Positions 1 to 64,000 of a stretch of 64,000 nucleotides of DNA are shown here, in pieces. Location: positions 186,001-250,000 of the forward strand of contig NZ_AUFV01000009.1 of NCBI RefSeq assembly GCF_000426685.1, given 5' to 3'. The notes under the pieces are model-generated. The model saw only the letters and a program-made list of their open reading frames with translations, had not been told where the DNA came from and made no database searches. This DNA comes from Solimonas flava DSM 18980. Its GTDB lineage: Bacteria > Pseudomonadota > Gammaproteobacteria > Nevskiales > Nevskiaceae. A program made the translations under genes and the position numbers. Every line of letters starts with the position of its first letter. Within the stretch, counting starts at the first letter, position 1.

Positions 1-1152
<1,152 letters not shown>

Positions 1153-1183
1153 TCCCCGGGGTCGTATCGCGCCGCTGCTGCAC

Positions 1184-1209
1184 AAGGCCGGGTCGCTCCC
1201 GGCCTTTTT
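1184..1209 (+). terminator. Rho-independent terminator after thiC
   Basis: A GGCCGGG / CCCGGCC stem with a TCGCT loop is followed by five T residues (1205-1209). It sits 32 bases after the thiC stop and ends 73 bases before the next start, so it separates thiC from ggt. Confidence 0.85.
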
Positions 1210-1282
1210 GTGGGCGTCGCGCCATTTCCGCTTTGCGGCGCGGCTCCGTTATGGTCATGGCTCTCCTCGTCAGGTCGCTACG

Positions 1283-3052
1283 ATGAAGAACGGTTTCGCG
1301 CGTCATTGCCTGCTGTCGTCGGCGTTCGTCGCCACCTTGCTGTCGGGCTTCGCGTTCGCGCGCGGCGACGCGATTTCGGCGCGCGCGCTCGATGCCACCG
1401 CGCCGCCGACCACGCTGGCGGCGCTCGCCGACGCGCAGCCGGTGCGCGCGAAGCAGGCGATGGTGGTGTCGGCGCAGCATCTGGCGACGCAGGTCGGCGT
1501 CGACGTACTCAAGCGCGGCGGCAACGCGGTCGACGCGGCGGTCGCGGTCGGCTACGCGCTGGCCGTCGTGCATCCGTGCTGCGGCAATGTCGGCGGCGGC
1601 GGTTTCATGCTGATTCACCTCGCCGGCGGCCAGAACCTTTTTCTGGATTTCCGCGAGCAGGCGCCGGGCAAGGCGACGCCGACGATGTTCCAGGACGAGG
1701 CCGGCAACGTCGTCAGAGGCCGCAGCACCGACACGTATCTCGGCGTCGGGGTGCCGGGCACGGTGATGGGGCTCGAAGCGGCGCGCGCGAAGTTCGGCAC
1801 GATGAGCCGCAGCGCGCTGATCGCGCCGGCGCTGGCACTGGCGCGCGACGGTTATGTGCTGGAGCAGGGCGACGTCAACATCCTCAACACGCGCGTCGCC
1901 GACTTCGCGAAGTATCCGAACGTCGCGGCGATCTTCCTGCGCGACGGCCAGCCGTACGCGGCCGGCGAGACGCTGCGCCAGCCGCAGCTCGCGCGCACGC
2001 TGGCGCAGATCGACGCCGGCGGCGTCGCGGCGTTCTACCGCGGCCCGATCGCGAGCGCGCTGGTCGACGCCAGCGAGCGCAACGGCGGCATCCTGACGCT
2101 GCGGGATTTCGCCGACTATCAGGTGCGCTGGGAGACGCCGCTGAACTGCGGCTTTCGCGGCTACACGGTGGTGTCGGCGCCGCCGCCGAGTTCCGGCGGC
2201 ACGACCGTGTGCCAGATCCTGCAGATCGTCGATCCGTATCCGCTGCAGCGCTGGGGCTACGGCGCGGCGGCGAGCGTGCACCATCTCGCCGAGGCGGCGC
2301 GCCGCGCCTTCGCCGACCGCAATACCTACCTCGGCGATCCGGCCTTCGTGCGCAATCCGATCGCGCAGCTGCTCGCGCCGGCGCATGCCGCGGCGCTGCG
2401 CCAGACGATCCGCGCCGACCGTGCGACGCCGTCGAGCGAGATCCGCGGCAGTCTCGGTGCCGACGAGGGCGAACACACCACGCACTATTCGGTCGTCGAT
2501 CGCTGGGGCAACGCGGTGGCCGTCACCTACACGATCAACTACCTGTTCGGCATCGCGCAGATCGCCGGCGATACCGGCTTCTTCCTCAACAACGAGATGG
2601 ACGATTTCACCGCCAAGCCCGGCGTCGCGAACTCGTTCGGGCTGGTGCAGGGCAAGGTCAACCAGATCGAGCCCGGCAAGCGTCCGCTCAGCTCGATGTC
2701 GCCGACGATCGTGCTCAAGGGCGGCAAGCCGTTCATGGTCACCGGCAGCCCCGGCGGTTCGACGATCATCTCGACGGTGATGCAGAGCGTCGTCAACGTC
2801 ATCGCCTTCGGCATGAACATGCAGCAGGCGGTCGATGCGCCGCGTCTGCACATGCAGTGGCTGCCGGACCAGATCAACGTCGAGCCCGGCCTGCTGACGG
2901 CGGAGGTGCGGCAGCAGCTCGAAGCGATGGGGCACACGATCCGCGAGGTGAAATCCTGGGGCGCCGACGAAGCGATCCTGGTCGAACCCGACGGCACGCT
3001 GCAGGGCGCCAATGATCGGCGCCGGCCGGCCGGGCTGGCCGCCGGGTACTGA
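1283..3052 (+). CDS. ggt: Gamma-glutamyltransferase (gamma-glutamyltranspeptidase)
   Basis: A 589-residue periplasmic Ntn-hydrolase that cleaves the gamma-glutamyl bond of glutathione and related peptides, or transfers the glutamyl group. The ATG at 1283 is chosen because it begins a Sec signal peptide (MKNGFARHCLLSS, hydrophobic core, then small residues); the frame stays open further upstream without a signal. The precursor self-cleaves at the Thr of TTHYSVVD, which becomes the N-terminal nucleophile of the small subunit. Other family marks are GNAVDAAVA, NVGGGGFML, SSMSPTIV and GSPGGSTI, the last forming the gamma-glutamyl binding site. Length is normal for the family. It appears monocistronic: the thiC terminator lies upstream and a convergent gene downstream. 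Confidence 0.95.
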   Translation: MKNGFARHCLLSSAFVATLLSGFAFARGDAISARALDATAPPTTLAALADAQPVRAKQAMVVSAQHLATQVGVDVLKRGGNAVDAAVAVGYALAVVHPCCGNVGGGGFMLIHLAGGQNLFLDFREQAPGKATPTMFQDEAGNVVRGRSTDTYLGVGVPGTVMGLEAARAKFGTMSRSALIAPALALARDGYVLEQGDVNILNTRVADFAKYPNVAAIFLRDGQPYAAGETLRQPQLARTLAQIDAGGVAAFYRGPIASALVDASERNGGILTLRDFADYQVRWETPLNCGFRGYTVVSAPPPSSGGTTVCQILQIVDPYPLQRWGYGAAASVHHLAEAARRAFADRNTYLGDPAFVRNPIAQLLAPAHAAALRQTIRADRATPSSEIRGSLGADEGEHTTHYSVVDRWGNAVAVTYTINYLFGIAQIAGDTGFFLNNEMDDFTAKPGVANSFGLVQGKVNQIEPGKRPLSSMSPTIVLKGGKPFMVTGSPGGSTIISTVMQSVVNVIAFGMNMQQAVDAPRLHMQWLPDQINVEPGLLTAEVRQQLEAMGHTIREVKSWGADEAILVEPDGTLQGANDRRRPAGLAAGY

Positions 3053-3068
3053 GTTCCACCGCGTTGCG

Positions 3069-3099
3069 GGGACGGCCGGACGATGCGCCGGGCCGTCCC
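3069..3099. terminator. Hairpin between convergent ggt and repeat-protein genes
   Basis: Arms GGGACGGCC (3069-3077) and GGCCGTCCC (3091-3099) pair perfectly across a 13-base loop, between two convergent genes. There is no T tract, so an intrinsic terminator is plausible but not certain. Confidence 0.4.
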
Positions 3100-3110
3100 T
3101 GCGCGGCCGT

Positions 3111-3716
3111 TCAGGCCGAGGTGTTGACGAGGCTGCCGGACGGCAGGTGCCGCATGACCTCGGACAGATAGCTCTGCGCCGTCGACGTATCGCCGGCGGC
3201 GATCGCGTCGCCAAGCTTGCCGACCAGCGTCGCCATCGGGTTGTAGCCGTCGCCGCTGTCGCCGTTGCCGGTGCTGGCCAGCGCGTCACTCAGCGTCGCG
3301 AAGGCCGATGACGCATCGTCGAGATCGCTGTCCGACAGCGCGTCGACGAGGCTTTGCAGGCTGTCGCTGACCGCTTCCGAGGCCGGCGGCGGGCCGGGCG
3401 GCGGCGGCGGGCCGCCGGCACCGCTGGGCGGCGCGGTGTCCTTGAACGTGGCGACCGCGTCCTGGGCGGCGCCGACGTCGCCGCTGTCGAGCGCCTCGCC
3501 GATCGCCGACAGCATCTGCCCGACCGGGTCCTGGCCGTCGCCGCCGGTCCTGGCCTGGGCGGTGATTTTCGAATAAGCGTCCTGGATCGCGGTCAGGTCG
3601 CCGCTGTCCACCGCGCCGAGCAGCGATTGCAGATCCTGGCCGAAACCGCCGCCCGATCCGCCGTTGCCGAAGCCGGCGTAGACGCCGGAGGTACTGCCGA
3701 TGCCCGAAATGCTCAT
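3111..3716 (-). CDS. Small protein with four degenerate helical repeats, function unknown
   Basis: A 201-residue protein I cannot assign to a family. The start at 3716 follows a good ribosome site (AAGGGAGAG, 4 bases before the ATG). The N-terminus is glycine/serine-rich and has no signal peptide. Four copies of a 27-29 residue module can be aligned by eye, at about residues 28-54, 67-93, 119-146 and 163-191, each following the pattern hydrophobic-x-x-L-x-x-A-(L/I/V)-x-SGD-(L/V/T)-x-x-A-x-x-A. Examples are LLGAVDSGDLTAIQDAY and AIGEALDSGDVGAAQDAV. A proline-rich linker (GGPPPPPGPPP) splits the repeats two and two. The pattern suggests helix-turn-helix hairpins with the SGD turn capping a helix. 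The gene is convergent with ggt and divergent from the adenine-deaminase-like lipoprotein. Confidence 0.8.
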   Translation of the reverse strand: MSISGIGSTSGVYAGFGNGGSGGGFGQDLQSLLGAVDSGDLTAIQDAYSKITAQARTGGDGQDPVGQMLSAIGEALDSGDVGAAQDAVATFKDTAPPSGAGGPPPPPGPPPASEAVSDSLQSLVDALSDSDLDDASSAFATLSDALASTGNGDSGDGYNPMATLVGKLGDAIAAGDTSTAQSYLSEVMRHLPSGSLVNTSA

Positions 3717-3951
3717 GCCGCTCTCCCTTGCCGTGATGTGATGGCGTTGAGCGGCGTAGCGGCGCCGGCGGCCGGCAGTGAAGGCGCCGTTTACAGATGC
3801 AAACACAGTGCAACGGATACACACCGGCATCGCGGCGCCGGCGGCGTGAATGTCGACAATCCTGTTTTCGATGGTATGCAATTTGCAGTTCTGCTCCCCG
3901 CGCCGGGCAGTGCCTGGCCTTGAGTCGCGGCGAACTCCCGGGAGCGAAAGC

Positions 3952-5916
3952 ATGAAACGCAGGCGTGGCGCGGTTTGGGCGGTGTCGATGACGGCGGCGG
4001 CGCTGCTGGCGCTCGCCGGCTGCAAGGCCAAGGACGCGCCGCCGGCGCCTGCATCGGTGCCCGAAAAGGCGCACAGCTTCAGCCCCGAGGTGCAGATCCG
4101 CCAGCATCTGGTGCAGGTCGCGCTCGGCCGCGAGCCGGCCGATCGCATCATCCGCGGCGCGACCGTGCTCGACGTGTTCACGCGCGAGTGGCTGCCGAAC
4201 CAGGACATCGTCATCGCCGGCGAGCGCATCGCCTGGGTCGGCGCTGCCGGCACCTGGCCGGGCCAGGCGGGCGAGGTGGTCGATGCCAGCGGCGAGTTTG
4301 CGGTGCCGGGCTTCGGCGAATCGCACAAGCACATCGAGAGTTCGTATCTGACGCCGGAATACGAGGCGGCGCTGGTGATCCCGCGCGGCAACACCTGGAC
4401 GATCGAGGACTCGCACGAAATCTCCAACGTCGTCGGCACTCACAACGTCGACTTCTGGCTGCGCGCCGAGAAGGCCGGCAGCCCGCTGAAGATCTTCGCG
4501 TCGATCGGCTCGGCGACGCCGCCGACGATCTACGAGTTCGGCGGCGGCTACTACGGCTACCGCGAGATGTCGGACTTCATGGAGCAAAATCCGGAGCGCG
4601 TGATCTCGCTCGGCGAGGTCATGGACTGGCCGGCGGTCAACGCGCCGCCGAACGCCAGGGCCGAAGGCGGCCGCCAGCGCATCTGGGAGATGATCGACGC
4701 GACGATGGCGCATCGCGGCATCGTCGAGGGCCACGGCTCGGGCCTGATCAAGCCGGACGAGATCAACGCCTTCGCCGCCGCCGGACTGTCGTCCGACCAC
4801 GAGGCGCGGCTGCCGCAGGAAGGCCTCGACAAGCTGCGCCGCGGCGTCTTCATCGAGGCGCGCGTCGATCTGATGCGCACGCTGTTCCCGTTCCTGATCG
4901 AGCACGGCCTGCAGGACTGGTCGAACGTCTCGGTGACGACCGACGACCGCGACGTGCACGCGACGCTGCAGCTCGGCTCGATGGACTACAACATCCGCAC
5001 CGCGATCGAGTCCGGCGTGCCGGTCGAGATCGCCTACCAGCTCGGCAGCTACAACACCGCGCGCCACTACCATCTCGAGGACCGCTTCGGCTCGATCGCG
5101 CCCGGCCGCTACGCCGACGTGGTGCTGTTGTCCGATCCGAAGAAGGTCGCGGTCACGCGCGTGTTCGCCAACGGCCGGCTGGCCTCGAAGGGCACCGAGT
5201 ACCTGCTGCCGATCCCGAAGATCGAGTATCCGGACTGGATCTACAACACGATCAACATCGGCCGTGCACTGAAGGCCGAGGACTTCGTCGTCAAGGCACC
5301 GGCGGGCCGTCAGCAGGTCGACGTCGCACTGCTCGAACCGTTCTGGTTCGAGCCGGACTTCATCACCTCGACGCTGCCGGTGCAGGCCGATGGCAGCGTC
5401 GTCGCCGATCCGGCGCAGGGCATCATCAAGGTCGCGGTCGTCGACCGCTATCACGGCAAGGGCGGCAGCACGCCGTCGGTGTCGAAGATGTTCTGGCGCA
5501 ACGTGGGGCCGAAGACGCCGGGTTCGGCGCTCGCCAGCTCGCAGTCGCACGATCTGCACAACATCTGGGTCGCCGGCAACGACGACGCGGCGATGGCGCT
5601 CGCCGTCAACACGATCGCCGAGCTGCACGGCGGCTGGGCGCTGGTCAGCGGCGGCAAGGTCGTCGCCAAGGTCCGGCTCGACGTCGGCGGCCTGATGACC
5701 TCGCGGCCGGTCGACGAAGTCGCCGCCGAGATGGAAGCGCTGCACGAGGCGGCCGACGCGATGGACTGGATCGGTGCGCCGGGCCTGCCGGAGCGCATGC
5801 GCTTCGCGTTCCTGACTGCCTCGCCGTGGAAGTGGCAGCTGGTCGCGCCGTACGAGGGCAATCCGGGCGGCTTCGTCAACGTGACGACCGGCGAAACGCA
5901 CGCCGTCGTCTGGTAG
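3952..5916 (+). CDS. Adenine deaminase-like amidohydrolase, predicted lipoprotein
   Basis: A 654-residue amidohydrolase most like adenine deaminase, which converts adenine to hypoxanthine plus ammonia using a dinuclear metal centre. The metal-site motif is present as VPGFGESHKHIESS (HxH at residues 125 and 127; the family usually has HVH). IEDSHEISNV (usual DPHEI), SDHEARLP and TTDDRDVHATL are also present. The C-terminal adenine-deaminase domain is recognisable from SSQSHDLHNIWVAGNDD and GGLMTSRPVDEV. The start at 3952 follows GGAG and gives a lipoprotein signal with lipobox LAGC (Cys24), so the enzyme should be membrane-anchored outside the cytoplasm. That is odd, because characterised adenine deaminases are cytoplasmic. 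Several signature residues differ, so another exocyclic amine or ring substrate is possible. The HupE-like gene starts 16 bases downstream and is probably co-transcribed. Confidence 0.82.
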   Translation: MKRRRGAVWAVSMTAAALLALAGCKAKDAPPAPASVPEKAHSFSPEVQIRQHLVQVALGREPADRIIRGATVLDVFTREWLPNQDIVIAGERIAWVGAAGTWPGQAGEVVDASGEFAVPGFGESHKHIESSYLTPEYEAALVIPRGNTWTIEDSHEISNVVGTHNVDFWLRAEKAGSPLKIFASIGSATPPTIYEFGGGYYGYREMSDFMEQNPERVISLGEVMDWPAVNAPPNARAEGGRQRIWEMIDATMAHRGIVEGHGSGLIKPDEINAFAAAGLSSDHEARLPQEGLDKLRRGVFIEARVDLMRTLFPFLIEHGLQDWSNVSVTTDDRDVHATLQLGSMDYNIRTAIESGVPVEIAYQLGSYNTARHYHLEDRFGSIAPGRYADVVLLSDPKKVAVTRVFANGRLASKGTEYLLPIPKIEYPDWIYNTINIGRALKAEDFVVKAPAGRQQVDVALLEPFWFEPDFITSTLPVQADGSVVADPAQGIIKVAVVDRYHGKGGSTPSVSKMFWRNVGPKTPGSALASSQSHDLHNIWVAGNDDAAMALAVNTIAELHGGWALVSGGKVVAKVRLDVGGLMTSRPVDEVAAEMEALHEAADAMDWIGAPGLPERMRFAFLTASPWKWQLVAPYEGNPGGFVNVTTGETHAVVW

Positions 5917-5932
5917 CGCGGGCCCCGGCGCC

Positions 5933-7078
5933 GTGAGGCGTTTCGCCGCCGTGCTGGTCGCGCTGCTGCTCGGCGGCGCGGCGCTGCCGGCGTCGGCGCA
6001 CTTGCTGAACATGACGCGCATCGATGTCGACTTCGCCGCCGGCGGCGAGGTCGAGGTCGCGGTCTCGATCGACCTCACGCGCGAGGCCGGCGGCCCCGGT
6101 GACTACTACGCGCTGAGCCGCGCCACCGCGCCGCTGCACGAGGCGCGGCTCGCCGCGCTGTTTGGCAGGCTGGCCGGCGCGATGCAGCTGCAGGTCGACG
6201 GCGTGCCGCTGCTGCTGACGCCGGTCGCGGCGACGCTGCCGCAGCAGAGCGAGGCCGAGTTCCGCAATCCGGTGAACTGGCCGATGACCGGCGTGCAGCT
6301 GCGCGGCGTGCTGCCGCCGCGCGCTGCCGGCGCGCCGGGGCGCGTGCTCGCGCGCTTCGATACTGCGTTCGCGTTCGAGGAGCCGATCGCGCTGACGCTG
6401 CACGCCGCGGACGGACGCAAGATGACGCGCTGGCTGGTCGCCGGCCAGCAGAGCCCGAAATTCCTGCTGCAGGCGCCGCCGCCGGGGGCGCCGGCGACGA
6501 GCGACGCGGACACGCGCCGCGCCGGCTGGACGACGGCGTTCGAGTACCTGCGCTTCGGGTTCCTGCACATCCTGCCGAAAGGCCTCGACCACGTGCTGTT
6601 CGTCGTCGGCCTGTATCTGGGCACGCGCAATTTGCGCACGCTGCTGATGTTGGTGACGAGCTTCACGCTGGCGCACTCGGTGACGCTGATCCTGTCGAGC
6701 TTCGGCGCGCTGCGCGTGCCGGCGGCCGTCGTCGAGCCGGCGATCGCGCTGTCGATCGCCTGGATCGCGATCGAGAACCTGCTGTTCGTGCGCGTCAGCG
6801 CCTGGCGCGCGGCGATCGTGTTCGCGTTCGGCCTGCTGCACGGCCTCGGCTTCGCCGCCGCGCTGCGCGAGCTTGGCCTGCCGCAGCAGAACTTCCTCGG
6901 CGCGCTGCTCAGCTTCAACGTCGGTGTCGAGCTCGGCCAGCTCACCGTCGTCGCGCTGGCGCTGCTGCTGACCGGCTGGCTGCGCCAGCGCAGCGGCTAT
7001 CGCCGCCTCGTCGTCGTGCCCGGCTCGCTGGCGATCGCCGCGCTGGCGCTGCTCTGGACCGTGCAGCGCCTCGCCTGA
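5933..7078 (+). CDS. HupE/UreJ-family membrane protein with N-terminal periplasmic domain
   Basis: A 381-residue protein starting at GTG. It has a Sec signal peptide (cleavage near LPASA-H), a periplasmic beta-rich domain of about 165 residues, then a C-terminal multi-helix membrane domain of the HupE/UreJ type. The conserved polar and histidine motifs in the helices are visible: FLHILPKGLDHVLFVVG, TLAHSVTL and FGLLHGLGFA. HupE relatives are linked to nickel or cobalt uptake, but many proteins of this long form have no proven substrate. The 16-base gap after the lipoprotein deaminase gene suggests one operon, and a role in supplying metal to that enzyme is only a guess. No clear ribosome site precedes the GTG, so translation may depend on the upstream gene. 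Confidence 0.85.
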   Translation: MRRFAAVLVALLLGGAALPASAHLLNMTRIDVDFAAGGEVEVAVSIDLTREAGGPGDYYALSRATAPLHEARLAALFGRLAGAMQLQVDGVPLLLTPVAATLPQQSEAEFRNPVNWPMTGVQLRGVLPPRAAGAPGRVLARFDTAFAFEEPIALTLHAADGRKMTRWLVAGQQSPKFLLQAPPPGAPATSDADTRRAGWTTAFEYLRFGFLHILPKGLDHVLFVVGLYLGTRNLRTLLMLVTSFTLAHSVTLILSSFGALRVPAAVVEPAIALSIAWIAIENLLFVRVSAWRAAIVFAFGLLHGLGFAAALRELGLPQQNFLGALLSFNVGVELGQLTVVALALLLTGWLRQRSGYRRLVVVPGSLAIAALALLWTVQRLA

Positions 7079-7097
7079 GCCGGCGCGTGGCGCCGCT

Positions 7098-8324
7098 TCA
7101 GGCCGGCTGCAGGCGCGGCGGCGCTTCGCGCACCGGCAGCGTGATCAGCGCCGCGGCCAGCGCGAAGGCGATGTCGGCGTACCACATCCAGCCGTAGTCG
7201 CCGAAGCGCGCCAGCGTCAGGCCGCCGAGCCAGGCGCCGAAGAAGCCGCCGATCTGGTGGCTGAGCACGGTCAGGCCGAACAGCGTGCCGAGATAGCGCG
7301 TGCCGAACAGCTGGCCGACCAGGCCCGCGGTCGGCGGCACCGTCGCCAGCCAGCTGAAGCCGAGGCCGGCGGCGAACACGTAGAAGGTCAGCGGCGTACG
7401 CGGCGCGACGAGATACAGCGCGATCATCAACGCGCGGCTCGCGTAGACGCCGGCCAGCACCCACCGCATCGGCCAGCGCTGCGCGAGGCTGCCGGCGAAC
7501 AGGCTGCCGGCGATGTTGAACAGGCCGATCAGGCCGAGCGAGATCGACGAGACGCTGGCCGGCAGCCCGCAGAGCTGGACCTCACCGGGCAGGTGCGTGG
7601 TGAGGAAGGCGATGTGCAGGCCGCAGGTGAAGAAGCCGGCGTGCAGGAACCAGTAGCTGCGCTCGCCGAACGCGTGGCGCAGCTCGGCGCGCAGTCCGGG
7701 CCCGTGCTGCGCCGCCGCGACCGCATCGTCGGCCGGCGCGCCGCGCAGCCGCCGCGCCAGCGGCAGCGACAGCAGGCTCGCCGCGGCCAGCGCGTAGAGA
7801 CTCGCGGCCCAGCCGGCGACGCTGATGATCGCCTGCGCCAGCGGCGCGAACAGGAACTGGCCGAACGAGCCGCCGGCGTTGATGAAGCCGGCCGCGAACG
7901 CGCGGCGCTCGGGCGCCAGCTGGCGCGCGGTCGCACCGATCAGGATCGAGAAGCTGCCGGCGCCGGCGCCGGCCGCGGCCAGCACGCCGAGGCCCAGCGT
8001 CAGGCCGAAGGCGCTCGGCAGCAGCGGCGTCAGCACCAGGCCGGCGGCGAGCATCAGCCCGCCGAGCCGGACCACGCCGACCGAGCCGCGGCGGTCGGCG
8101 ACCAGGCCGAACAGCGGCTGCGCGACGCCCCACATCAGCTGGCCGATCGCCAGCGCGAAGCTGATGCCGACGATGCCGATGCCGGTGCTGGCGTGGATCG
8201 GCGCGACGAACAGGCCCAGCGACTGGCGCACGCCCATCGTCAGCGTGAGGATGGTCGCGGCGACGATCATCAGCGACCAGTCGCGTCGGGCGGTGCTGCT
8301 CTGCCGGCTCAGCGGGTCGATCAC
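7098..8324 (-). CDS. MFS transporter
   Basis: A 408-residue major facilitator with 12 predicted helices. It begins with ARRDWSLMIVAATILTLTMG and contains the MFS loop motif between helices 2 and 3 (GLVADRRGSVGVVR). It resembles oxalate/formate- or monocarboxylate-type and YnfM-like permeases, but the substrate cannot be read from sequence. The GTG at 8324 is chosen because AGGAG lies 7 bases upstream and it overlaps the stop of the preceding gene by 4 bases (GTGA). It is the last gene of a four-gene operon (GST, rarD, monooxygenase-like, MFS) read leftward. Confidence 0.88.
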   Translation of the reverse strand: MIDPLSRQSSTARRDWSLMIVAATILTLTMGVRQSLGLFVAPIHASTGIGIVGISFALAIGQLMWGVAQPLFGLVADRRGSVGVVRLGGLMLAAGLVLTPLLPSAFGLTLGLGVLAAAGAGAGSFSILIGATARQLAPERRAFAAGFINAGGSFGQFLFAPLAQAIISVAGWAASLYALAAASLLSLPLARRLRGAPADDAVAAAQHGPGLRAELRHAFGERSYWFLHAGFFTCGLHIAFLTTHLPGEVQLCGLPASVSSISLGLIGLFNIAGSLFAGSLAQRWPMRWVLAGVYASRALMIALYLVAPRTPLTFYVFAAGLGFSWLATVPPTAGLVGQLFGTRYLGTLFGLTVLSHQIGGFFGAWLGGLTLARFGDYGWMWYADIAFALAAALITLPVREAPPRLQPA

Positions 8325-8632
8325 GGCGACTCCTGTCGTTGGTCGAGAATGAAGGCCGCGCAGGCAGCGTCGAGCAGCGCGCAGGCGGCGGCATGGCGGA
8401 CATGGAAGCGTTCCCAGTCGGCCTGCGAGCGCCAGCGGTCGATGGTGCGGTAGCGACCGTCCGGCAGCGTCCGCAGCTCGCGGCCGAGGTAGCCGTCGCC
8501 GCGCCGGAACAGCGCCGCCCAGGCACCGTCCGCGCAGTGCGCGGCGAGGAATTCCGGCTCGTACTCGGCGTGCACCGTGTGGCAACGGACGATGCAGTGC
8601 TGCGCCGCGACGGCGGGCGGGGCCTTGCGCAT
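8321..8632 (-). CDS. Antibiotic-biosynthesis-monooxygenase-like (dimeric alpha/beta barrel) protein
   Basis: A 103-residue protein with the ABM-type ferredoxin-like pattern: an opening strand (HCIVRCHTVHAEYEPEF), then GYLGRELRTLPDGRY and a WRSQADWERF segment matching the usual 'W.S...w..f' pattern. Members act as small cofactor-free monooxygenases, heme-degrading enzymes or stress-linked barrels of unknown role. The stop overlaps the MFS start by 4 bases, and the gene begins 11 bases after the rarD stop, so it lies inside the GST - rarD - MFS operon. The frame stays open far upstream, but the ATG at 8632 gives a normal-length domain. Confidence 0.75.
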   Translation of the reverse strand: MRKAPPAVAAQHCIVRCHTVHAEYEPEFLAAHCADGAWAALFRRGDGYLGRELRTLPDGRYRTIDRWRSQADWERFHVRHAAACALLDAACAAFILDQRQESP

Positions 8633-8643
8633 CGCCGCGACGC

Positions 8644-9567
8644 TCAGGCGGTGGCCAGCCGTGGCCGCGCCCGGTGCGCGCGCCACAGGCCTTCGCCGGC
8701 GAACACGAACAGCGCCGCCCAGATCATCGCGAAACCGACGATGCGCTCGGCCGTGAACGCTTCGTGGAAGACGAAGATGCCGGTCAGCAGCTGCAGCGTC
8801 GGGCCGACGTACTGCATCAGGCCGACGGTCGACAGCGGCACGCGGCGCACGCCGTAGGCGAACATCACCAGCGGAATCGCCGTCACCGCGCCGCTGGCGA
8901 TCAGCAGGACGTCGAGCAGGCGGTCGTGGGCGCCGAAGCTCAGCGTGCCGGCATAGGTACACCAGAGCAGGTAGGCGAGCATCAGCGGCGCGACCAGCAG
9001 CGTCTCGACGCCGAGGCCGGCGACCGAGTCGACGACCACCATCTTGCGAATCAGGCCGTAGGCACCGAAGCTCGCCGCCAGACCCAGCGCGATCCACGGC
9101 AGGCGCCCGACCTGCCAGGTCAGCCAGGCGACGCCGAGCGCGGCGATGGCGACCGCGAGCCACTGTGCGCGGTTGAGCTTTTCGCGCAGCACGAAGACGC
9201 CGAGCAGCACGCTGACCAGCGGGTTGATGAAGTAGCCGAGGCTGGCCTCGATGACGTGGCCGTTGGTGACGGCCCAGACGTAGACCAGCCAGTTGCCGCT
9301 GATCAGCAGGGCCGACGCGGCGAGGCGCAGGCGCGCCTGCGGATCGCGCAGCGCCGCGCCGACCTTGCCGAGTTCGCCGCGCAGCGCCAGGTAGCCGAAC
9401 ACGAACAGGCAGGCCCAGACCACGCGGTGCGCCATGATCTGCAGCGCGCCGGTGTCGTGCAGCTGCTTGAGGTACAGGGGCAGCAGGCCCCAGATCAGGA
9501 AGGCGCCGAACGTGGCCGCGAAGCCGCGCCGGTAATCCGCTTCGGCGGACGTCAGGGTGTGGCTCAT
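8644..9567 (-). CDS. rarD: RarD-type EamA-family (DMT) permease
   Basis: A 307-residue inner-membrane protein with ten hydrophobic helices. Features typical of RarD are FLIWGLLPLYLKQL, MAHRVVWA, SGNWLVYVWAVTNGHVIEASLGYFI (written here as two overlapping blocks of the conserved region: SGNWLVYVWAV and ASLGYFINP), and GLMQYVGPTLQLL. RarD proteins belong to the drug/metabolite transporter superfamily; chloramphenicol resistance was reported for a Pseudomonas homologue, but the natural substrate is unsettled. Its ATG overlaps the GST stop by 4 bases (ATGA), which predicts translational coupling. Confidence 0.92.
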   Translation of the reverse strand: MSHTLTSAEADYRRGFAATFGAFLIWGLLPLYLKQLHDTGALQIMAHRVVWACLFVFGYLALRGELGKVGAALRDPQARLRLAASALLISGNWLVYVWAVTNGHVIEASLGYFINPLVSVLLGVFVLREKLNRAQWLAVAIAALGVAWLTWQVGRLPWIALGLAASFGAYGLIRKMVVVDSVAGLGVETLLVAPLMLAYLLWCTYAGTLSFGAHDRLLDVLLIASGAVTAIPLVMFAYGVRRVPLSTVGLMQYVGPTLQLLTGIFVFHEAFTAERIVGFAMIWAALFVFAGEGLWRAHRARPRLATA

Positions 9568-10301
9568 GCGGCGTTCTCCTGGAACAGCGTGGGGGCCGGC
9601 CGCGCCGGCAGCGGATCATCGAGGCTGATGCGTTCCTCGGCGAACGCGCGGCGCACGCTTTCGCGCGCCAGCGTGCGCTGCGTCAGCGCGGTCCAGCGCG
9701 GATAGCGCTCGTGCGGAGCAAAGCCGTAGCGCTTGGCCCAGCGGTAGAAGGCGATCAGGTAGGCGTCGACGACGCTGAACGCGCCGAGCGCGTAGGCCTG
9801 CTCGCCGGCGCCGGCATCGAGCACGGCCGACGGCAGGCGCGCCTCCAGATCGGACCAGTAGCGCGTCAGCAGCGCGCGGCCGCTGGCTTCGACGGCGACC
9901 TGCGCGCCGGCCTCGGCCGCATAGCGCGCGGGGTAGAAGACCTGCATGAAGGCATAGGCGTGCACGTCGGTCGCCAGCCACGACAACCACTCCGAGGCGC
10001 GCGCGGCGCCGAGCGCGTCGGCCGGCCACAGCCGCGCCTGCGGATGCTGCTCGGCGAGAAAGCGCAGGATCGCCAGGTTCTCGGTCAGCGTCTGCGCCTG
10101 GCCGTCGAGGCGGAAGCCGAGGACCGGCACGTGTCCGCGCGGATTCACGGCCAGGAATTCCGACTTGCGCTGATCGCCGGCCGGCAGCAGCAGGCGCGTC
10201 GTCGCGTAGTCGGCGAGCCCGGCCATTTGGATTTCCTCGAGCGCGATATGCGGCGCCAGCGAGCAGGCGCCCGGCGCGTAGTAGAGGCGGTAGTGCGGCA
10301 T
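9564..10301 (-). CDS. Glutathione S-transferase, beta-class-like
   Basis: A 245-residue cytoplasmic transferase that conjugates or reduces electrophiles with glutathione. The N-terminal thioredoxin-like domain opens with YYAPGACSLAPHIALEE, where the Cys is the residue beta-class enzymes use to contact glutathione, followed by the cis-proline segment GHVPVLGF and the glutathione-binding TLTENLAILRFLA. The all-helical C-terminal domain follows. It is the first gene of the leftward operon and faces a LysR regulator 129 bases away, the usual arrangement for a regulator controlling its neighbour. Confidence 0.92.
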   Translation of the reverse strand: MPHYRLYYAPGACSLAPHIALEEIQMAGLADYATTRLLLPAGDQRKSEFLAVNPRGHVPVLGFRLDGQAQTLTENLAILRFLAEQHPQARLWPADALGAARASEWLSWLATDVHAYAFMQVFYPARYAAEAGAQVAVEASGRALLTRYWSDLEARLPSAVLDAGAGEQAYALGAFSVVDAYLIAFYRWAKRYGFAPHERYPRWTALTQRTLARESVRRAFAEERISLDDPLPARPAPTLFQENAA

Positions 10302-10382
10302 GATCGGGTCCGGCGAGGCTTCGAGGGCGCGCAGTGTGAGCCGGCCGACGCGGCGAGGGAATCGAAGCGTTTTGCCGCCGGT

Positions 10383-10399
10383 TGTGAGCCGAATTCACA
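10383..10399. promoter_or_regulatory. Candidate LysR operator between GST operon and LysR gene
   Basis: TGTGA and TCACA form perfect inverted arms separated by 7 bases (GCCGAAT), centred 40 bases before the LysR start and 90 before the GST start. LysR boxes are interrupted dyads of this kind. The arms resemble a CRP site, but the spacer is 7 rather than 6. Confidence 0.45.
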
Positions 10400-10430
10400 G
10401 CGTGGCGGGTGCGCGCCGTACACTGGCGCC

Positions 10431-11309
10431 ATGACGACCCGGCTGCCCCCACTCGCCACCCTGCAGGCCTTCGAGGCGGCCGTGCGCCATCAGTCGTACA
10501 CGCGCGCGGCCCGCGAGCTGGCGCTGACGCACGGCGCGATCAGCCATCACGTCGCCACGCTCGAGGAGCGCCTGAACCTGCGGCTGTTCGAGCGCGAAGG
10601 CAACCGCATGGTGCCGACCGAGCACGGCCGCCTGCTGGTCGTGAAGGTGCGGCAGGCGCTGGCCCTGCTCGAGCGCGGCTTCGAGCGTGCCGGTCGCACC
10701 GAGCATCTGACGCTGACCCTCAGCGTGCTGTCCTCGCTGGCGAGCCGCTGGCTGGTGCCGCGGCTGGCGGGTTTCATCGAGCAGCGGCCCGACATCGATC
10801 TGTGCCTCGACGTGCGCGCCGGGCTCGCCGACCTCGCCGCCGGCGAGGCGGACGCGGCGATCCGTTACGGCACCGGCGGCTGGCCCGAGGTACAGCAGGT
10901 GCGCCTGATGGGCGACGAGCTGTTGCCGGTCTGCGCGCCGCACTATCGCGGCGGCGATCTGCCGAAGACGCTCGCCGAGCTGGCCGACTGCACGCTGCTG
11001 CGCAATCCCTGGGTGCCGTGGGAACCCTGGCTGCATGCCGCCGGTGCCGAACTGCGCGAACCGAAGCGCGGCCCGGTGTTCACCGATTCCGCGGTTCTGC
11101 TCGACGCCGCCGCCGCCGGACTCGGCGTCGCGCTCGCGCGCCGCGTGTTCGCCGAGGGCGAACTGCGCAGCGGCCGCCTCGTGCAGCTGCTCGATCTTTG
11201 CGTGCCGGACCCGTCGTCCTACTTCTTCGTCTGGCGCGCCGACCATCCGCACATCGATGCGGTGCACGCGCTGCGCGACTGGCTGATCGAGCAGTCGGGC
11301 CGGCGCTGA
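10431..11309 (+). CDS. LysR-family regulator, GcvA-like
   Basis: A 292-residue transcription factor. The N-terminal winged helix (LATLQAFEAAVRHQSYTRAA to about residue 60) includes ALTHGAISHHVATLEERL, the GcvA-like recognition helix with SHH. The C-terminal periplasmic-binding-like effector domain starts near residue 90; LASRWLVPRLAGF and ADAAIRYGTGGW are typical of GcvA relatives. The start at 10431 removes a long upstream extension of antisense-like composition. It is divergent from the GST operon and likely controls it and itself through the dyad at 10383-10399. The effector is unknown. Confidence 0.92.
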   Translation: MTTRLPPLATLQAFEAAVRHQSYTRAARELALTHGAISHHVATLEERLNLRLFEREGNRMVPTEHGRLLVVKVRQALALLERGFERAGRTEHLTLTLSVLSSLASRWLVPRLAGFIEQRPDIDLCLDVRAGLADLAAGEADAAIRYGTGGWPEVQQVRLMGDELLPVCAPHYRGGDLPKTLAELADCTLLRNPWVPWEPWLHAAGAELREPKRGPVFTDSAVLLDAAAAGLGVALARRVFAEGELRSGRLVQLLDLCVPDPSSYFFVWRADHPHIDAVHALRDWLIEQSGRR

Positions 11310-11334
11310 GTGCCGGCGCCGGCCGGGGTATGCC

Positions 11335-12372
11335 TCAGGCCTTGAGCACGACCTTCAGCGCCTTTTCCTTGGCGGCGTTGCCGAACACCCGGTACGCCTG
11401 TTCGATGTCGCCGAGCGCGAAGCGGTGCGTGACCAGCGCGGCCGGCGCCACGGTGCCGGCCTGCACGGTCTGCAGCAGCATCGGCGTGGTGTTGGTGTTG
11501 ACCAGGCCGGTGGTCAGCGTGATGTTCTTGATCCACAACTGTTCGAGATGCAGTTCGACGCTCTTGCCGTGCACGCCGACGTTGGCGATGTGGCCGCCGG
11601 CGGCGACGATCTGCTGGCAGACGTCGAAGGTCGCCTGCACGCCGACCGCTTCGATCGCGACATCGACGCCGCGTCCGCCGGTCATCGCCAGGATTTTCTC
11701 GGCGGCCTTGCCGTCGCTGGCGTCGACCACATCGGTCGCGCCGAAAGTCCTGGCGGTCTGCAGGCGGTTGGCGTCGGTGTCGACCATGATGATGCGGGCC
11801 GGCGCGTAGAACTTCGAGGTCAGCAGCGTCGCCATGCCGATCGGCCCGGCGCCGACGATGGCGATGGTGTCGCCCGGCTTGACCTGGCCGTTGAGCACGC
11901 CGATCTCGAACCCGGTCGGCAGGATGTCGCTGAGCATGACCAGCGCTTCCTCGTCGCCGCCGGCGGGCAGCGGATAGAGGCTGTTGTCGGCGTGTGGGAT
12001 GCGCACGTATTCGGCCTGCGTGCCGTCGATCAGATGGCCGAGGATCCAGCCGCCGTCTTCGCAATGCGAGTAGAGCTGCTTCTTGCACGCCGGGCAGCGG
12101 CCGCACGAGGTGATGCAGGAGATCAGCACGCGGTCGCCTTTCTTGAAGTTCGAGACCGCGCTGCCGACCTCCTCCACGACGCCGACGCCTTCGTGGCCGA
12201 GCGTACGGCCCGGCGTCACCGCCGGCACGTCGCCCTTGAGGATGTGCAGATCGGTGCCGCAGATCGTCGTGTGCGTGATGCGCACGAGCGCATCGCTCGG
12301 CTGGTCGACGGCCGGCATGGGCTTGTCCTGCCAGGCCATGCGGCCCGGGCCCTGATAGACGAGTGCTTTCAC
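11335..12372 (-). CDS. Zinc-dependent alcohol dehydrogenase (MDR family)
   Basis: A 345-residue medium-chain dehydrogenase that oxidises an alcohol with NAD(P). Catalytic zinc ligands are in ICGTDLH and LGHEGVGVVE. The structural zinc site is the four-cysteine lobe SCGRCPACKKQLYSHC. The Rossmann motif is AIVGAGPIGMA, followed by acidic MVDTD, which favours NAD. The protein resembles bacterial Zn-ADHs that act on short alcohols including isopropanol. I chose the GTG at 12372 because GGAG lies 8 bases upstream and homologues begin with KALVYQGPG; an upstream ATG adds a non-homologous stretch. It converges with the LysR gene, 25 bases away. Confidence 0.9.
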   Translation of the reverse strand: MKALVYQGPGRMAWQDKPMPAVDQPSDALVRITHTTICGTDLHILKGDVPAVTPGRTLGHEGVGVVEEVGSAVSNFKKGDRVLISCITSCGRCPACKKQLYSHCEDGGWILGHLIDGTQAEYVRIPHADNSLYPLPAGGDEEALVMLSDILPTGFEIGVLNGQVKPGDTIAIVGAGPIGMATLLTSKFYAPARIIMVDTDANRLQTARTFGATDVVDASDGKAAEKILAMTGGRGVDVAIEAVGVQATFDVCQQIVAAGGHIANVGVHGKSVELHLEQLWIKNITLTTGLVNTNTTPMLLQTVQAGTVAPAALVTHRFALGDIEQAYRVFGNAAKEKALKVVLKA

Positions 12373-12472
12373 GGTGCGGCTCCGGAGTCGGGGGAGAGCG
12401 GGCAGTCTCGCGACCGCGGCAGCGGCTTGCATTGATCGCGGTCAGGCCCGTCTCCGGCGTCTCCGGCCGCAC

Positions 12473-13132
12473 TCAGGCCGACGCGGCGCCGGCTTCCACA
12501 CGCTCGTGCAGCGGCAGCCGCACGAGCGTGCGCAGCGGGCTGTCGGGATCGCGCGCATCGTAGCCGGCGAGGCGCAGCGAGGAGACGCGCAGGCGCAGCG
12601 GCGGCAGGGCCGGCAGCGCGGCATGGCGGCGCCGGATCTCGTCCTTGCGCCAGGCCTGCGCGTACAGGCCCAGCGTCAGATGCGGCACGTAGGGCGCGAA
12701 GCGGATTTCGGGCCGCACCGCGTCGAGTGCGGCGCGCAGCGGCGGCAGCGCGCGCTGCGCATCATCGACCGCCAGGAACGCGGCCGAGTCGAAGCTGTCG
12801 AGGCCGCCGATCGTCAGTTCGAACGGCGGCGGCGCCAGCGCCTGCAAGGCCGCGAGCTGGGCGGCGAGCGCCGCGCGCGGACAATCGTCGTCGTGCACGG
12901 CGTGCTCGGCGACGAAGCCGCAGACGTGCAGCGTAAGGTGCGGCGCGCGCCGCTGCGGCAGCCACAGATCGCCGAGCCGCTCGCGCAGCATCGCCAGCCG
13001 CGCGCGCAGCGGCGCGTCGTCGGCGTCGATCAGCCAGACCGCATAGTCGACGCGGCCGCGGCGCCAGGCGGCGGGATCACACAGGCTGGCGGCGATGACC
13101 GTATCGGTCGCGGCGCTGAAATGCCGCGGCAT
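12473..13132 (-). CDS. 2'-5' RNA ligase / 2H phosphoesterase family protein
   Basis: A 219-residue protein with the two HxTx motifs that define 2H phosphoesterases: PHLTLHVCGF in the first half and PHLTLGLY in the second. Known family members ligate or open 2'-5' RNA linkages or process cyclic phosphates. The start codon at 13132 overlaps the stop of the Lhr helicase gene (TGATG), so translation should be coupled to it. The pairing suggests a shared role in nucleic-acid end processing. The name ThpR would be a reasonable family label, but activity cannot be read here. Confidence 0.85.
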   Translation of the reverse strand: MPRHFSAATDTVIAASLCDPAAWRRGRVDYAVWLIDADDAPLRARLAMLRERLGDLWLPQRRAPHLTLHVCGFVAEHAVHDDDCPRAALAAQLAALQALAPPPFELTIGGLDSFDSAAFLAVDDAQRALPPLRAALDAVRPEIRFAPYVPHLTLGLYAQAWRKDEIRRRHAALPALPPLRLRVSSLRLAGYDARDPDSPLRTLVRLPLHERVEAGAASA

Positions 13133-16100
13133 CAGGCCTGCGCCTGCTGTCCGTCGTCCTCGTCCGGCGCGTCCGGCGGCGCCCCGCCGCCGCGCCGCAG
13201 CAGGCGGTTGCGCCATTCCCACTGCAGGGCCGGATCGGCGTCGGCGAGCATCTTCACGTTGCCGCCGACCAGACTGGCGACCGGCACGCCGCCGCGCAGC
13301 AGCACGCGGTTGGCGGGCAGCGCCGGCACGCGCTCGCCGGGCATGATGAGGCCGGTGAGGTTCAGCGGATCGCAGCCGGACACCGCGACCAGCGCGCCGT
13401 CGCGGTCCTCGCGCTGGCGCGCCAGGCTCGCCGCCGCCTCGGGCAGCGCGAACTGCTCGCCGGCGAAACCGTTGACGAAGCGACCGCCGCGGATCTCGCC
13501 GCGCGCTTCGAGACGGCGCAGCACGTAGAACAGCTCGCGCCACGGCGGCAGCTGCGGCTCGCGTTCGACCAGCTTGCGGAAGACGACGCCGTAGCGCTTC
13601 AGCAGCACGCGCGCGACATGCTCGATGTCGGCGCCGTCGGTGGCGCCGGCCTCGGCGCGCCGCGGCCGCACCAGGCTCCAGCGGCCAGCGCCTTCGAGAT
13701 TCTCGAAGGCGGCGCGCAGGCCGCCGCGGCGCAGCCGCCGCGCCTTGATCTCGGCGGGCGCGACCAGCGCGCGCAGGCCGGCGAAGCCGTCGGCGGTGAC
13801 CAGACCGTGGCTGACCAGCTCGCCGAGCGCGGTTTCGACTTCGCTGCGCAGGCGGGCGGTGTCGTCGACGAGGTCGACGAAGAACGACGCGCCGTGCGTG
13901 CGCAGCGCGTCGAGCACGGCGCGTGCGGGGCCCGACAGCTCCGGATCGGCGTCGGGCGCGGCCTGCCAGTAGGCGGCGTGCTCGCGCGACAGCAGCACGA
14001 TCGGCGTCGCGCGCACCGGCGCGCTCTTGCGCGCCTCGCCGGCGCCGTTCGGCAGGCGTTGCCAGAGCACGCGCCCGGTCGCGCACAGCTGATCGAGCCA
14101 GTGCGGCTCGTACCAGCGCAGGCGCGCCGGCAGGATCTCGCTTTCCCAGGCGCTGGCCGCGATCGGAAAACCTTCCAGCTGCGCGAGCACCGCTTCGAGC
14201 GCGACCGGGCCTTCGCGCTGTTCGCCGCCGGCGAGGCCCTGCCAGCTCAGCAGGAAGCGCATCAGCGCGGCCGGCGAGACCGGCGCGAACTCGGCGCGCT
14301 TGCGGTCGCGCGTGTAGCGGTGGATGCGTGCGAGGCGGCGCCGCTCGCACCATTCGACGGCGTCGGCGGCGACCGCCTCCGGCGTGAAGGCGCCGCGCAT
14401 CACGAAGCCCTGCTGTTCGAGCGCGAGCAGCGCCAGCTCGATTTCCGCGGTCTCGACGCCGAGCGGCCGCGCCAGCTCGGCGGCGGTGATCGGGCCGAGG
14501 CCTTCGAGGCGGCTGCGCATCAGCTCGCGCAGCGCGGACTCGCGATCGAGCGGCGCGCCGAGCAGCGGCGCGTCGCCGTCGACGGCGGCGTCGGGCAGCA
14601 CGGTGCCGAGTTCGCGCAGGCGCTCGGCGGCGACCCACAAGGCTTCGCCGTCGCCGGCCGGGCGCAGGCGCGCGACGCGCCGCGCCGCCATCAGGCTCTT
14701 CAGCATCGCTGCCCAGGGCCGCGCCTCGCCGTCGACGAGGAAGCCGTGCACGACCAGCGCGTCGTGCAGCTCGTCCTCGTTGAGCGGGTCGGGGCGCAGC
14801 TCCTCGCGCACGCGCTCGATCGCCGCAGGATCGAGGCGGCCGAGATCGGTGACGGTCTGTGGTTCAAGGCTGCTGCGGCTCTTCACCGCCAGCGTGCGGC
14901 GTTCCTCGGCGGCGCCGTCGTCGAGGAAGGCGTAGGGCTTGGCGCTGAGGATCGCCTCCGACAGCGGCGAAGGCGCCGTGAGGTCGCGGCAGACGATCTC
15001 GACGGCGCCCGATTCGAGCCGGCGCAGCAGGGCGAGAAAACCGTCGACGTCCATCAGCTCGTGCAGGCAGTCGTCGAGCGTCTGGTGCACGAGCGGATGG
15101 TCCGGCACCTCGCGGTCGCCGGGCAGATTGTCCTGGCAGGCGACCGCGTCCGGGAAGGCGTGCGTCAGCAGGTCCTCGGCATCGGAGCGCTGGAACTGCG
15201 GCGGCACGCGCCGGCCGTTGCGGTTGCGCGCCACCGCGAGCGCGACCGACGCCGCCCAGCGCCAGCGCGTGCCGAACATCGGCGCCTGCAGCACCGCCTG
15301 CACCAGCACCTCCTGCGCGCTGTTCGAATGCAGGTAGTGCGCGACGTCTGCGAGCGGAAAGCTGTGCGTGGGGCCGAGCGAGAGCACCAGCGAATCTTCC
15401 AGCGCGGCGGCCTGCAGCTCGAAGTTGAACTGGCGGCAGAAGCGTTTGCGCAGGGCCAGGCCCCAGGCGCGCATGATGCGCGAGCCGAGCGGCGCGTGGA
15501 TCACGAAATGCGTGTCGCCCACTTCGTCGAAGAAGCGCTCGAAGACGATTTTTTCGCGCGTCGGCAGCAGGCCGAGCGCGGTCCTGGCGGCGTGCAGGTA
15601 CTGCGCGAGCTGCACCGCGGCGCCGCCGGACAGGCCGAGATCGCCGACCAGCCACTGCGCGCAGGCGTCGACGCCGTCGGCGAGCGCTGCGTCGGCGCGG
15701 GCGCGCAGGCGCGAGACGGCGACCGACAGCTCGTCGCTGCGGCCCGGCGCTTCGCCGAGCCAGAACGGCAGGTTCGGCGGCTGGCCCCTGGCGTCTTCGA
15801 CGATGACGCGGCCGGTCTCGATCTTGAGAATGCGGTACGAGGCGTTGCCGAGCTGGAAGATGTCGCCGGGCAGCGATTCGAACGCGAAATCCTCGTTCAG
15901 CGTGCCGATGCGCAGGTCTTCCGGCGCGAGCACGACTTCGGAATCGAACTGATCGGGAATCGTGCCGGCGTTGGTGACCGCGGTCAGCTTGGCGCCGCGC
16001 CGGCCACGCAGGCGGCGGTTGACCTGATCGTAGTGCAGCAGCGCGCCGCGGCGGCCGCGCCGCGTGGCGTAGCCGTCGGCGAGCATGCGCACGACTTCCT

Positions 16101-17484
16101 CGAAGCGTTCCGCCGTCAGCTCGCGGTACGGCAGCGCGCGGGCGAAGCGCGCGTACAGCGCGTCGAGCGGCCAGTCCTGGCAGGCGACCTCGGCGACGAT
16201 CTGCTGTGCGAGCACGTCGAGCGGCGCCGGCACGATCGTCGCGCGGTCGAGCTCGCCGCGCTGCACGCAGTCGAGCAGCGCCACGCATTCGACGAGATCG
16301 TCGAGCGAGACCGGGAACAGCCGGCCCTTCGGCACCGCGCGCACAGCGTGGCCGGCGCGACCGACGCGCTGCAGGAAGGCGTTGATGCCGCGCGGCGAGC
16401 CGATCTGGCAGACCAGGTCGATGTCGCCGATGTCGATGCCGAGTTCGAGCGAGGCGGTCGCGACCAGGGCCTTCAGCTCGCCGGCCTTGAGGCGCTGCTC
16501 GGCGCGCAGGCGGTGCTCCTTGGCGAGGCTGCCGTGATGCGCGGTGACGTGTTCGGCGCCGATGCGTTCGGCGAGGTGATGGGCGATGCGTTCGGCCAGG
16601 CGGCGCTGGTTGACGAAGATCAGCGTCGTGCGGTGTTCCGCGATCAGCGCCGCGAGGCGGTCGTAGACCTCGCCCCAGACTTCGTTGGCCATCACCGGCG
16701 TCAGCGGCGCGAGCGGCACTTCCAGCGCGAGATCGCGCTCGCGCTTGTGGCCGGCGTCGACGATCGCGCACTGCGCGGCGCGGGCGCCGAGCAGCATCTG
16801 CGCCATCAGCTCGATCGGCTTCTGCGTCGCCGACAGGCCGATGCGCAGCGGCGCGCGCTCGCACAGCGCGTCGAGTCGTTCCAGCGTCAGCGCCAGATGC
16901 GCGCCGCGCTTGGTGCCGGCGACCGCATGCAGCTCGTCGACGATCACGGTGCGGACCTTGCCGAGCATGCCGCGGCCGGCGTCCGAGCTGAGCAGGATGA
17001 ACAGCGATTCCGGCGTCGTCACCAGAATGTGCGGCGGCACCTTCTTCATGCGCTCGCGCTCGAAGCTGGAGGTGTCGCCGGTGCGCACCGCGGTGCGGAT
17101 CGCCAGCTCGCCGAGGCCCAGTTCGCGGGCGCGCGCGGCGATGCCGGCGAGCGGCGCTTCGAGGTTCTTCTGGATGTCGTTCGACAGCGCCTTCAGCGGC
17201 GAGATGTACAGCACCTGCGTTTCGTCCGGCAGGCCCTGCTCGACGCCTTCGGCGACCAGTTCGTTGATCGCCGCGAGGAAGGCGGCGAGCGTCTTGCCCG
17301 AGCCGGTCGGGGCGGTGATCAGCGCGTCGCGGCGCTGTGTCGTGACCTGCCAGGCCTGGCGCTGCACGGCGGTCGGCTCGCCGAACGCCGTGCCGAACCA
17401 GTCGGCGACGGCCGGATGGAACAGGCCGGCGAGCGGACCTTCGCTGGCGGTCCGGCGGGCGGCGAGGGGAAGCGAGTGCTGCAT
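13132..17484 (-). CDS. lhr: Large Lhr-type ATP-dependent helicase
   Basis: A 1450-residue superfamily-2 helicase of the full-length Lhr kind. The Walker A motif APTGSGKT lies at residues 58-65. Motif II is DELH, the Lhr variant of DEAH, in TVIVDELHAVAGTKRGAH, and motif III is GLSATQ. The second RecA domain has TLIFVNQRR, ASLELGIDIG and QRVGRAGH. A long C-terminal half follows with the winged-helix and Lhr-specific domains (YEPHWLDQLCATGRVLW near the middle and SGCDPLNLTG near the end). Lhr proteins translocate 3'-5' on single-stranded DNA and take part in DNA repair; the large form also has a C-terminal domain linked to uracil-DNA glycosylase activity. Length and motif order are intact. The stop overlaps the 2H phosphoesterase start. 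Confidence 0.95.
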   Translation of the reverse strand: MQHSLPLAARRTASEGPLAGLFHPAVADWFGTAFGEPTAVQRQAWQVTTQRRDALITAPTGSGKTLAAFLAAINELVAEGVEQGLPDETQVLYISPLKALSNDIQKNLEAPLAGIAARARELGLGELAIRTAVRTGDTSSFERERMKKVPPHILVTTPESLFILLSSDAGRGMLGKVRTVIVDELHAVAGTKRGAHLALTLERLDALCERAPLRIGLSATQKPIELMAQMLLGARAAQCAIVDAGHKRERDLALEVPLAPLTPVMANEVWGEVYDRLAALIAEHRTTLIFVNQRRLAERIAHHLAERIGAEHVTAHHGSLAKEHRLRAEQRLKAGELKALVATASLELGIDIGDIDLVCQIGSPRGINAFLQRVGRAGHAVRAVPKGRLFPVSLDDLVECVALLDCVQRGELDRATIVPAPLDVLAQQIVAEVACQDWPLDALYARFARALPYRELTAERFEEVVRMLADGYATRRGRRGALLHYDQVNRRLRGRRGAKLTAVTNAGTIPDQFDSEVVLAPEDLRIGTLNEDFAFESLPGDIFQLGNASYRILKIETGRVIVEDARGQPPNLPFWLGEAPGRSDELSVAVSRLRARADAALADGVDACAQWLVGDLGLSGGAAVQLAQYLHAARTALGLLPTREKIVFERFFDEVGDTHFVIHAPLGSRIMRAWGLALRKRFCRQFNFELQAAALEDSLVLSLGPTHSFPLADVAHYLHSNSAQEVLVQAVLQAPMFGTRWRWAASVALAVARNRNGRRVPPQFQRSDAEDLLTHAFPDAVACQDNLPGDREVPDHPLVHQTLDDCLHELMDVDGFLALLRRLESGAVEIVCRDLTAPSPLSEAILSAKPYAFLDDGAAEERRTLAVKSRSSLEPQTVTDLGRLDPAAIERVREELRPDPLNEDELHDALVVHGFLVDGEARPWAAMLKSLMAARRVARLRPAGDGEALWVAAERLRELGTVLPDAAVDGDAPLLGAPLDRESALRELMRSRLEGLGPITAAELARPLGVETAEIELALLALEQQGFVMRGAFTPEAVAADAVEWCERRRLARIHRYTRDRKRAEFAPVSPAALMRFLLSWQGLAGGEQREGPVALEAVLAQLEGFPIAASAWESEILPARLRWYEPHWLDQLCATGRVLWQRLPNGAGEARKSAPVRATPIVLLSREHAAYWQAAPDADPELSGPARAVLDALRTHGASFFVDLVDDTARLRSEVETALGELVSHGLVTADGFAGLRALVAPAEIKARRLRRGGLRAAFENLEGAGRWSLVRPRRAEAGATDGADIEHVARVLLKRYGVVFRKLVEREPQLPPWRELFYVLRRLEARGEIRGGRFVNGFAGEQFALPEAAASLARQREDRDGALVAVSGCDPLNLTGLIMPGERVPALPANRVLLRGGVPVASLVGGNVKMLADADPALQWEWRNRLLRRGGGAPPDAPDEDDGQQAQA

Positions 17485-17656
17485 GGCGCTAGCTTAGACC
17501 ATCGTCGGGCGCGAACGATCCCGGCGCCGCGCGGACCCGGCCCGGCGCACGGCCGGCCGGCCGGCCTGGCCGGCGATTCCCGTAGAATGAAGCACTTGCG
17601 CAGTCATTCCTTGTTCGTGATCCGCCGCGCAGTGGCGCGGCGACGGTGAGCTTGCG

Positions 17657-18442
17657 GTGTTCGACTGGATCAATGTGCTGGCGGGATTCGGCGTCGGGGT
17701 GCTGGTCGGACTGACCGGCGTCGGCGGCGGCGCGCTGATGACGCCGATCATGGTGCTGCTGTTCGGCGTCGCGCCGCATACGGCGGTCGGCACCGATCTG
17801 TGGTTCGCCGCGATCACCAAGATCGTCGGCGGCTGGGTGCACGGCAAGCGTGGCTCGGTCGACTGGCAGGTTCTGCGCCGCATGTTCTACGGCAGCATTC
17901 CGGCCGCGCTGCTGACCCTGCTGTGGCTGCATCAGAGCGGTAGCGGCCCGTCGCACAACGGCCTGATGCTGAAGATGCTCGGCTTCGTGCTGGTGCTGAC
18001 CTCGATCGCCGCGGTGTTCCGCCAATCGGTGCACCGCATCGGCGAGCGGATGCGCGCCGAGCGCGCCGCCGCGTTCAAGGCGATGCAGCCGGGCGCGACT
18101 GTGGCCGCCGGCGCGGTTCTGGGCTTTCTCGTCACCTTCACGTCGATCGGCGCCGGTGCGCTCGGCGCCGTGCTGCTGCTGTATCTGTACCCGCGGCGGA
18201 TGAAGCCGAGCACGCTGGTCGGGACCGATATCGTGCATGCGATCCCGCTGACGCTACTGGCCGGGTCCGGGCACTTGCTGCTCGGCAACGTGGACTTCGC
18301 GCTGCTCGGCACCCTGCTCGTGGGCTCGGTACCCGGCATCGCGCTCGGCTCGCTGGCTGCGGCGCGCGCGCCCGAGCGCCTGATCCGCGGCCTGATTTCG
18401 CTGTTGCTGACGGTGGTCGGCCTCAAGATGCTGCTGGCCTGA
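17657..18442 (+). CDS. TauE/SafE-family membrane permease
   Basis: A 261-residue inner-membrane protein of the TauE/SafE (sulfite or organosulfonate exporter) family. The two family repeats are visible: GVLVGLTGVGGGALMTPI with AVGTDLWFAAITKI in the N-terminal half, and LGFLVTFTSIGAGALGAVL with TLVGTDIVHAIPL in the second. The start is a GTG at 17657 with a weak ribosome site. No sulfur genes are nearby, so the substrate stays open. It is transcribed divergently from lhr. Confidence 0.9.
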   Translation: MFDWINVLAGFGVGVLVGLTGVGGGALMTPIMVLLFGVAPHTAVGTDLWFAAITKIVGGWVHGKRGSVDWQVLRRMFYGSIPAALLTLLWLHQSGSGPSHNGLMLKMLGFVLVLTSIAAVFRQSVHRIGERMRAERAAAFKAMQPGATVAAGAVLGFLVTFTSIGAGALGAVLLLYLYPRRMKPSTLVGTDIVHAIPLTLLAGSGHLLLGNVDFALLGTLLVGSVPGIALGSLAAARAPERLIRGLISLLLTVVGLKMLLA

Positions 18443-18448
18443 AGCTGC

Positions 18449-18467
18449 CGGCCGGCGGCGCCGGCCG
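18449..18467. terminator. GC-rich palindrome after the TauE-family gene
   Basis: A near-perfect dyad with 9-base arms CGGCCGGCG and CGCCGGCCG around one base, 7 bases after the stop codon. There is no T run, so termination is inferred only from position and strength. Confidence 0.4.
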
Positions 18468-18582
18468 AAGCGGCGGACCATCACCGCAGTGCAGCGGCCG
18501 CCGGCGGGCGTTCTGGCAATGCGGGTCGGCAGGGGCATGGCACTACTCCGGAGCGGGGTTGGTCGCCATCTAACGCGCCAGC

Positions 18583-18601
18583 GGGCTCAGAAACTGAGCC
18601 C
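18583..18601. promoter_or_regulatory. Perfect inverted repeat upstream of 5'-nucleotidase gene
   Basis: GGGCTCAG and CTGAGCCC are perfect 8-base arms around AAA, ending 42 bases before the start of the 5'-nucleotidase gene. There is no T tract. It could be an operator or a leader hairpin. Confidence 0.4.
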
Positions 18602-18643
18602 GGTTCGTCGCACAATGCATGCATCGAAAAACCGGAGTCGCCG

Positions 18644-19591
18644 ATGGGCGTCACCCTCGACAACAAGCTGGTCGTCGCCTTGTCCTCACGCGCGCTGTTC
18701 GATTTCGAGGCCGAGAACCGCGTCTTCGACGAGCAGGGCGACGGCGCCTACGAGCGCCTGCAGCTGGAACGCATCGACCAGCCGGCGAGGCCCGGCGTCG
18801 CGTTTCCGCTGGTCAAGAAGCTGCTCGCGTTCAATGAGGACGGCGAGCACCGCGTCGAGGTCGTGATCCTGTCGCGCAACGACCCGGTTTCCGGCCTGCG
18901 CGTATTCAACTCGGCAAAGGCGGAAGGGCTCAACCTGCAGCGCGGCGTCTTCACCAAGGGCGAGGCGCCGTACCGCTATCTGAAGCCGCTCGGCGCGCAT
19001 CTGTTCCTGTCGGCCAATCCCGACGACGTGCATGGCGCGCTCGATTCGAAGTTCCCGGCCGCGCGCGTGTTCTCGACCTCGCTGGTCGACGCCGCGCGGC
19101 ATCCGCAGGAACTGCGGATCGCCTTCGACGGCGACGCGGTGCTGTTCTCCGACGAAGCCGAACAGGTCTACCAGTCCGCCGGCCTCGACGCCTTTCAGGC
19201 GCACGAAACGGCGCATGTCGCGCGGCCGCTGCCGCCGGGGCCGTTCAAGCCGCTGCTCGAAGCGCTGCACCGGCTGCAGCGCGCGGCCGGCGAGAAAGTG
19301 TCGATCCGGCTGCGCACCGCGCTCGTCACCGCGCGCAGCGCGCCGGCGCACGAGCGCGCGATTCGCACGCTGATGGACTGGGGTATCGAGGTCGACGAGG
19401 CGATGTTCCTCGGCGGACTGCAGAAGGGGCCGTTTCTGCGCGAGTTCGAGCCGGATTTCTTCTTCGACGATCAGGTTTCGCACTGCGAATCCGCCGTCGT
19501 CGCCGGGCCGACGGGGCATGTGTCGGCCGGTGTCGTCAACCGCCGCGCGATCGTCGACGTGGCCGAGGCGGCGCCGGCGGCCCGCGCGTAG
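18644..19591 (+). CDS. 5'-nucleotidase (cytosolic 5'-nucleotidase I-like family)
   Basis: A 315-residue protein of the bacterial 5'-nucleotidase family related to animal cytosolic 5'-nucleotidase I, which removes phosphate from nucleoside monophosphates. The haloacid-dehalogenase-type catalytic segment is RIAFDGDAVLFSDEAE. Other family features are VVILSRNDPVSGLRVFNS, LSANPDDV and GIEVDEAMFLGGLQKG. No signal peptide is present, so it acts in the cytoplasm. The start ATG at 18644 is preceded by CCGGAG at a suitable distance. The gene is preceded by a perfect inverted repeat and appears to be single. Confidence 0.9.
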   Translation: MGVTLDNKLVVALSSRALFDFEAENRVFDEQGDGAYERLQLERIDQPARPGVAFPLVKKLLAFNEDGEHRVEVVILSRNDPVSGLRVFNSAKAEGLNLQRGVFTKGEAPYRYLKPLGAHLFLSANPDDVHGALDSKFPAARVFSTSLVDAARHPQELRIAFDGDAVLFSDEAEQVYQSAGLDAFQAHETAHVARPLPPGPFKPLLEALHRLQRAAGEKVSIRLRTALVTARSAPAHERAIRTLMDWGIEVDEAMFLGGLQKGPFLREFEPDFFFDDQVSHCESAVVAGPTGHVSAGVVNRRAIVDVAEAAPAARA

Positions 19592-19621
19592 GCGGTCCGC
19601 CGGTCGCACCGACCGGGGCTA

Positions 19622-19750
19622 CTAGCGCAGCTGCAGCTTCGCCAGCGCGCGCGAGCGCTGCAGCGCGACGAATTCGAGCGCGCCGAGCACGGCGGCGCCG
19701 CCGAGGGTGACGGGCGTCGAGGTCATCATTTTGCGGACGAGGCGGGCCAT
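19622..19750 (-). CDS. Small single-span membrane protein, 42 residues
   Basis: A short gene supported by a strong ribosome site (AGGAG, 6 bases before the ATG). The product starts with a basic segment (MARLVRKMM), has one hydrophobic stretch TPVTLGGAAVLGALEFVALQ, and ends with a basic tail (RSRALAKLQLR). This is the layout of a small inner-membrane protein with both ends charged. I do not recognise the family and infer no function. It converges with the 5'-nucleotidase gene and is divergent from the M14 peptidase gene. Confidence 0.6.
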   Translation of the reverse strand: MARLVRKMMTSTPVTLGGAAVLGALEFVALQRSRALAKLQLR

Positions 19751-19874
19751 CACGTGCTCCTGCCGGCGCGGTTGGCCGGGATCGGATATCTGGTGAAAAA
19801 CCGTATCAAGGCCGTGTGACGGGACGATGGCGCGCCCGTGACAGCGGCGCCCGTGACCGCCGCGTGTCAAAGGG

Positions 19875-20945
19875 ATGACATATCGGCGCGCCAAGATTCG
19901 CCGGCCGATGCCGCCCCTCCTCACGTCCGCCCTTCCCGCCGAGCTGGCCGATCTGCAGCGCCTGATCGACGCGGCGCCGCCGACGCTGCAGGCGCGCGTG
20001 CTCTGCGAGATCGAGGTCCGCGACCGCCGCCTGCCGGTGCACGCGCTGACGCTCGGCAATCCCGATCCGGCATTGCCGGCAGTCGGCTTCTTCGGCGGCG
20101 TGCATGGTCTCGAACGCATCGGCGCCGAGGTCGTCATCGCCTATCTGCGCAGCCTGGTTTCGCGGCTGGCCTGGGACGCCGCGCTGCATCAGCAGCTCGA
20201 ACACGTGCGCCTGGTCTTCATGCCGCTCGTCAATCCGGGCGGGCTGTGGCTGGGCACGCGCGCCAATCCGCGCGGCGTCGATCTGATGCGCAACGCGCCG
20301 GTCGACGCGGCCGAGGCGGTGCCGTTCATGGTCGGCGGACAGCGGCTCAGCGCCGGTCTGCCGTGGTATCGCGGCGCGAGCGGCACGGCAATGGAAGCCG
20401 AAAGCGCGGCGCTGTGCGCGCTGGTCGAGCAGGAGCTGCTCGGCCGGCCGTTCGCGATCGCCATCGACTGCCATTCCGGGTTCGGCGTCGACGATCGCCT
20501 CTGGTTTCCGTACGCACACACGCGCCAGCCGATTCCGCACCTGGCCGAGATGCATGCGCTGAACGCGATCTTCGCGAGCAGCCACGCGCATCATCGCTAC
20601 GTGTTCGAGCCGCAGAGCCTGCAGTACCTCACGCACGGCGATCTGTGGGATCACCTCTATCTGCGCGCGCTGCGCGAGCCGGCGCAGACCTTCCTGCCGC
20701 TGACGCTGGAAATGGGCTCGTGGCTGTGGGTCAAGAAGAACCCGCGCCAGCTGTTCACGCGCTACGGCATCTTCAATCCGCTGATCGCGCATCGCCAGCA
20801 GCGGGTGATGCGTCGCCATATCGCGCTGCTCGATTTCTTCATGCGCGCGGCGATCGGCTACCGGCGCTGGCTGCCGCGCGACGGCGAGCGCGACGCGCAC
20901 CAGGCGCAGGCCATGGCGCGCTGGTATGCGAAGCTGCGCGCATGA
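19875..20945 (+). CDS. M14-family zinc carboxypeptidase/deacylase
   Basis: A protein of up to 356 residues with the complete M14 active site. The zinc ligands are HGLE in FFGGVHGLERIG and the later His in AIDCHSGFG; the catalytic Glu is in LTLEMGSW. NPRGVDLMRN is the substrate-carboxylate region seen in carboxypeptidases and succinylglutamate desuccinylase relatives. There is no signal peptide, so a cytoplasmic peptide or acyl-amino-acid substrate is likely. The start is uncertain: the ATG at 19875 has AAAGGG directly against it, and a second ATG at 19908 (MPPLLTS) has no clear ribosome site. The stop overlaps the next start (ATGA), so it is coupled to the alpha/beta hydrolase. Confidence 0.85.
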   Translation: MTYRRAKIRRPMPPLLTSALPAELADLQRLIDAAPPTLQARVLCEIEVRDRRLPVHALTLGNPDPALPAVGFFGGVHGLERIGAEVVIAYLRSLVSRLAWDAALHQQLEHVRLVFMPLVNPGGLWLGTRANPRGVDLMRNAPVDAAEAVPFMVGGQRLSAGLPWYRGASGTAMEAESAALCALVEQELLGRPFAIAIDCHSGFGVDDRLWFPYAHTRQPIPHLAEMHALNAIFASSHAHHRYVFEPQSLQYLTHGDLWDHLYLRALREPAQTFLPLTLEMGSWLWVKKNPRQLFTRYGIFNPLIAHRQQRVMRRHIALLDFFMRAAIGYRRWLPRDGERDAHQAQAMARWYAKLRA

Positions 20946-21694
20946 ACGACACCCCCTGGATATTGCTGCGCGGCCTGATTCGCGACAGCCGGCACTGGGG
21001 CGATTTCCCGCGGACGCTGGCGGACCGCCTCGGTCACCCGCCGGTTGTCGCGCTCGATCTGCCGGGCAACGGTGTGCTGCACGCGCAGGCCAGCCCGGAC
21101 CGCGTCGAGGGCATGGTCGCCTACTGCCGGGACGAGTTGCGCCGCCGCGGCCTGCGGCCGCCGTATCGCGTGCTGGCGATGTCGCTCGGCGCGATGGTAG
21201 CCGCCGCGTGGGCGCAGGCGCATCCGCAGGAGCTCGATGCCGCGGTGCTCGTCAATACCAGCCTGCGGCCGTTCAGTCCGTTCTGGCAGCGCCTGCGGCC
21301 GCCGGCCTATCCGCGCATTCTCGGCATGCTGCTGCGCGCGGACCCGCGTCGCGGCGAGGAGACCGTGCTGCGGCTGACGACGACGCGCAGCGCCGAGCAT
21401 CGCGGCGTGCTCGACGACTGGGTCGCCTGGCGTCTCGCCTGCCCGGTCACGCGCGCCAACGCGCTGCGCCAGCTGCATGCCGCGATCCGCTTTCGCGCGC
21501 CGCGTCGCGCCCCGGCGACGCGGCTGTTCGTGCTCGTCGGCCTCGGCGACCGGCTCGTCGATCCGCGCTGTTCGCAGCGACTCGCACAAGCCTGGAACAG
21601 CCCGATCGCCGCACACCCGAGCGCCGGCCACGACCTGCCGCTCGACGACGCCGACTGGGTCGCCGAGCGCATCGCCGGCTGGCTGTCGTACTGA
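20942..21694 (+). CDS. Alpha/beta hydrolase
   Basis: A 250-residue alpha/beta-fold hydrolase. The nucleophile elbow is AMSLGAM (A-x-S-x-G rather than the usual G-x-S-x-G), the acid is probably in GLGDRLVD, and the catalytic His is in PSAGHDLPLDD. The opening WILLRGLIRDSRHWGDFP and ALDLPGNG match the oxyanion and strand-4 regions of carboxylesterase-like members. Its ATG overlaps the M14 gene's stop by 4 bases, so the two products are made together and may act on the same acylated or amidated substrate. Confidence 0.88.
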   Translation: MNDTPWILLRGLIRDSRHWGDFPRTLADRLGHPPVVALDLPGNGVLHAQASPDRVEGMVAYCRDELRRRGLRPPYRVLAMSLGAMVAAAWAQAHPQELDAAVLVNTSLRPFSPFWQRLRPPAYPRILGMLLRADPRRGEETVLRLTTTRSAEHRGVLDDWVAWRLACPVTRANALRQLHAAIRFRAPRRAPATRLFVLVGLGDRLVDPRCSQRLAQAWNSPIAAHPSAGHDLPLDDADWVAERIAGWLSY

Positions 21695-21736
21695 GGCGAC
21701 TTGCCAGGCGCACCTGCCTCCGGCAAAGCTCGGCGC

Positions 21737-22339
21737 ATGAACGACAAACCCCATGCGCCGTCCTGCGAGCGCAACCGCGATCCGATTCTCGCGGTGCTGC
21801 GCGAGCATCTCGCCGATCGCCACAGCGTGCTGGAGATCGGCAGCGGGACCGGCCAGCATGCTGTCCATTTCGGCGCCGCCTTGCCGCAGCTGCAATGGCA
21901 GACGTCCGAGTGCGCCGCGGCACATGAGGGCATTCGCGCCTGGCTGGCCGAGGCCGCGCTGCCGAACGTGCTGGCGCCGATCGCGCTGCAGATCGGTCGC
22001 GACCCGTGGCCCGTGCAGGCGTACGACGCGGTGTTCACCGCCAATACGCTGCACATCATGGCCTGGCCCGAAGTCGAACAGCTGTTCGCCGGTCTCGGCA
22101 CCGGCGTGCTGGCGCGGGGCGGTCGTCTGGTCGTCTACGGACCCTTCAACGAGGGCGGGCGCTACACCAGCGACAGCAACGCCGCGTTCGACGAATGGCT
22201 CAGGGCGCGCGGCGCGCACATGGGCATCCGCGACATCGAGGCAGTCGACGCCCTCGCGCGGGAGATCGGCTGCGAGCGCGTCGTCGATCTGGCGATGCCG
22301 GCGAACAACCGCTGCATCGTCTGGCAGCGTCACGCGTAG
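21737..22339 (+). CDS. DUF938 SAM-dependent methyltransferase
   Basis: A 200-residue class I methyltransferase of the DUF938 family. The SAM-binding motif is VLEIGSGTGQHAVHFG near residue 40, followed by WQTSEC, AVFTANTLHIMAW and LVVYGPFNEGGRYTSDSN, all typical of DUF938. The end NNRCIVWQR is also conserved. The substrate is unknown. The start at 21737 (MNDKPHAPSCERNRDPIL) places the conserved PSCERNR segment at the N-terminus. It lies 42 bases after the hydrolase gene and may share its transcript. Confidence 0.9.
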   Translation: MNDKPHAPSCERNRDPILAVLREHLADRHSVLEIGSGTGQHAVHFGAALPQLQWQTSECAAAHEGIRAWLAEAALPNVLAPIALQIGRDPWPVQAYDAVFTANTLHIMAWPEVEQLFAGLGTGVLARGGRLVVYGPFNEGGRYTSDSNAAFDEWLRARGAHMGIRDIEAVDALAREIGCERVVDLAMPANNRCIVWQRHA

Positions 22340-22359
22340 CAGCGCTTCGTTACCGCGCC

Positions 22360-22377
22360 GCGCGGGCCGGCCCGCGC
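22360..22377. terminator. 18-bp GC palindrome between convergent genes
   Basis: GCGCGGGCC followed directly by GGCCCGCGC is a perfect 18-base palindrome in the 61-base gap between the convergent methyltransferase and kinase genes. It lacks a T run. Confidence 0.4.
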
Positions 22378-22400
22378 TGTCGCCGGCGGGCGGTCCGGGC

Positions 22401-25123
22401 TTACCGCGGATCCGCGCGGTTTTGCAGACGCTCGCGAAGCTCCTTCTGGTAGCTGTAGCCGCGCTGTGTGAGGCGGTGCTCGTAGCCCAGCAGTCTTTCG
22501 AGATTCTGCGTCGCACGGTCCATCAGCGCCTGCGCTTCGGCGTACTGGCCGAGCGCCCCGAGCGTGCGCGCCAGCGAGATGTCGATGGTCCAGGTCACAT
22601 AGTGCTCGTCGGTCAGCGCGCGGTGCGCGAGCGCCGACGTCTTGCGCTGTAAGGCCAGCGCTTCCTTCCAGCGTCCGAGATCCTGCAGGCTGCGCGCGAT
22701 GTTGTGCGCGGTCATCAGCGTTTCACGGCGGTCCTCGCCCAAGGCCTGCACCTGTCCGGCGTAGACCTTGCCGTAGAGAACCAGGGCCCGCTGGTGATCG
22801 CCCTTTTGGGCGTAGAGCGTCGCCAGATTGGCGCGGATCTGCAGGCCGCTGGCGTCGAGCTCGCCGAAGCGGGCGACGATTTCCCGCGACGCGAACTCCT
22901 GCAGCGCGATCGCCCGGTCGACCTGCCCCAGATGCTGAAGGGCGAGCGAGAGCTGGTTGGCCGTGACCAGCGTCTGCGGGTGTGTCGGACCATAGATGCG
23001 CTGCATGTCGGCATACAGAGGATCGAGGATCGCTAGGGCCTCCTCGTCGCGGCCCTGCCCGGCCAGTCGCCCTCCGACCGAAACGCGCAGCGTCAAGGTC
23101 GCCGGCGCGTCGGCGCCCAGCACACTCACATAACGCTGCAGCGCCGTCTGATAGGCCTCGTCGGCTTCCGGACGGCCGAGCTCCTCGAGCAGATTCGCCC
23201 GGATGCGCGCGTAATGAAGGCCGAGCTCGGATTTCGGATCGAGGCGCGCCACCTGCGGGCGCAGCGACTCGATCTGCTTCAGGCCGAGTTCGGCGTTGCC
23301 GAGGCCGCGCTGCAGTTCGGCGAGAAAGATCTGTGCCTCCAGCGCACGTTCTTTCAGCTTGTGACGGTCGGCAAGCTGCTGCGCGGCCTGGTACTCGGCA
23401 ATGCTCTCGTCGTAACGATCGAGGTTGGCGTAGACGTCGGCGAGCAGCAGGCGCGCGTCGATCAGCGTCTGCGGGTGGCGGTCCTCGGGCTGCAGCAGCG
23501 CGATGGCGGCCAGCAGCTGCTCGATCGCGGCGTCGTCCTGCGCCAGGCCGGAAAACACCGAGCCGAGCGTGCTGCGCACGCGGGCCTGCAGTTGCGGGCG
23601 ATCGGCGAAGCGCTCGCCGACGCGGCGCGCCGCTGTTTCGACGACTTCGCGGACCGTCATGTCGCTGCGCCCGGTGGCGCGCGGGTCCGCCGAGTCGAGC
23701 AGATCGTGCTGGAGAAAATCGTTGATCGCGGCGGTCTCCGCCTGGGCGTCGCGCGCCGCGTCACGGGCCTTGCGCGCCAGATAGTAGAGCGTGCTGCTCG
23801 CCGTCAGGCCGGCGACCAGCAGGGCATAGGCGGCGATCATCCAGCCGCGCCGCGCGCGCCAGCGTTCCATCTGCCGCCGCGTCGCCTCGGCGCGCTCGGC
23901 GGATTCGCGTTCGAGCGTACGCCGCTGCCGGCGCTGCTCGAGCGTGCGCAGACGCCGTTCCAGCTCGGAGGCGTCGGCCAGGCGGCGGGCCGGATCGAGA
24001 TCGGCGGCGGCGGCGATGTCCTCGCGCAGCAGCTCGTCGCTGACGTCGCGCTCCCAGCCCGGGGCCAGCGGGCGGCGCAGGTCGCCGACGACCAGCTGAT
24101 ACAGGAGGACGCCGAGCGCATAGATGTCGGATTTCAGCGTCGCCGGCTGACCGGCGAGCAGTTCGGGTGCGATGTAAAGCAGCGAGCCGGACGAATCGTC
24201 TTCGGAGATGTCGCGCGTCAGGCCGAGGCGTGTGATCGACAGCGCTTCGAGGCGCGTGTCGTCGATCAGGCGTCCGCTGCCGAAGTCGGCGAGCAGGATG
24301 CGCAGGCCCTCGTGATCGTCCGCGACCAGCAGGTTCGCCGGCTTGACGTCCTTGTGCAGGATGCCGACGCGATGCGCGGCGGCGAGCGCGGCGGCGGCCT
24401 GCGCGACGAATTCGATGCGCTGTGCGAGCGGCGTCTGCGGATGCCGGCCGAGCCAGGATTCCAGGCTGCCGTTCGGATACCACGCCGTCTCGATGAAGTA
24501 CGGAGCCTCCTGCAGGTTCCAGTCGAGGACTGCCGCCAGCGCGGCTTGTTCGCCGAGACTTTCGGAGAGCAGGCGCTGCAGGGTGATTTCGCGCTTGAGC
24601 GTGGACAGGGCGCTGCCGTCGCCGGCGAACTTGAAGATCCGCCGTTCGCGCGTCTTCTCGTGCTCGACCAGCCAGGTTTCGTTGCGGCCCTGGCCCAGAC
24701 GTTCCAGCAATCGCCAGTTGGGGCGCAGCGGCGGATGTTCGCCGGCCTGCAGGTGCAGGATCGCCGGCGACTGGGTCTGCACCGGGGTCAGGCGCTCGAC
24801 CGATGCGTCGAACCGGTAGCCGTAGCCGTGCACGGTGCGGATCAGATTCTGCTCGGCATCGCCGATCGCACGTCGCAGCAGCGACACCGCCCGCGACAGC
24901 ACCGATTCGCTGAGGACGCGGCCGGGCCAGACCGCTTCCATCAGCTCGTCCTTGGTGATGACTTCGCCGGGGTGGCGGACGAACAGGCGCAGCAGTTCCA
25001 GCGACTTCGACTCGATATTGACCGGCTCGCCGCGATGCAGGATTTCGAGGCGGAATTCGTCGAGTTCGGTGTCGCCGAAGCGCCAGCGCGCGGGACGCAG
25101 ATTCGGTTCGGGGCTCGGTGTGC

Positions 25124-25127
<4 letters not shown>
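22401..25127 (-). CDS. Winged-helix - Ser/Thr kinase - TM - TPR signalling protein, copy A
   Basis: A 908-residue membrane protein with four parts. Residues 10-108 are an OmpR/PhoB-type winged helix (VITKDELMEAVWPGR, TVHGYGYRF). Residues about 140-395 are a protein kinase with all key residues: K166, E180, HKDVKPAN (catalytic D260, HRD changed to HKD), DFG at 281-283, and APE at 320-322. The G-loop is weak (RLGQGRNETWLVE). A membrane helix spans about 429-450, and the rest is a TPR-rich tail, probably periplasmic. The start at 25127 is chosen because it overlaps the stop of copy B (ATGA), so the two are translationally coupled. The winged helix and kinase predict a membrane-bound regulator that can bind DNA and phosphorylate itself or its partner. 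The ligand is unknown. Confidence 0.88.
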
Positions 25128-27877
<2,750 letters not shown>

Positions 27878-27954
27878 TCGCCCCTCCCCCGGGCGCGACG
27901 ACCGCGGCCCGCCCATCGTTCTCACAGATTCTTGATATGGCGAGAGATTTTCCG

Positions 27955-27992
27955 CCTCAAGAAAACCTCAAAAAAGCCTCAGGCACGCCTAA
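27955..27992. promoter_or_regulatory. Four direct repeats at 11-bp spacing in divergent promoter
   Basis: CCTCA occurs at 27955, 27966 and 27977, and CCTAA at 27988, each start exactly 11 bases after the last. The wider unit is (G/A)CCTCA(A/G) plus 4 spacer bases. Tandem 7-mers at 11-bp spacing are the known layout of pho boxes bound head-to-tail by PhoB-type winged helices. The array lies 77 bases or more from the kinase start and 65 from the HTH start, in an A-rich patch. A possible leftward -10 (TATCAA) lies at 27932-27937. Confidence 0.6.
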
Positions 27993-28057
27993 GGACGCTG
28001 GCGGGTGCGCGCCGTAGCGTGCCGCTCACACCCTTTCTTCCCGATCAGGAATTGCTC

Positions 28058-28348
28058 ATGAAATGTCGATATTCGAAGGCGGAGATTCTCGCCATCCTGC
28101 GCGAGTATGACAGTGGCGAGTCGCCGTCGGTCGTGAGCCTCTGCGCAAAACACCGCATCTCCCGGCAGGCCTACTACTACTGGCGCGCCAAGTACGGCAG
28201 CGAATCGGCCGGCGAGCAGCGCCTGGCCGCCCTCGAGCAGGAAGTGCGCGCGCTGCGGGCGCTGATCGACGCGCGCCTCTACGGCAATCCGGACATGCGC
28301 CTGCCGGCCTATCGCGCCGCGGCCTATCCGGCCCGCGCCGCCGCCTGA
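28058..28348 (+). CDS. Orphan IS3 OrfA-like helix-turn-helix protein
   Basis: A 96-residue protein matching the N-terminal HTH of IS3-family OrfA transposase subunits: MKCRYSKAEILAILREYDSG, then LCAKHRISRQAYYYWRAKYG, followed by a leucine-zipper-like helix (LAALEQEVRALRALI). A ribosome site AGGA precedes the ATG by 7 bases. There is no OrfB/integrase frame, no terminal inverted repeats and no target-site duplication that I can see. The region after the zipper (YGNPDMRLPAYRAAAYPAR) does not continue as OrfA. It therefore looks like a retained DNA-binding protein rather than an active element. It sits between the kinase pair and the TonB receptor, followed by a very strong hairpin. An alternative is a decayed IS remnant. 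Confidence 0.7.
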   Translation: MKCRYSKAEILAILREYDSGESPSVVSLCAKHRISRQAYYYWRAKYGSESAGEQRLAALEQEVRALRALIDARLYGNPDMRLPAYRAAAYPARAAA

Positions 28349-28367
28349 GCGCAGCGGAACACGCAAG

Positions 28368-28398
28368 CCCCGGGCCGGTGGGGGGCACCGGCCCGGGG
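28368..28398. terminator. Perfect 13-bp hairpin between HTH gene and TonB receptor gene
   Basis: CCCCGGGCCGGTG (28368-28380) pairs perfectly with CACCGGCCCGGGG (28386-28398) around a GGGGG loop. It lies 20 bases after the HTH stop and 65 bases before the receptor start. It lacks a T tract and may act as a partial terminator, an mRNA stability hairpin or a leader structure for the receptor gene. Confidence 0.55.
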
Positions 28399-28463
28399 TC
28401 CCGCTCGTGTTGGAAGCCGTCCGGCTCCTGCACTCAATCATGCAGTTCATTTGGGAGACATCA

Positions 28464-31313
28464 ATGACGGATTCTTTACACGCAGTGCGTGCCATGCGCC
28501 GCTCGGCGCTGGCGTGGCGGCTGGCCCTGGGAAGCCTCGTCGGCACCGGCCTCAGTGCCGTCGCGTTCGCGGCCGCCGCGCAGGGCACCGGGAGCGACGC
28601 CCCGGCTGCCGCGCCTGCCGACGAGATCGAGACGATCGTCGTCACCGGCTCGAACATCCGCCGCACGGACAAGGAAACCGCCTCGCCGGTGCAGATCCTG
28701 TCGCGCGAGGACATCGAGCGCACCGGCAAGCAGAACATCGCCGAAATTCTGCGCAGCGTGTCGGCCGACAACCAGGGCTCGCTGCCGACGTCTTTCTCGA
28801 ACGGCTTCGCCGCCGGTTCGGCCGGCGTGTCGCTGCGCGGTCTCGGTCTCAGCTCGACGCTGGTGCTGGTCAACGGCCGGCGCATGGCGCCATACGGCCT
28901 GGCTGACGACGGTCAGCGCAGCTTCGTCGATCTCAACTCGATCCCGCTCGAAGCGGTCGAACGGGTGGAAGTTCTCAAGGACGGCGCCTCGGCGATTTAC
29001 GGCTCTGATGCGGTCGGCGGCGTGGTCAACATCATCTTGCGCCGCAACTATCAGGGCGCCAGTTTCGGCGCCAACTTCGGCACGTCGTACATGGACGATG
29101 GCGACATCAAGCGCCTCAACGCCAGCTACGGCATCGGCGATATGGCAGCCGACGGCTACAACGTCTTCGTGACGGCGGAAGGCTCGACGCAGCAGGCCAT
29201 CAAGCAGAAGACGCGGCCCGGCTATCTCGGCACCAACGATCTGACTTCGTACGGCTGGTACGACAACCGGGTCGGCGCGGCGGCGGCGGGCCTCGGCATG
29301 TTCTACGACGAAGAGACGGACGAAGTGACCGGGCCGGCGTTCAATGCGCAGACGCCCTGGGGCTCGATCCGTCCGATCGGCGATACCAATCAGAGCCATC
29401 GCATCAACCTGACCGACTGCCCCGAGATTTCGGGCGTCACCGGCATGTGCGTGTTCGATCCGATCGGCTACTACGAGATCCAGCCGCAGCAGGATCGTTT
29501 CAACCTCTATACGCGAGGGGCTTTCCGTATCGCCGAGACGCTGCAGGCCTATGCGGAGGCCGGCTATTTCTATTCGAAGACGGAAGCGACCGGCACGCCG
29601 AGCGGCGTGCGTGACAGCGGCGTGTTCGATCCGAACAATCCGGGGACGCCGATGCGGCATCGGATCGTTCTTCCGGCAGGGCATCCGGACAACCCGGAGG
29701 ATGGCGATCGCCAGCTGTACTACATGACGCGAGAACTCGGCGGACGTGACGGTACGAGCGAAAGCGACGTGATCCGCGTGCTGGCGGGACTCAGCGGCGA
29801 CATCGCCATGTGGAACTGGGATTCCGGCGTCGGCTACATCGAGAACAAGCTGACCACCGAGTCGACGGGATATGTCCGGTTCTCGAAGCTTCAGGCGGCG
29901 CTGAACAACGGCACGTATCGCATCAACAACACTGCCGCCGTGCCGCAGTCGCTGCGCGACGAAATCTCGCCGAAGCTCGTTCGCGACGCCAAGACCTCGA
30001 TTACGTTCGCGGACGCAAAGATCTCGGGCAGCCTGTTCGATCTGCCGGGCGGTCCCTTCGGGGTGGCGTTCGGTACCGAGTGGCGCAAGGAAAAGACCGA
30101 TACGCCGCCGAATCCCTACACGGATATTGCCGACGTGATCGGTCTGGGCTACTCGGCGTTCAAGGCCGACCGCGATGTCTACGCCGGCTACGCCGAGATC
30201 AACGCGCCCGTGCTGAAGGTGCTCGAGCTGAACGCCGCCGTGCGTTACGACCACTACAGCGATGTCGGCAGTTCGACGACGCCGAAGTTCGGCGTGAAGT
30301 TCAAGCCCATCGACCAGCTGGCGCTGCGCGGCTCCTATGCCGAGGCGTTCCGCGCGCCCGGTCCGGCCGAGAGCGGCGACAGCGCGACATTCGGATACAC
30401 GGGCATCGGCATCCTCACGATCGGCAATCCGGACATCAAGCCGGAGAAGGCCAAGAGCTATACCCTGGGCCTGGTGGTCGAGCCGTTCTCGGGGCTGAGC
30501 GCCTCGCTCGATTACTACAAGATCAAGCGGCGCGACGAGATCATCGCGGCCGATCAGGCGCTGGTGCTCGACGGGATCGAGCCGAACGGCGAGCCCGACA
30601 GCGCCGTCCCCGGTGCCCTGCCGAACTCGATGGTTTACTACAACGAGCTGGGGCGCATCGGTTCGATCTCGGCGCCCTATATCAACGCCAACTCGACGAC
30701 GACCGATGGTCTCGATCTCGACCTCCGGCACCGCATGAAGCTGGACGGCATCGGTACGATCACGGCTTCGCTGACCTGGACGCACGTCCTCAACTTCGAG
30801 CGCAAGGTCGGTGATGAGACGCGCGAGTATGCCGGTACGCACGGGCCGTACGTGCTCAGCGCCGCCGCCGGTACGCCGCAGGACCGTGCCACGTTCGAGC
30901 TCGGGCTCGACCGCAGTTGGTGGTCGACCTCGCTGCTGGTCAGCTACGTCGGCGCGATGGACATGATCGACCACAAGGGCGAGGAGCTGTACGACATCGG
31001 CGACGGCACGGTGACGACGTCCACCGGCGAGGGCGCGTACGTCGCCGATCCGAACGGTCCGGTATGCGGCGTCTACAATCCGGACGGCACGCCGCGTTCG
31101 GGGTGCTCGCTGTCGTCGTTCACGACGGTGGACTGGTTCGCCAAGGTCGAGGTCGGCAGCAACTGGATCCTGAGCGGCTCGGTCCAGAACCTGTTCAACC
31201 GCATGGCGCCGTTCGATCCGTATACCTACGGCGGCCTCAACTACAACCCGGCGTTCCACCAGTCGGGCGCGGTCGGGCGTTTCTTCACGTTCGGCGTGAA
31301 GTACAACTTCTGA
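28464..31313 (+). CDS. TonB-dependent outer-membrane receptor
   Basis: A 949-residue outer-membrane transporter. The start at 28464 follows GGGAG at 7 bases and gives a signal peptide ending near FAAAAQG. The TonB box region is EIETIVVTGSNIRR, followed by the plug domain (ASPVQILSREDIERTGKQ, RGLGLSSTLVLVNGRRMA, VEVLKDGASAIYGSDAVGG). The long beta-barrel has the usual closing aromatic residue (FFTFGVKYNF). This subtype, with VLVNGRR and an extended barrel, is abundant in Xanthomonadales, Nevskiales and Caulobacter-like bacteria and often imports peptides, glycans or other non-siderophore ligands. No substrate-specific gene is adjacent. A strong terminator follows 22 bases after the stop. Confidence 0.95.
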   Translation: MTDSLHAVRAMRRSALAWRLALGSLVGTGLSAVAFAAAAQGTGSDAPAAAPADEIETIVVTGSNIRRTDKETASPVQILSREDIERTGKQNIAEILRSVSADNQGSLPTSFSNGFAAGSAGVSLRGLGLSSTLVLVNGRRMAPYGLADDGQRSFVDLNSIPLEAVERVEVLKDGASAIYGSDAVGGVVNIILRRNYQGASFGANFGTSYMDDGDIKRLNASYGIGDMAADGYNVFVTAEGSTQQAIKQKTRPGYLGTNDLTSYGWYDNRVGAAAAGLGMFYDEETDEVTGPAFNAQTPWGSIRPIGDTNQSHRINLTDCPEISGVTGMCVFDPIGYYEIQPQQDRFNLYTRGAFRIAETLQAYAEAGYFYSKTEATGTPSGVRDSGVFDPNNPGTPMRHRIVLPAGHPDNPEDGDRQLYYMTRELGGRDGTSESDVIRVLAGLSGDIAMWNWDSGVGYIENKLTTESTGYVRFSKLQAALNNGTYRINNTAAVPQSLRDEISPKLVRDAKTSITFADAKISGSLFDLPGGPFGVAFGTEWRKEKTDTPPNPYTDIADVIGLGYSAFKADRDVYAGYAEINAPVLKVLELNAAVRYDHYSDVGSSTTPKFGVKFKPIDQLALRGSYAEAFRAPGPAESGDSATFGYTGIGILTIGNPDIKPEKAKSYTLGLVVEPFSGLSASLDYYKIKRRDEIIAADQALVLDGIEPNGEPDSAVPGALPNSMVYYNELGRIGSISAPYINANSTTTDGLDLDLRHRMKLDGIGTITASLTWTHVLNFERKVGDETREYAGTHGPYVLSAAAGTPQDRATFELGLDRSWWSTSLLVSYVGAMDMIDHKGEELYDIGDGTVTTSTGEGAYVADPNGPVCGVYNPDGTPRSGCSLSSFTTVDWFAKVEVGSNWILSGSVQNLFNRMAPFDPYTYGGLNYNPAFHQSGAVGRFFTFGVKYNF

Positions 31314-31334
31314 GGCAGCGCGCAGGAAGTGAAG

Positions 31335-31365
31335 ATCCCGGCTGGATGTCAGCCGGGATTTTTTT
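31335..31365 (+). terminator. Rho-independent terminator after TonB receptor
   Basis: ATCCCGGCTG and CAGCCGGGAT pair perfectly around GATGT, followed by a run of seven T (31359-31365). Confidence 0.92.
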
Positions 31366-31383
31366 GCCTGCCGGTTTGCCCGT

Positions 31384-32181
31384 ATGCTGGGCCGCTTTCA
31401 GCATGCCGGGGCGGAAGTGAGCGAACGCAAATCACAGGCGCGGGGCGAGCGCCCCGACTACGGTGTCGACGCGCCGGACGTGGTGCGGCGCTTTCTCATG
31501 GTCGGCTCGGTCGCCATCGTGCTGCAGTTCGCCGCGCCCTCGCTGCTGGCGCTGGTGCCGGTGTCGTACGCGCAGATCCTGCAGGGAACCGCGCGATCGC
31601 TCGGCTGGATGGGCTATGGCTTCGTCGCCACGGCCTGCCTGATGCTCTGGGGCAGCCGCGTCGGCAAGCTGCGCCTGCGCGATCGGGTGCTCGATGCGCT
31701 GCCCTGGCGCGGTGATGAGCGCGTGCTCGATGTCGGCTGCGGGCGCGGCCTGATGACGGCGGGTGCGGCGCAGCGCGTGCCGAACGGACAGGTCGTCGGC
31801 ATCGACGTCTGGCGCCGCGAGGATCAGGCACGCAACGGCCCGGACGCGGCGCGCCGCAATCTGCGCATCGAAGGCGTCGCGGCGCGCGCCGAGGTGCGCA
31901 CCGCCGACATGCGCCGGCTGCCGTTCGATGCCGCCAGCTTCGACGCCGTCGTGTCGAGCTGGGCGCTGCACCATCTGGCCGGCTCCGACGAGCGGCTGCA
32001 GGCGCTGCACGAGATCGACCGCGTGCTAAAGCCCGGCGGCCGCGTCGCGCTGATCGACATCCGCCACGGCCGTGCATATGCCGCCTGGCTGCGCGAGCGC
32101 GGCTATGCGCAGGTGCGTGTCAGCGGCCCGAACTTCCTCTTTCTGGTGCCGACGCTGACGGTGACGGCGCAGAAGCGCTGA
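31384..32181 (+). CDS. Class I SAM methyltransferase with N-terminal membrane helices
   Basis: A 265-residue protein. Two hydrophobic segments (FLMVGSVAIVLQFAAPSLLA, and GWMGYGFVATACLMLWG) anchor it to the membrane. A methyltransferase domain follows with motif I VLDVGCGRGLMTAGAA, GIDVW, the post-motif ADMRRLPFDAASFDAVVSSW and LKPGGRVALIDIRHG. The layout resembles membrane-bound UbiE-like methyltransferases, and a lipid or quinone-like substrate is possible. The ATG at 31384 lies directly after the receptor terminator; a GTG at 31417 is an alternative start. It converges with cti, 7 bases away. Confidence 0.85.
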   Translation: MLGRFQHAGAEVSERKSQARGERPDYGVDAPDVVRRFLMVGSVAIVLQFAAPSLLALVPVSYAQILQGTARSLGWMGYGFVATACLMLWGSRVGKLRLRDRVLDALPWRGDERVLDVGCGRGLMTAGAAQRVPNGQVVGIDVWRREDQARNGPDAARRNLRIEGVAARAEVRTADMRRLPFDAASFDAVVSSWALHHLAGSDERLQALHEIDRVLKPGGRVALIDIRHGRAYAAWLRERGYAQVRVSGPNFLFLVPTLTVTAQKR

Positions 32182-32188
32182 GCGCGTC

Positions 32189-34567
32189 TCAGCGGTTTTC
32201 GTAGCGGTTGATGTCGAGCACGCCGGCTTCGAGCGGCTCTCTTTCACGCTGCCAGGCCGCGAAGTCGTTGAACAGCGTCCAGAGCTGCGGGTGGGTGCGG
32301 CGGATGCCCCAGCGGGTGACGATGGTTTCGAAGTCTGCCGGCTGCCGGGCGGTGCGCAGCGCGGCGACGAAGGCGTCGATGTCGTCGAGCGGCACGTTGA
32401 ACGCGAAGTTCGGGTAGTCGCCGAACACGCCGGGCGCGATCGTCAGCCGGTCCAGTTCCGGCTGCATGCGACCTTCCTCGTTGAACAGGAACGCGACGTT
32501 GCGGTGCGCGCGATCGCGGGTCAGCGAGTAGACGAGCCGGCCGCCGTCGTACGGTACGCGCAGCAGCGTCAGCTCCGGCAGCAGGGCGATCGCCGGCAGT
32601 TCCCTGGCGCGCTGGCCGGCGAGGCTGCGCAGGGCGCGTTCGGCGCGTGCGGCCGCGCTTGTCGTTTCCATCGGCGGGCAGTCGCCGGACGCGCAGCGGT
32701 TCAGGGTGTCGGCCGGGCCGGCGACCGCCTGCGTGCGGGCCTGTAGCTGCGCGATGAACTGTGGCATCGCCGGGCCTTTCTGGTAGGGCAGGCGGGTCGG
32801 CGTCTTGTCGTCGATGTCGGTGTACGCGATCGCCATCTTCAGTTGCCCGCCACGCTGGTACCACTGTTTCAGCAGCGGCTGGCGCGCCGGCGGCGGCAGG
32901 AAGCGCAGGAAGTTGACCTCGGCGCCGTTGCGGATCAGGTCGAAGTACAGGCGCGTCTGCAACTGGTGCGAGACGTTGCCGAACACGTCGAAGTTGACGA
33001 CCAGTTCGTAGTAGGTGCGTTCGAACAGCGGGTAGTCCATCACCCACAGCGTCTCCGGTTCCGCCCCGTACAGGCCGCGGTGCACGAAGGCATTGTCGTG
33101 ATGGCGGAAGATCGTCAGCAGCGCATCGCGGTTGTGGCCGTCGCCGTCCCAGATCTCGTCGAGCGTCGCGCCGTCCGGCGCGCTGGCGCGGTATTCGGCG
33201 CGCCGCAGCTGCTCGTAGTCGTTGCGCTGGTGCCGGTAGGCGATCCAGTCCGGACCGGCGCTCAGCAGCGTCGCGTCCTGGCCCGGCAGGCCGAGCAGCG
33301 GCGTGGCTTTGGCGCGGTAGTCGGCGTCGTTGACGTAGTGCTCGGTCGCCGGGTTCTCGAACACTGCCCAGAAGCGGTCGCGGATCACGTCGGTCGCGGT
33401 CTGGCCGGCGCAGACCGGGCCGCGGATGAAGTTGCGCGTGAAGTACAGCGCGTCGTCGAGCAGGAACTGGTAGCGGGCCTTCGCCGGCAGCGCGCGGAAG
33501 GTTTCGAACGGATTCGCGCGCTCGGTCTCGCCGTAGCCCGGCAGCGTCTCGATCGACCACGGTTCGGAGAAGAACCGATCCTCGAAGTGCTCGCGCTTGG
33601 CGTCGTCGAGTGCATAGATGATGCGGTTCTTCTCGACGACGGTTTCGTCGAGCAGGGCGAAGCGGTAATAGAAGACCTCGCCCGGATCGTCGTTCGGCCG
33701 CACCGTGGCGATCGTTTCGAGCGGCTGGCCGGCCGGCGTGCGCGAGCGCAGCAGACGGAAGAAATGCGGCTGCGCCTCGTCGCGGAAATACAGGTGCGCC
33801 GCGAACAGATGCTCGTACAGGTAGCGCGCGACCAGGCGTTCGCGCAGGCCCGGGCGGTTCAGATAGCGTTCCCAGCGTGCGATCGCGGCCAGCTCGCTGT
33901 CGTGGGCGCGATTCGGGCTGGCGTCGACGACGGCACCTTCGGCGAGCCAGGTCGTCAGCGTCGCGTATTCGGCATCATCGAGTCCGGTGACGGCCAGCGG
34001 CATGCCCTCGCGCGGATGCTTGCCAGCATACGCCTCGAACTCATCCGGCAGCGGACAGCTGTTCTGGCGCGTGAAGCCGAGCGCGATGTCGGCGGGCAGA
34101 CGTTCGTTGGCGGGCCAGGGCTGGCGGTGTCCCAGATCGAGCATTTTCGCGAGCAGCGATGCCGACTGCTGGCCGGCCACATCGGCCTGCGGGCGGACGC
34201 CGAAGAATCCATTCGCGCGCCACTGGCTTTCGCTTTCGGCATCGACGCCGAGCCGCGTCGGCGGGATCGCCGCCAGACGCGCGCCGTCATAGATCTGCGC
34301 CTTCGACGCGCCGCGCAGCAGGCCGTCGCCGCTGGTCAGCTTGAGCTGGCATGGCGCGTCATAGCAGCCGTGGCAGGCCGCGCACTTGCGGTCGAAGATC
34401 GGCTGAATGTCGGCGTGATACGAGTACGTCTGCGCGACCGCTGCGGCCGGCGCGGCGGGCGGCGCCTCGGGCTGGGCGATGCTGCGGGTGCAGGACAGCG
34501 TCGCGAAGGCCAGCAGCAGGATGGCCGGCGGGACGAGCGAGCGGCGCAGGCGGCGAGAGTCGGTCAT
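32189..34567 (-). CDS. cti: Fatty acid cis/trans isomerase
   Basis: A 792-residue periplasmic heme enzyme that converts cis-unsaturated acyl chains of membrane phospholipids to trans, which stiffens the membrane under solvent or heat stress. The cytochrome-c-type heme motif is CAACH at residues 62-66 (KCAACHGCYDAPC) after an N-terminal export signal. The signal ends with LSC (Cys26), so lipidation is possible. Further Cti-like segments are GLDDAEYATLTTWLAEGA, FYRFALLDETVV and WVMDYPLFERTYYELVVNFD (family core, membrane-facing role inferred). Length fits the family. The gene is single and divergent from the YchJ gene. Confidence 0.93.
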   Translation of the reverse strand: MTDSRRLRRSLVPPAILLLAFATLSCTRSIAQPEAPPAAPAAAVAQTYSYHADIQPIFDRKCAACHGCYDAPCQLKLTSGDGLLRGASKAQIYDGARLAAIPPTRLGVDAESESQWRANGFFGVRPQADVAGQQSASLLAKMLDLGHRQPWPANERLPADIALGFTRQNSCPLPDEFEAYAGKHPREGMPLAVTGLDDAEYATLTTWLAEGAVVDASPNRAHDSELAAIARWERYLNRPGLRERLVARYLYEHLFAAHLYFRDEAQPHFFRLLRSRTPAGQPLETIATVRPNDDPGEVFYYRFALLDETVVEKNRIIYALDDAKREHFEDRFFSEPWSIETLPGYGETERANPFETFRALPAKARYQFLLDDALYFTRNFIRGPVCAGQTATDVIRDRFWAVFENPATEHYVNDADYRAKATPLLGLPGQDATLLSAGPDWIAYRHQRNDYEQLRRAEYRASAPDGATLDEIWDGDGHNRDALLTIFRHHDNAFVHRGLYGAEPETLWVMDYPLFERTYYELVVNFDVFGNVSHQLQTRLYFDLIRNGAEVNFLRFLPPPARQPLLKQWYQRGGQLKMAIAYTDIDDKTPTRLPYQKGPAMPQFIAQLQARTQAVAGPADTLNRCASGDCPPMETTSAAARAERALRSLAGQRARELPAIALLPELTLLRVPYDGGRLVYSLTRDRAHRNVAFLFNEEGRMQPELDRLTIAPGVFGDYPNFAFNVPLDDIDAFVAALRTARQPADFETIVTRWGIRRTHPQLWTLFNDFAAWQREREPLEAGVLDINRYENR

Positions 34568-34726
34568 GAGGCTTCCGGGATCGAATGGCGCGCATCGTAA
34601 CGGCTGCCCGGTGGCGGGAACATCGCTTGCCGGGCATGTGGGGCTGTCCTAGGCTGGCGCGCCGGTCGGCCAGACCGGCTTCTTTCCGATCACGGGCGCA
34701 GGCGACGGCGCCGCGCAAAAAACACG

Positions 34727-35134
34727 ATGGCGAAATCGAGTCGGTCCGTTGCGGACGACGCCTGCCCCTGCGGCTCCGGGCTGCCGTACGCGCGCTGCTG
34801 CGCGCCGCTGCATGCCGGCCTGGCGGCCGCCAGTGCCGAGGCCCTGATGCGTTCGCGCTACAGCGCGTACGCGCTCGGGCGTGTCGACTATCTGCTCGCG
34901 AGCTGGGATCCGGCGACGCGGCCGGCGGCGGCCGAGCTGGTACTCGATTCGGCGACGCGCTGGCTCGGTCTGAAGATCCTGCGCCATGAGCCTGCGGGCG
35001 ACGAGGCGCGCGTCGAATTCGTGGCGCGCAGCCGCACGGGCGGGGCCAGCGCGCAGCGCCTGCACGAGATCAGCCGTTTCGTGCGGCGCGACGGCCGCTG
35101 GTTCTACGTCGACGGCACGTTTCCGGACGCCTGA
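34727..35134 (+). CDS. YchJ-family protein with SEC-C zinc motif
   Basis: A 135-residue YchJ (UPF0225) protein. The N-terminal SEC-C motif DACPCGSGLPYARCC supplies zinc ligands, then comes the conserved AEALMRSRYSAYALGRVDYL, and the C-terminal NTF2-like domain ends with DGRWFYVDG. The function of the family is not established. The start at 34727 fits the family's usual N-terminus. A bidirectional terminator follows. Confidence 0.92.
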   Translation: MAKSSRSVADDACPCGSGLPYARCCAPLHAGLAAASAEALMRSRYSAYALGRVDYLLASWDPATRPAAAELVLDSATRWLGLKILRHEPAGDEARVEFVARSRTGGASAQRLHEISRFVRRDGRWFYVDGTFPDA

Positions 35135-35167
35135 GCCGGCGCGCGTTTCGCGGTGCCGGTGCAACGC

Positions 35168-35195
35168 AAAGGGCCGCGGCTTGCCGCGGCCCTTT
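35168..35195. terminator. Bidirectional terminator between convergent genes
   Basis: AAAGGGCCGCGG and CCGCGGCCCTTT pair perfectly around CTTG, giving a short T end on either strand. Confidence 0.8.
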
Positions 35196-35215
35196 CGTGT
35201 GCAGCGTCGGCCGGA

Positions 35216-36310
35216 TCAGCCGCCGAGATAGCGCAGCAGATCGTAACCCTGCAGCGTGGTGTCGAAGCCGCTGGCCTTGGCGCCGAACAGGCTGATCGGC
35301 AGCTGGTCGAGCGGCCCCTGGTAGCCCGGCCAGTTGTGGCCGCCACCGTCGACGGTCAGCAGCGCGCTGCCCTTGCCGGAGCTGCAGTCGGTGACCCACT
35401 GCAGTTCGTAGCCGGTCGGCAGTTCGCCGTCGACGGTCGGCAGCGACGCGGTCTTGATCGCCGTGCTGTCGCAGCCGTTCTGCGCCTGCAGCGCCGCGAA
35501 GGTGTCCGGCACCGAGGCGTAGAGCAGATTGCCGTCGTAAGGGCCGATCAGGTCGGAGGTCCCGTGCACCTGGACGGTCGCGACGCCCTTGGCCATCGCG
35601 CAGCTGCTGAGGTCGTCCGGCGGAATCTCGCCGGCGACGACGATGGCGCCGGAGATGTTCTCGGCACGATCGCAGGCGTACTCGAAGCTCAGCACCGCGC
35701 CGCCGGAGACGCCGGCGATCAGCACCGGCGTCGAAGCCTTGGCCAGCGGCTTGGTCTGCGCGATCAGCGCGTCGATCAGCGCGACGCGATCGGCGCGGCT
35801 GGCCGCCGGCGGAATGCCGGCCGAGCGGCCCCAGGTGCGGTTCAGCACTGAGCCCGGTGCCGTCGGCAGTACGACGGTGACGTTGCGGCTCTTGGCGAGC
35901 TCGGCCATGCGCATGCGGTTCGCCATGGTCTCGCCGTTGGCGAGCGCCCAGTGCAGGGCGATGTACAGGGCGTTGCTGCCGCTGCCGTTGGCGGGCTTGA
36001 GCACGACGTAGTCGGAGCTGAGGCCGTTGGCCTCGACCGTGCCGCTGGTGACCGTGACGCCGTCGCAGGCGGTGACTTCGCTGTCATTGAAGACCGGCGA
36101 ACCGGAGCCGGTGTCCGGACAGTAGGCGCCGTAGGTCGGTTGGCAGTTATCGCCGGCCGCGGCCTTGTCCGGATTGAACTGCTCGGTGCACGAGAGCTTG
36201 GTGTCGACGACGCTGCCGCCGCTGGAACCGTCGCTGCCGCCGCAGGCCGAGGCCCCGAGAACCACCAGGAGCGCGGCGCCGAGCGCGCGCAGCATTTTTG
36301 CAGAAGACAT
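35216..36310 (-). CDS. PHB-depolymerase/LpqC-like esterase, predicted lipoprotein
   Basis: A 364-residue secreted alpha/beta hydrolase. The start at 36310 has AAGGGGA at a good distance and gives a lipoprotein signal (LLVVLGASACGGS, lipobox Cys) followed by a serine/glycine linker. The catalytic Ser is in IAGVSGGAVLSF (G-x-S-x-G), the acid is probably in HGTSDLIGPYDG, and the His is in DGGGHNWPG. These match the polyhydroxybutyrate-depolymerase/LpqC family, which also includes feruloyl and acetyl esterases. The N-terminal region has paired cysteines (CTEQF, NCQPTYGAYCPD) likely to form disulfides. The gene is divergent from the MscS channel gene. The polymer or ester substrate is unknown. Confidence 0.85.
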   Translation of the reverse strand: MSSAKMLRALGAALLVVLGASACGGSDGSSGGSVVDTKLSCTEQFNPDKAAAGDNCQPTYGAYCPDTGSGSPVFNDSEVTACDGVTVTSGTVEANGLSSDYVVLKPANGSGSNALYIALHWALANGETMANRMRMAELAKSRNVTVVLPTAPGSVLNRTWGRSAGIPPAASRADRVALIDALIAQTKPLAKASTPVLIAGVSGGAVLSFEYACDRAENISGAIVVAGEIPPDDLSSCAMAKGVATVQVHGTSDLIGPYDGNLLYASVPDTFAALQAQNGCDSTAIKTASLPTVDGELPTGYELQWVTDCSSGKGSALLTVDGGGHNWPGYQGPLDQLPISLFGAKASGFDTTLQGYDLLRYLGG

Positions 36311-36499
36311 CCAAATCCCCTTACACATCACCGACCCATCAATCCGCTGCCGCAATACCGGCATCCGGCCGAAAAACTTGAACTTTTGCGGAAGCGTAGC
36401 GGCTTCGCGCTTGCAGGTGCTGTCGGAAAATGTCGACACACGCGCCCATATCATTACTATTGGACGTCCCGTTGCCGCCAACAGGACGATTTCTCCCCC

Positions 36500-37597
36500 A
36501 TGCTTCAATACACTTTCTTCGGTAATCCGCTCGCCAAGTGGCTGCTGGCCTTCGGGGTCGCCGCGTTCACGGTACTCGTCGTCTGGGCGGTGCGGCAGCT
36601 GATCGTCCGGCGTCTGTCCCGCTTCGCCGCGCTGACCTCGACCCGCGTCGACGATTCGCTGATCGCTATCACGCGCCGGACCCGGCTGTGGCTGGTCTGG
36701 CTGCCGGCCCTGTGGGTCGCTTCGCACTCGCTGCTGCTGCCGGAGCGCACCGACGCCGTGCTGCGCGGCGCGGCGATTCTGGCGATGATCTGGCAATTCG
36801 GCCTGTGGATCGGCGCCGGCATCGACTTCTGGGTCGCGCGTTCGCGCGAGCGTGCGATGGAGGAGGGCTCGGGCGCGGCGACCAGCCTGTCGGCACTGAC
36901 CTTCGTCGCCAAGACGGTGCTGTGGTCGATCCTGCTGCTGGTCGCGCTCGACAACCTCGGCATCGACGTCACGGCGATGATCGCCGGCCTGGGCGTCGGC
37001 GGCGTCGCCGTCGCGCTGGCCGTGCAGAACATCCTCGGCGACCTGTTCGCGTCACTGTCGATCGTGATCGACAAGCCGTTCGTGATCGGCGACTTCATCA
37101 TCGTCGACGAGTACATGGGCACGGTCGAGCACGTCGGCCTGAAGACCACCCGCATCCGCAGCCTCGGCGGCGAGCAGCTGGTGTTTTCGAACAGCGACCT
37201 GCTGAAGGCGCGGCTGCGCAACTACAAGCGCATGCGCGAGCGCCGCATCGTGTTCAAGTTCGGCATTCTCTACGAGACGCCGGTCGACCAGCTGGAAGGC
37301 GTCGCCGACCAGGTTCGCGAGATCGTTAGCGCCCAGCCGCTGGTGCGCTTCGACCGTGCGCACTTTGCGAGCTTCGGCGACTCGTCCTACGACTTCGAAG
37401 TCGTCTACTGGATGCTGGACCCGGATTACAACAAGTACATGGATACCCAGCAGGCGATCAACCTGGCGATGGTGCGCGCGTTCGAACGGGCCGGCATCGG
37501 TTTCGCGTATCCGACGCGGACCTTGCATCTGGCCGGGCCGGTGCAGATCCGCGGCGCCGGTGAGGGCACGACGGACTTCGGGGCGCAACGCATATGA
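36500..37597 (+). CDS. MscS-family mechanosensitive channel
   Basis: A 365-residue inner-membrane channel that releases solutes on hypo-osmotic shock. Four hydrophobic segments precede the pore-lining helix ALDNLGIDVTAMIAGLGVGG and AVALAVQNILGDLFASL, the conserved glycine/alanine packing region. The beta domain follows (KPFVIGDFIIVDEYMGTVEH, GLKTTRIRSL, VFSNSDLL) and then the C-terminal alpha/beta domain. It is longer at the N-terminus than E. coli MscS by about one helix pair. Its stop overlaps the next gene's start by 4 bases. Confidence 0.93.
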   Translation: MLQYTFFGNPLAKWLLAFGVAAFTVLVVWAVRQLIVRRLSRFAALTSTRVDDSLIAITRRTRLWLVWLPALWVASHSLLLPERTDAVLRGAAILAMIWQFGLWIGAGIDFWVARSRERAMEEGSGAATSLSALTFVAKTVLWSILLLVALDNLGIDVTAMIAGLGVGGVAVALAVQNILGDLFASLSIVIDKPFVIGDFIIVDEYMGTVEHVGLKTTRIRSLGGEQLVFSNSDLLKARLRNYKRMRERRIVFKFGILYETPVDQLEGVADQVREIVSAQPLVRFDRAHFASFGDSSYDFEVVYWMLDPDYNKYMDTQQAINLAMVRAFERAGIGFAYPTRTLHLAGPVQIRGAGEGTTDFGAQRI

Positions 37598-38244
37598 GCC
37601 TGCGCTGCGAAATCATTCCGGTCACGCCGTTCCAGCAGAACTGCTCGCTGGTCTGGGACGACGCGACGATGCGCGGCGCCGTCGTCGACGCCGGCGGCGA
37701 GATCGAGCGCCTGCTCGAACGCGCGCGCCATCACGGCGTGACGATCGACAAGCTGCTCGTCACGCATGGCCATCTCGATCACGCCAGCGGCGTCGCCGAT
37801 CTCGCCGAACGTCTCGGCGTGCCGATCGAAGGACCGCACCCCGACGATCAGTTCTGGATCGACGCGCTGCCGGAAGCGGCGGCGCGCTACGGATTTCCGC
37901 CGGCGCGCCCATTCACGCCGGACCGCTGGTTGGTGCAGGGCGACACTGTCGAGCTCGGCAGTCTGCGCCTCGACGTGCTGCACTGTCCCGGCCATACGCC
38001 GGGCCACGTCGTCTTCCACCACGCGCCCTCGCAGCTCGCCTTCGTCGGCGACGTGCTGTTCGCCGGCAGCATCGGCCGCAGCGACTTCCCGCGCGGCAAT
38101 CACGAGGATCTGGTGCGCTCGATTCGCGAGCGCCTGTTTCCGCTCGGCGACGAGATCCGCTTCGTGCCGGGGCATGGTCCGCTGTCGACCTTCGGCGAAG
38201 AGCGCCGCAACAATCCGTTCGTCGCCGACCGTCGCTTCGGCTGA
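37594..38244 (+). CDS. Metallo-beta-lactamase-fold hydrolase, YcbL/glyoxalase II-like
   Basis: A 216-residue hydrolase with the full metal site: THGHLDHASG (HxHxDH), CPGHTPGH, VGDVLFAGSIGRSDFP and the final His in VPGHGPLSTFG. GSIGRSD(F/L)P is the signature of YcbL-type glyoxalase II relatives, which hydrolyse S-lactoylglutathione or other thioesters. The ATG overlaps the MscS stop (ATGA), so the two are translationally coupled. There is no signal peptide. Confidence 0.92.
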   Translation: MSLRCEIIPVTPFQQNCSLVWDDATMRGAVVDAGGEIERLLERARHHGVTIDKLLVTHGHLDHASGVADLAERLGVPIEGPHPDDQFWIDALPEAAARYGFPPARPFTPDRWLVQGDTVELGSLRLDVLHCPGHTPGHVVFHHAPSQLAFVGDVLFAGSIGRSDFPRGNHEDLVRSIRERLFPLGDEIRFVPGHGPLSTFGEERRNNPFVADRRFG

Positions 38245-38300
38245 AGCGGCGCCGCGGCATGTCACAGTGCGGCGGCCTGCCTCGTCTTCAGGCGGGACGA

Positions 38301-38393
38301 ATGACGGAGGCGGCGATGCAGTCAGCGCAGAGGGTGATCGCGGCAATGAAGGCGGCTGGCGCGCCGGCGCTGGCGGCGGGGCGGCCGGCATGA
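38301..38393 (+). CDS. Possible 30-residue upstream peptide coupled to the sigma factor gene
   Basis: A short frame (MTEAAMQSAQRVIAAMKAAG, then a tail rich in Ala and Pro) starts after AGGCGGG and ends so that its TGA overlaps the sigma-factor ATG (ATGA). The sigma gene has no good ribosome site of its own, so this could provide coupled translation. GC-rich DNA gives such frames by chance, so support is limited. Confidence 0.3.
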   Translation: MTEAAMQSAQRVIAAMKAAGAPALAAGRPA

Positions 38394-39277
38394 GCGCCGC
38401 GGCCGCGTTCGAAGCGCAGCGGCCGTTCCTGCGCGGGCTGGCCTATCGCATGCTCGGATCGCAGGCCGAGGCCGACGATGTCGTCCAGGATGCCTGGCTG
38501 CGCTGGCAGGCGGCGGACGCGGCGGCCGTGCAGGCGCCACGGGCTTTTCTGGCGCGCACCGTCACCCGCCTGTGCCTCGATCAGATGAAGTCGGCGCGGG
38601 TCCGGCGCGAGCAGTACTTCGGACCCTGGCTGCCGGAACCGGTGACCGACGACGAGGCCTGGCGGGTGCCCGGCCCGGAAGCGGCGAGCGAGCTGGCCAG
38701 CGACCTGTCGTACGCGTTCCTGCTCGCGCTCGAAAGACTGTCGCCGCTCGAACGTGCCGCCTTCCTGCTGCACGACGTCTTCGAGGTGGACTTCGCTGAA
38801 GTGGCCATGACCCTGCAGCGCAGTCCGGCGGCCTGCCGCCAGCTCGCGTCGCGGGCGCGCGACAATCTCCGCGGTGCGCGTCCGCGCTATGCCGCGACGC
38901 CGGCGCAGGGCGAGCGCCTGGCGCTGGCCTTCCTCGCGGCGAGCCGCGACGGCGATCTCGACCAGCTCAAGGAACTGCTCGCCGAGGATGCGCGGCTGAT
39001 CTCCGACGGCGGCCGGCGCGTGGCCGCGATCGGCATTCCGATCGACGGCCGCGAGCGTATCGCGCGCGTCTTCGCCGGCATGCTGCGCAAACATCCGCTG
39101 CCCGCCGATACGCGCGTCGAGGCCTTGCGGATCAACGGACTGCCCGGGCTGCTGCTGCGCGCCGCCGACGGCACGCCGATCCAGACCATGGCGATCGAGC
39201 TCGACGCGGCGCTGCGCATCCGCGGTATCTACGTGATCCGCAATCCCGACAAGCTGCGCCGTTTCGCCGCCCCCTGA
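38390..39277 (+). CDS. ECF41-type RNA polymerase sigma factor with SnoaL-like C-terminal domain
   Basis: A 295-residue extracytoplasmic-function sigma factor. Region 2 is at the N-terminus (FLRGLAYRMLGSQAEADDVVQDAWLRW split by eye into AYRMLGSQAEADDVVQDAW and flanks) and region 4 is LERLSPLERAAFLLHDVF with SPAACRQLASRAR. A SnoaL/NTF2-like domain follows (from about residue 175). The three ECF41 marks are present: WLPEP in the linker, DGGRR (usual DGGGK) in the extension and NPDKL at the C-terminus. In ECF41 proteins this extension replaces a separate anti-sigma factor and tunes activity. The usual partner, a carboxymuconolactone decarboxylase, oxidoreductase or epimerase gene, is absent here. 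The start at 38390 overlaps a short upstream frame. Confidence 0.9.
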   Translation: MSAAAAFEAQRPFLRGLAYRMLGSQAEADDVVQDAWLRWQAADAAAVQAPRAFLARTVTRLCLDQMKSARVRREQYFGPWLPEPVTDDEAWRVPGPEAASELASDLSYAFLLALERLSPLERAAFLLHDVFEVDFAEVAMTLQRSPAACRQLASRARDNLRGARPRYAATPAQGERLALAFLAASRDGDLDQLKELLAEDARLISDGGRRVAAIGIPIDGRERIARVFAGMLRKHPLPADTRVEALRINGLPGLLLRAADGTPIQTMAIELDAALRIRGIYVIRNPDKLRRFAAP

Positions 39278-39372
39278 GCGGGGCACGTGGTCAGGCGCGA
39301 TTCAGCGCCGCGCGGCAAGGTGGATCGGAGCGGCGGATCGCCCGCACCGACCACAGCCGACGGAGTCCAGCC

Positions 39373-39954
39373 ATGGCAGCCAAACCGTTTCTGACCGATA
39401 TCGAGACGATCCGGCGCCGGGCGCGCGAGCATTTGCTGCGCGGCGCGGTGACCGAGGGCTACGGCGCCGACCGCGATGCGGTCATCGCGCTGCTCAACGC
39501 AGCGCTGGCCACGGAAATCGTCTGCACGCTGCGCTATCGCTACCACCATCACGCTGCCTCGGGCATCCATGCCAAGAGCGTCGCCGCGGAATTCCTCGAA
39601 CATGCCGAGGAGGAGCAGCAGCACGCCGACCAGCTCGCCGAGGGCATCACGCAACTCGGTGGCAGGCCGAATCTCTCGCCGGACGGCCTGCTCAGCCGCA
39701 GCCATTCCGAGTACGTGGAAGGCGAGGATCTCGTGCAGATGCTCGAGGAAGATCTGGTCGCCGAGCGCATCGCGATCGACAGCTATCGCGAGATCGTCCA
39801 GTACCTCGGCGATCGCGATCCGACGACGCGCCGCATGATGGAAGCGATCCTCGCCAAGGAGGAAGAGCATGCGGAGGATCTGAGCACGCTGCTCGGGGAG
39901 CTCGGGCGTCAGGGCGAGCCGGCGGCGGAGCCGCTGCGCCGCGCCGCCCGCTAA
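39373..39954 (+). CDS. Ferritin-like / bacterioferritin-type protein
   Basis: A 193-residue four-helix-bundle protein. The di-iron ligands are suggested by ALATEIVCTLRYRYHHH (Glu on helix A), EFLEHAEEEQQHADQLAEGI (ExxH on helix B), LVAERIAIDSYREI (Glu on helix C) and AILAKEEEHAEDLSTLL (ExxH on helix D). It belongs to the ferritin-like group annotated as bacterioferritin or DUF892-type oxidative-stress proteins; a heme ligand is not evident. It starts at 39373 with GGAG 8 bases upstream. It lies 95 bases after the sigma factor and could be one of its targets, although no promoter match supports this. Confidence 0.85.
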   Translation: MAAKPFLTDIETIRRRAREHLLRGAVTEGYGADRDAVIALLNAALATEIVCTLRYRYHHHAASGIHAKSVAAEFLEHAEEEQQHADQLAEGITQLGGRPNLSPDGLLSRSHSEYVEGEDLVQMLEEDLVAERIAIDSYREIVQYLGDRDPTTRRMMEAILAKEEEHAEDLSTLLGELGRQGEPAAEPLRRAAR

Positions 39955-40135
39955 CAGGCGGGGACGATGATGCGGGGCGCCGTTCGCGGCCGGCGGCCGG
40001 CCGTTGCGCCCGCCGGGCGCGTGTCTTCGGCGACGGCTTCGCCGCGCAGTGCGGTGCCGGCCTGCGTCGGGCGCCCTTTTGATCGGGACGCGGCCGCGCT
40101 AGGCTGCCGCAGGATTTCCGGCCCGGTGTTTTGCA

Positions 40136-40567
40136 ATGAATCTGCCACGCCTGCTGTTTGCCCTCGGCTACGCGGGCCTTCTGCCGTTCATCGCCGGTCC
40201 GCTGTGGTTGAGCGTGGCGCCGCAGACCGCGCCGGAATGGCTCGATCGTGCGTGGCTGCTGTATGCGGCGATGATCGCGGCCTTCATGGCCGGCAGCTTC
40301 TGGGGTCTGGCGCTGGTCGTCGCCGAGAACCCGGCCGGCCTGTTCGGCATGGTGTTGTCGGCGGTGCTGATGCTGCTGGCCTGGGGCGCGTCGCTGCTGC
40401 CGTTCCGCGAGGCGCTGCCGGCGCTCGCCGGCGTCTTCGTGCTGCTGGGGCTTGCCGAGCTGTGGCGCGAGCGCGAGCTCGATCCGATGAGCAGCTACTT
40501 CCGGCTGCGCATCGTCCTGACGCTCGGCGTGCTGGTCTGCATCACCTGGCGTTTCCTGTTGGGCTGA
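40136..40567 (+). CDS. DUF3429 membrane protein
   Basis: A 143-residue inner-membrane protein with four to five helices. LLFALGYAGLLPFIAGPLWL, AAMIAAFMAGSFWGLAL and SSYFRLRIVLTLGV match DUF3429. The family has no established function. The 181 bases before it (39955-40135) hold no recognisable gene. Confidence 0.85.
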   Translation: MNLPRLLFALGYAGLLPFIAGPLWLSVAPQTAPEWLDRAWLLYAAMIAAFMAGSFWGLALVVAENPAGLFGMVLSAVLMLLAWGASLLPFREALPALAGVFVLLGLAELWRERELDPMSSYFRLRIVLTLGVLVCITWRFLLG

Positions 40568-40664
40568 GCGTCACGCTGGCGTGCGCATCGGAGCACCCGA
40601 ACGCCGCGCGCGCTGCTATCGTCGCCGGGCGCTCGGGGGAGCGTATCCACGACAGGGAGATTCC

Positions 40665-41240
40665 ATGAAGCATCGTCATCTCGCGGGACTGGCTGGGGTG
40701 CTGGCGCTTGCCGCCGCTGCACCGGCCCCGGCGCAGCAGGCGCCGGCGTACTATCCGGCCCGCTTCGGCTTCGTCGTCCAGGGCGCCGCCGAGTTCGGCG
40801 GCGACGAGGTCGCGCGCATCTATTTCGACGACAACAGCGACCAGAGCGTCGATGCCGGCCAGGGGCTCAGCGCGGCGCTCGGCTTCTATGTGCGGCCGTC
40901 GCCGCAGTGGTCGGCGCGCGCGACGGTCGGCTACAAGTACGTGACGACCCGTGCCTCGAACGCCGACATCTATCTGTCGCGCGTGCCCGTCGAGCTGATC
41001 GGCAGCTATCACTTCGATAACGGCGTGCGGCTCGGCGCCGGCGGCGTCTGGCACACCGCCATCAAGTTCCACGGCGATCACATCGCGCCCGACGTCGATT
41101 TCGACGATGCCTACGGCTATACGCTCGAAGTCGGCTGGCGCTGGGTCGTCGCCAGCTATACCGGCATGGACTACAAGGACGAGTTCGGCCATTCCTACAA
41201 GGCCGACAGCTACGGCATACGCGTGATCGGCGAGTTCTGA
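40665..41240 (+). CDS. OmpW-like outer-membrane beta-barrel protein
   Basis: A 191-residue secreted protein. The start at 40665 follows AGGGAG at 6 bases and gives a signal peptide ending near PAPAQQ. The mature part alternates polar and aromatic residues as a small barrel of about eight strands (GLSAALGFYVRPS, WSARATVGYKYV, VELIGSYHF, LEVGWRWVVASYTGMDYK) and ends in a phenylalanine (VIGEF), the signal for outer-membrane insertion. It is closest in style to OmpW or OmpA-like eight-stranded barrels, but I cannot name a substrate. A terminator follows. Confidence 0.75.
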   Translation: MKHRHLAGLAGVLALAAAAPAPAQQAPAYYPARFGFVVQGAAEFGGDEVARIYFDDNSDQSVDAGQGLSAALGFYVRPSPQWSARATVGYKYVTTRASNADIYLSRVPVELIGSYHFDNGVRLGAGGVWHTAIKFHGDHIAPDVDFDDAYGYTLEVGWRWVVASYTGMDYKDEFGHSYKADSYGIRVIGEF

Positions 41241-41258
41241 GTCGATTCGCGGTACCAC

Positions 41259-41290
41259 GAAAAAGGGCCGGCAATGATGCCGGCCCTTTT
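41259..41290. terminator. Bidirectional terminator with GGGCCGGC stem
   Basis: AAAAAGGGCCGGCA and TGCCGGCCCTTTTT pair perfectly around ATGA, giving T tracts for both convergent genes. Confidence 0.93.
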
Positions 41291-41310
41291 TGCGTTGCTG
41301 CAGCGAGATT

Positions 41311-43092
41311 TCAGAACAGCGCCGCGTCGAGCGCCATCAGCGTGTCGCTGCCGGCGCGCGCCGAACGGATCTGGTACGCCGTCTCCGGCAGCAGCTTGGC
41401 GAAGTAGAAGCGGGCGGTCGCCAGCTTGGCCTTGTAGAAGTCGTCCTCGGGCTTGGCCAGCGCGACGGCGGCCATGCGCGCCCACAGGTACGAGTAGACG
41501 AGGTGGCCGACGACGCGCAGATACGGCACTGCGGCGGCGCCGAGTTCGTCCGGATTCTTCATCGCCTTCTGGCCGAGTTCTCCGGTCAGCTTCGTCACCT
41601 TGTCGCCGATGTCCATCAGCGGCTCGATGAATTCCTTCATCTCCGGATTGGCGGCCTGGGCCTTGATGAAATCCTGCACCAGCTTGCCGAACTTCATCAG
41701 CTTCTTGCCGCCGTCGAGCAGCACCTTGCGGCTGATCAGGTCGAGCGACTGGATGGTGTTGGTGCCTTCGTAGATCAGGTTGATGCGCGCGTCGCGCACG
41801 TACTGCTCGACGCCGGTTTCCTTGATGAAGCCGTGGCCGCCGAACACCTGCATGCCGAGATTGGTGCTCTCGAAGGCGTTGTCGGTGATGAAGGCCTTGA
41901 CGATCGGCGTCAGCAGCGCGACCAGCTCGTCGGCTTCTTCGCGGACCTTCTCGTCCGTGTGCTTGTGCGACTGGTCGATCATCAGGCCGACCCAGTAGGT
42001 CAGGAAGCGGCCGGCTTCGTTGTACGCCTTCTGCGTCAGCAGCATGCGGCGCACGTCCGGGTGCACGATGATCGGGTCGGCCGGCTTGTCCTTCAGCTTC
42101 GGACCGGTCAGCGCGCGCGACTGCAGGCGTTCGCGGGCATAGGCCAGCGAGTTCTGGTACGCGACTTCGCCGAGACCCAGCGACTGCATGCCGACGCCGA
42201 GGCGCGCGCCGTTCATCATGATGAACATGCCGCTCATGCCCTTGTGCGGCTCGCCGACCAGCCAGCCCTTCGCGCCGTCGAGATTGATGACGCTGGTGGC
42301 GTTGCCGTGGATGCCCATCTTGTGCTCGATCGACGCGCACTTGACGGTGTTGCGCTCGCCCGGCGTGCCGTCGGCGTTCGGGATGAACTTGGGCACGATG
42401 AACAGCGAAATGCCCTTGGTGCCGGCCGGTGCATCCGGCAGGCGCGCGAGCACGAGGTGGATGATGTTGGCGGACAGATCATGCTCGCCGGCCGAGATGA
42501 AGATCTTGGTGCCGGAGATCGCGTAGGTGCCGTCGGCGTTCGGCTCGGCCTTGGTGCGGATGATGCCGAGGTCGGTGCCGGCGTGCGGCTCGGTCAGGCA
42601 CATCGTGCCGGTCCACTCGCCGGAGACGATCTTCGGCAGATAGGCCTGCTTGAGTTCGTCGCTGCCGCGCGCGATCAGCGCCGCGTAGGCGCCGTGCGAC
42701 AGGCCCGGGTACATGGTCCAGGCCTGATTCGCCGAGTTCAGCATTTCGTACAGCACGTTGTTGACCAGTTCCGGCAGGCCCTGACCGCCGAAATCCGGAT
42801 CGCAGGACAGCGACGGCCAGCCGGCCTCGCAGTACTGCGCATAGGCTTCCTTGAAGCCCTTCGGCGCCTTGACGACGCCGTCGCCGACGTAGGTGCAGCC
42901 CTCTTCGTCGCCGGACTGGTTCAGCGGGAAGATGACGTTGGCGGCGAACTTGCCGGCTTCCTCGATCACCGAGTTGACGGTGTCGGCGTCGAGATCGGCG
43001 TGCGGCGGCATTTCCTTGAAGGCCTGCTCGACGTTGAGCATCTCGTGGAGGACGAACTGCATGTCGCGCAGCGGGGGCGTGTATTGCGGCAT
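41311..43092 (-). CDS. Acyl-CoA dehydrogenase, long form with C-terminal extension
   Basis: A 593-residue FAD enzyme that inserts the alpha-beta double bond in fatty acyl-CoA during beta-oxidation. It has the N-terminal segment of the ~600-residue class (MPQYTPPLRDMQFVLHEM), the FAD/substrate-binding motif GTMCLTEPHAGTDLG, TYAISGTKIFISAGEHDL, and the C-terminal motif YEGTNTIQSLDLISRKV whose Glu is the catalytic base. The extra domain at the end (KAKLATARFYFAKLLPET) is typical of this class. The start at 43092 has GGAG 8 bases upstream. A TetR-style dyad lies in the 242-base region upstream. It appears to be a single-gene unit. Confidence 0.95.
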   Translation of the reverse strand: MPQYTPPLRDMQFVLHEMLNVEQAFKEMPPHADLDADTVNSVIEEAGKFAANVIFPLNQSGDEEGCTYVGDGVVKAPKGFKEAYAQYCEAGWPSLSCDPDFGGQGLPELVNNVLYEMLNSANQAWTMYPGLSHGAYAALIARGSDELKQAYLPKIVSGEWTGTMCLTEPHAGTDLGIIRTKAEPNADGTYAISGTKIFISAGEHDLSANIIHLVLARLPDAPAGTKGISLFIVPKFIPNADGTPGERNTVKCASIEHKMGIHGNATSVINLDGAKGWLVGEPHKGMSGMFIMMNGARLGVGMQSLGLGEVAYQNSLAYARERLQSRALTGPKLKDKPADPIIVHPDVRRMLLTQKAYNEAGRFLTYWVGLMIDQSHKHTDEKVREEADELVALLTPIVKAFITDNAFESTNLGMQVFGGHGFIKETGVEQYVRDARINLIYEGTNTIQSLDLISRKVLLDGGKKLMKFGKLVQDFIKAQAANPEMKEFIEPLMDIGDKVTKLTGELGQKAMKNPDELGAAAVPYLRVVGHLVYSYLWARMAAVALAKPEDDFYKAKLATARFYFAKLLPETAYQIRSARAGSDTLMALDAALF

Positions 43093-43159
43093 CGAAAAGC
43101 TCCGGATCTGAAAGGGAAAAGGTTTGCGCGTTCGCGGGAACGCCCGAAATTCGATGGAC

Positions 43160-43175
43160 CATACTGTACCGTATG
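43160..43175. promoter_or_regulatory. Candidate TetR-type operator upstream of acyl-CoA dehydrogenase gene
   Basis: CATAC and GTATG are perfect arms around TGTACC, 68 bases before the start. The embedded TACCGTA is common in TetR-family operators of fatty-acid and CoA genes. No TetR gene is in the window. Confidence 0.35.
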
Positions 43176-43290
43176 TTTCTGCCGCGATGCAGCATCCGTG
43201 ATGAATTTCCGACAGGCCGTTCGTCGGCGGGATGCGGCCCGCCGTCCGCACGCGCCGCATCCCTTTCCTTGCCGGCGCTGACGCGGCCAC

Positions 43291-43319
43291 AAAAAAAGGG
43301 CCGGCAGCGGCCGGCCCTT
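43291..43319 (-). terminator. Terminator after the double-subtilase gene, GGGCCGGC stem
   Basis: Arms AAGGGCCGGC (43296-43305) and GCCGGCCCTT (43310-43319) pair around AGCG. On the minus strand the hairpin is followed by seven T (complement of 43291-43297), 16 bases after the protease stop. Confidence 0.9.
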
Positions 43320-43334
43320 GTTGCCCCTCTGGCT

Positions 43335-46300
43335 TCAGGATCGTCGCCGCCGGCAGATCGCCGCGACCGCCAGCAGGCCGAGCAGGCCGGCCGCGTCCAT
43401 GGCGCCGCCTCCGCCGCCGCTGGCGGCGACCGTGACGTTCAGTGTCGCCGGTTCGGACTCGCGCCGCCCGTTGCTGGCGACGAGCGTGTAGCGCAGCGTC
43501 TGGCCGGCGGCTGCATCGGGTATGGCCAGCGTATAGCCGCCGTCCGGCGTAGCGACGATCGGCGCGGCCGGGCCGGCGGTCTGCTGCCAGCGGAACTGCA
43601 GCGTGTCGCCGTCGAGCGCGCCGCTGCTGCCCGCCGTCGTCAGCGTCAGGGTCTCGCCGCGCCGCGCCTGCAGCTCGAGACTGGCAGCGCCGTCGATGCG
43701 GGCCTGCGGATAGCCTTCGACGCGCACCGAAGGGACTTCGGCGGCGCGGGCTTCGCCGTCGCCGAGACGGTACTCGACGGGCAGCGCCACGGTCTGCGTC
43801 AGCTGCACCGCCGACGTCGCCAGCACCAGTGCGTACTGCGTGGCGGATGCGCCGGCGGGCAGCGTCCAGCGCAGACGCGCGCCGTCGACGCTGGCGCCCT
43901 CGGCGGATTCGACGCTGAGCGGCTCCGGGATCTCGACGTCGACGGTCGTCGCCTGCGCGCCGCCGGCGAGCTGCAGCGTGTAGCGCAGCGGAGCGCCGGA
44001 CAGCAGCTCGGTCGTCTCCGTGTCCACCGTGACGCCGTCCTGGGTACGCGACAGTTCGACGATGCCGAACGGGCCGTTGTCGGCACCGACGGCGTCGACC
44101 GGGCGCGCCGAGAACACGGCGAACGCGGTATCTCCAGAGCGCAGCGCCGGCAGGTTCCAGCCGATGTCCACCGCGTACGGCTCGCCGAAGGTGGTCGAGG
44201 CAGGTCCGCTCATGGTCAGGCCGTCGATATCGTTCCTCACCTGCGCCGCCAGCAGCGTGTGCGTGTCGCCGGTTGCGTTGCCGGCGTAGTTGTGCACAGC
44301 GATCCAGTAGCTGCCCGGCTGCGGATCCACGATCACGCATTCCTCATCGGCGTCGTCGTCGGCGCAGACGCAGTAGAAGGCTGCGCTTTCGGTGACATCC
44401 GGGCGGCCATTGAGATTGCCGTCGAGACCAATGAACAGATCGAGATCATTGGCCGTCGCATCGACGATGCGCACGACCAGCAGCTTGGTGTTGCTGCGGA
44501 CCTCGAGCGGCACGATCTGCAGGCTTTCCGGATGATCCGGCACGAAATCGTCCGGCGTCGGATCCGGGAACAAGGTCGCTGGATAGCGCTGCGCGATGCT
44601 CCAGCCCCACAGACCGTACTGCACGGCGCCGCCGGTGGAGTGCAGTCCTCCGATGCGCTGCGTGCCCTGCTTGCCGGTGGCGGCGATGCGCGTGTATGCC
44701 GGCACATCGCTCGTGCGCAACTCGGCGCGGACGGGAAAGCGCAGCGTCGGTTGCGTCGCGTCGTCCGAGCGCAATTCAACGCTGCCGCCGACGCTGCCTC
44801 CACTGGCCGGTCCGCTGGCCGCGAGCGTGACGGTCAAGGCCTGCGTCTGTCCGGCGGCCAGGGTGAAGCGGGCAGGTTCCACCGAAATGCCTGTGTTGGG
44901 TGTGTCGGTGCTGGTGCTGGCCATATAGGTGCCGGCGCGCGCCGCGCGAACGGTACGCGTCCAGCGGCATTGCAGCACACACGATCCGGCGACCAACGAG
45001 GGCAGGTTCAGCGTGCTGGGCGAGCCGCCGGACTGCGGATCCGCCGTCTGATAGCGGGTCGCGTTTTCGTGGAGCAGCAGACCGGCCTGCAGCGCGGCAT
45101 CCGCGCGTACGCGGCCCGTGCCGACCTCGAACACGCCGGCGGTTTCGCCCGATTGGGTGCGCATGTCGGCCTTCGCGGTCGCGACCAGCGCCGATTGCGC
45201 TTCGGCCGGCGTCCAGTCCGGATGCGCGGCGGCGAGCAGCGCCAGCGTGCCGGCCACATGCGGGCTCGCCATCGAAGTGCCGCTGAGAAAGCCGTACGGT
45301 GCCGGGTGCACGCCTTCGGCCGGCCACAGAAGATCGGGGCTGAAGGCCGCATAGATGTTCACGCCAGGGGCGGCGATATCCGGCTTGATCCAGTCCTTAT
45401 ACGGCAGCGCAGGACCGCGCGAGCTGAAGTCGGCGACGACGTCGGCGACCGCCGGGTCTGGGGCCGGCACACTGGCGCCGATCGTCGCCAAGTGCGGTGT
45501 GCCGCTGTCGCCGGCGAGCCAGTTGCGCAGCGCGGTGCCTGCTGCGAGGTCGACGTGGATCGCCGGCAGGACGTGGAAATCCTCGACGACATCATCGGCG
45601 GCGGGATCGACATTGGCGAGAATCATGCCGCCGGCGCCACCGGCGAGCACGTTTGCGCCTTTCTCGACCCGTGCGTTCTCGCCGCGTGAGCAGATTACGA
45701 TCTCCCCCGTGAAGGTTCCGGCCGGGAATGGTGCCTGGCACAGCGCGTCGCCGTAGCGGGCAGCATCGACGACGACGCCGGTATAGCCGCCGGTGACGCC
45801 GCGGCCGGTGATCGTCGATGGCGGCGCACCGCCGCTGAAGTCGCCGATCGTCTTCGGCGTGTATGCGCGATCGTGCGTGCTCGCGGCGACTGCCGTCACC
45901 CACGGGGCGCTGCCCGGAGAACTGATCGTGCTGGCGTCCGGGCCATTGTTGCCGGCCGAAACGGCGACGTGGATGCCGGCTTCGCGTGCGGAAAGGAAGG
46001 CCAGGCCGTCGGCCGACTCCCAGGGACTTTTGATGGGGCCGCCGATCGAGTAGTTCAGCACACGCACGCCGTGTTCGATCGCGTGTTCGACGGCGCGCAC
46101 GGCGATGTCCGGCACGCAGGGAGCGCCGTCGCCCGGAAAGCAGACTTGATAGGCGACGATGTTGGCATGCGGCGCGACACCGCTGAGCTGCGGGAAGGAT
46201 TGTTGCGCGAGCTGGCCGAGCGCGTTGTAGATCGGCACCTCGCTGAGGACGTTGCCGGCAACGGTCGAAGCGGTGTGCGTGCCATGACCGTTGTAATCGA

Positions 46301-49300
46301 TGCCGTTGGGTTCGCGCAGATGGGCGTAGCTCGATGTGATTTCCTCGTAACTCACGATCCCGATCAGCTTGTCATTGCATAAATCAGGGCGTGGCACGCA
46401 GTCGCCGAGGTAGACGCCGTCGCCGAGCGGATTGCGGTGCTGGTAGCCGTCGCCGCCGACGGCTGCGAACGACGGCGCTTCCGGGCGGATGCCGGTATCG
46501 ATGACGCCGACGATGACGCCTTCGCCCTGCGTCGGCAAAGCAGCCGGCACGCCGGCCCAGACGGTGTGGGCAGCGATCCACTGCGGGCCCCGATCGGTCT
46601 GCAGGTAGCGTGGCTCGGCACGTTCGACCGTGCGCACCGGTGCCAGGCCGCGCAGCGACTGTGCCTCGGCCTCGCTCAGATATAGCGTCAGAGCGTTGAG
46701 CGCGATACGGAACTGCTGGCGCGGCGCCGCTGCGCGACCGATCTTGCGCTGTATGCCGCTGAGCGCGCTGGTCTGGCGGGCTTGCAGATAGTCGAGGTAG
46801 GCGATGCTGCGCGCGCTCTTGACGTCCAGCACGCCGCGCTTCGTCGCGTTGCGGCCGGCGCTGGCGGCGAGGCTGGTCGCCGCCAGATTCTTGAGGCGAC
46901 CGTCGTAACGGGCCAGCGGCTCGTCCTTCAGATGCACGAAGTACAGCGCGCGGCTGTGCTCGTCGCGCAGGTACGCGGCCGCGGCTCCGCCCTTGAGCGC
47001 TGTCGCCGTGCTGCTGCGCGGCTGCGGCCGGCTCGGCTCTTCGGCAGCATGCGCCGGCAGCGCGCCCGCCGCTGACAGGATGCCCGCCGACAGCAGGCCG
47101 AGCACGAAGCCCGCGCGCCTCATGCGCCGGCGTAGCGTCGCACGCAGGCCCGTCATCAGGACAAGCAGCAGGCCGGCCGCCGGCGACCAGGCGCCACCGC
47201 CGTCCTTGTGCACGACATCGGTCCCGCGCACTTTCAGCGCCAGCACCTTCTCGGCACTGCGCTCGCCGTCGTCGGCCTTGATCGTGACGCTGAAATCGCC
47301 CGCCAGTGTCGGCGTGCCGTGCACGTCGCCGGTCACCGCGTCCAGCGCCAGGCCGGCCGGCAACTCGCTCGCTGTATAAGTCAGCGGCGTGCCGTCGGCG
47401 TCGCGGAAGCTGGTGCCGAGCGCGACGCGATATGGGGTTTGCGTGGCGGCGTCCGGGAGCGCGCTGCCTTCGCCGATCCACTCCGGCGAGTTGTCATTGA
47501 CGTCCATCACCTGCACGGAAATGTCTACGGTCGCGCCCAAGGCCTGCCCGTACTGCGCGTGTACCGGCACGATCAGCGTGGCCGCCATCTCGTGGTCGAG
47601 CCCGGCAGGGTTGCTCAGCACCAGATCTCCTTCATCCGTGATGCTGAAGGGATCGCCCGGAACCGCGCCGGCGAGCACGAGTCGATAAAATTCGGATGTC
47701 TTGCCGATGCCGAAGAACTGCTCGACATCGGTCTCTATGCGGCCCAGTACGGTGCCCGGTGCGGCATCTTCTCGCACCGAGAAGGTCTGATCCGCGCGAG
47801 GTGCTGCGTAGGGCGACACTTCGCTGTAGTCGATCGGAGAGAACAGCGCGAAGTCGTCGGTCAGGCTGATGAGCAGGAAGCCGTCGTGCTCGTAGAGACG
47901 CCCCTCTGATGTCGGGCCGATGCCGCCATCCTGCTTCGCCCCGGTCAAGGTCAGGGTCGCGCCGCCTGCGGCGCCGAGCCGCTCGACGTAATTGCTCGGC
48001 GAGCCTTCCGGTTCGCGCAACAAGGCGTCATAGCCGGGCCGCATGGGATTGTGCAGGAAGAGGTCATTCTCCTGACGGGGGATCGCGTCGCGATCCGTCG
48101 AGAACACCCAGCGCAATCTTGCATCGAACGCGGCAGGGCTCGTGACGTCGTCGTGATAGAGCTCATCGAGGCAGACCTCGCTGACGACGTTGCGCGTATG
48201 GCTGGACATCTTGGCGGGGAGCTTGGCACGACGATAGCGCCCCGTCGGGTTGCTCGGGTCGTAGGGGATCGTGAGATCGATGTAGGTCGTGAAGGGCTGA
48301 CCCTGGGCATCAATTTCAACCCAGCCGTAGCCGATGGTGTCGGTCGTGACGTCGGATCTGAAAGGGTTGGGCGTGATCTCCCAGTACAGCAATTGCGAGC
48401 CGCGCTCGAAGTAATTGGCCAGCGCGATCGCGGCGGGGGAGAAAAAGCTCGCCGCGATCGACAGCTTCTGGCCGGAGCTGCATCGGGCTTCGTCGAAGAC
48501 GCGAACGCCGACATAGCGCAGCATGTGGCCGGACGCTTTCTGCTTGTCGTATTCGGGATAATCGACACGCGCGACGACGGGGTAAACGGCAAACTCCGCG
48601 GTGTGAAGATTGTCGTTGCGGAAGTCCTGCGTCAGTTCGACGGTATCCTCGATGCCGAGATACTGCTTCCAGTACTCATTGTTGTAGCCCTCGTACATCG
48701 TTTCGGCGAGCTTGGTAATGCTGGTCTTCGACCGCGCCATCAACAGCCAGCTGACGGCCACATCCGGCGACCCGGGCCGCGACAGCACCAGATAACCGGA
48801 AAGCTCGGCCTGAGACCATTTCGCGGCGCTGAAATCGCCAGTTTCACGCAGGGTCCAGGGCGGCAGCTTTGCGGCATCCAGTTCGAAGGTGACCGGAATG
48901 CTGATGCTGCTGCTGGCGGGGACCTGGACGCTGACTGGCGCCTCGATCTTCAGCGCGGAGAATCCTGGCTTTTCGCCGACCCTCTGAACCTGAAGTGTGT
49001 AGCTCTGCGCTTGGTTCGAAATGTTCCGAATGCGGAGATGGCGAACATAGCGCTGCGTTCCGGATACTTCTTTGAAGCCCAGATAGATCGAAGGCTGACG
49101 GGTGTCCTCATCCCATGCGAGTAAGGGAGTGGCGATCGCGCCCTCGAGGTTCTCCCGGCCTAGTCCGGAACGGCTGATATCAGCGGGCTGGTCGGGATTC
49201 GCGGGCTCGTGGCCGACATCGCGTGTCCCGGTGTTCACCAGTGCAGCCTTCAGCTCGAGGCTGCTGAGCGAAGGGCGCTGCTGCTTCAGAATGGCGAGCG

Positions 49301-50582
49301 CTGCGGCAATTCGCGCCGCTGCTGCATCGACACCGGTCCGCACTTCCATGCCGTCTCCGTTGCCAACGGAGGCTCCGTTGATGGAGACGCTGTCGCTGAC
49401 CAGCTCGGGCTTCAGGAAGCGTGCCGTGCCGCGTACCGGACCGCGGCCCGAGAACGACGTCACCACATCGGCGTCTCCAATCCGCTCCAGGCCTCCGACC
49501 GTGACGGCGTCCGGCACGGAACCGGCAGGTGCGATGCTGTAAGGAGAGTCGTAGATGAGCTCGCCGCTGCCGACGACGACCGGAATGCCGCGCGCGGCCA
49601 CGCCGGCGATCATCGCTGCGATCATGCTGTCGGGAGACGGACTGGTGCTGCCTGGATCGTAGTAGGCAAAGCTGCCGGCGTCGTCATCGTAGAGCAGGAC
49701 GTCGACGTGGTCCGAGGTATCGCCATCGAGATTCGGATCGAGCGCCGCTTCGAAGGCGGCCGCGAGCGCTTCGAACTCGTACTTCAGAACCCGTGTGCCC
49801 TGACTCTCGAAGACCGCACTGCTCTTGAGTGCCACCAGCTTCGCGCCGGGGGCAAGACGGTGGATGATGCTGGCGAGGTAGGTGCCCCGACCTGTCGGAT
49901 AGACGAAGCCGTTGCTTTCCCAGGGCAGCTTGGAATCGATCGGATTCCGGTCACGGGATGCCAGATTGCTCTCGGCGGCGAGGTCGATGCCGCCTACCAC
50001 GACGTCAGCCGGAAATTCGTCGAACGGCGCCGCGGCATTTGCCCATGCGGAGTCGTATGCGGCTTGTGTTCCCGGGCCGCCGAGGGCGGCGTGTGTGTAG
50101 TCGATGCCGGTACTGATGATGCCGACGCGAACGTTTTTTCCGGCCTGTGGGTCGTTGCTGAGCGGCAACTCGACAACGGCGGCTGAATTCGCGAGGGTGG
50201 CGCCAGGAATCGAAGTGGTGGTTTTTCCGGTGCTGCGCGCGACAGCCGCCGGCGTGTAGCGTGCGATCTGTACGCCGATCACGCCAGGTATCTGTTGCAG
50301 GCGGCTGGCACTGTCTTCCGGTGCCTCGACTATTGCGAACTGCGGCCACAGGCGCGAGCGCCAGCGCAGCTTCGCACTTGGAGCGACCCTGGCGAGCGCC
50401 GCGCCCAGCTTTCGTTCATCGAGCGAGGTATCGGCGAGTTGCAGCGTATATCGCGGTGCGGTCGCGGAGGGATTGGCCGTGTCCATGGTCTGGAGATGCA
50501 GGCGTTCTGGCGGCGCGTGAGAGGCGCCGAACGCGCTGGTGGTGAGCAGGGTGGCAACAAGGCCGGTGAGCAGATGACGCAT
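43335..50582 (-). CDS. Fused double subtilase: inactive S8 module plus active S8 module, each with GlyGly-CTERM-like end
   Basis: A 2415-residue secreted protein from ATG 50582 (AAGGGG upstream), with a signal peptide. Module 1 (1-1153): an S8 fold with Asp161 (IISTGID), but GHGTH is GRGTY (His to Arg232), the GTSMA serine is lost near 416-420, and the oxyanion Asn is absent. Beta-sandwich and cadherin-like parts follow (DVNDNSPEW), ending in GGGAWSPAAGLLLVLMTGLR and a basic tail, a GlyGly-CTERM pattern. Module 2 (1154-2415): in frame and without a stop it begins with a second signal peptide (MRRAGFVLGLLSAGILSAAG), then a propeptide and an intact S8 triad (Asp1362, His1433, Ser1770 in GTSMASPHVAG, Asn1545) with an inserted PA domain. 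It ends in ASGGGGGAMDAAGLLGLLAV and RRRRS. It may be one polyprotein, or two genes joined by stop loss. An internal start at 47123 is possible but has no ribosome site. Confidence 0.85.
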   Translation of the reverse strand: MRHLLTGLVATLLTTSAFGASHAPPERLHLQTMDTANPSATAPRYTLQLADTSLDERKLGAALARVAPSAKLRWRSRLWPQFAIVEAPEDSASRLQQIPGVIGVQIARYTPAAVARSTGKTTTSIPGATLANSAAVVELPLSNDPQAGKNVRVGIISTGIDYTHAALGGPGTQAAYDSAWANAAAPFDEFPADVVVGGIDLAAESNLASRDRNPIDSKLPWESNGFVYPTGRGTYLASIIHRLAPGAKLVALKSSAVFESQGTRVLKYEFEALAAAFEAALDPNLDGDTSDHVDVLLYDDDAGSFAYYDPGSTSPSPDSMIAAMIAGVAARGIPVVVGSGELIYDSPYSIAPAGSVPDAVTVGGLERIGDADVVTSFSGRGPVRGTARFLKPELVSDSVSINGASVGNGDGMEVRTGVDAAAARIAAALAILKQQRPSLSSLELKAALVNTGTRDVGHEPANPDQPADISRSGLGRENLEGAIATPLLAWDEDTRQPSIYLGFKEVSGTQRYVRHLRIRNISNQAQSYTLQVQRVGEKPGFSALKIEAPVSVQVPASSSISIPVTFELDAAKLPPWTLRETGDFSAAKWSQAELSGYLVLSRPGSPDVAVSWLLMARSKTSITKLAETMYEGYNNEYWKQYLGIEDTVELTQDFRNDNLHTAEFAVYPVVARVDYPEYDKQKASGHMLRYVGVRVFDEARCSSGQKLSIAASFFSPAAIALANYFERGSQLLYWEITPNPFRSDVTTDTIGYGWVEIDAQGQPFTTYIDLTIPYDPSNPTGRYRRAKLPAKMSSHTRNVVSEVCLDELYHDDVTSPAAFDARLRWVFSTDRDAIPRQENDLFLHNPMRPGYDALLREPEGSPSNYVERLGAAGGATLTLTGAKQDGGIGPTSEGRLYEHDGFLLISLTDDFALFSPIDYSEVSPYAAPRADQTFSVREDAAPGTVLGRIETDVEQFFGIGKTSEFYRLVLAGAVPGDPFSITDEGDLVLSNPAGLDHEMAATLIVPVHAQYGQALGATVDISVQVMDVNDNSPEWIGEGSALPDAATQTPYRVALGTSFRDADGTPLTYTASELPAGLALDAVTGDVHGTPTLAGDFSVTIKADDGERSAEKVLALKVRGTDVVHKDGGGAWSPAAGLLLVLMTGLRATLRRRMRRAGFVLGLLSAGILSAAGALPAHAAEEPSRPQPRSSTATALKGGAAAAYLRDEHSRALYFVHLKDEPLARYDGRLKNLAATSLAASAGRNATKRGVLDVKSARSIAYLDYLQARQTSALSGIQRKIGRAAAPRQQFRIALNALTLYLSEAEAQSLRGLAPVRTVERAEPRYLQTDRGPQWIAAHTVWAGVPAALPTQGEGVIVGVIDTGIRPEAPSFAAVGGDGYQHRNPLGDGVYLGDCVPRPDLCNDKLIGIVSYEEITSSYAHLREPNGIDYNGHGTHTASTVAGNVLSEVPIYNALGQLAQQSFPQLSGVAPHANIVAYQVCFPGDGAPCVPDIAVRAVEHAIEHGVRVLNYSIGGPIKSPWESADGLAFLSAREAGIHVAVSAGNNGPDASTISSPGSAPWVTAVAASTHDRAYTPKTIGDFSGGAPPSTITGRGVTGGYTGVVVDAARYGDALCQAPFPAGTFTGEIVICSRGENARVEKGANVLAGGAGGMILANVDPAADDVVEDFHVLPAIHVDLAAGTALRNWLAGDSGTPHLATIGASVPAPDPAVADVVADFSSRGPALPYKDWIKPDIAAPGVNIYAAFSPDLLWPAEGVHPAPYGFLSGTSMASPHVAGTLALLAAAHPDWTPAEAQSALVATAKADMRTQSGETAGVFEVGTGRVRADAALQAGLLLHENATRYQTADPQSGGSPSTLNLPSLVAGSCVLQCRWTRTVRAARAGTYMASTSTDTPNTGISVEPARFTLAAGQTQALTVTLAASGPASGGSVGGSVELRSDDATQPTLRFPVRAELRTSDVPAYTRIAATGKQGTQRIGGLHSTGGAVQYGLWGWSIAQRYPATLFPDPTPDDFVPDHPESLQIVPLEVRSNTKLLVVRIVDATANDLDLFIGLDGNLNGRPDVTESAAFYCVCADDDADEECVIVDPQPGSYWIAVHNYAGNATGDTHTLLAAQVRNDIDGLTMSGPASTTFGEPYAVDIGWNLPALRSGDTAFAVFSARPVDAVGADNGPFGIVELSRTQDGVTVDTETTELLSGAPLRYTLQLAGGAQATTVDVEIPEPLSVESAEGASVDGARLRWTLPAGASATQYALVLATSAVQLTQTVALPVEYRLGDGEARAAEVPSVRVEGYPQARIDGAASLELQARRGETLTLTTAGSSGALDGDTLQFRWQQTAGPAAPIVATPDGGYTLAIPDAAAGQTLRYTLVASNGRRESEPATLNVTVAASGGGGGAMDAAGLLGLLAVAAICRRRRS

Positions 50583-50675
50583 GGAAGCCCCTTCAGAGAA
50601 TCGACGGGTGCCGTGATAGCGTCCGCGGCTGGAGACCGGCAATGCGCACGCCACCGCTTTTTTCTCGAAACAACA

Positions 50676-50693
50676 TCATTTTTTTGTCATTTT
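50676..50693. promoter_or_regulatory. Direct repeat TCATTTT at 11-bp spacing in protease/regulator promoter
   Basis: TCATTTT starts at 50676 and again at 50687, 11 bases apart with a TTTG spacer, in the AT-rich centre of the 182-base divergent region. Spacing fits a head-to-tail winged-helix dimer of the PhoB/CadC kind, and the gene to the right encodes such a domain. Confidence 0.45.
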
Positions 50694-50764
50694 CTTCTGG
50701 AACATGGGCTTGCGAGCCGTCCATCGAGCACCGGCCGTGGCTTTCAGCAGGGATGTGAAGGGCA

Positions 50765-52843
50765 ATGAAGGGTTCCGCGGAGGCGCGCGGCGCGACCGTG
50801 CTGAAGATCGGTGACTGGCATTTCGAGCCGGCGTCGCGGCGGCTGTGGCGTGAGGCCCGTAGCGAGACGCTGCCACTGAAGGTCGCCGAAGTGCTGCAGG
50901 CGCTGGCAGCGCAGCCCGGCGTCGTTGTCGGCCGCGAGCAGTTGATCGAGCAGGTCTGGCTCGGCAACGCCTATACCGGTCCGCGCGGTCTGACTAATGC
51001 GATCTGGCAACTACGCCGCCTGTTCGACGACGGGGACGTAGCGGACAGCGCCATCGAGACCATCGCCAAGACCGGGTATCGGCTGACACTGCCGGTGCTG
51101 GCGCTCGACGAACCGGCGCCGCGACGGCGCTGGATTCCGGCGGTGCTGCTCGCCGTGCTGGCGCTCGGGGCCGTGGCGGCGGCACTGCGCCCGTGGCACG
51201 TGTACGCGCCGCCGCTGCCAACCTCTGCTGCGCTGCCGCGGCCGGAATCGTTGACCGAGTACGACGGCATGGAGGAATACCCGAATCTGTCGCCCGACGG
51301 GCGCTGGCTGGCGTTCACCTGGGAGCGCGAGGATCGTCCGAGCCAGATCTATGCCCGCGACCTGCGCGATCCGGCGGCGCCGCTGCGGCAGCTGACGCTG
51401 GGTGCAGACAGCGAACTGCGGCCGGTATTGGGTCCGGGCGGCCAGTCGCTGGCGTTCGCGCGCGTGACGCCGGCCGGTGACTGCACGGTATGGGTACGCG
51501 ACCTGCGGAGCTTCGAGGAGCGGCGCGTCGCAGCCTGCTTCTACGAGCGCCTGCATGCGATCTTCGACTGGTCGCCCGACGGAAGAACCTTCGCGATCGC
51601 GCAACGCGATGCCGGAGGCGGCACGGTCTCGATCTTCCTCTATGACATCGATGGCCGACTGCTGCGGCGTCTGACGCAGTCGATCGATGGGCAGCAGGAC
51701 AGTCAGATGGCGTTCTCGCATGACGGGCGTCGTCTCGCCTTCGTGCGTCGTGGCTACAGCAGTGGCGAGCTTTACGTTGCAGATCTCGCGAGCGGGCAGC
51801 TGCAGCAGCTGACGCACGACGGCGCGGCCGGCGTGTTCGGTCTCACCTGGCTGGCCGGTGACCGCGAACTCGCCTTCAACTCGACGCGCGACGGCAATTT
51901 CGCCATCTGGCACATCGCTGCCGCCGGCGGGGAGCCGCGGCTCTATTCGCGCCTCGAATCGCCTTTCAACATGGATTCATTCCCGGGCGGCGGCATTGTC
52001 GTCGCGCAGCACCGCACCGCCGAGCAGATCGAGATCCGCTCGCTGCGCGACGGCAGTCTGGCGTCAACGATCTCGTCGAGCGGGCGCGATCTCTACGCGC
52101 AGTGGCTGGCCGGGCTGCAGCGGATTCTGCTGATCTCGACGCGCAGCGGCCGCCTCGAGCTGTGGAGCACGGACGCGACCGGACGCAATGCGCGGCGCCT
52201 GCCGCTGCCGCGCGGCACCTTCGGCGTTCCGGCGGCGGCACCGTTAGGCAGTGCTTACGCAGTCGCAGTGCGGCCTTTCGGTGCACGGCACGATGCCCTT
52301 TACCTCGGCGACGACGGTACGCGTGCCGGCCACGCCGTACTTGAGGACGCACACGATTACCAGAATGTCAGCTTCGAGCCCGATGGTCGCGCTCTGATCG
52401 TCAGCAGCAACCGCAGCGGCAGCTGGCAGCTTTGGCGTTACGCGATCGACGGTGGCGCGCTGGCACCGCTGACGCAGCGCGGTGGCGTCTACGGCCAGCG
52501 CGTCGCCGATGGGCTGTATCACACGCGGCCGGGAATGCCCGGCCTGTGGCGACTGCGCATCGGCAGCGCCGCCGAGCCGGAGCGCGTACTCGACGCGCTC
52601 GGCATCGACGACTGGGGCAACTGGCGGATTCGCGGCGACGCGCTGTACTACGTGCTGCGGACGCCGACGCATGACCGCCTGATGCAACGCTCACTGCGTG
52701 GCGGCGCCGAGCGTGCGGTCGTCGAGCTGCCACGCAATGCGATCCGCATCTACAACTCGATCGCGCTGGCGGACGACGAACGTGTGCTGCTGACGGTCCT
52801 CGGTCGTCGCCAGACCGATCTGGTGGCACTACGCGGCGATTGA
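50765..52843 (+). CDS. CadC/ToxR-like membrane regulator with beta-propeller sensor
   Basis: A 692-residue one-component regulator. Residues about 15-110 form an OmpR/PhoB-type winged helix (LKIGDWHFEPASRRLW, VVVGREQLIEQVW, IETIAKTGYRLTL). One membrane helix follows at about 123-141 (WIPAVLLAVLALGAVAAAL), then a large TolB/WD40-like propeller outside the membrane with repeated PDGRWLAF, PDGRTFAI, HDGRRLAF and PDGRALIV blade motifs. The design is that of CadC/ToxR, sensing in the periplasm and binding DNA in the cytoplasm. It is divergent from the double-subtilase gene and is its most likely regulator. The sensed ligand could be a peptide, but that is inference. Confidence 0.88.
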   Translation: MKGSAEARGATVLKIGDWHFEPASRRLWREARSETLPLKVAEVLQALAAQPGVVVGREQLIEQVWLGNAYTGPRGLTNAIWQLRRLFDDGDVADSAIETIAKTGYRLTLPVLALDEPAPRRRWIPAVLLAVLALGAVAAALRPWHVYAPPLPTSAALPRPESLTEYDGMEEYPNLSPDGRWLAFTWEREDRPSQIYARDLRDPAAPLRQLTLGADSELRPVLGPGGQSLAFARVTPAGDCTVWVRDLRSFEERRVAACFYERLHAIFDWSPDGRTFAIAQRDAGGGTVSIFLYDIDGRLLRRLTQSIDGQQDSQMAFSHDGRRLAFVRRGYSSGELYVADLASGQLQQLTHDGAAGVFGLTWLAGDRELAFNSTRDGNFAIWHIAAAGGEPRLYSRLESPFNMDSFPGGGIVVAQHRTAEQIEIRSLRDGSLASTISSSGRDLYAQWLAGLQRILLISTRSGRLELWSTDATGRNARRLPLPRGTFGVPAAAPLGSAYAVAVRPFGARHDALYLGDDGTRAGHAVLEDAHDYQNVSFEPDGRALIVSSNRSGSWQLWRYAIDGGALAPLTQRGGVYGQRVADGLYHTRPGMPGLWRLRIGSAAEPERVLDALGIDDWGNWRIRGDALYYVLRTPTHDRLMQRSLRGGAERAVVELPRNAIRIYNSIALADDERVLLTVLGRRQTDLVALRGD

Positions 52844-52875
52844 GCGGAATCATTTCCGCCGAGCCGGCAGTAACG

Positions 52876-52907
52876 AAAAGGCCTTCCGCTGCGACGGGAG
52901 GCCTTTT
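52876..52907. terminator. Bidirectional terminator between regulator and ahpF
   Basis: AAAAGGCCTTCCG and CGGGAGGCCTTTT form a stem with one T-G pair around CTGCGA. A/T ends on both sides serve both convergent genes. Confidence 0.85.
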
Positions 52908-52931
52908 GCGAGGCAACGTGCGGGCGTCGGC

Positions 52932-54509
52932 TTACGCCGCTTTCGACTGTGCGGGCGCCGAGCTGCGGATCAGGTGGTCGAAAGCGGACAGCGCGGCCTT
53001 CGAGCCTTCGCCCATGGCGATGACGATCTGCTTGTACGGCACCGTCGTCACGTCGCCGGCGGCGAACACGCCGGGCACCGAGGTCTGGCCGCGCGCGTCG
53101 ATCTCGATCTCGCCGCGCGGCGAGAGCTTGACCGTGTCCTTGAGCCATTCGCTGTTCGGCAGCAGGCCGATCTGCACGAAGATGCCTTCGAGCTCGACAC
53201 GCCGCGTCTCGCCGCTCTTGCGGTCCTTGTAGACGAGGCCGTTGACCTTCTGCCCGTCGCCGGTGACCTCGGTGGTCTGCGCCGAGGTGATGACGGTGAC
53301 GTTCGGCAGGCTGAACAGCTTGCGTTGCAGCACCGCGTCGGCGCGTAGCTGGCCGTCGAACTCGAGCAGCGTCACGTGGCTGACGATGCCGGCGAGGTCG
53401 ATCGCCGCCTCGACGCCGGAGTTGCCGCCGCCGATCACCGCCACACGCTTGCCCTTGAACAGCGGGCCGTCGCAGTGCGGGCAGTAGGCCACGCCCTTGT
53501 TGCGGTACTCGTTCTCGCCGGGCACGTTCATCTGCCGCCAGCGCGCGCCGGTGGCGACGACCACGGTCTTCGACTTCAGCGTCGCGCCGTTGGCGAACCG
53601 CACCTCGATCAGGCCGTCGGCGCCGGCCGGCACCAGCTTCTCGGCGCGCTGCAGGTTCATGATGTCGACGTCATAGGCCTGCACATGCTGCTGCAGCGCC
53701 GCGGCGAGCTTCGGGCCCTCGGTCTCCGGCACGGAAATGAAGTTCTCGATCGCCATGGTATCGAGCACCTGGCCGCCGAAGCGCTCGGCGGCAACGCCGG
53801 TGCGGATGCCCTTGCGCGCGGCATAGATCGCCGCCGCAGCGCCGGCCGGGCCGCCGCCGACGACCAGCACGTCGAACGGGGCCTTGGCCTTGAGCTTGTC
53901 GGCCTCGCGCGCCGCCGCGCCGGTGTCGAGCCTGGCGACGATCTGCTCCAGATCCATGCGGCCCTGGGCGAACGGCTCGCCGTTGAGGAACACGCTCGGC
54001 ACCGACAGCACCTGACGCTGCTCGACCTCGGCCTGGAACAGCGCGCCGTCGATGGCGACATGCTCGACGTTCGGGTTCAGCACCGCCATCAGGTTCAGCG
54101 CCTGCACGACGTCCGGGCAGTTCTGGCAGCTCAGCGAGAAATACGTTTCGAACTTGAAGCTGCCCTGCAGGCCCTTGATCTGTTCGACGAGCTCGGCCGA
54201 GGCCTTCGACGGATGACCGCCGACCTGCAGCAGCGCCAGCACGAGCGAAGTGAACTCGTGGCCCATCGGAATGCCGGCGAAGCGCAGGTGGATCATCTGG
54301 CCCGGCGTGCCCAGCGCGAACGAGGGCTTGCGGGCGTCGTCGCCGCGGGTGTCCAGCGTGATCTTGCCGGACAGGGTCGTCAGCTCCTTGAGCAGCTCGA
54401 GCATCTCCTGCGACTTGGCGCTGTCGTCGACGGACGCGACGATCTCGATCGGCCGCGTGACCTTTTCCAGATAGGCCTGCAACTGGGTCTTGAGATTGGC
54501 GTCCAGCAT
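52932..54509 (-). CDS. ahpF: Alkyl hydroperoxide reductase subunit F
   Basis: A 525-residue flavoprotein that passes electrons from NADH to AhpC. The N-terminal thioredoxin-fold pair has its CxxC in [12 protein letters not shown]. The FAD motif [19 protein letters not shown], the redox-active CxxC in [12 protein letters not shown], the NAD motif [19 protein letters not shown] and the closing [16 protein letters not shown] are all intact. Length is normal. The start at 54509 has AGGAG at 7 bases. It is the second gene of ahpC-ahpF, 140 bases after ahpC, with a GC hairpin between them. Confidence 0.97.
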
Positions 54510-54551
54510 GGGACTGCTCCTGGGAATTCGGGGATGAGAAAGGCGCAACCT

Positions 54552-54582
54552 CGCCCGGCCGGGGTTCGGGGGGAACCGGGCG
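54552..54582. promoter_or_regulatory. Intergenic hairpin between ahpC and ahpF
   Basis: GGTTC and GAACC pair around GGGGG, extended by CGCCC/GGGCG across a 6-base bulge. It has no T run; it may lower ahpF expression relative to ahpC or protect the ahpC mRNA end. Confidence 0.35.
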
Positions 54583-54649
54583 GGGTGCGCTTGCCGCAAT
54601 CGGCGGGTGGCGGTGCAGCGCCGGGGCGCCGTACCGCCGGATGCCGCTG

Positions 54650-55210
54650 TTAGATCTTGCCGACCAGATCGAGCGACGGCGCGAGGGTCTTCTCGCCTTC
54701 CTTCCACTTGGCCGGGCAGACCTCGCCCGGGTGGCTGGCGACGTAGATCGCGGCCTTGACCTTGCGCAGCAACTCCTTGGCGTCACGGCCGATGCCTTCG
54801 GCGGTGATCTCGATCGCCTGGATCACGCCGTTCGGGTCGACGATGAAGGTGCCGCGGTCGGCGAGGCCGGACGGACGCAGGATTTCGAAGTTCGTCGAGA
54901 TCGCGTGCGTCGGGTCGCCGATCATGGCGTACTTGATCTTGCCGATCGCCGGCGAGGTGTCGTGCCAGGCCTTGTGCGAGAAGTGCGTGTCGGTCGAAAC
55001 CGAGTAGATCTCGACGCCGAGCTTCTGGAATTCCGCGTAGTTGTCGGCGAGGTCTTCGAGCTCGGTCGGGCAGACGAAGGTGAAGTCGGCCGGGTAGAAC
55101 ACGACGACCGACCACTTGCCCTTCAGGCTCTGGTCGGAGACTTCGATGAATTTGCCGTCCTTGAACGCGGTGGCGGTGAACGGCTTGATCTCGGTGTTGA
55201 TGATCGACAT
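54650..55210 (-). CDS. ahpC: Alkyl hydroperoxide reductase subunit C (peroxiredoxin)
   Basis: A 186-residue typical 2-Cys peroxiredoxin that reduces hydrogen peroxide and organic peroxides. The peroxidatic Cys47 is in [11 protein letters not shown] and the resolving Cys165 in [20 protein letters not shown] and [11 protein letters not shown] are typical of the AhpC1 subfamily, and the C-terminal helix needed for decamers is present. A ribosome site (AGAGGA) lies 8 bases upstream. The upstream region carries an OxyR-type four-part motif and a matching promoter. It is the first gene of ahpCF. Confidence 0.98.
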
Positions 55211-55252
55211 CGGAAAGTCCTCTTGAGTCGGTGGTGGTGAATCAGGAAGCCC

Positions 55253-55318
55253 ATCGTAGGCGCATCCGGGCCATGTTAGAAATTGATTGTTGTCATTCCC
55301 TTCATTGGTTCAATCTAT
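55253..55318 (-). promoter_or_regulatory. ahpC promoter with OxyR-type binding site
   Basis: Read on the minus strand, ATAG, CAAT, ATGA and CAAT occur between 55318 and 55282, each pair separated by exactly 7 bases. The OxyR consensus is ATAG-N7-CTAT-N7-ATAG-N7-CTAT, and 12 of 16 positions match. Directly downstream are a -35-like TTCTAA (55276-55281) and a -10-like TACGAT (55253-55258) with a 17-base spacer. This is the arrangement of OxyR-activated promoters. Confidence 0.6.
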
Positions 55319-55380
55319 TAAGCGCCTGCGCCGGGCCGATCGGGTCTGCCGACCGGCCGGCGCCGAGGGCATCGGCAACG

Positions 55381-55407
55381 AAAAAGGGCCGGCCTTGCGG
55401 CCGGCCC
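55381..55407 (-). terminator. Terminator of the azoreductase-pirin operon, GGGCCGGC stem
   Basis: GGGCCGGCC and GGCCGGCCC pair around TTGC; on the minus strand five T follow. It lies 27 bases after the pirin stop. Confidence 0.88.
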
Positions 55408-55433
55408 CAGGGGCACGTTCAAGCGACAGGCGT

Positions 55434-56303
55434 TCAGGCGGCGCGGGCGAAGGCGCCGCTCTGGTAATCCTGGATGGCCTGCTCGATCTCCTCGCGCGTG
55501 TTCATCACGAACGGGCCGTACTGCACCACCGGCTCGCTGATCGGTCGCGCCGCCAGCAGCAGGAAGCGCGCGCCGTTCGGGCCGGCGTCGATGCGGACTT
55601 CATCGCCGCCGTCGAGCACGCCGGCCGCGCGATTCGGCAGCGGTTTGCCGGCGATCGTCGCCTCGCCCTCGTAGACGTAGGCGAAGCCGCCGAGCTGCGG
55701 CGGCAGGGCGTGAGTGAACGACACGCCGGCCGGCAGGCGCACGTCGAAGTACAGCGGCGCGGTCGTCAGCGGTGCCGATGCCGGGCTGATCGGGCCGTCG
55801 ACGCTGCGGCCGTCGGCCTGCAGGGTGCCGGCGATCACGCGCACCTCGGCGCCGCTGGCGAGCGGTACCGCCGGCACCTCGGACGCCGGGATGTCGCGGT
55901 AGCTCGCGGGCTTCATCTTCTCGGTCGACGGCAGGTTGAGCCAGAGCTGGAAACCGCGCATGCGGCCTTCGGTCTGCTGCGGCATCTCGGAGTGGATGAT
56001 GCCGCGCGCGGCGGTCATCCACTGCACGCTGCCGGGGCCGAGATCGCCGGTGTTGCCGAGATGGTCCTGGTGCTGCATGTGGCCGTCGAGCATGTAGGTG
56101 ACGGTTTCGAAGCCGCGGTGCGGGTGCGGCGGGAAGCCGGCGATGTAATCGTCCGGATTGTCGGAATAGAACTCGTCGAGCATCAGGAACGGATCGACGT
56201 ACAGGCCGCGCTGGCTGCCGATGCTGCGACGCAGCTTGACGCCGGCGCCGTCGGCGGTGGCGATCGACGGGATCACGTGACGCAGGGTACGAACGGTGCT
56301 CAT
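55434..56303 (-). CDS. Pirin-family bicupin
   Basis: A 289-residue bicupin. The N-terminal cupin has the iron-site motif PPHPHRGFETVTYML, followed by GGHMQH-like DGHMQHQDHLG and GIIHSEMP, matching pirin and YhhW-type quercetin 2,3-dioxygenases. RGFQLWLNLP is the standard family segment. The enzyme may oxidise quinone-like or flavonoid compounds; many pirins have only a stress or regulatory role. The start at 56303 follows AAGGAGAG at 7 bases. It is the third gene after azoR and doxX. Confidence 0.93.
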   Translation of the reverse strand: MSTVRTLRHVIPSIATADGAGVKLRRSIGSQRGLYVDPFLMLDEFYSDNPDDYIAGFPPHPHRGFETVTYMLDGHMQHQDHLGNTGDLGPGSVQWMTAARGIIHSEMPQQTEGRMRGFQLWLNLPSTEKMKPASYRDIPASEVPAVPLASGAEVRVIAGTLQADGRSVDGPISPASAPLTTAPLYFDVRLPAGVSFTHALPPQLGGFAYVYEGEATIAGKPLPNRAAGVLDGGDEVRIDAGPNGARFLLLAARPISEPVVQYGPFVMNTREEIEQAIQDYQSGAFARAA

Positions 56304-56383
56304 GACATCTCTCCTTGGCTGAGGCGCGGATGTGAAGTCCGCGCCCCGTGGGTGACGACGCCCGGCGGGCGCCGTCGACAGGC

Positions 56384-56782
56384 TTAAGACGGGCGGCGCA
56401 GCTGGTCCAGGCTCAGGCGTCCGGCGCCGTGGGCGACCAGGAACAGGAAGCCGCCGGCGATTGCGAAGTTCTTCAGGTACATGATCTGGTTGACCTGATC
56501 CGGTGCGCCGTGAAACAGCACGGCGGCGGCGATGCTGAAGCCGGCCAGCAGCAGGGCGATCGGTCGCGTGAACAGGCCGAGCACGATGGCGATGCCGCCG
56601 CCGAGCTCGAGCGCGATCACCAGCGGCAGGACGGCGCCCGGCACGCCCATCGCCGCCATGTACTGCTGGGTGCCGGCATAGCCGGTGACCTTGCCCCAGC
56701 CGGAGATCACGAACAGCGCCGCGATCAGGACCCGGCCGGCGAGGTCGGCGTAGGGTTTGAGGCTGTCGAAAATCTTGTCCAT
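56384..56782 (-). CDS. DoxX-family membrane protein
   Basis: A 132-residue protein with four membrane helices: RVLIAALFVISGWGKVTGY (helix 1 with the conserved GxxKxxG-like turn), VLPLVIALELGGGIAIVLG, IALLLAGFSIAAAVLFHG and FAIAGGFLFLVAHGAGRLSL. This is the DoxX/YphA-like layout. Relatives are linked to thiol and oxidative stress. It lies 24 bases after azoR and 80 before pirin in transcription order, within one operon. Confidence 0.9.
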   Translation of the reverse strand: MDKIFDSLKPYADLAGRVLIAALFVISGWGKVTGYAGTQQYMAAMGVPGAVLPLVIALELGGGIAIVLGLFTRPIALLLAGFSIAAAVLFHGAPDQVNQIMYLKNFAIAGGFLFLVAHGAGRLSLDQLRRPS

Positions 56783-56806
56783 GTTCAGGTTCCCGTTGCG
56801 TCGAGT

Positions 56807-57409
56807 TCAGGCTGCGAGCTGTTCGATCTGCTGCGAGGCGGCTTCGAGCGCGGTGCGCTTGGCATCCTCGCTCACGTTCAGACCTTCGGCATAGACGAAC
56901 TCGATGCTCTTCAGGCCGATGAAGTTGAGGAAGGCCTTCACGAACGGCGTCTGCGAGTCGGCCGGCGTGTCCTTGTAGAAGCCGCCGCGCGCCGCGAATA
57001 CGTAAACCTTGCGGTCGGCGAGCAGGCCTTCCGGACCGTTGGCGGTGTAGCGGAAGGTGATGCCGTTGCGGGCGAGGTGGTCGAAGTAGGCCTTCAGCGT
57101 CGACGGCACGCCGAAGTTGTAGAGCGGCAGGCCGATGACGACGACGTCGGCCGCCTTCAGCTCGTCGATCAGCTCCTGGCTGGCGTCGGCATGCGCCTGC
57201 TGTGCCGCCGTGCGCTGTTCGGGGGGCGTGAAGAAGGCCTGCACGCGCTCGGCGCTCAGGTGCGGCAGCGGCTCGCTGCCGAGGTCGCGGACGACGACGC
57301 GGCCGTCCGGGTGGTTCTTCTGCCACTGCGCGACGAACTCGTTGGCGAGCTTGGTCGAATTGCCGTGGTCGGAAAAGACGCTGGTTTTGATCTGAAGCAG
57401 GGTGGTCAT
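56807..57409 (-). CDS. azoR: FMN-dependent NADH-azoreductase
   Basis: A 200-residue flavodoxin-fold quinone and azo reductase that uses NADH to reduce quinones and azo dyes by two electrons. Diagnostic segments are LLQIKTSVFSDHGNSTKLA (FMN phosphate binding), LPLYNFGVPSTLKAYFDHLA (FMN ring) and VYVFAARGGFYKDTPAD. The start at 57409 gives the family's usual N-terminus. It is the first gene of azoR - doxX - pirin and is divergent from a LysR regulator 112 bases away. Confidence 0.94.
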   Translation of the reverse strand: MTTLLQIKTSVFSDHGNSTKLANEFVAQWQKNHPDGRVVVRDLGSEPLPHLSAERVQAFFTPPEQRTAAQQAHADASQELIDELKAADVVVIGLPLYNFGVPSTLKAYFDHLARNGITFRYTANGPEGLLADRKVYVFAARGGFYKDTPADSQTPFVKAFLNFIGLKSIEFVYAEGLNVSEDAKRTALEAASQQIEQLAA

Positions 57410-57474
57410 GGCACGACTCCGTGGCTTGCGCCGGTGTTCTTGAAGAGGTGGCGCCATTTAACGATTGCAGGATT

Positions 57475-57497
57475 CGATAAAAAAGCGGAATTTATCG
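57475..57497. promoter_or_regulatory. Perfect LysR-type dyad between azoR and LysR gene
   Basis: CGATAAA and TTTATCG are perfect arms around 9 bases, 66 bases upstream of azoR and 25 bases upstream of the LysR gene. This interrupted dyad is a strong LysR-box candidate. Confidence 0.6.
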
Positions 57498-57506
57498 GCC
57501 TTAAAC

Positions 57507-57521
57507 ATCGAACCGTTCGAT
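57507..57521. promoter_or_regulatory. Second perfect palindrome abutting the LysR start codon
   Basis: ATCGAAC and GTTCGAT are perfect arms around one C and end at the base before the LysR ATG. Binding here would block LysR transcription or translation, fitting autorepression. It also occupies the position where a ribosome site would be. Confidence 0.55.
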
Positions 57522-58481
57522 ATGAGCCATCCCAAGATCACACTCGAACAGTGGCGCGCGCTGACCGCCGTCGTCGAAGCCGGTGGCTATGCGCAGGCTG
57601 CCGAGGTCCTGCACAAGACGCAGTCGACGATCACCTATGCGGTGCAGAAGATCGAGACGCTGCTCGGCTTGAAGATCTTCGAGATCCACGGCCGCAAGGC
57701 GCAGCTGACGCGCGAAGGCGAGGTGCTGTACCGTCGCGCGCAGACGCTGCTGGCCGAAGCGGCGGCGCTCGAGGACGGCGCGACCGGGCTGGCCGAGGGC
57801 TGGGAGGCCGAGATCAACGTCGCCGCCGAAATCGTGTTCCCGACCTGGCTGCTGCTGCGCTGCTTCGAGGCCTTCGCTCAAGAGCATCCGCAGACCCGCA
57901 TCCAGTTCTACGAGACCGTGCTCGGCGGCACCGACGAGGCGCTGCTCGAGCGCAAGGTCGACTTCGCGATCGCCGCGCACGTGCCCGGCGGCTTCATCGG
58001 CGATTCGCTGATGCGTGTGCGCTTCGTCGCCGCTGCGCACCCGGATCATCCGCTGCATCGGCTCGGCCGCGAGCTGACCTATCGCGACCTGCGGCCGTAC
58101 CGGCAGCTGGTGATACGGGATTCCGCGCAGAGCCGCGTTCGCGATTCCGGCGCCTGGCTCGGCGCCGATCAGCGCTGGACGGTGACGCACAAGGCCACGC
58201 AGATCGCCGCCGCGCGGATGGGACTCGGCTTCGCCTGGTTCGCCGAGGAAACCATACGTGGCGAGCTCGAACGCGGCGAACTCAAGCGCCTGCCGCTGCG
58301 CGAGGGCGGCGAGCGTTACGCCGAGCTCTACCTCGTCTTTGCCGACCGCGATTATCCGGGGCGCGGCGCCTGGCGGCTGTCCGAGATCATTCGCGAACAG
58401 GTCCGCGACATGTGCGCGCTGGCCGGCAAGATCGAGCGCGGCGAGGTCGACAAGCCCGCGCAGTGTCCGGGGGCGGCCTGA
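57522..58481 (+). CDS. LysR-family regulator of the azoR operon
   Basis: A 319-residue regulator. The winged helix at the N-terminus (LEQWRALTAVVEAGGYAQAA, LHKTQSTITYAVQKIETLLG) is followed by the effector domain (INVAAEIVFPTWLLLRCFEAF, GFAWFAEETIRGELERGEL). The start at 57522 lies directly behind a palindrome. It is divergent from azoR - doxX - pirin and most likely activates that operon in response to quinone- or electrophile-type inducers, by analogy with other azoreductase systems. The inducer is inferred. Confidence 0.92.
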   Translation: MSHPKITLEQWRALTAVVEAGGYAQAAEVLHKTQSTITYAVQKIETLLGLKIFEIHGRKAQLTREGEVLYRRAQTLLAEAAALEDGATGLAEGWEAEINVAAEIVFPTWLLLRCFEAFAQEHPQTRIQFYETVLGGTDEALLERKVDFAIAAHVPGGFIGDSLMRVRFVAAAHPDHPLHRLGRELTYRDLRPYRQLVIRDSAQSRVRDSGAWLGADQRWTVTHKATQIAAARMGLGFAWFAEETIRGELERGELKRLPLREGGERYAELYLVFADRDYPGRGAWRLSEIIREQVRDMCALAGKIERGEVDKPAQCPGAA

Positions 58482-58514
58482 AGCGATCGGACGCGGCCTG
58501 CGTGGCCGCCGCGT

Positions 58515-59546
58515 TCATTTTGCCGTCAGCGCGCTGCGCATCGCGCCAAAGCGGCGGCGGTACTGCAGCGGGGACAGGCCGACCTGGCGGCGGAACAGGC
58601 GGCCGAAGAATCCGGCGTCCTCGTAGCCGACGGCGTTGGCGATCGCCTCGATCGGTTCGTTGCCGGCCTCGAGCATCTGTTTGGCTTCCTCGAGACGCAA
58701 GGTATGCACGTATTCGAGCGGCGCGAGTCCGGTGGCTTTCTCGAAGCGGCGCTTGAAGGTGCGCTCGGCCAGTTCGCTGAGGCGCGCCATCGCGGCGACC
58801 GGTGAAGGGACGGCGTAGTGCTCGGCGATCCATACCTGGCAGCGCGCGATGATGGCATCCGCGGCCTGCGGCGTGCGTGCCAGCCGCGCGTACGGCTGCT
58901 GGCCTGCGGCGTGCCATTCGATGAGGTTCATGCGCGCGGCCTGCATCGCCCGCTCGATGCCGGCCAGGCGCGCGATCAGGTATAGCGTGAGATCGCTCCA
59001 CGAGGTGCCGCCGCCGGCCATGATGAGACGGTGGCCTTGCCCCGAGATGACGAGCGCGCTCCGGGTGCGCATGCGGATGCGCGGATGGCGTTGCGCGATG
59101 GCGGCAGCGTAGGCCCAGTGCGTGGTCGCGTCGCAGTCGTCGAGCAGGCCGGTCTCGGCGAGCAGCACGGTGCCGGAGCAGGCCGATGCGAGGACGGCAC
59201 CGCTGGCGTGGCAGCGACGCAGCCATTCGACCTCGCGCGCGAAGCGGCCATCCTCGATCGGGACCAGCGGATCGACGGCGAGATCGGGCACGCAGACGAC
59301 GTCGGGCACCGGAATCTCGTCGAAGCTCGCCTCGGGCGTGATGCTGACGCCGTTGAGGACCTTGAAGCTTTCCGCGCGCGAGGCAACGACGACGGTGCGT
59401 ACGGCGCCGGCGCCCGGCGCGCCGGCGACGAGATAGTCCCAGTCGCGGCCGGCGGAGAGGAAGACGTCATACATGCCGTAGAGGACCGAGGCGGAGCTCT
59501 CGGGCATCGCCAGGATCGCGACCAGGGGCTGGCGGGGTATGGACAT
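58515..59546 (-). CDS. GlxA-family AraC-type regulator
   Basis: A 343-residue regulator. The N-terminal DJ-1/PfpI-like domain (to about residue 190) contains VLASACSGTVLLAETGLLD, with the Cys at the nucleophile-elbow position, and the C-terminal AraC domain has two HTH motifs (MARLSELAERTFKRRFEKAT and AIANAVGYEDAGFFGRLFRR). Relatives regulate amine or amino-acid catabolism genes such as those for carnitine, arginine or glycine betaine. The target here is not evident; the nearest divergent gene encodes a fatty acid hydroxylase. Confidence 0.92.
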   Translation of the reverse strand: MSIPRQPLVAILAMPESSASVLYGMYDVFLSAGRDWDYLVAGAPGAGAVRTVVVASRAESFKVLNGVSITPEASFDEIPVPDVVCVPDLAVDPLVPIEDGRFAREVEWLRRCHASGAVLASACSGTVLLAETGLLDDCDATTHWAYAAAIAQRHPRIRMRTRSALVISGQGHRLIMAGGGTSWSDLTLYLIARLAGIERAMQAARMNLIEWHAAGQQPYARLARTPQAADAIIARCQVWIAEHYAVPSPVAAMARLSELAERTFKRRFEKATGLAPLEYVHTLRLEEAKQMLEAGNEPIEAIANAVGYEDAGFFGRLFRRQVGLSPLQYRRRFGAMRSALTAK

Positions 59547-59636
59547 GGCCGAATCGTCCGATCCTTTGCCGAAATGACTGCGGGTATGCGCTGTACGGCA
59601 GTCTATCGTAGGGTCTCACGCAAACGGGAGTTCGCC

Positions 59637-60404
59637 ATGCCCTCGCTCGTCGACGTTCTGCTCGATCCGGTCTCGCTCGCGGTGTTCGCGATGTACGCGG
59701 CGCTGATGCTGTGGGAATGGCGCATGCCGGCGCGCGCGCTGCCCGACGTTTCCGGCTGGCGCCTGCGCGGGCTCGCGGCGTTCGCGCTGTACTTTCTGCT
59801 GTCGAGCTACCTGCCGCTGCTATGGACGGCGTACCTGCTGCCCTTGCAGCTGGTCGATCTCGGCGGTCTCGGCACCTGGACGGGCGCGCTCGTTGGCCTG
59901 CTGGTCTACGAGACGGTCGGCTACGTCTATCACCGCGGCATGCACGCCTCGAACCTGCTGTGGAGAGGGATGCACCAGATGCACCACAGTGCCGAACGGC
60001 TCGATACTTACGGTGCGTTCTGGTTCCATCCGTTCGACATGATCGGCTGGACGGCGGTGGCGAGCATTTCGCTGACGATCATCGTCGGCCTGTCGGCGCA
60101 GGCGACGACCGTCGTGCTGCTGACCGTCACGCTGATGACGATCTTCCAGCACATGAACGTGCGCACGCCGCAGTGGCTCGGCTACATCCTGCAGCGCCCC
60201 GAGTCGCATTCCTGGCACCACGCGCGCGGTCGGCATCGCGACAACTACGCTGATCTGCCACTGATCGATCTCGTGTTCGGCACCTTCCGCAACCCGCCCG
60301 ATTTCGCTGCGGCGACCGGCTTTCACGACGGAGCATCCTTGCGGCTCGGCGAGATGCTGGTCTTCCGCGATGTGTCCCGGGCGCCCGGCGCTGCAGGGCA
60401 CTGA
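59637..60404 (+). CDS. Sterol desaturase / fatty acid hydroxylase family protein
   Basis: A 255-residue membrane di-iron oxygenase. Its histidine clusters are YVYHRGMHASN (HxxxH), HQMHHSAERLDTYGAFW (HxxHH) and ESHSWHHARGRH, which together bind two irons. At least four helices flank them. Family members hydroxylate or desaturate lipids, sterols or carotenoids. GGGAG lies 6 bases before the ATG at 59637. The GlxA-type regulator is divergent, 90 bases away, and could control it. Confidence 0.92.
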   Translation: MPSLVDVLLDPVSLAVFAMYAALMLWEWRMPARALPDVSGWRLRGLAAFALYFLLSSYLPLLWTAYLLPLQLVDLGGLGTWTGALVGLLVYETVGYVYHRGMHASNLLWRGMHQMHHSAERLDTYGAFWFHPFDMIGWTAVASISLTIIVGLSAQATTVVLLTVTLMTIFQHMNVRTPQWLGYILQRPESHSWHHARGRHRDNYADLPLIDLVFGTFRNPPDFAAATGFHDGASLRLGEMLVFRDVSRAPGAAGH

Positions 60405-60412
60405 GGCTCGGT

Positions 60413-62002
60413 TCAGAACCTGCGTTCGGCGAGCGGCGGCGGCGTGTACTGGTAGAGCCAGGTTTCGGTCAGCGGCTTGCCGTCGAGGCGCAGGTACAGG
60501 CGCAGGTCGATGGGGCCGGCGCCGGCGTCCGGTACCAGGTCGAACATTGCGCGCCAGCCGTGAATCGCGTCGAGCGGTCGGGCCGAGGTGATCTCGACGC
60601 GACCGCGCGACGCGCTGATGACCGGCTCGACTTTCGCGTTGCGCGGCAGCTGCGCGAGCGGGCCGCCGGCGAAGTCGATCGCGAAGCGCCACGAGAAGTA
60701 GCGGCGCGGCTGGCCGATGACGCCGCCGATGCCGGTCCGCGTCGCCTGCGTCGTCGCCAGCGGCGGGTGATACGGATTGGCGGCGCCCCAGCTGAGGCGG
60801 TAGGCGTAGAGATATTCCTTGCCCGGCACGACCGCTTCGTCCGGGTGCCAGAACGCGACGATGTTGTCGAAGGTCTCATCGGCCGTGGGAATCTCGACCA
60901 GCATGATCGAACCCTTGCCCCAGTCGCCTTTCGGTTCGATCCAGGCGCAGGGGCGTTTGTCGTAGAACACGCCATCGTCCTGGTAGTGATCGAAGTTGCG
61001 GTCGCGCTGCATCAGGCCGAAGCCGCGCGGATTGTCGTCGTGGAACGAATTGACGTGCAGCGCGAGCGGATTGACCAGCGGCCGCCAGATCCACTCGCCG
61101 CCGCCGGTCCAGATCTGCAGGCCGTCGGTATCGTGGATCTCCGGGCGCCAGTCGTTGGCCATGCGGCGATCGTTCTCGCCGAACTGGTACATGCTGGTCA
61201 GCGGCGCGATGCCGACGCGCTCGATGGTCTTGCGCGGATACAGCGCTGCGTCGATCTCCATGACGAAGTTCTCGCCCGGCGTCATCACGAAGCGGTAGGC
61301 GCCGGTCACGCTCGCCGAGTCGAGCAGGCCGTAGACCGTCACGGTATTGGCGCCGCGCGTCGGCCGTTCGAGGTAGTAGGCGACGAAGATCGGAAACTCT
61401 TCCGGGCGATCGAGGCCGCAGTCGACGGCCAGACCGCGCGCCGACTGGCCGTACTGCTTCTCGGCGCCGACCGCGCGGAAGTAGGAAGCGCCCTGGAACG
61501 CGGCGACATCGCGGACGAAATCGTCGCGATAGTTGAGGCGAAATCCGGCGAAGCCGAGGTTCTTCGGTAGCGCGCCGTCCTTCACGCCGCTCTTGCCGTA
61601 GTCGAACATCGCGCTGTCGTAGGCGATCTCGGTCGCCTGTCCATCGACCACCTCGTACATGTGTACCGGCGTGCGGATCGTGAAGCCGAGATGGAAGAAA
61701 CGCGCCTGGAAATTCAGGTTCTGGTCCTTCCACAGCGCGTGCTCGTCCTTGAAGCGGATCGACTGCCAGCGGTCCCAGTCGAGATCGGCGATCGGCTTCG
61801 GCAGCGCGTTCGACGGCGCCTGATACGGATGCTGTGCCATGAAGCGGGCGCGGCCCTTGAGGCTGGCATAGTCGAAGGGCTGCGGCTTGCCGAGCGGCAT
61901 CACTTCGGCCGCCTGCGCGGCGCGGCCGAGGAAGGCCGCCGGGGCGATCCATCCGGCCGCCGACAGGGCCGCGGCCGACTTCAGCAGGTCTCGTCTTTCC
62001 AT
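60413..62002 (-). CDS. opgD: Periplasmic glucan biosynthesis protein OpgD
   Basis: A 529-residue periplasmic protein of the OpgG/OpgD family, which shapes the backbone of osmoregulated periplasmic glucans. A twin-arginine export signal opens the protein (MERRDLLKSAAALSAAGW), which points to OpgD because OpgG uses the Sec route. The mature domain shows FDYASLKGRARFMAQHPY, GRGL-like SARGLAVDCGLDRPEEFP, TIERVGIAPLTSMYQFGEND, HVNSFHDDNPRGFGLMQRDR and GDWGKGSIMLVEIPTADETF, all typical. Length is normal. OpgH, the glucosyltransferase partner, is not in the window. Confidence 0.94.
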   Translation of the reverse strand: MERRDLLKSAAALSAAGWIAPAAFLGRAAQAAEVMPLGKPQPFDYASLKGRARFMAQHPYQAPSNALPKPIADLDWDRWQSIRFKDEHALWKDQNLNFQARFFHLGFTIRTPVHMYEVVDGQATEIAYDSAMFDYGKSGVKDGALPKNLGFAGFRLNYRDDFVRDVAAFQGASYFRAVGAEKQYGQSARGLAVDCGLDRPEEFPIFVAYYLERPTRGANTVTVYGLLDSASVTGAYRFVMTPGENFVMEIDAALYPRKTIERVGIAPLTSMYQFGENDRRMANDWRPEIHDTDGLQIWTGGGEWIWRPLVNPLALHVNSFHDDNPRGFGLMQRDRNFDHYQDDGVFYDKRPCAWIEPKGDWGKGSIMLVEIPTADETFDNIVAFWHPDEAVVPGKEYLYAYRLSWGAANPYHPPLATTQATRTGIGGVIGQPRRYFSWRFAIDFAGGPLAQLPRNAKVEPVISASRGRVEITSARPLDAIHGWRAMFDLVPDAGAGPIDLRLYLRLDGKPLTETWLYQYTPPPLAERRF

Positions 62003-62193
62003 TCGTGTTCGCGTGATCGGAGGATGTCGGCCGGCGGGCCGCCGCCGCCATCATAACGACGGATGGCCGGCGCGCCATTCGGCTGGCCGGCGCGTGAACG
62101 GTCACTGAACTCCGATCGCCGGCCTGCTCCGGCGCGGCGCGTGGCAAAGGAATTGCTTCGTCGATCGTGGATGTCAGAAAGTCGGAGGGACGG

Positions 62194-62883
62194 ATGCACG
62201 CACCTGACTTTGCGCAATGGCAGTTGCCATCGCTGACGCGGCAGGATCTGATCTTCCTGTTCGAGCACTTCCCGGTGCCCGGCATCGACGCCGTCGAAGC
62301 CGCGCAGCGCGTCATCGAACAGCCATCGACGCTCGACTCGATGCTCGAGGCCGACTACGTCTACGAGGCGCTGCGCGATCGGCAGACGCAATGGCTGGAG
62401 GTATCGCCGGCGCTGTTCTTCAGCATCATGCTGCGCCGCTGCCTGCCGGGCCGCCGCAATGCCGCCGAGCGCCAGGCGATCCAGTACCTCGCGAATCTGC
62501 TCGGCCTGTTCACGCGTACCGACCGCCTGTATCGCGTCAGCCGCGACGATGAAGCCGCCTACCAGTATCTCGTCGATCTGGTCGCCGCCGCTTCGCGTGC
62601 CGGCCCCGAGCGCGGCTTTCTCGTGCATTCGCACATCGGCAACTACGCGATGTACACCGCGGGCCTGTGCGCCGAATGGGTCGAGCACCGCCATCGCTAC
62701 AAGCGCCGGCCGGTAACGGTCGAGTACTACTGCAAGATGGGGCGTTCGTACTACTTCACCGCGTCGCGTCATCCGCTCGCCGCCGAGTTCGGCGTGCAGC
62801 AGGTATTCCGCGAGCTGGCCGACCGTTTCGGCTATTACCGCGACGGACTCGCCCGAATGGCGGCACAGTACCTGCCGCACTGA
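62194..62883 (+). CDS. Uncharacterised protein of 229 residues
   Basis: I do not recognise a family. The start at 62194 is chosen because GGAGGGA precedes it; an upstream ATG at 62167 has no ribosome site. The product appears cytoplasmic and mostly helical, with no signal peptide or membrane segment. Noticeable stretches are LIFLFEHFPVPGIDAVEAA, ADYVYEALRDRQTQWLEVSP, FFSIMLRRCLPGRRNAAERQ, GFLVHSHIGNYAMYTAGLCA and RPVTVEYYCKMGRSYYFTAS. The latter part is rich in Tyr and His (HSHIGNY, EHRHRYK, RSYYFTASRH), which could bind metal or nucleotide. It lies between opgD (divergent) and the ars operon. Confidence 0.8.
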   Translation: MHAPDFAQWQLPSLTRQDLIFLFEHFPVPGIDAVEAAQRVIEQPSTLDSMLEADYVYEALRDRQTQWLEVSPALFFSIMLRRCLPGRRNAAERQAIQYLANLLGLFTRTDRLYRVSRDDEAAYQYLVDLVAAASRAGPERGFLVHSHIGNYAMYTAGLCAEWVEHRHRYKRRPVTVEYYCKMGRSYYFTASRHPLAAEFGVQQVFRELADRFGYYRDGLARMAAQYLPH

Positions 62884-62972
62884 GGCGCCCGGACGGCGCG
62901 GGGGTGCGCATCCGGCGCGGCGCGCGCGCCGATGTCGCCGGCTCTGTTGCGGGCGCGCATGCGTCGCGTGAC

Positions 62973-63028
62973 ATTTCGATGAACGTCGAAATTTGACGCG
63001 CCCTTTTATTTCGACGATTATAAAAATA
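62973..63028 (+). promoter_or_regulatory. arsR promoter with ArsR-type operator; predicts leaderless mRNA
   Basis: A perfect dyad ATTTCGA / TCGAAAT (62973-62992, 6-base spacer) is followed by a -35-like TTGACG (62993-62998), a third half-site ATTTCGA (63008-63014) and a -10-like GATTAT (63016-63021), giving a 17-base spacer. Transcription would start about at the arsR ATG (63028), and no ribosome site is present. Confidence 0.55.
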
Positions 63029-63360
63029 TGAAAGCTGAAATCGCTGTCGAACGGCTCGCCGCGCTCGCCCAGGAATCGCGCCTGGCGATCTTCCGTTGCC
63101 TGGTGCAGGAGGGGCCGGACGGCCTCTGCGCCGGCGACATCGCGACGCGGCTCAAGCTGACGCCGGCGACGCTGTCGTTCCACCTCAAGGAACTGAGCCG
63201 CGCCGGCCTGCTGAAGTCGCGTCAGGAGGGCCGCTTCATCTACTACGCGCCCGACTTCAAGGCGATGAACGCGCTGCTCGGCTATCTGACCGAGAACTGC
63301 TGCGGCGGCGCCTCCTGCGGCGTCGGCTGTACGCCGGCGTCCGCCGAGGCCGCCCGATGA
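63028..63360 (+). CDS. arsR: Arsenic-responsive repressor ArsR
   Basis: A 110-residue ArsR/SmtB winged-helix repressor. [19 protein letters not shown] opens the fold, [19 protein letters not shown] is the recognition region and [11 protein letters not shown] the wing. It lacks the classic ELCVCDL arsenic site in the recognition helix. Four cysteines cluster at the C-terminus (Cys91, Cys92, Cys97, Cys101 in [12 protein letters not shown]), as in the Acidithiobacillus-type ArsR that binds As(III) there. It probably represses its own operon through the ATTTCGA repeats upstream. The stop overlaps arsH by 4 bases. Confidence 0.93.
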
Positions 63361-64000
63361 GCTTGCGCGAACTGCCCGATCCCGAGCGCCTGCCGGCGCT
63401 CGACACCCGCTACGCGCAGCGGCGCCCGGCAGCCGGCCTGCCGGACCCGCTCGGTCATCCGCCGCGCATCCTGCTGCTGTACGGCTCGTTGCGCGAGCGT
63501 TCGTACTCGCGGCTGCTCGTCGAGGAAGCCGCGCGCCTCGTGTGCTACTTCGGCGGCGAGGCCCGGATCTTCGATCCGCGCGAACTGCCCTTGCCCGATC
63601 AGGTGCCGCGCGACGATCACCCGGCGGTGCGCGAGCTGCGCGAACTCTCGCTGTGGTCGGAAGGCCAGATCTGGTGCAGCCCGGAGCGGCATGGCCAGAT
63701 CAGCGCGGTGATGAAGGCGCAGATCGACCACCTGCCGCTGAACAGCGGCGGCCTGCGTCCGACGCAGGGCCGGACGCTCGCGGTGATGCAGGTCAGCGGC
63801 GGTTCGCAGTCGTTCAACGCGGTCAACACCCTGCGCCTGCTCGGTCGCTGGATGCGCATGTTCACGATTCCGAACCAGTCGAGCGTCGCCAAGGCTTTCG
63901 ACGAGTTCGACGCCGACGGCCGCATGCGGCCGTCGGCGTACTACGAGCGCCTGGTCGACGTCGTCGAGGAACTGATGCGCTTCACGGTCCTGCTGCGGCC
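63357..64000 (+). CDS. arsH: ArsH organoarsenical oxidase / NADPH-FMN reductase, 3'-truncated by window edge
   Basis: The start overlaps the arsR stop (ATGA), and the frame runs to the window edge (214 codons seen), so only the very C-terminus is missing. ArsH is an NADPH-dependent flavoprotein that oxidises trivalent methyl- and aromatic arsenicals to less toxic pentavalent forms. Diagnostic segments are [17 protein letters not shown] (FMN phosphate loop), [37 protein letters not shown] and [20 protein letters not shown]. Arsenate reductase and efflux genes probably follow outside the window. Confidence 0.95.

Follow-up and report, generated by a model that had tools for sequence, protein, structure and literature searches.

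In Solimonas flava DSM 18980, two subtilase-family proteins that relatives encode as adjacent genes are carried by one uninterrupted minus-strand frame of 2415 codons, in which a pseudosubtilase module is followed by an internal membrane anchor of the GlyGly type, an internal signal peptide and an active-type subtilase module (Table 1). The frame lies in a 64,000-nucleotide stretch of contig NZ_AUFV01000009.1, here called the window, and a GTG at 50654 offers a possible longer start giving 2439 residues. The product is probably a secretory polyprotein that arose by fusion of an ancestral gene pair and is cut by signal peptidase I, perhaps also by rhombosortase, to deliver a protease together with a pseudoprotease subunit. 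The frame had been reported, with no strand given, in a first-pass annotation made from the letters of the window; it proved real on re-reading and recurs in Solimonas variicoloris. The two explanations offered there as alternatives, fusion of a gene pair and a polyprotein of pseudoprotease and protease, are supported by the present data and fit together.

Table 1. Features of the fused frame, the neighbouring regulator and the second fused precursor. Positions are those of the window unless another source is named; residues are those of the 2415-residue product.
Feature	Residues	Position	Strand	Basis or remark
Fused ORF, 2415 aa: pseudosubtilase module, joint, subtilase module	1-2415	43335..50582	-	ORF, ATG at 50582, stop ending at 43335; 2416 aa counterpart in S. 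variicoloris
Module 1 signal peptide	about 1-20	50523..50582	-	read from sequence
Module 1 I9-like prodomain	44-106	50265..50453	-	AlphaFold2 model, block pLDDT 65-82
Pseudo-subtilase domain	148-454	49221..50141	-	PF00082 35.9 bits (cut-off 21.8); alignments; Foldseek
He_PIG Ig-like domain	1042-1118	47229..47459	-	PF05345 39.3 bits
Internal GlyGly-type anchor: GGG, hydrophobic stretch, RRR	1128-1153	47124..47201	-	former C-terminus of the pseudoprotease gene
Internal signal peptide, AHA↓AEEP	1154-1179	47046..47123	-	former N-terminus of the protease gene
Active subtilase domain	1353-1813	45144..46526	-	PF00082 166.4 bits
PA-domain insert in module 2 subtilase		45528-45779	-	PF02225 43.7 bits
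C-terminal GGGGG-helix-RRRRS tail	2389-2415	43338..43418	-	MYXO-CTERM 18.4 bits
Divergent regulator: winged helix (Trans_reg_C) and PD40 propeller		50765..52843	+	Pfam
Second fused precursor, 755 aa		L236:7166-9433; window genome C4, about 292.2-294.4 kb	-	TIGR03501, Pfam
Second fused precursor, S. variicoloris		C6:144317-146578		93.5% identity over its length, one codon shorter

The two modules were first described as two complete secreted proteases, which is wrong for module 1. In a 16-row alignment of the window, S. variicoloris, five other pseudoproteases and nine active relatives (including one from genome G222), its triad sites are replaced in both Solimonas species (Asp157 by Ser, His232 by Arg and Ser419 by Asp), while all nine active relatives retain D, H and S. 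An AlphaFold2 model built on 15 sequences reached a mean pLDDT of 71.9. With this model, Foldseek returned Vpr as the top match (E 2.5e-26) and gave target-normalised TM scores of about 0.73-0.80 against subtilisin BPN'-type chains. The modelled prodomain has the order strand-helix-strand-strand-helix-strand, which we take to be I9-like, and further beta domains lie between the subtilase domain and He_PIG. Judged by alignment and model, module 1 is a pseudoprotease, a predicted subtilase fold without the catalytic triad; a role as an active protease is ruled out by the alignments, the triad being replaced.

Module 2, as read from its alignment with active relatives, is a peptidase S8 with an intact triad (D1362, H1433 and S1770) and oxyanion N1545, and also carries an fn3-like domain (31.5 bits). 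It closes with its own Gly-helix-Arg tail, as annotated at first pass. This tail has no match to the GlyGly-CTERM model TIGR03501 and scores just below the cut-off of 20 bits with the MYXO-CTERM model TIGR03901.

Separate-gene relatives were sought in public genomes, where a scan returned at least 595 pattern matches and at least 424 relatives. Among the best 80 of these at least 424, which were examined, the highest-scoring after S. variicoloris (L046) were loci L047 to L051, from Parashewanella, Ferrimonas marina, Rheinheimera, a MAG and a record named Marinobacter nauticus. Each pseudoprotease there is encoded by a gene of its own (about 1210-1300 aa) and carries a tail of the GlyGly type; all five lack the catalytic Asp and Ser, and L047 retains His. 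In four of the five loci, the gene 19-60 bases downstream on the same strand encodes a module-2 homologue that retains the triad and has a tail of its own, the partner gene of Parashewanella being divergent. Between the pair genes of L051, positions 9123-9240 hold an inverted repeat followed by T's, which is terminator-like by eye. The organism name of this record (Marinobacter nauticus DP3N21-5) looks doubtful; its pair groups with Ferrimonas in the trees of both proteins, and a family search around it returned Ferrimonas and Parashewanella genomes.

At E 1e-60 or better, members of the pseudoprotease family turned up in 16 of 395 genomes in one family-wide search and in 38 of 152 in another, the latter including the genomes of L047, L048 and L051 (as G844, G845 and G848). 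The 22 and 35 regions taken from these searches, less L152 and L153 (on the same contigs as L049 and L050), together with L047 to L051 and the two Solimonas loci, make up 62 distinct loci. The longest frame listed by either search is 1377 aa, so none of those loci is fused. Across the 62 loci, which are sampled and not independent and nearly all of which, Solimonas aside, belong to two families within a single class, the partner adjoins the pseudoprotease every time: on the same strand with the pseudoprotease first in 41, divergent in 19 and fused in two. Comparison of orthologues, a check proposed at first pass, therefore finds the modules as separate adjacent genes at 60 loci, and the 41 tandem cases agree with the suggested fusion of a tandem pair. 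The guess that one partner is a pseudoprotease is likewise borne out, the catalytic Asp being lost in all 62 pseudoproteases; His is kept in 18, and Ser stands at the catalytic column in three, all of which lack Asp and His. In the partner, D/H/N/S is complete in 61 of 62, the exception (L159) being a short frame of 959 aa; another short partner frame, of 783 aa, occurs at L215. The divergent pairs are L047, L194, L198-L213 and L216, and 18 of these 19 (all but L216) keep His and have lost Asp and Ser.

As a control, 74 other subtilase loci (L052-L125, from the same best 80 of at least 424) had a partner-family neighbour once, although several of them lie at contig ends, so that fewer than 6 kb are visible on some sides. 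That single case, L070, has an active sister subtilase beside a divergent, active partner-family protease. Chance neighbourhood is ruled out by adjacency at 62 of 62 loci against one of 74 controls. L058 and L089 hold tandem same-strand genes in which both proteins are active sister subtilases, a different type of subtilase pair. For the first 27 of the 62 loci, distances in the trees of the two proteins correlate at 0.956, a value reached by none of 2000 permutations, and 19 of 24 splits are common to both (random mean 0.29, maximum 4); SH-aLRT trees differ in the attachment of Solimonas and Ferrimonas. Congruence of this kind also arises by joint vertical descent, and adjacency with congruent trees is thus a sign of co-inheritance, showing linkage and not binding.

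The pair occurs in two whole copies in six genomes (G499, G534, G586, G657, G671 and G684), and partner-family genes stand without the pseudoprotease in the stretches seen of G038, G039 and G043. A class-wide search with module 1 alone, weak because at most two candidates per genome were scored, matched one of 369 genomes besides that of the window, and this match (G222) is an active relative. A homologue of the divergent regulator (phmmer above 100 bits) is present in the sequence retrieved around 58 of the 62 pair loci; among 11 Solimonas genomes the regulator is found in two, both fusion carriers. Given that the modules are separate adjacent genes elsewhere, the internal anchor and signal peptide of the fused frame are the old ends of two genes.

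The layout of the joint agrees with the first-pass reading: GGG occupies residues 1128-1130, the Arg-rich part runs to 1153, and Met1154 (position 47123) opens a signal-peptide-like stretch with a signal-peptidase-like AHA↓A site after residue 1179. This site is unchanged in both Solimonas species. Unlike the terminal copy at the end of the frame, the copy at the joint lies in mid-protein, and it occupies the same place as the C-terminal GlyGly-CTERM tails of separate-gene pseudoproteases. The description of the segment as GlyGly-CTERM-like thus stands for layout and position and fails on the curated model, the internal anchor having no TIGR03501 match. By comparison, all six separate-gene tails tested (the pseudoproteases of L047, L048 and L051, the partners of L048 and L051, and G222) pass at 17.9-24.5 bits (cut-off 15.5). 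This drift from the curated pattern speaks against cutting by rhombosortase at the first joint, where the enzyme may not act. A rhombosortase gene, for which a genome search had been suggested, is present (TIGR03902, 144.8 bits, cut-off 84), as in all six genomes of L046 to L051, among them S. variicoloris (141.1 bits). Type II secretion, judged from the secretin gene gspD (TIGR02517, cut-off 351.35), is represented at 588.3 bits in the window genome and 587.1 bits in S. variicoloris.

TIGR03501 has four matches above cut-off in the window genome, three ending at a stop and one inside a frame. In this last frame, a second fused precursor unrelated to the first, a signal-peptide-like start is followed by Calx-beta (88.3 bits), GlyGly-CTERM from residue 524 (TIGR03501, 20.4 bits, cut-off 15.5), a signal-peptide-like stretch and an OmpA-like barrel (OmpA_membrane, 33.1 bits, cut-off 21). 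The S. variicoloris copy has no internal stop, and dN/dS between the two species is 0.42 before the joint, 0.47 at the joint and 0.27 in the barrel, a weaker constraint than in the first ORF. An AlphaFold2 model made without an alignment (pLDDT 36.9) was set aside. To arrive at the outer membrane, an OmpA-like barrel has to be released from the inner one. Near the second joint, translation could start in frame only at a GTG within the anchor or at ATGs in the c-region (one in the window species, two in S. variicoloris), none of which would give a separate product a normal signal peptide. A joint pattern written after both fusions had been seen was run on 1473 frames of 300 aa or more from 246 partly overlapping sources, where it matched only these two fusions in the two species, and on 886 frames across 400 kb of the window's contig, C1, where it matched nothing. 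A regular expression for C-terminal GG tails also gave no match, missing the window's own tail too.

That the fusion is a product of sequencing or assembly, with a stop codon deleted by error, has a negligible probability. The modules are separate genes at the other 60 loci, as such an error would predict, but S. variicoloris DSM 15731 (NZ_KB907941.1) carries the same fused frame of 2416 codons at 92% identity, so the fusion is no assembly error. The two genomes agree over 7.2 kb, with one codon indel, no stop and no frameshift, and synonymous and conservative changes run through the joint. A recent accidental loss of the stop, tolerated or decaying and leaving a joint without function, would fit the rarity of the fusion (two of 62 pair loci, both from close species). 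Module 1 is found in two of 11 Solimonas genomes and in two of 85 genomes of the order at E 1e-8 or better, in each case the same two, and at 92% identity their conservation reaches back only a short time. However, dN/dS between them amounts to 0.218 for module 1, 0.211 for module 2 and 0.224 across residues 1120-1185, values that point to purifying selection on both modules and across the joint. Neither species shows decay by stop or frameshift, and the same two genomes hold a second fusion of the same layout, all of which makes an accident very unlikely.

In the favoured reading, two genes, one for a secreted pseudosubtilase and the other for an active subtilase that is likewise secreted, both products bearing a GlyGly-CTERM-type tail, would have fused in an ancestor of the two Solimonas species. 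We infer that the precursor enters the Sec pathway through its first signal peptide and that transfer halts at the internal GGG-helix, leaving the Arg cluster in the cytosol. As this basic cluster joins the n-region of the following signal peptide, a hairpin would form and export of the protease module would be re-started by the internal signal peptide. Signal peptidase I, the likeliest cutter on the module-2 side, would cut after AHA at residue 1179, and both the internal GGG and the C-terminal GGGGG may be sites of cleavage by rhombosortase. Each half could then be attached at the surface through type II secretion, and the outcome would match that in relatives, where a pair of genes encodes these two proteins. 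The two chains are proposed to pair and act together, with the pseudoprotease perhaps serving the live protease as a regulatory subunit or inhibitor, as a targeting subunit or as a folding aid.

Two other ways of using the joint would yield different products. Module 2 might be made with its own signal peptide by internal initiation at ATG1143 (or, in the window species, ATG1154), leaving the fused chain a minor product. ATG1143 is in frame and conserved in both species, and the signal peptide made from it would begin with a long stretch rich in Arg; GTG1160 has a Shine-Dalgarno-like match of 5/6 in the window and 4/6 in S. variicoloris. Against this, Met1154 is Thr in S. variicoloris, where the internal ATG is ACG; ATG1143 has Shine-Dalgarno matches of only 2/6 and 3/6, GTG1160 leaves no positive n-region, and the second joint offers only the in-frame starts listed above. 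Internal initiation is thus unlikely. An uncut, two-headed membrane protein, in which an intact hairpin tethers the pseudoprotease to the protease at the inner membrane, would be consistent with the failure of the first joint to match TIGR03501. Chains with several subtilase domains are possible, as in L229 and L230 (family-mates G018 and G030), whose frames of 2194 and 2117 aa have several S8 motifs and a lipoprotein-like start; a hydropathy scan of these two found no anchor-plus-signal joint. Nevertheless, the AHA↓A site is identical in both species, the barrel of the second fusion would be useless at the inner membrane, and the separate-gene relatives are two free proteins, which together make an uncut product quite unlikely.

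A cleaved precursor of comparable logic is the Bradyrhizobium cytochrome b/c1 protein FbcH, in which one precursor is split at an internal signal sequence into two exported products; unlike the Solimonas fusion, it is not known to have a GlyGly anchor, consists of unrelated proteins and belongs to an inner-membrane complex. Another related case is CspBA of Clostridioides difficile, a fusion of a subtilase and a pseudosubtilase that is then separated by interdomain processing, according to the accessible parts of the sources (PMC6636752, PMC12880746). As described there, it resembles the Solimonas frame in uniting protease and pseudoprotease in one chain, with separate Csp proteins encoded in other families. 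The order in CspBA is protease then pseudoprotease, the reverse of that in Solimonas. CspBA is a spore protein cut by YabG, and those parts of the sources describe no internal anchor or signal peptide (PMC6636752, PMC12880746). Separate Csp relatives are moreover reported in the same text to keep intact triads, which the separate pseudoproteases of the Solimonas type do not. With the CspBA family model NF040809, module 2 scores 22 bits and module 1 9.4 bits against a cut-off of 1250, marking a different family by sequence.

For the sorting signal, a comparable known system is that of GlyGly-CTERM proteins and rhombosortase, with VesB of Vibrio cholerae as an example. In the VesB model, the GlyGly helix is embedded in the inner membrane and the protein is cleaved by rhombosortase at the glycines (PMC6219818), GlyGly-CTERM being placed at the extreme C-terminus with its basic cluster on the cytosolic face (PMC3237569). 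To the extent that the accessible text of these sources goes, VesB shares with the Solimonas protein a secreted protease with a signal peptide and a Gly-rich motif followed by helix and basic cluster (PMC6219818, PMC3237569, PMC13393428), and in both cases the genome holds rhombosortase and type II secretion genes. Unlike the GlyGly-CTERM proteins described in that text, the Solimonas protein carries the signal also in mid-protein, with a second signal peptide directly after it, and neither its internal copy nor its C-tail has a TIGR03501 score. The C-tail resembles MYXO-CTERM at its sub-threshold score, and the myxosortase paper, in its accessible part, concerns Myxococcota (PMC11980579). In the titles and abstract openings listed, from a body of literature outside which most subscription papers lie, neither this pair nor a GlyGly-CTERM in an internal position was a subject.

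More tentatively, a GlyGly-type anchor followed by a cleavable signal peptide may be a standard joint in Solimonas, by which one gene gives two products in a fixed ratio, with rhombosortase and signal peptidase I cutting a membrane hairpin on either side. The joint in the window would carry a protease with an obligate pseudoprotease subunit, and the second a Calx-beta surface protein with an OmpA-like barrel. The fusion exposes a protease/pseudoprotease pair known here from 62 loci. By fixing their ratio at one to one, it also speaks for joint action of the two proteins. It may represent a directly testable, cell-encoded bacterial polyprotein whose processing sites would be two reused sorting signals, and it offers a naturally occurring case in which to test whether cutting of GlyGly-CTERM requires a C-terminal position.
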